A program made the position numbers and the translations under genes. Under the pieces are notes generated by a model. It was not told the DNA's origin. It ran no database searches and saw only the letters and a program-made list of their open reading frames with translations. DNA of 13,930 bases from Dysgonamonadaceae bacterium (GTDB lineage Bacteria; Bacteroidota; Bacteroidia; Bacteroidales; Azobacteroidaceae): the NCBI GenBank assembly GCA_031256015.1, contig JAIRRK010000023.1:1-13930 (forward strand), in the 5' to 3' direction. Every line of letters begins with the position of its first letter. Positions within the stretch are counted from its first letter, which is position 1. Below, piece after piece: positions 1 to 13,930 of this stretch.

Positions 1-710
1 AAGCCGAAGAAATGCATCGGTTTCTTTCCGAATTTAGACAAAAACCACAAGGTGAACAAGTCTAAATAACCGTTCGTAAACCGACTTAATCCGAACTTGG
101 AATGTCCGTATTTACGTGCCTGATGCAGCACCTCTTTCTCGCCTATTTTCGTAAATCCCGCGTTTTTTGCCAAGAAAGGAATCCAACGATGCATATCGTT
201 ATAAATCTCGATGCTTTGCACCACTTTTTTATCGTATGCCTTTAATCCGCAATTAAAATCATGCAATCGGATTCCGGAAAAGGCCCGTGCCGTTGCATTA
301 AATAATTTCGTGGGAAGAGTTTTCGTCAACGGGTCGTATCTTTTCTTTTTCCATCCCGAAACCAAGTGGTATTTATCTTCTTTAATCATTCGGTAAAGTG
401 CGGGGATCTCATCGGGATTATCCTGCAAATCGGCATCCATTGTGATGACTACATCGCCGCGAACCACCCGGAATGCGGAATGTAAAGCCGGCGATTTTCC
501 GTAATTGCGTTGAAAGCGAATCCCTTTTACTTCAGGATGTTCTTTCCGTAATTCCGTAATAATTTCCCACGAATCATCCGTACTTCCGTCATCTACGAAA
601 ATAACTTCGTAGGAGAAGTTTTCTTTTTTCATTACTCGCTCAATCAGGGAAAACAATTCCCGAAGAGATTCAGACTCATTTAATAAAGGTATGACAACAG
701 ATATATCCAT
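1..710 (-). CDS. Family 2 glycosyltransferase, DPM1/DPG-synthase-like (3' end outside window)
   Basis: Translated from the ATG at 708-710 on the minus strand, the frame stays open to the window edge (236 codons), so the C-terminus is missing. It begins MDISVVIPLLNE, typical of a GT-A fold, followed by the nucleotide-binding motif VDDGSTDD (residues 39-46), NYGKSPAL (69-76) and the DAD metal-binding motif in MDADLQDNPDE (91-101). An HRWIPFLA segment and the later RKYGHSKFG loop are typical of polyprenyl-phosphate sugar transferases related to dolichol-phosphate mannose synthase. It probably moves a sugar from a nucleotide donor to a lipid phosphate at the membrane; the exact sugar cannot be read. 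Any C-terminal membrane helices would lie beyond the window. A TATCTTTG box at 726-719 lies only 8 bases before the ATG. Family assignment is firm; substrate is unknown. Confidence 0.93.
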   Translation of the reverse strand, partial: MDISVVIPLLNESESLRELFSLIERVMKKENFSYEVIFVDDGSTDDSWEIITELRKEHPEVKGIRFQRNYGKSPALHSAFRVVRGDVVITMDADLQDNPDEIPALYRMIKEDKYHLVSGWKKKRYDPLTKTLPTKLFNATARAFSGIRLHDFNCGLKAYDKKVVQSIEIYNDMHRWIPFLAKNAGFTKIGEKEVLHQARKYGHSKFGLSRFTNGYLDLFTLWFLSKFGKKPMHFFG

Positions 711-718
711 AATGAGTG

Positions 719-726
719 CAAAGATA
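719..726 (-). promoter_or_regulatory. Promoter -7 box of the glycosyltransferase gene
   Basis: On the minus strand this reads TATCTTTG, a full match to the Bacteroidetes -7 consensus TAnnTTTG. It ends 8 bases before the start codon, so the transcript would have a 5' leader of only a few bases or none. No clear TTTG -33 box is found at the expected 19-21 base spacing. Confidence 0.6.
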
Positions 727-797
727 AGGATATTAACCAATCAATGAAAATTTTCGGACTATTTCCGGCTACCCGCTCAAAGATATTTCTTTGTCGT

Positions 798-1064
798 TCA
801 TGCACGCCTGCGGTGCACGCTCGTGCACCACCGCGGTGCAGGGGCGTGCACCATCGCGGTGCAAGTACGTGCACTGCCGCGGTGCATGTACGTGTGCTTC
901 CTCGGCAATAAATCCTTTTTGAAATTCGGCTCTATCAGAACAATCGGTTTCTCTTCAAATTCGTCGAGAGTGAGTTTTTTAATTATATAATGCGACTGCA
1001 ATGCAGGTTTCGGATTACACATTTTATTTGAATTGTTCGCCGACAAAAACAGCGAATAAATCAT
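798..1064 (-). pseudogene. Possible small ORF or gene remnant running into the repeat array
   Basis: An 88-codon minus-strand frame opens at 1064. Residues 15 to about 56 (starting MCNPKPALQ and including KKLTLDEFEEKPIVLIEP) look like ordinary protein in composition and codon use. The last 30 or so codons are translated from the palindromic repeats and are Cys, His and Arg rich, which looks like chance coding. I recognise no family, and there is no good promoter box upstream. It may be a remnant cut by the repeats, a short real gene, or a chance frame. The rest of the 711-1104 intergenic region shows only the repeats and two promoter boxes. Confidence 0.2.
800..891. repeat. Four tandem 23-bp GC-rich palindromic repeats
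   Basis: Four units abut without spacers at 800-822, 823-845, 846-868 and 869-891. The core is RTGCACNNYYGCGGTGCA, followed by five variable bases ending in C. Each core is an inverted repeat (TGCACC or a near match, 5-base loop, GGTGCA). GGTGCA of one unit can also pair with TGCACC of the next, as across 834-851, so alternative hairpins or cruciforms are possible. A degenerate fifth unit may begin at 892 (GTGTGCTTCCTCGG). The array is far more GC-rich than its surroundings and lies between two divergently transcribed genes, so it is not their terminator. Function is unknown; a dispersed intergenic repeat family or a protein-binding site is possible. Confidence 0.85.
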
Positions 1065-1073
1065 TACATTCTT

Positions 1074-1081
1074 TATCTTTG
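1074..1081 (+). promoter_or_regulatory. Promoter -7 box of trmB-mrp
   Basis: TATCTTTG fits the Bacteroidetes TAnnTTTG consensus and ends 23 bases before the trmB start codon. A convincing TTTG -33 element at 19-21 bases upstream is not visible, so the call rests on the -7 box and its position. Confidence 0.55.
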
Positions 1082-1104
1082 CAAACTAATTAAAGCAAGG
1101 GAAA

Positions 1105-1863
1105 ATGGGGAAAAATAAATTGCAAAAGTTCGCAGACATGGATGGTTATCCTCATGTATTTCAATATCCTTTCTCCGTGTTGAAAGATAAAGGCTTTGAA
1201 ATGAAAGGTCATTGGAACGAGTTATTCTTTAAGAATCAACATCCGGTTGTTATCGAATTGGGCTGCGGAAAAGGAGAGTACACGGTCGGATTGGCGCGTT
1301 TGTTTCCTGAGAAAAACTTCATCGGAATCGATATAAAAGGTGCCAGAATGTGGACGGGTGCCAAACAAGCTTTGGACGAAAATCTTACGAATGTTGCTTT
1401 CCTTCGAACGAATATCGAATTGATTAATCATTTTTTCGACTCGAAAGAAGTCTCGGAAATATGGATTACATTCCCCGACCCTCAAATGAGCAAGGCAAAT
1501 AAACGAATGACAAGCAGTCGGTTTATGACGCTTTATCAAAATATCTTGAAAGAAAACGGATTGATTCATTTGAAAACCGACAGCAATTTCATGTTCGCTT
1601 ATACAAGCGAAATGATAAAAGTCAATCAACTGCCGGTTGTGATTCAAACAGATGATTTATACCATCGGAACGAGGTTGACTCTATTTTATCCATTCAAAC
1701 TTTTTACGAACAACAATGGATAGAAAGAGGTTTGAGTATCAAATACATTCAATTCATCTGCGAACCGAGAGAGCAATATATAGAACCCGACGCGGAAATT
1801 GAAACAGATTCTTATCGAAGTTTCAATCGAAGCAAACGTTCCGGTAAGAAAGAAAATAAATAA
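1105..1863 (+). CDS. trmB: tRNA (guanine-N7-)-methyltransferase TrmB
   Basis: A 252-residue SAM-dependent methyltransferase that makes m7G at position 46 of the tRNA variable loop. Visible motifs are the SAM-binding [10 protein letters not shown] (51-60), the acidic motif GIDIKGAR (74-81), ITFPDPQ (121-127), KTDS (157-160) and TFYEQQW (199-205), which corresponds to the TrmB TxYE motif. The usual Lys/Arg-rich stretch after FPDP is here [13 protein letters not shown], less basic than in E. coli. The C-terminal tail after residue 235 is basic and probably disordered. The start at 1105 is the first ATG after the promoter box and places the motifs at the expected distances. mrp follows 10 bases downstream, probably on the same transcript. 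Confidence 0.95.
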
Positions 1864-1873
1864 TTCGTCAAAC

Positions 1874-2986
1874 ATGAAACTGTATCCCGATTTAATATTG
1901 AACGCCCTAAAGAATGTACGCTATCCCGGTTCCGGCAAGAATATCGTCGAAATGAATATGATTGACAACGATATGCGTATAGAAGGAAACAAAGTGAGCT
2001 TTTCCATCCTTTTTGAAAAGCCGAACGACCCGTTTATCAAATCACTTATCAAAGCCGCCGAAACGGCTATATTGACTTACGTCGGTGAAGAGTTGAACAT
2101 AAAAGGAAACATCACCGCGAAAGCCAAGCAAGCTCCCCGCCCGGAACCGGAAAAATTATTGCCTCAAGTAAAAAACATCATTGCCGTTTCGTCCGGAAAA
2201 GGAGGCGTCGGCAAAAGTACCGTATCGGCTAATTTAGCCGTATCTTTGGCTCAATCGGGATACAAAACAGGACTGTTGGATGCAGATATTTACGGCCCGA
2301 GTATTCCTAAAATGTTCGGCGAAGAAGAGGCTCGTCCTTATATGGAAACGTTTAACGGCCGGGAATTAATTGTTCCGGTAGAGAAATACGGCATCAAGAT
2401 GTTGTCGATCGGTTTTTTTGTCGATAAAGAAAACGCGCTGGTCTGGAGAGGAACCATGGCGAGCAATGCGCTCAAACAGTTAATCGCCGATACGAATTGG
2501 GGCGAATTGGATTATCTTTTGTTGGACTTACCTCCCGGAACAAGCGATATTCATCTCACATTGGTTCAAACATTGGCCGTAACCGGAGTTATCGTGGTTA
2601 CGACTCCGCAGGAAGTGGCTTTGGCTGACGCGAAAAAAGGAGTAAACATGTTTTCGGGTGAAAAAATAAACGTTCCCGTATTGGGAATAATCGAGAATAT
2701 GGCTTATTTCACTCCGGCGGAATTACCCGACAACAAATACTATATTTTCGGGAAAGACGGAGGGAAAAAGTTGGCAAAAGAATTAAACGTGAATCTGCTT
2801 GCCGAAATTCCCCTTGTGCAAAGTATTTGCGAAGGAGGAGATTCCGGAAATCCCATTGCTCTCGACGAATCGAGTATAACGGGAATGGCATTTAAGCAAT
2901 TAGCTCAAAATGTTGTGGCCGGCATCGATTACAGAAACCGTAATTTCGATCCGACTAAACGTGTAGAAATAAAAAAAACGCGCTGA
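1874..2986 (+). CDS. mrp: Mrp/ApbC-type Fe-S cluster carrier ATPase
   Basis: 370 residues from the ATG at 1874; a longer in-frame start at 1799 lies inside trmB and is not supported. Residues 1 to about 90 are the MIP18/DUF59-like domain; residues 100-350 form a P-loop NTPase of the Mrp/NBP35 group. The deviant Walker A is GKGGVGKST (108-116) with signature Lys109, switch I is DADIYGPSIP (136-145) and switch II is DLPPGTSD (218-225). The protein should bind and transfer Fe-S clusters in the cytoplasm in an ATP-dependent way. The CxxC that bridges a cluster between two subunits in many Mrp proteins is absent: after GIIENMAYF comes TPAELPDNKYYIFG (280-293). From memory this looks usual for Bacteroidetes Mrp. 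The LeuCD dehydratase nearby needs a 4Fe-4S cluster, but a functional link is only inference. Confidence 0.93.
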   Translation: MKLYPDLILNALKNVRYPGSGKNIVEMNMIDNDMRIEGNKVSFSILFEKPNDPFIKSLIKAAETAILTYVGEELNIKGNITAKAKQAPRPEPEKLLPQVKNIIAVSSGKGGVGKSTVSANLAVSLAQSGYKTGLLDADIYGPSIPKMFGEEEARPYMETFNGRELIVPVEKYGIKMLSIGFFVDKENALVWRGTMASNALKQLIADTNWGELDYLLLDLPPGTSDIHLTLVQTLAVTGVIVVTTPQEVALADAKKGVNMFSGEKINVPVLGIIENMAYFTPAELPDNKYYIFGKDGGKKLAKELNVNLLAEIPLVQSICEGGDSGNPIALDESSITGMAFKQLAQNVVAGIDYRNRNFDPTKRVEIKKTR

Positions 2987-2991
2987 TACGC

Positions 2992-3037
2992 CTATCCCTC
3001 CGGAGAAAAGCGAAGGCCTCCTGATAGTTCCTTTTTT
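2992..3037 (+). terminator. Weak terminator candidate after mrp
   Basis: CTATC (2992-2996) can pair with GATAG (3023-3027), and GGAG (3002-3005) with CTCC (3018-3021) inside it, followed after four bases by six Ts (3032-3037). The stem is interrupted, so this is tentative. It is well placed to end the trmB-mrp transcript before the leu promoter. Confidence 0.3.
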
Positions 3038-3079
3038 GTTATCTACTTAAGTTTTAGATTAAAAAAGATGTTTCAATTA

Positions 3080-3110
3080 TTTGCTTGTATGAAAAAACTC
3101 GTTATCTTTG
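3080..3110 (+). promoter_or_regulatory. Promoter of the leu operon
   Basis: TTTG at 3080-3083 and TATCTTTG at 3103-3110 are separated by 19 bases, a full match to the Bacteroidetes primary sigma factor consensus TTTG-N19-21-TAnnTTTG. Transcription should begin a few bases after 3110, about 10 bases before the leader ORF. This is the best promoter in the window. Confidence 0.85.
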
Positions 3111-3126
3111 CACCGTTAAATAAAAA

Positions 3127-3222
3127 ATGATTTCAATGCAAAGCAGTATAGCATATATTATTCTCCTCGGTTTAGGTATTCTCTTGTCGCAAGACAAAAG
3201 GAAGCGGGCGTGGTATATGTAA
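3127..3222 (+). CDS. Ile/Leu-rich attenuation leader peptide (31 codons)
   Basis: The first ORF after the leu promoter codes for 31 residues. Residues 8-20 (IAYIILLGLGILL) hold four Ile and five Leu and no Val; a charged tail (SQDKRKRAWYM) follows. Three of the five Leu codons are CTC, a codon I find in none of the 34 Leu codons of leuA. Codons Ile18-Leu19-Leu20 (3178-3186) form the 5' arm of a hairpin, and the codons around Lys26-Arg27 contain the antiterminator segment. The position before a terminator and leuA fits a regulatory leader. A second ATG at 3136 is an alternative start that keeps the Ile/Leu run. It could also be read as a small membrane protein, since the run is hydrophobic, but the RNA structures favour a leader. 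Confidence 0.82.
   Translation: MISMQSSIAYIILLGLGILLSQDKRKRAWYM
3179..3208 (+). promoter_or_regulatory. Attenuator: pause hairpin and antiterminator segment
   Basis: Bases 3179-3188 pair with 3193-3202 around a GCAA tetraloop (five pairs, one C-A mismatch, then four pairs including one G-U). Its 3' arm overlaps GGAAGCGGG (3200-3208), which can instead pair with CTCGCTTCC (3253-3261) in the terminator: nine pairs with one G-U. Hairpin versus antiterminator, and antiterminator versus terminator, are therefore mutually exclusive, as in the 1:2, 2:3 and 3:4 segments of enteric attenuators. Confidence 0.75.
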
Positions 3223-3246
3223 AACAATAACAAAAAATATGATTGG

Positions 3247-3281
3247 GCCTTTCTCGCTTCCGAAGAGAAAGGCTTTTTTTT
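3247..3281 (+). terminator. Intrinsic terminator of the leu attenuator
   Basis: GCCTTTCTC (3247-3255) pairs perfectly with GAGAAAGGC (3265-3273) over a 9-base loop, followed by eight Ts (3274-3281). The T-tract directly touches the leuA ATG at 3282, so this terminator must be bypassed to express the operon. Its 5' arm and loop contain the target of the upstream antiterminator segment. Confidence 0.9.
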
Positions 3282-4802
3282 ATGAACAATTTTAATATGA
3301 ACAATATGTCAGACAGATTATTTATTTTCGACACTACGTTGAGAGACGGAGAACAGGTTCCGGGCTGTCAGTTGAATACCATTGAAAAGATACAGGTAGC
3401 TCAAGCTTTGGAAAACTTAGGCGTAGATGTTATTGAGGCCGGATTCCCGGTCTCAAGTCCGGGCGATTTTAATTCAGTGGTGGAAATTTCTAAAGCGGTG
3501 ATTTGGCCGACTATTTGTGCCTTAACGAGAGCCGTAAAGAAAGATATTGACGCCGCCGGCGAAGCATTGAAATATGCAAAAAGAAAAAGAATTCACACGG
3601 GAATAGGAACATCACCTTATCATATTCAATATAAATTCAATTCAACGCAGGATGAAATATTGGAACGTGCAGTCGCTTGTGTGAAATATGCAAAAAAATA
3701 CGTCGAAGATGTGGAGTTTTATTGCGAAGACGCCGGTCGAACCGACAATATTTATTTGGCTAAAGTAGTTGAGGCTGTTATCAAAGCGGGAGCGACCGTC
3801 GTTAATATACCGGATACAACCGGTTATTGCCTGCCGACCGAATACGGTGAAAAAATAAAATTTCTGATGGAAAATGTAAAAGGAGTTCATCATGCGGTTA
3901 TCTCTACTCATTGCCACAATGATTTGGGAATGGCAACCGCCAATACAATGATGGGAATATTAAACGGTGCCCGCCAAGTTGAAGTAACAATCAATGGAAT
4001 AGGAGAGAGGGCCGGTAATACTTCCTTGGAGGAAGTTGCGATGATTTTGAAAAGTCACAAAAATCTGAATATCGATACGAATATCAATACAAAACATATT
4101 TATCCGATTAGTCGAATGGTTTCCGGTTTGATGAATATGCCCATACAACCGAATAAAGCCATTGTCGGAAGAAATGCTTTTGCTCACTCTTCCGGGATTC
4201 ATCAGGACGGCGTATTGAAAAATCGGGAAAGCTACGAAATTATTGATCCGAAGGATGTGGGAATCGACGATAATACCATCGCTTTGACAGCCAGAAGTGG
4301 TCGTGCCGCACTAAAACACAGATTAAATGTTTTAGGTGTCGATTTAAATCAAGAACAATTGGATAAAGTGTATGAAAATTTTCTTAAATTAGCAGACAAA
4401 AAAAAGGATATAAACGACGACGATGTCTTGATGTTAGCCGGAAAAGACCGCTTGGATTCTCAAAGAATCAAATTGGAATATCTGCAAGTTACATCGGGAG
4501 TGGGTTTGCAACCGGTAGCTTCGGTATGTCTGAATATTGCCGGTGAAAAATTTGAAGCCGCCGCCACCGGAAACGGTCCTGTCAACGCGGCCATTAAAGC
4601 CGTAAAACAGATTATTCATCGTCAGATGATTATTCAGGAGTTTCTGATTCAGGCAATCAATAAAGGAAGCGATGATATCGGTAAAGTTCACATGCAAGTA
4701 GAACATAACGGTATCAATTACTACGGTTTTTCCGCTAATACCGACATCGTAGCAGCTTCAGTGGAAGCTTTTATAGATGCAATTAATAAATTTGTAAAAT
4801 AA
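3282..4802 (+). CDS. leuA: 2-isopropylmalate synthase LeuA
   Basis: Condenses 2-oxoisovalerate with acetyl-CoA, the committed step to leucine. From the ATG at 3282 it has 506 residues, a normal length. The TIM-barrel catalytic domain shows [10 protein letters not shown] (16-25), [10 protein letters not shown] (54-63), CEDAGRT (148-154), the metal-binding HCHND (210-214) and NGIGERAGN (238-246). [13 protein letters not shown] (302-314) lies in the linker region. The C-terminal 110 or so residues are the LeuA regulatory domain that binds leucine in relatives, with NGPVNAA (431-437). In-frame ATGs at 3297 and 3306 are possible starts; the last would give [11 protein letters not shown], a very typical N-terminus. 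A TTG at 3243 lies inside the terminator and is rejected. It is the first gene of the operon after the attenuator, with leuC 44 bases downstream. Confidence 0.96.
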
Positions 4803-4846
4803 ATCGTTGACATATCAATAATCGACATATCAAACACATCGAAATT

Positions 4847-6238
4847 ATGAAAACATTATTTGATAAAATATGGGATAGCCATGTTGTTTCTACAGTAGAA
4901 GATGGGCCTACCCAACTATACATCGATCGGATGTATTGCCATGAAGTGACAAGTCCTCAGGCATTTAACGGATTACGAAAAAGAGAATTGAAAGTTTTTC
5001 GTCCGGAAAAAATAACTTGTGTGGCGGATCATAATATTCCTACAATCAATCAGGAGCAGCCGATACAAGACCCTGTATCAAAAAATCAGGTAGATGCTTT
5101 GGGTAAAAATGCGGAAGAATTTGGATTGACTTATTATCCGATTGGGCATGAAAAAAGTGGAATCGTTCATGTGATAGGTCCGGAAACAGGACTTTCTCTG
5201 CCGGGAATGACGATGGTGTGCGGTGATTCGCACACGTCTACACACGGAGCAATGGGTGCCGTAGCATTTGGAATCGGAACCAGTGAAGTGGAAATGGTTC
5301 TGGCTACACAATGTGTTTTTCAGTCGAAACCGAAAACCATGCGTATTTCAGTGAAAGGAAAACTTAAACCTTTCGTAACGGCAAAAGACATGGCTTTGTA
5401 TATTATTTCAAAGATGACTACCGGAGGAGCAACCGGGTATTTTGTCGAGTATGCCGGAGAAGCCGTGAAGAGTTTATCTATGGAAGGCCGTCTGACTCTT
5501 TGCAATCTGTCTATCGAAATGGGAGCAAGAGGAGGAATGATAGCTCCGGATGAAGTGACTTTCGAATACGTGAAAGGAAAAGAATTTGCTCCAAAAGCGG
5601 AAGCTTGGGAAAAAGCTTTGGCTTATTGGAAAACTTTGAAAACGGACGAGGGAGCCTCGTTCGATAAAGAAATTACGCTGAATGCAGAAGATATTGAACC
5701 CATGTTGACTTATGGTACCAATCCGGGGATGGGAATGAGTATTAACGATAGAATTCCGACTCCGGATACGATTGAAGAATCGGGTAGAAAATCTTTCCTA
5801 AAATCCTTGAACTACATGGGATTCCTGCCGGGAGAAAAATTAATGGGCAAACCGGTCGATTATGTTTTTTTAGGCAGTTGCACCAATGGACGTATTGAGG
5901 ATTTCAGGGCATTTGCTCAAATAGTGAAAGGGAAAAGAAAGGCCGATCATGTTGTTGCCTGGTTGGTGCCCGGCTCCCGGATGGTTGTTCAACAAATCAA
6001 AGAAGAAGGTATTGATAAAATTTTGGAAGACGCCGGATTTGAATTGCGTCAACCGGGATGCTCCGCTTGTCTGGCAATGAACGATGATAAAGTGCCTGCC
6101 GGAAAGTATGCCGTTTCAACCTCAAACCGGAATTTTGAAGGAAGACAAGGACCCGGTGCGAGAACTATTTTGGCCGGACCGTTGCTTGCTGCAACAGCTG
6201 CAATTACAGGACGGATTACAGATCCGAGAGAACTATAA
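4847..6238 (+). CDS. leuC: 3-isopropylmalate dehydratase large subunit LeuC
   Basis: 463 residues, the usual length for the aconitase-family large subunit that isomerises 2- to 3-isopropylmalate with LeuD. The three cluster ligands are present: Cys345 in GSCTNGR (343-349) and Cys405 and Cys408 in [10 protein letters not shown] (403-412). [16 protein letters not shown] (123-138) and [13 protein letters not shown] (224-236) are further family motifs, and [13 protein letters not shown] (427-439) is the conserved C-terminal segment. The enzyme needs a 4Fe-4S cluster and acts in the cytoplasm. With CimA in the same operon it should also handle citramalate on the way to 2-oxobutyrate. The gap to leuA contains a short direct repeat (ACATATCAA twice); leuD follows after 49 bases. 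Confidence 0.97.
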
Positions 6239-6287
6239 CAATGATGCAAAACGAAAAAAAAACAGCACATTAACACATTAAAAATTT

Positions 6288-6881
6288 ATGGAAAAATTTG
6301 TCACATTAACAAGTACCATTGTTCCGTTACCGATGGAAAATGTCGATACGGATCAAATTATACCTGCCCGATTCTTAAAAGCTACATCCAAAGACGGTTT
6401 TGGAGACAATTTATTTAGGGATTGGCGGTACGATAAAAATGATCAACCGATACAGTCTTTTGTATTGAATAATCCAAAATATAAAGGAGAAATTTTGGTG
6501 GCCGGAAAAAATTTCGGTAGCGGATCCAGTCGGGAACATGCTGCGTGGGCGATTGCCGGCTACGGATTTAAAGTCGTCGTATCCAGTTTTTTTGCCGATA
6601 TATTCAAAAATAATGCAATGAATAATTTTTTGTTGCCGGTAGTCGTTTCCGAACGTTTTTTGAAAGAAATTTTTGAAAGCGTGGATAATGATTCGAACAT
6701 GACACTGACAGTAAATTTGGAAAATCAAACATTGACCAATAACGCTACCGGACATTCTGAAACATTTTCGATTAATTCGTATAAAAAAGAATGTTTTTTG
6801 AAAGGATTCGATGACATTGATTACTTATTAAATAATAAAGATAAAATTGAACAATACGAAAAAAAACGATACATCGGATAA
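6288..6881 (+). CDS. leuD: 3-isopropylmalate dehydratase small subunit LeuD
   Basis: 197 residues, full length for LeuD, the swivel-domain partner of LeuC. Seen are NVDTDQIIPARFLK (18-31) and GKNFGSGSSREHAAWA (73-88), the substrate-binding Ser/Arg loop of the aconitase small subunit. The stop codon ends one base before the next gene's ATG, so the two are probably translationally coupled. The 49 bases before it are A-rich, with CACATTAA twice in a row and no Shine-Dalgarno sequence. Confidence 0.96.
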   Translation: MEKFVTLTSTIVPLPMENVDTDQIIPARFLKATSKDGFGDNLFRDWRYDKNDQPIQSFVLNNPKYKGEILVAGKNFGSGSSREHAAWAIAGYGFKVVVSSFFADIFKNNAMNNFLLPVVVSERFLKEIFESVDNDSNMTLTVNLENQTLTNNATGHSETFSINSYKKECFLKGFDDIDYLLNNKDKIEQYEKKRYIG

Positions 6882-6882
6882 T

Positions 6883-8400
6883 ATGAATCGAAATATTAAA
6901 TTATTAGACACTACGTTGAGAGACGGTGAACAGACTTCAGGGGTTTCGTTTGCTTCTTCTGAAAAGTTGCACATCGCTCGCCTTCTTTTGGAAGACTTGA
7001 ATGTCGATCGGATAGAAATTGCTTCCGCTAAAGTATCCGAAGGCGAATTTGAAACCGTCAAAAAAGTAGCTAAATGGGCTGAAGCTAATAATTATATAGA
7101 TAAAATAGAAGTTTTGGGGTTTGTAGATGGAGATCTTTCGTTGAAGTGGATTCAAAGAGCCGGATGCAAAGTAATGAATCTTTTGTGCAAAGGCTCATTG
7201 AAGCATTGTGAAGATCAATTGAGAAAATCTCCGGAAGAACATCTGTCGGATATAAAAGTTGTTTTGCGGGAAGCAGAGAAAAAAAATATTTCAATCAATA
7301 TTTATTTAGAAGACTGGTCAAACGGAATGTTACACTCCAAAGATTATGTCTTTTTTCTTGTAGATAATCTGAAAGATACTCAGATTAAACGCTTTATGCT
7401 TCCGGATACTCTCGGGATTTTGAATCCGATTGATACGGCAAAATTCTGTAGGGAAATGTTGGAAAGGTATCCGAATTTACAATTCGATTATCATGCTCAC
7501 AATGATTATGATTTGGCTGTCGGAAATGTTTTTGCTGCGGTTAATGAAGGAATATCAGGTGTCCATACCACAATAAACGGCTTGGGCGAAAGAGCGGGAA
7601 ATGCGCCTTTAGCCAGCGTTGTTGCGATATTGCATGATCAGTTGAATATCAAAACCAACATAGTGGAAAAAAACCTGAATAAAGTAGGACGAATAGTTGA
7701 ATCTTATTCGGGAATGCGTATACCCAATAATCAACCGGTAACGGGAGATAATGTTTTTACTCAATGTGCGGGTATTCATGCCGACGGAGATAACAAAAAC
7801 AATCTTTATTATAATGACCTGCTTCCGGAAAGATTCGGACGAGCACGGGAATATGCTTTGGGAAAAACTTCCGGAAAATCCAATATCAAAAAAAATCTGG
7901 ATACAATCGGAGTTGAATTGGATGAAGATTCTATGCTGAAACTGACAGAACGAATCATTGAATTAGGCGATAAAAAAGAAATTGTAACTCAAGACGATTT
8001 GCCGTATATTATTTCGGATGTTATGCATACAAATACGGAAGATAAGATAAAAATGATTAATTATTCTTTATCTTTGACACAAGGATTGCGTCCGACGGCC
8101 ACGGTCCGAATTGAAATTGAAGGTAAAGAATATGAATATACAGCTCCCGGCGACGGTCAATATCATGCTTTTAGTAAAGCTTTATGGAAGATTTACGACA
8201 ATTTGGGTAAAGCCAAACCGGAATTACGAGATTACAATGTTGCCATTCCTCCCGGAGGACGAACCGATGCGCTCGTTCAAACTACGATAACTTGGAGTTA
8301 CAAAGAAAAAAAATTCAAAACCCGAGGATTGGACGTGGATCAGATGGCAGCTGCTATAAAAGCCACAATTAGAATGTTAAATATGATTGAAAATATGTAA
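6883..8400 (+). CDS. cimA: (R)-citramalate synthase CimA
   Basis: Condenses pyruvate with acetyl-CoA to (R)-citramalate, the threonine-independent entry to isoleucine. From the ATG at 6883 it has 505 residues; a TTG extension to 6847 overlaps leuD and is rejected. The catalytic domain shows [11 protein letters not shown] (7-17), the metal-binding HAHND (204-208), NGLGERAGN (232-240) and CAGIHADGD (295-303); a LeuA-type regulatory domain follows from about 385. It resembles the Leptospira enzyme as I remember it, including VSFxxSEKL, LNVDRxEIASA and YLEDWSNG. The residues reported there to select pyruvate (Leu81, Leu104, Tyr144) align with Leu78, Leu101 and Tyr141 here (offset 3). That makes citramalate synthase much more likely than a second isopropylmalate synthase. 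Product identity is inferred, not tested. Confidence 0.88.
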   Translation: MNRNIKLLDTTLRDGEQTSGVSFASSEKLHIARLLLEDLNVDRIEIASAKVSEGEFETVKKVAKWAEANNYIDKIEVLGFVDGDLSLKWIQRAGCKVMNLLCKGSLKHCEDQLRKSPEEHLSDIKVVLREAEKKNISINIYLEDWSNGMLHSKDYVFFLVDNLKDTQIKRFMLPDTLGILNPIDTAKFCREMLERYPNLQFDYHAHNDYDLAVGNVFAAVNEGISGVHTTINGLGERAGNAPLASVVAILHDQLNIKTNIVEKNLNKVGRIVESYSGMRIPNNQPVTGDNVFTQCAGIHADGDNKNNLYYNDLLPERFGRAREYALGKTSGKSNIKKNLDTIGVELDEDSMLKLTERIIELGDKKEIVTQDDLPYIISDVMHTNTEDKIKMINYSLSLTQGLRPTATVRIEIEGKEYEYTAPGDGQYHAFSKALWKIYDNLGKAKPELRDYNVAIPPGGRTDALVQTTITWSYKEKKFKTRGLDVDQMAAAIKATIRMLNMIENM

Positions 8401-8402
8401 TT

Positions 8403-8870
8403 ATGGAAATGTATTTAAAGAATGCCAATAGAAAATTGACAATTGCTCTTGTTGCCCATGACAGGAGAAAAGCCGATATGGTTGAATGGGCCGTTTTTAA
8501 TGCGGATACTTTATCTAAGCATACACTTGTTTGTACCGGTACTACCGGAGGATTGATAGAAAAAGCTTTTCAGGAAAAAGGAATTGAAGCCGAAATTATT
8601 AAAATGAATTCAGGTCCGTTGGGCGGTGATGCGGAGATTGCCGCCATGGTCGCAAGGCATCAAGTTAACTTGGCTATCTTCTTGATAGACGATTTGAATG
8701 CTCAACCTCATGAGGCCGATATTCAGATGCTTCTTCGCCAATGTCGTGTACACAATGTACCGATTGCTTGTAATCGCTATAGTGCCGACTTAATGATAAC
8801 CAGTAGTTTATGGGAAAATGATGAATATACGCCATCGATTCCTCAATATATAAAATTTGAAAGAGAATAA
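8403..8870 (+). CDS. mgsA: Methylglyoxal synthase MgsA
   Basis: 155 residues, the normal length. The family enzyme converts dihydroxyacetone phosphate to methylglyoxal and phosphate, a bypass of lower glycolysis. Compared with E. coli MgsA, the active-site pattern is kept: ALVAHD (15-20), CTGTTGG (44-50), SGPLGGD with Asp76 (70-76), [12 protein letters not shown] with Asp96, His103 and Asp106 (95-106), and [10 protein letters not shown] (121-130). By alignment these correspond to E. coli Asp71, Asp91, His98 and Asp101. It starts two bases after cimA and its stop shares a base with the leuB ATG (TAATG), so it is tightly bound into the operon. Nothing in leucine or isoleucine synthesis needs methylglyoxal, so its place here is unexplained. 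Confidence 0.92.
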
Positions 8871-9940
8871 TGGAACTTAAAATAGCTGTATTACCGGGAG
8901 ACGGAATCGGCCCGGAAATCGTTAAACAAGCTTTGGATGTGACTAAAGCTGTTTGTAAGAAATTTAATCATTCATTAACTTATCGAGAGGCACTTGTCGG
9001 AGCCGTTGCTATTGATGCGGGAGGAGATCCTTATCCGCAAGAAACGCATGAGTTATGTATGAATTCGGATGCCGTTTTGTTCGGAGCCATCGGTTCTCCG
9101 AAGTACGATAATAATCCTTCCGCAAAAGTTCGTCCGGAACAGGGATTGCTTGCCATGAGAAAAAAACTGGGATTGTATGCCAATATTCGTCCGATAACAA
9201 CTTTTCCTTCTTTGATTCATCAATCACCCCTTCGTTCCGAATTAATCGAAGGAGCCGATTTTGTGTGTATTCGGGAACTTACCGGAGGTATTTATTTCGG
9301 GCGTCCTCAAGGCAGAAGCGAAGACGGACAAGTAGCGTACGATTCTTCGGTTTATACCGTTGAAGAGATAGACAGAATTGTCAGGTTGGCTTACGATTAT
9401 GCAATGAAGCGGAGAAAAAAATTAACCGTTATCGACAAAGCGAATGTTTTGGCAACTTCTCGTTTGTGGCGTGAAACGGCTCGAAAAATAGAAAAAGAAT
9501 ATCCGGAAGTAGAAACCGAATATATGTTCGTGGATAATGCGGCAATGCAAATTATTCAATGGCCGAAACGTTTCGATGTGATGGTAACGGAAAATATGTT
9601 CGGAGATATTTTAACGGATGAAGCTTCTGTCATAACCGGTTCATTGGGAATGTTGCCTTCGGCTTCAATCGGTATCCATACGTCGGTTTTTGAGCCTATT
9701 CACGGATCGTATCCGCAGGCAGCCGGAAAAAATATAGCAAATCCTTTGGCAACGGTGCTTTCCGCCGCATTGATGTTTGAATATGCTTTTAATTTGCATA
9801 AAGAAGGACAAATTATCAGAGAAGCCGTTAATGCGTCCATACAACAAGGAATTGTTACCGAAGATATTGCCGAAAACGGAAAAGCGTATAAAACCTCCGA
9901 AGTAGGAGCGTGGATTACGAATTATATTTTTTCATTATGA
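8870..9940 (+). CDS. leuB: 3-isopropylmalate dehydrogenase LeuB
   Basis: 356 residues, the usual length, an NAD-dependent decarboxylating dehydrogenase. Seen are [10 protein letters not shown] (8-17), the substrate-binding [21 protein letters not shown] region (88-108) with Arg97 and Arg107, Arg135 in [12 protein letters not shown], the catalytic Lys190 in IDKANVL, Asp222 in FVDNAAMQ, Asp246 and Asp250 in [10 protein letters not shown], and the NAD-binding [19 protein letters not shown] (275-293). It completes leucine synthesis and probably also oxidises 3-methylmalate from the citramalate route. The ATG overlaps the mgsA stop by one base. The order leuA-leuC-leuD-cimA-(mgsA)-leuB puts it last of the pathway genes. 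Confidence 0.97.
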
Positions 9941-9958
9941 AACACACTGATATATCGA

Positions 9959-11359
9959 ATGTTGAATCGTTTTAATACAAATAAAAATGATCTTCAAAAA
10001 GTCATATCCGTTGCCTTGGAAAAAGGAGGCGATTTTGCTGATCTTTATTTTGAACATACCTTTTCCAATTCGTTGGTTTTGCAGGATGGCGCAGTAAATA
10101 GAACGGCGTCCAATATTGATTATGGAGTGGGAATTCGTGTTGTTTCCGGAGACAAACAAGGGTATGCTTATGTGGAAAATATCTGTTTGTCGGAAATGAT
10201 AAAAGCTGCAAGAGTTGCTTCCCGTATTGCAAATGGAATGTCTAAGAATCTTTCCATCCCGATAAACGAAAAATCGTTTCAAAATTATTATCCGATTCTT
10301 TCTCCTTGGGAAGATTTATCTGTACGGGAAAAAATTCCATTCCTTCAAAAATTAAATGACCGTATTTTTGAATTGGATTCAAAAGTAGTGAAAGTCAATG
10401 CATCCATAAGTTATTCTACTTCTTATATTTTGTATTATAATTCGGAAGGATTGCTTTGCTCGGATATCCGTCCGATGGCTCAGATTGTCGGCTCTTGTGT
10501 GATGCAAAAGGGTAATAAAATTGAAAATGGACATGCATCCCGATCGGCTCGCATGGATGCCTCTTTTCTTTCTTACGATTTAATTGAAGAAATTGCCATA
10601 GAAGCTATTACGATTACAGACCGCTTGTTTGATGCAATGAAACCTAAAGGAGGTGAAATGCCGGTTGTTATGAGTGCCGGAAGTTCGGGAATTCTTTTAC
10701 ATGAAGCAATCGGACACGCTTTTGAAGCTGACTTTAATCGAAAAAAAATATCCGTCTTTTCCGATCAATTGGGAAAACAGATTTGCAATAAGCAAATTAA
10801 TGTAGTGGACAACGGTTGCATTAAATACAATCGGGGAGCGGTTAATGTTGATGACGAAGGAATAGAAGGACAAAAAACTTACATCGTGAAAGACGGAAAA
10901 TTAACTTCTTATTTGCACGATCGCATCAGCGCGAAACATTACGGCGTAGAACCAACCGGAAACGGTCGCCGTCAATCTTTTCGAAACATTCCTCTTCCTC
11001 GTATGCGAGCGACATATATGGAAAGCGGAGAATATTCCGAAGGAGAAATTATCCGAAAGGTGAAAAAAGGTGTTTTTGTTGATCATTTTACAAATGGACA
11101 AGTACAGATTGGAGCCGGTGATTTTACCTTTTTCGTTAAAACGGGATATTTGATAGAAGACGGAAAATTAACCCAACCGATTAAAGATATTAATATCATA
11201 GGAAACGGCCCGCGGGCTTTGGCCGATATTACAATGGTCGGGAGGAATCTGGAAATAGATGAAGGTGCTTGGACTTGTGGAAAAGACGGACAGAGTATGC
11301 CCGTTTCCCAAGGATTGCCTACCATTTTAGTAAAACGATTAACTGTCGGAGGAGATTAA
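9959..11359 (+). CDS. tldD: TldD, catalytic subunit of the TldD/TldE metalloprotease
   Basis: 466 residues from the ATG at 9959, with no signal peptide. TldD pairs with TldE as a zinc protease that degrades unfolded peptides; in enterobacteria it matures microcin B17 and cuts the CcdA antitoxin. The zinc motif HEAIGH (248-253) is intact, in LLHEAIGHAFEAD, and Cys440 in CGKDGQSMP fits the third zinc ligand position of the family. GNGRRQSFRNIPLPRM (334-349) and GGEMPVVMSAGSSGILLHEA (231-250) are conserved segments. It lies 18 bases after leuB and two codons before pmbA, so it may be read from the leu transcript as well. What it cleaves in this organism is not shown by the sequence. Confidence 0.94.
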   Translation: MLNRFNTNKNDLQKVISVALEKGGDFADLYFEHTFSNSLVLQDGAVNRTASNIDYGVGIRVVSGDKQGYAYVENICLSEMIKAARVASRIANGMSKNLSIPINEKSFQNYYPILSPWEDLSVREKIPFLQKLNDRIFELDSKVVKVNASISYSTSYILYYNSEGLLCSDIRPMAQIVGSCVMQKGNKIENGHASRSARMDASFLSYDLIEEIAIEAITITDRLFDAMKPKGGEMPVVMSAGSSGILLHEAIGHAFEADFNRKKISVFSDQLGKQICNKQINVVDNGCIKYNRGAVNVDDEGIEGQKTYIVKDGKLTSYLHDRISAKHYGVEPTGNGRRQSFRNIPLPRMRATYMESGEYSEGEIIRKVKKGVFVDHFTNGQVQIGAGDFTFFVKTGYLIEDGKLTQPIKDINIIGNGPRALADITMVGRNLEIDEGAWTCGKDGQSMPVSQGLPTILVKRLTVGGD

Positions 11360-11360
11360 T

Positions 11361-12680
11361 ATGATTACGGAAAAACAAAAAAATCTGGCCGATTGGGCAT
11401 TGAAATTCGCTTTGAAAAACGGTTGTTCCGATGCTCGAATTACGGCTTATTCGGGTATGGATAATTCGTTCGAATATCGGAATAATCAGTTGGATAAACT
11501 GGAACAATCATCCGAAAGCGGAATGAGTTTTTATTTGTTTGTCGATGGACGATTTTCTTATTTTTCGACGAATCGATTGGAGAAAAAAGAACTGGAACGA
11601 TTTATCCTGCATAATATCGAATCAACTCGCTGTTTGGAAAAAGATGAGTTTCGACGTCTGCCTGATCCCGATCGATTATTCCGTGGAAAAGCCGGCGATT
11701 TGGAACTTTTCGATACAAACATTTTGGAAATTTCAGTCGATGAAAAACTGGAATTGTTAAGAAATTCGGTTAATGAAGTTTATCAAACCGACGATCGATT
11801 AATCGCTGTTTCTGCCGCTTACTCCGATGGGACGGACGAATCTTTTATGATTGATTCCAATGGTTTTGAAGGCGAAAGCGCAACGACTTATTTTAATCTT
11901 TCGGCCGAAACATCACTGAAAGATAAGGGCCACAGCAGACCGTCTGCTCATTGGTATGATGTGTCCATTTTTTGGGATCAATTGCAAAAAAAAGGCATTG
12001 CCCGAAAAGCCTACGAAAGAACTTTAAATAGATTGGGTCAAGAAAAGATTCGGTCGGGAAAATATAAGATGCTTGTCGATAATCGAAATATTACACGGTT
12101 ATTATCTCCGATTATTGCCGCGTTATACGGAAGTTCCATTCAGCAGAAAAACTCTTTTTTGATTGATAAATTGGATGAAAAAATTATTTCTGAGAAAATT
12201 ACAATCATCGATAATCCTCATTTGAAGCGAGCAAGAGGAGCTGGATGGTTCGATGGAGAAGGAGTGGCTACAAAAAAAATGAATGTAATAGAAAAAGGTA
12301 TTCTGAAAACGTATTACATCAATACATACTTTGCCGGAAAATTGAAAATGATGCCCACCATTCAGTCGCCTTCTGTTCTCTTAATGGATTCTGGAAATAA
12401 AAATAGGGAAGAATTATTAAATACTGTCGAAAAAGGAATCTGGGTGACCGGATTTAACGGAGGAAATACGAACTCTTCCACAGGCGATTTTTCTTTGGGT
12501 ATAGAAGGGTTTTTAATCAAAAACGGAAAAGTGACCATCCCTGTTAATGAAATGAATATTACAGGAAATTTATTGTCGCTTTGGCAAAATGTAAACGAGG
12601 TCGGTAACGATCCGCTCTTAATTTCCTCATGGCGAATCCCTTCCGTTTTATTTGATGATGTTTGTTTTAATGGAAAATAA
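11361..12680 (+). CDS. pmbA: TldE (PmbA), partner subunit of the TldD protease
   Basis: 439 residues with the same fold as TldD but no HExxxH motif, as expected for the non-catalytic TldE/PmbA subunit. Recognisable segments are an N-terminal domain of about 200 residues, then RGAGWFDGEGVATKK (292-306), GILKTYYINTYFAGKL (313-328) and the conserved GFNGGNTNSSTGDFSLGIEG (364-383). The start codon follows the tldD stop by one base and is preceded by GGAGGAG (11349-11355), one of the few Shine-Dalgarno-like sequences in this window. This fits equimolar synthesis of the two subunits. Confidence 0.93.
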   Translation: MITEKQKNLADWALKFALKNGCSDARITAYSGMDNSFEYRNNQLDKLEQSSESGMSFYLFVDGRFSYFSTNRLEKKELERFILHNIESTRCLEKDEFRRLPDPDRLFRGKAGDLELFDTNILEISVDEKLELLRNSVNEVYQTDDRLIAVSAAYSDGTDESFMIDSNGFEGESATTYFNLSAETSLKDKGHSRPSAHWYDVSIFWDQLQKKGIARKAYERTLNRLGQEKIRSGKYKMLVDNRNITRLLSPIIAALYGSSIQQKNSFLIDKLDEKIISEKITIIDNPHLKRARGAGWFDGEGVATKKMNVIEKGILKTYYINTYFAGKLKMMPTIQSPSVLLMDSGNKNREELLNTVEKGIWVTGFNGGNTNSSTGDFSLGIEGFLIKNGKVTIPVNEMNITGNLLSLWQNVNEVGNDPLLISSWRIPSVLFDDVCFNGK

Positions 12681-12696
12681 AATTAATTTACCGTAA

Positions 12697-13722
12697 ATGA
12701 TGAAAAGTAAAAGAAATACAATTTATTTATTGTTCTTATTTTTAATAGTGTTGACTTCGTGTCGGGAGGCCAAACAAAAAGAAATAAAACGGCAGTATTA
12801 TCATACGCAAATCGATATATTCAATACTTCAGCCTCCGTTAAATACGAGTATTATAAGGAATTGGGAAACGAAATTACAGCCCGACTGGATAGTTTCAAT
12901 CTCTCTTTGAATCCGTTCAATAATCAATCGATTATTTACAAAGTGAATAATAACATAGATGTGGATGTGGACGATTGGTTTATTGCCTGTTTTAATAAAT
13001 CGCTTGAAGTCTCGGAAAAAACCGGGGGCCTTTATGATATAACCGCTGCTCCGTTGATTAATCTTTGGGGCTTCGGATTCGAAAAACAAAACGATATTTC
13101 TCCCCGAACCATCGACAGTTTGAAGCAATGTGTGGGCTATGAGAAAATAAAATTAAACGGACGAAAAATACTGAAAGCCGAGCCTTGTATTCAACTCAAC
13201 GCTTCTTCCATCGCAAAAGGCTATTCTTGCGATCTGATCGCAGAAATGCTTGATAATTTCGGTATCGAAAATTATATGATAGAAATAGGAGGAGAAATAA
13301 CGGTAAAAGGAAAAAATCCGAATGGACGTTATTGGGCAATAGGAATTACTCGTCCTGAAGACGATAACACGGGAACAACCAAAGAAATTCAGGAAATTGT
13401 TTATTTGAATAACCGTTCATTGGCAACTTCCGGAAATTACAGAAATTATTATGTTAAGAATGGGCAAAAGTTGGCTCATATAATCAATCCGAAAACCGGT
13501 TATCCTTCCGGAGGAAATATTTTAAGTGCTTCGGTATTCGCATCGGATTGCATGACCGCCGATGCTTATGCAACGGCATTCATGGTTTTAGGTTTGGAAA
13601 AGGCGGTTGAACTGGCCGACCAAATACCCGATCTGGATTATTTATTTATTTATTCCGATGAAAATGGAAAATTAAAAGAATTGATGTCTGAAGGCTTCGA
13701 AAAATATCAAATCCAATATTGA
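12697..13722 (+). CDS. apbE: FAD:protein FMN transferase ApbE, lipoprotein
   Basis: 341 residues. The N-terminus has a basic stretch, a hydrophobic core (9-18) and the lipobox LTSC (19-22), so the mature protein should begin at lipidated Cys22 and face the periplasm. ApbE moves FMN from FAD onto a Thr or Ser of target flavoproteins such as Nqr or Rnf subunits. Family motifs are YDITAAPLINLWGFG (113-127), SIAKGY (171-176), EIGGE (196-200), SGNYRNYY (245-252), HIINPKTGYP (261-270) and DCMTADAYATAFMVLG (284-299), which includes the metal site. Two Met codons stand at the start (12697 and 12700). It follows pmbA by 16 bases. No flavoprotein target gene lies in the window, so its substrate is elsewhere. 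Confidence 0.94.
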   Translation: MMKSKRNTIYLLFLFLIVLTSCREAKQKEIKRQYYHTQIDIFNTSASVKYEYYKELGNEITARLDSFNLSLNPFNNQSIIYKVNNNIDVDVDDWFIACFNKSLEVSEKTGGLYDITAAPLINLWGFGFEKQNDISPRTIDSLKQCVGYEKIKLNGRKILKAEPCIQLNASSIAKGYSCDLIAEMLDNFGIENYMIEIGGEITVKGKNPNGRYWAIGITRPEDDNTGTTKEIQEIVYLNNRSLATSGNYRNYYVKNGQKLAHIINPKTGYPSGGNILSASVFASDCMTADAYATAFMVLGLEKAVELADQIPDLDYLFIYSDENGKLKELMSEGFEKYQIQY

Positions 13723-13742
13723 TAAGAATAATTGACACAAAA

Positions 13743-13930
13743 ATGGATAAACCCTTATTAAACGAACAGACGATATTCCCTTCAAACGAAGTCTTGAAGG
13801 AAATTCTTGCGGAAAGCTATCCCGCTTTTGAACAGTTATCCGCAATCCTGACCGGCGAACACAAATTGGCGATGGAATGGAATTATTACAAAGACGGCCA
13901 TTCCTGGTTTTGCAAAGTGTTGAAGGGAAA
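13743..13930 (+). CDS. DUF3788 family protein (5' part only)
   Basis: The frame opens at the ATG at 13743 and stays open to the window edge (62 codons plus two bases). The sequence, including SNEVLKEIL, a central YPAFEQL and MEWNYYKDGHSWFCKV, matches the start of DUF3788 proteins as I know them: small, soluble, of unknown function. It is 20 bases after apbE on the same strand without a visible promoter, so co-transcription is likely. No function can be given. Confidence 0.75.
   Translation, partial: MDKPLLNEQTIFPSNEVLKEILAESYPAFEQLSAILTGEHKLAMEWNYYKDGHSWFCKVLKG

Follow-up and report, generated by a model that had tools for sequence, protein, structure and literature searches.

Why a short ORF packed with isoleucine and leucine codons stands before leuA in this window (the whole 13,930-nucleotide stretch of DNA analysed here; its parts placed by coordinate below are on the forward strand), and whether it senses both amino acids, is the question raised by this locus. 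Very probably, the region 3080-3281 attenuates transcription of the leuA-leuC-leuD-cimA-mgsA-leuB operon by a ribosome-mediated mechanism that responds to shortage of charged Leu-tRNA and Ile-tRNA, a reading drawn from sequence comparison and folding models; what the sequences and folds themselves show is the set of parts, pairings that exclude one another, and conservation among relatives. The window comes from a 1.64-Mb genome bin of Bacteroidales (81.6% complete), and the relatives of its LeuA among the best matches listed belong to Bacteroidales, including records of Symbiothrix and Azobacteroides, which are termite-gut symbionts.

All parts proposed in the first-pass annotation, which had described a complete attenuator sensing Leu and Ile, fit within 230 bases upstream of leuA. 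A promoter-like sequence (3080-3110) consists of TTTG (3080-3083), a 19-nt spacer and TATCTTTG (3103-3110); it is taken as promoter-like by comparison with the Bacteroidetes consensus. As had been described, it is followed by a 31-codon leader ORF (3127-3222) with the Ile/Leu-rich product MISMQSSIAYIILLGLGILLSQDKRKRAWYM and the stop codon TAA at 3220-3222; no Shine-Dalgarno-like sequence was seen by eye upstream of its start at 3127. An ATG-started ORF with at least nine Ile/Leu per 13 residues appears in one of 2000 dinucleotide shuffles of 3110-3240. Folding places a protector (pause) hairpin at 3176-3205, so that the hairpin originally given as 3179-3202 is present and its extent slightly wider; it comprises the pairs 3179-3182/3199-3202 and 3184-3188/3193-3197 and two outer pairs, and its 5' arm indeed coincides with the Ile18-Leu19-Leu20 codons (3178-3186) plus the next two bases. 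The 5' segment of the antiterminator, or A-box (GGAAGCGGG, 3200-3208), is complementary to the 3' segment, or T-box (CTCGCTTCC, 3253-3261), which overlaps the 5' arm and loop of the terminator; all nine pairs noted earlier are found, one of them being G-U. In the folded antiterminator (RNA from 3200), seven of the nine pairs are accompanied by further short helices, with -19.3 kcal/mol. The intrinsic terminator (3247-3281) is the perfect nine-pair stem reported previously (3247-3255/3265-3273), followed by eight T (3274-3281), with a fold energy of -16.0 kcal/mol. This is the arrangement of classical attenuators: a short ORF rich in codons for the products of the pathway lies between promoter and gene, an intrinsic terminator lies between the ORF and the gene, and the antiterminator is exclusive with both the terminator and the protector hairpin.

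State-by-state folds agree with the switch first proposed, in which a stalled ribosome favours the antiterminator and a ribosome at the stop favours the terminator. When the leader is free from 3175 on, the minimum consists of the protector hairpin and the terminator (-26.5 kcal/mol); when the RNA is hidden upstream of a point within 3178-3200, the antiterminator becomes the most stable fold (-25.1 to -19.0 kcal/mol); and when it is hidden upstream of 3210, 3220 or 3233, comparable to a ribosome at the stop, the minimum is the terminator (-16.0 kcal/mol). The free-energy gap between antiterminator and terminator in these equilibrium folds is about 3 kcal/mol, which counts against the model. 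In the predicted mechanism, transcription would start near 3117, and the leader ORF would be translated. With enough Leu and Ile, the ribosome would reach the stop at 3220 and cover 3200-3208, the terminator would form and transcription would end at the T run; with charged Leu- or Ile-tRNA in short supply, the ribosome would stall in codons 11-20 and cover the 5' arm of the protector, leaving 3200-3208 free to pair with 3253-3261 and allowing read-through into leuA. An untranslated leader would adopt the protector hairpin and terminator as the default. The scheme assumes that transcription and translation are coupled in Bacteroidota.

The element was sought at the best 80 of 539 confirmed LeuA loci and in the window (81 loci, single ones cited by L numbers), of which L005, L008 and L055, with fewer than 130 bases upstream, were set aside, leaving 78 testable loci. 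An Ile/Leu-rich leader ORF followed by a terminator is found at 60 of the 78, 53 of them identified by an automatic screen that includes the window and seven by eye; the automatic pick at L036, with a terminator 357 nt from leuA, was spurious and was dropped. Six of the loci added by eye (L010, L011, L023, L072, L074 and L080) had failed the automatic terminator rule and, together with the 53 screened ones, form the alignment A1 (n=59); the seventh, L032, has Val and Leu codons and is outside A1. Two loci retain remnants, namely a leader without a terminator in L018 (dropped) and a terminator without a leader in L004, and the leader-terminator pair is absent, by screen and by eye, at 16 of the 78, including L016, where a terminator-like hairpin lies 3' of a tRNA-like stretch. 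The pattern that the first-pass annotation had named as contrary to attenuation, that is, relatives keeping leuA and losing the ORF or compensatory changes, is not what is seen: the 60 loci keep both ORF and terminator, and all three helices contain double-sided changes. Five loci that lack the attenuator before leuA (L063, L065, L069, L070 and L079) carry a promoter-like motif and another kind of leader, for which no Rfam match was found; L065 and L069 have in common a GGTAAGAATCAAAA..GCCCATGA stretch at the gene start, and L079 has a similar one.

In the 59 aligned rows, the antiterminator is paired in 80.7% of cells, with double changes at eight of nine pairs, the terminator in 91.1% (six of nine) and the protector in 82.8% (three of seven). 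The respective covariation scores are 0.227, 0.250 and 0.245, each reached by 0 of 500 shuffles, counts that are not probabilities because the aligned sequences are related, and the score of each helix exceeds those of all its slid versions; the pair types of the antiterminator are reached by 12 of 500 shuffles. The protector helix is the weakest of the three and otherwise appears ordinary: its count of double-changed pairs is reached by 285 and its pair types by 231 of 500 shuffles, two of its slid versions have more double-changed pairs, and the protector segments reach a mean fold z-score of only -1.7. MAFFT set the A-boxes of Parabacteroides one column off in A1, so that antiterminator and protector pairing is probably understated there.

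The pairing between the A-box and T-box of the same locus has a mean score of 16.7, compared to 9.3 (sd 0.38) when the left regions are shuffled and 13.9 (sd 0.35, highest 14.8) when T-boxes are swapped between loci and the best A-box is sought anew for each swap; none of 500 swaps reaches 16.7. An earlier swapped-partner control with a fixed A-box (11.7) was too lenient and is superseded by the latter. Matched changes include GGAAGCG/CGCTTCC in the window, GGAAGTG/CACTTCC in Bacteroides, GGTAGTAAG/CTTGCTACC in L077 and GTAGTAAG/CTTACTA in L058. The codon arm pairs with at least three A-box bases in 55 of the 59 rows, and four rows show no such sequestering. Nine rows have their best A-box match at a position other than the expected one; in the other 50, the A-box starts in leader frame 0, 1 and 2 in 18, 27 and 5 cases, respectively. 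The whole A-box is translated in 15 of these, the stop interrupts it in 12, and in 23 the stop precedes it or lies within its first bases. The leader stop lies from -12 to +28 nt of the A-box start in these 50 loci, so that a terminating ribosome would cover the A-box or nearly so.

A covariance model of the element (R1) was searched in the genome of the window, in 198 genomes of the order and in the phylum. In the own genome it finds two clear places, leuA (76.9 bits) and a site on contig C123 (39.5 bits) before a gene identified as IlvD (NCBIfam, 1068 bits). This ilvD element (L149, G000:C123:11400-15500, core 1008-1103) has the same mutually exclusive hairpins, with fold energies of -12.5 for the protector, -14.0 for the antiterminator and -11.5 for the terminator; its antiterminator pairs GAGAAAGG with CCTTTCTC, and its leader peptide is MQNSNLHSPIIVSNILLVLQQR. 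Within the order, R1 has a match at E up to 0.01 in 72 of the 198 genomes, the weaker ones being probably noise. The best 30 matches fetched precede leuA (23), ilvD (6) and a glutamate-synthase-like gene (1, class-II glutamine amidotransferase by Pfam), with leuA and ilvD recognised by N-terminal similarity; six of the 30 hold a core identical to a training row, and the remaining 24 divide into 17, 6 and 1.

The leader codons change with the gene. When the leader is taken as the ORF from the first ATG after the TAnnTTTG motif (found at 55 of 81 leuA and 16 of 58 ilvD loci), Val makes up on average 2.5% of residues in the 55 leuA leaders compared to 18.9% in the 16 ilvD leaders (p 4e-10, for sequences that are not independent); the rule selects a different frame at L035, L041 and L042 and admits some ORFs that are not leaders, and all rows were kept. 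In these three loci, the first ATG after the promoter opens an overlapping second short ORF in a frame other than that of the Leu/Ile leader, and this ORF is ATGAGCAATG in L035 and L042. A separate screen of the 58 ilvD loci for Ile/Leu/Val runs with a terminator is passed by 25, every one with at least two Val; four others have no gene start found and one has too little sequence, and among 13 failures inspected by eye, eight have a promoter directly before ilvD and two (L169 and L176) are false negatives of the screen, with a leader present. Many ilvD loci of the window's own family lack the element in this screen. The choice of leader codons, Leu/Ile before leuA with Val in addition before ilvD, favours specificity for the amino acid, and the paralogous element with Val codons would control ilvD in the same genome.

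This specificity also bears on the idea that the real signal is general translation stress, i.e., any slow or stalled ribosome (e.g., under an antibiotic), rather than Leu and Ile as such. A stall anywhere ahead of codon 20 would release the A-box, and multi-signal uORFs of such a kind have been described (PMC12121999), but the codons favour specificity and we consider stress improbable as the signal proper; it could hold together with amino acid sensing. Quite unlikely as well is that the terminator is an ordinary one that sets a basal level, with the short ORF raising leuA translation by reinitiation and no amino acid being sensed. Leader ORFs are commonly found near genes, reinitiation has been proposed for many bacteria including Bacteroidetes (PMC4833913), and leuA starts at 3282, not far beyond the stop at 3220; however, reinitiation leaves unexplained why the antiterminator and protector helices covary, why the A-box persists in every reading frame and why Val is enriched before ilvD, and relatives differ widely in the distance to the gene, with 19 to 257 nt from terminator end to leuA anchor (L036 left out). 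Least probable of all is a riboswitch or protein-binding leader that senses an amino acid or other ligand directly, with the ORF incidental: the leader is structured and has a terminator and an antiterminator, but the conserved core is small, the loops vary, the codons follow the regulated gene, and no Rfam family matches the window or the leaders of L022, L037, L048 and L060 at gathering score.

The preferred reading, attenuation by a ribosome sensing Leu and Ile, leaves one conserved feature to consider. A moderately conserved GGTATGTA-like stretch, here GGTATATGTAA (3212-3222), shows 0.4 to 1.0 bits at +4 to +10 on the 3' side of the leuA A-box in the alignment of relatives and also follows the A-box in some ilvD elements; no consistent pairing or coding was seen for it. 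Hairpin-stabilised polymerase pause sites are located 3' of a hairpin, like this stretch after the protector hairpin, and by this analogy it is possibly a candidate RNA polymerase pause site; shared ancestry alone could explain its conservation. Many leuA elements read GAG-nnn-GG-TATGTA, and the ilvD elements read GAG-(AAA, GAA or AAT)-GG with CC-(TTT or ATT)-CTC in the terminator arm, TATGTA following the motif directly in five of 23 printed ilvD elements. A wider reading, for and against which we find the case evenly balanced, is that Bacteroidales possess their own paralogous family of branched-chain amino acid attenuators on a single RNA scaffold (GAGnnnGG-TATGTA, the terminator arm holding CCnnnCTC) that would be reprogrammed by codon swap (Leu and Ile at leu-cimA; Ile, Leu and Val at ilvD) and would carry, immediately 3' of the protector hairpin, a conserved signal for polymerase pausing, which would imply synchronisation of ribosome and polymerase in a phylum without Shine-Dalgarno-led initiation, and that this family has been dismantled in some termite-gut symbiont lineages. 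The promoter lies directly at leuA in L006 and L012 (Symbiothrix) and L036 (Azobacteroides), and also directly at the gene in L013, and a terminator is retained just 3' of the promoter, with no leader, in L004 (leuA) and L216 (ilvD); other records of Symbiothrix and Azobacteroides (L011, L014, L021 and L045) retain the leuA element. Constitutive synthesis for the host is a possible reason for the loss.

The operon itself suggests why both amino acids would be read. The best NCBIfam models identify the window genes as trmB, apbC/mrp, leuA, leuC, leuD, cimA-like, methylglyoxal synthase, leuB, tldD, tldE-like and apbE, with apbC, cimA, tldD and apbE below the curated cutoffs and tldE assigned by eye. 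The 2-isopropylmalate synthase gene leuA (3282-4802, start at 3282 or 3306) is followed by leuC (4847-6238), leuD (6288-6881), the citramalate-synthase-like gene (6883-8400), a methylglyoxal-synthase-like gene, mgsA (8403-8870), and leuB (8870-9940). The best model for the 6883-8400 protein is Leptospira CimA (645 bits, cutoff 950), and the next best, 2-isopropylmalate synthase models, score at most 331 bits. Of 20 regions from the order, 18 hold a leuA-leader match, and all 18 have the order leuA-leuC-leuD-cimA, with leuB following within the region in 14; mgsA inside the leu operon occurs in only one of the 18 other leuA operons fetched. Citramalate synthase together with LeuBCD yields 2-oxobutyrate for Ile. 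CimA is named as an alternative first step (PMC9026213). One operon would serve Leu and Ile, with the cimA-like product as a putative citramalate synthase; since both pathways would share LeuBCD, the operon would supply precursors for each amino acid, which would explain why the leader reads the two together.

Beyond the own genome, the phylum search yields weak matches only (best 41 bits, E 7.9e-5), which overlap with noise in AT-rich genomes and are therefore not claimed as the same family. Some of these matches sit behind other leader peptides that fit their gene, e.g., WWW or WWWW before trpE (L124 and L135, Pfam domain), II runs before branched-chain aminotransferase-like genes (L122, Pfam; L121, by eye) and an acetolactate synthase small subunit-like gene (L131, Pfam), and TIIITIIITT before an aspartokinase-like gene (L130, Pfam). 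Short Cys/Met-rich ORFs precede sulfur and methionine genes in L120, L141, L136 and L144: MICCNNCMM before PAPS reductase, CTCMCMCMMCT before a Cys/Met-metabolism enzyme and CTCC before a carbonic anhydrase-like gene (all Pfam), and MCC..M..M before an ABC ATPase (by eye). From their sequences, these are possible Cys/Met attenuators.

Against Rfam with E up to 10, the leader region gives 14 sub-threshold matches to unrelated families (best E 0.12), and the T-box leader model has no match to the window at gathering score or at E up to 10. The Bacteroid-trp element (RF01692), presumably a trp operon attenuator, is not among the leader-region matches, its best match in the own genome lying elsewhere with 30 bits (cutoff 49). 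A published table includes this element among the probable cis-regulatory RNAs found in Bacteroidetes (PMC2864571). The Leu leader listed as RF00512 (PMC3766115) has no match in the window at gathering score and is absent from the list obtained with E up to 10. For Flavobacterium psychrophilum, 'strong clues' for leader peptide attenuation before amino acid biosynthesis operons are reported, the family-conserved elements named in the relevant passages being pheA, hisG, ftsY, acsA, alaS and rimP, with no leuA element among them (PMC9723704). In Bacteroides thetaiotaomicron, 5' UTR sORFs reminiscent of leader peptides are described, in a main text where leucine, leuA and isoleucine do not occur (PMC7366714). 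In the literature searched, partly in excerpts and with Lyubetsky 2007 and Lopatovskaya 2010 outside its scope, an attenuator before leuA or ilvD in Bacteroidetes is nowhere described. The mechanism is classical, and the leuA family seems undescribed in Bacteroidetes. That branched-chain amino acid genes of Bacteroidales are widely subject to leader-peptide attenuation, as the comparative evidence indicates, bears on a published proposal of a possible origin of such attenuators in gamma-proteobacteria (PMC3766115). The attenuator would be a point at which gut bacteria control amino acid synthesis and, given that it works only if a ribosome follows RNA polymerase closely, would offer a convenient reporter of the coupling between transcription and translation in this phylum.

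Among the closest known systems is the enteric leu attenuator (leuL, RF00512), located upstream of leuA, with a leader peptide of Leu codons and the protector/antiterminator/terminator logic. The window leader has in common with it this logic, the Leu codons and the position before leuA, and differs in that it reads Leu and Ile in blocks, whereas enteric leuL reads mainly Leu; in addition, the promoter is of another type and the operon of the window includes a cimA-like gene. In Staphylococcus aureus, a leucine-rich ilvD attenuator peptide, i.e., an Ile/Leu-rich leader with a terminator, has been described upstream of the branched-chain operon (PMC5794164). That system belongs to another phylum and another operon, and its proposed antiterminator pairs with the poly-U tail, whereas the antiterminator in the window pairs with the 5' arm and loop of the terminator.
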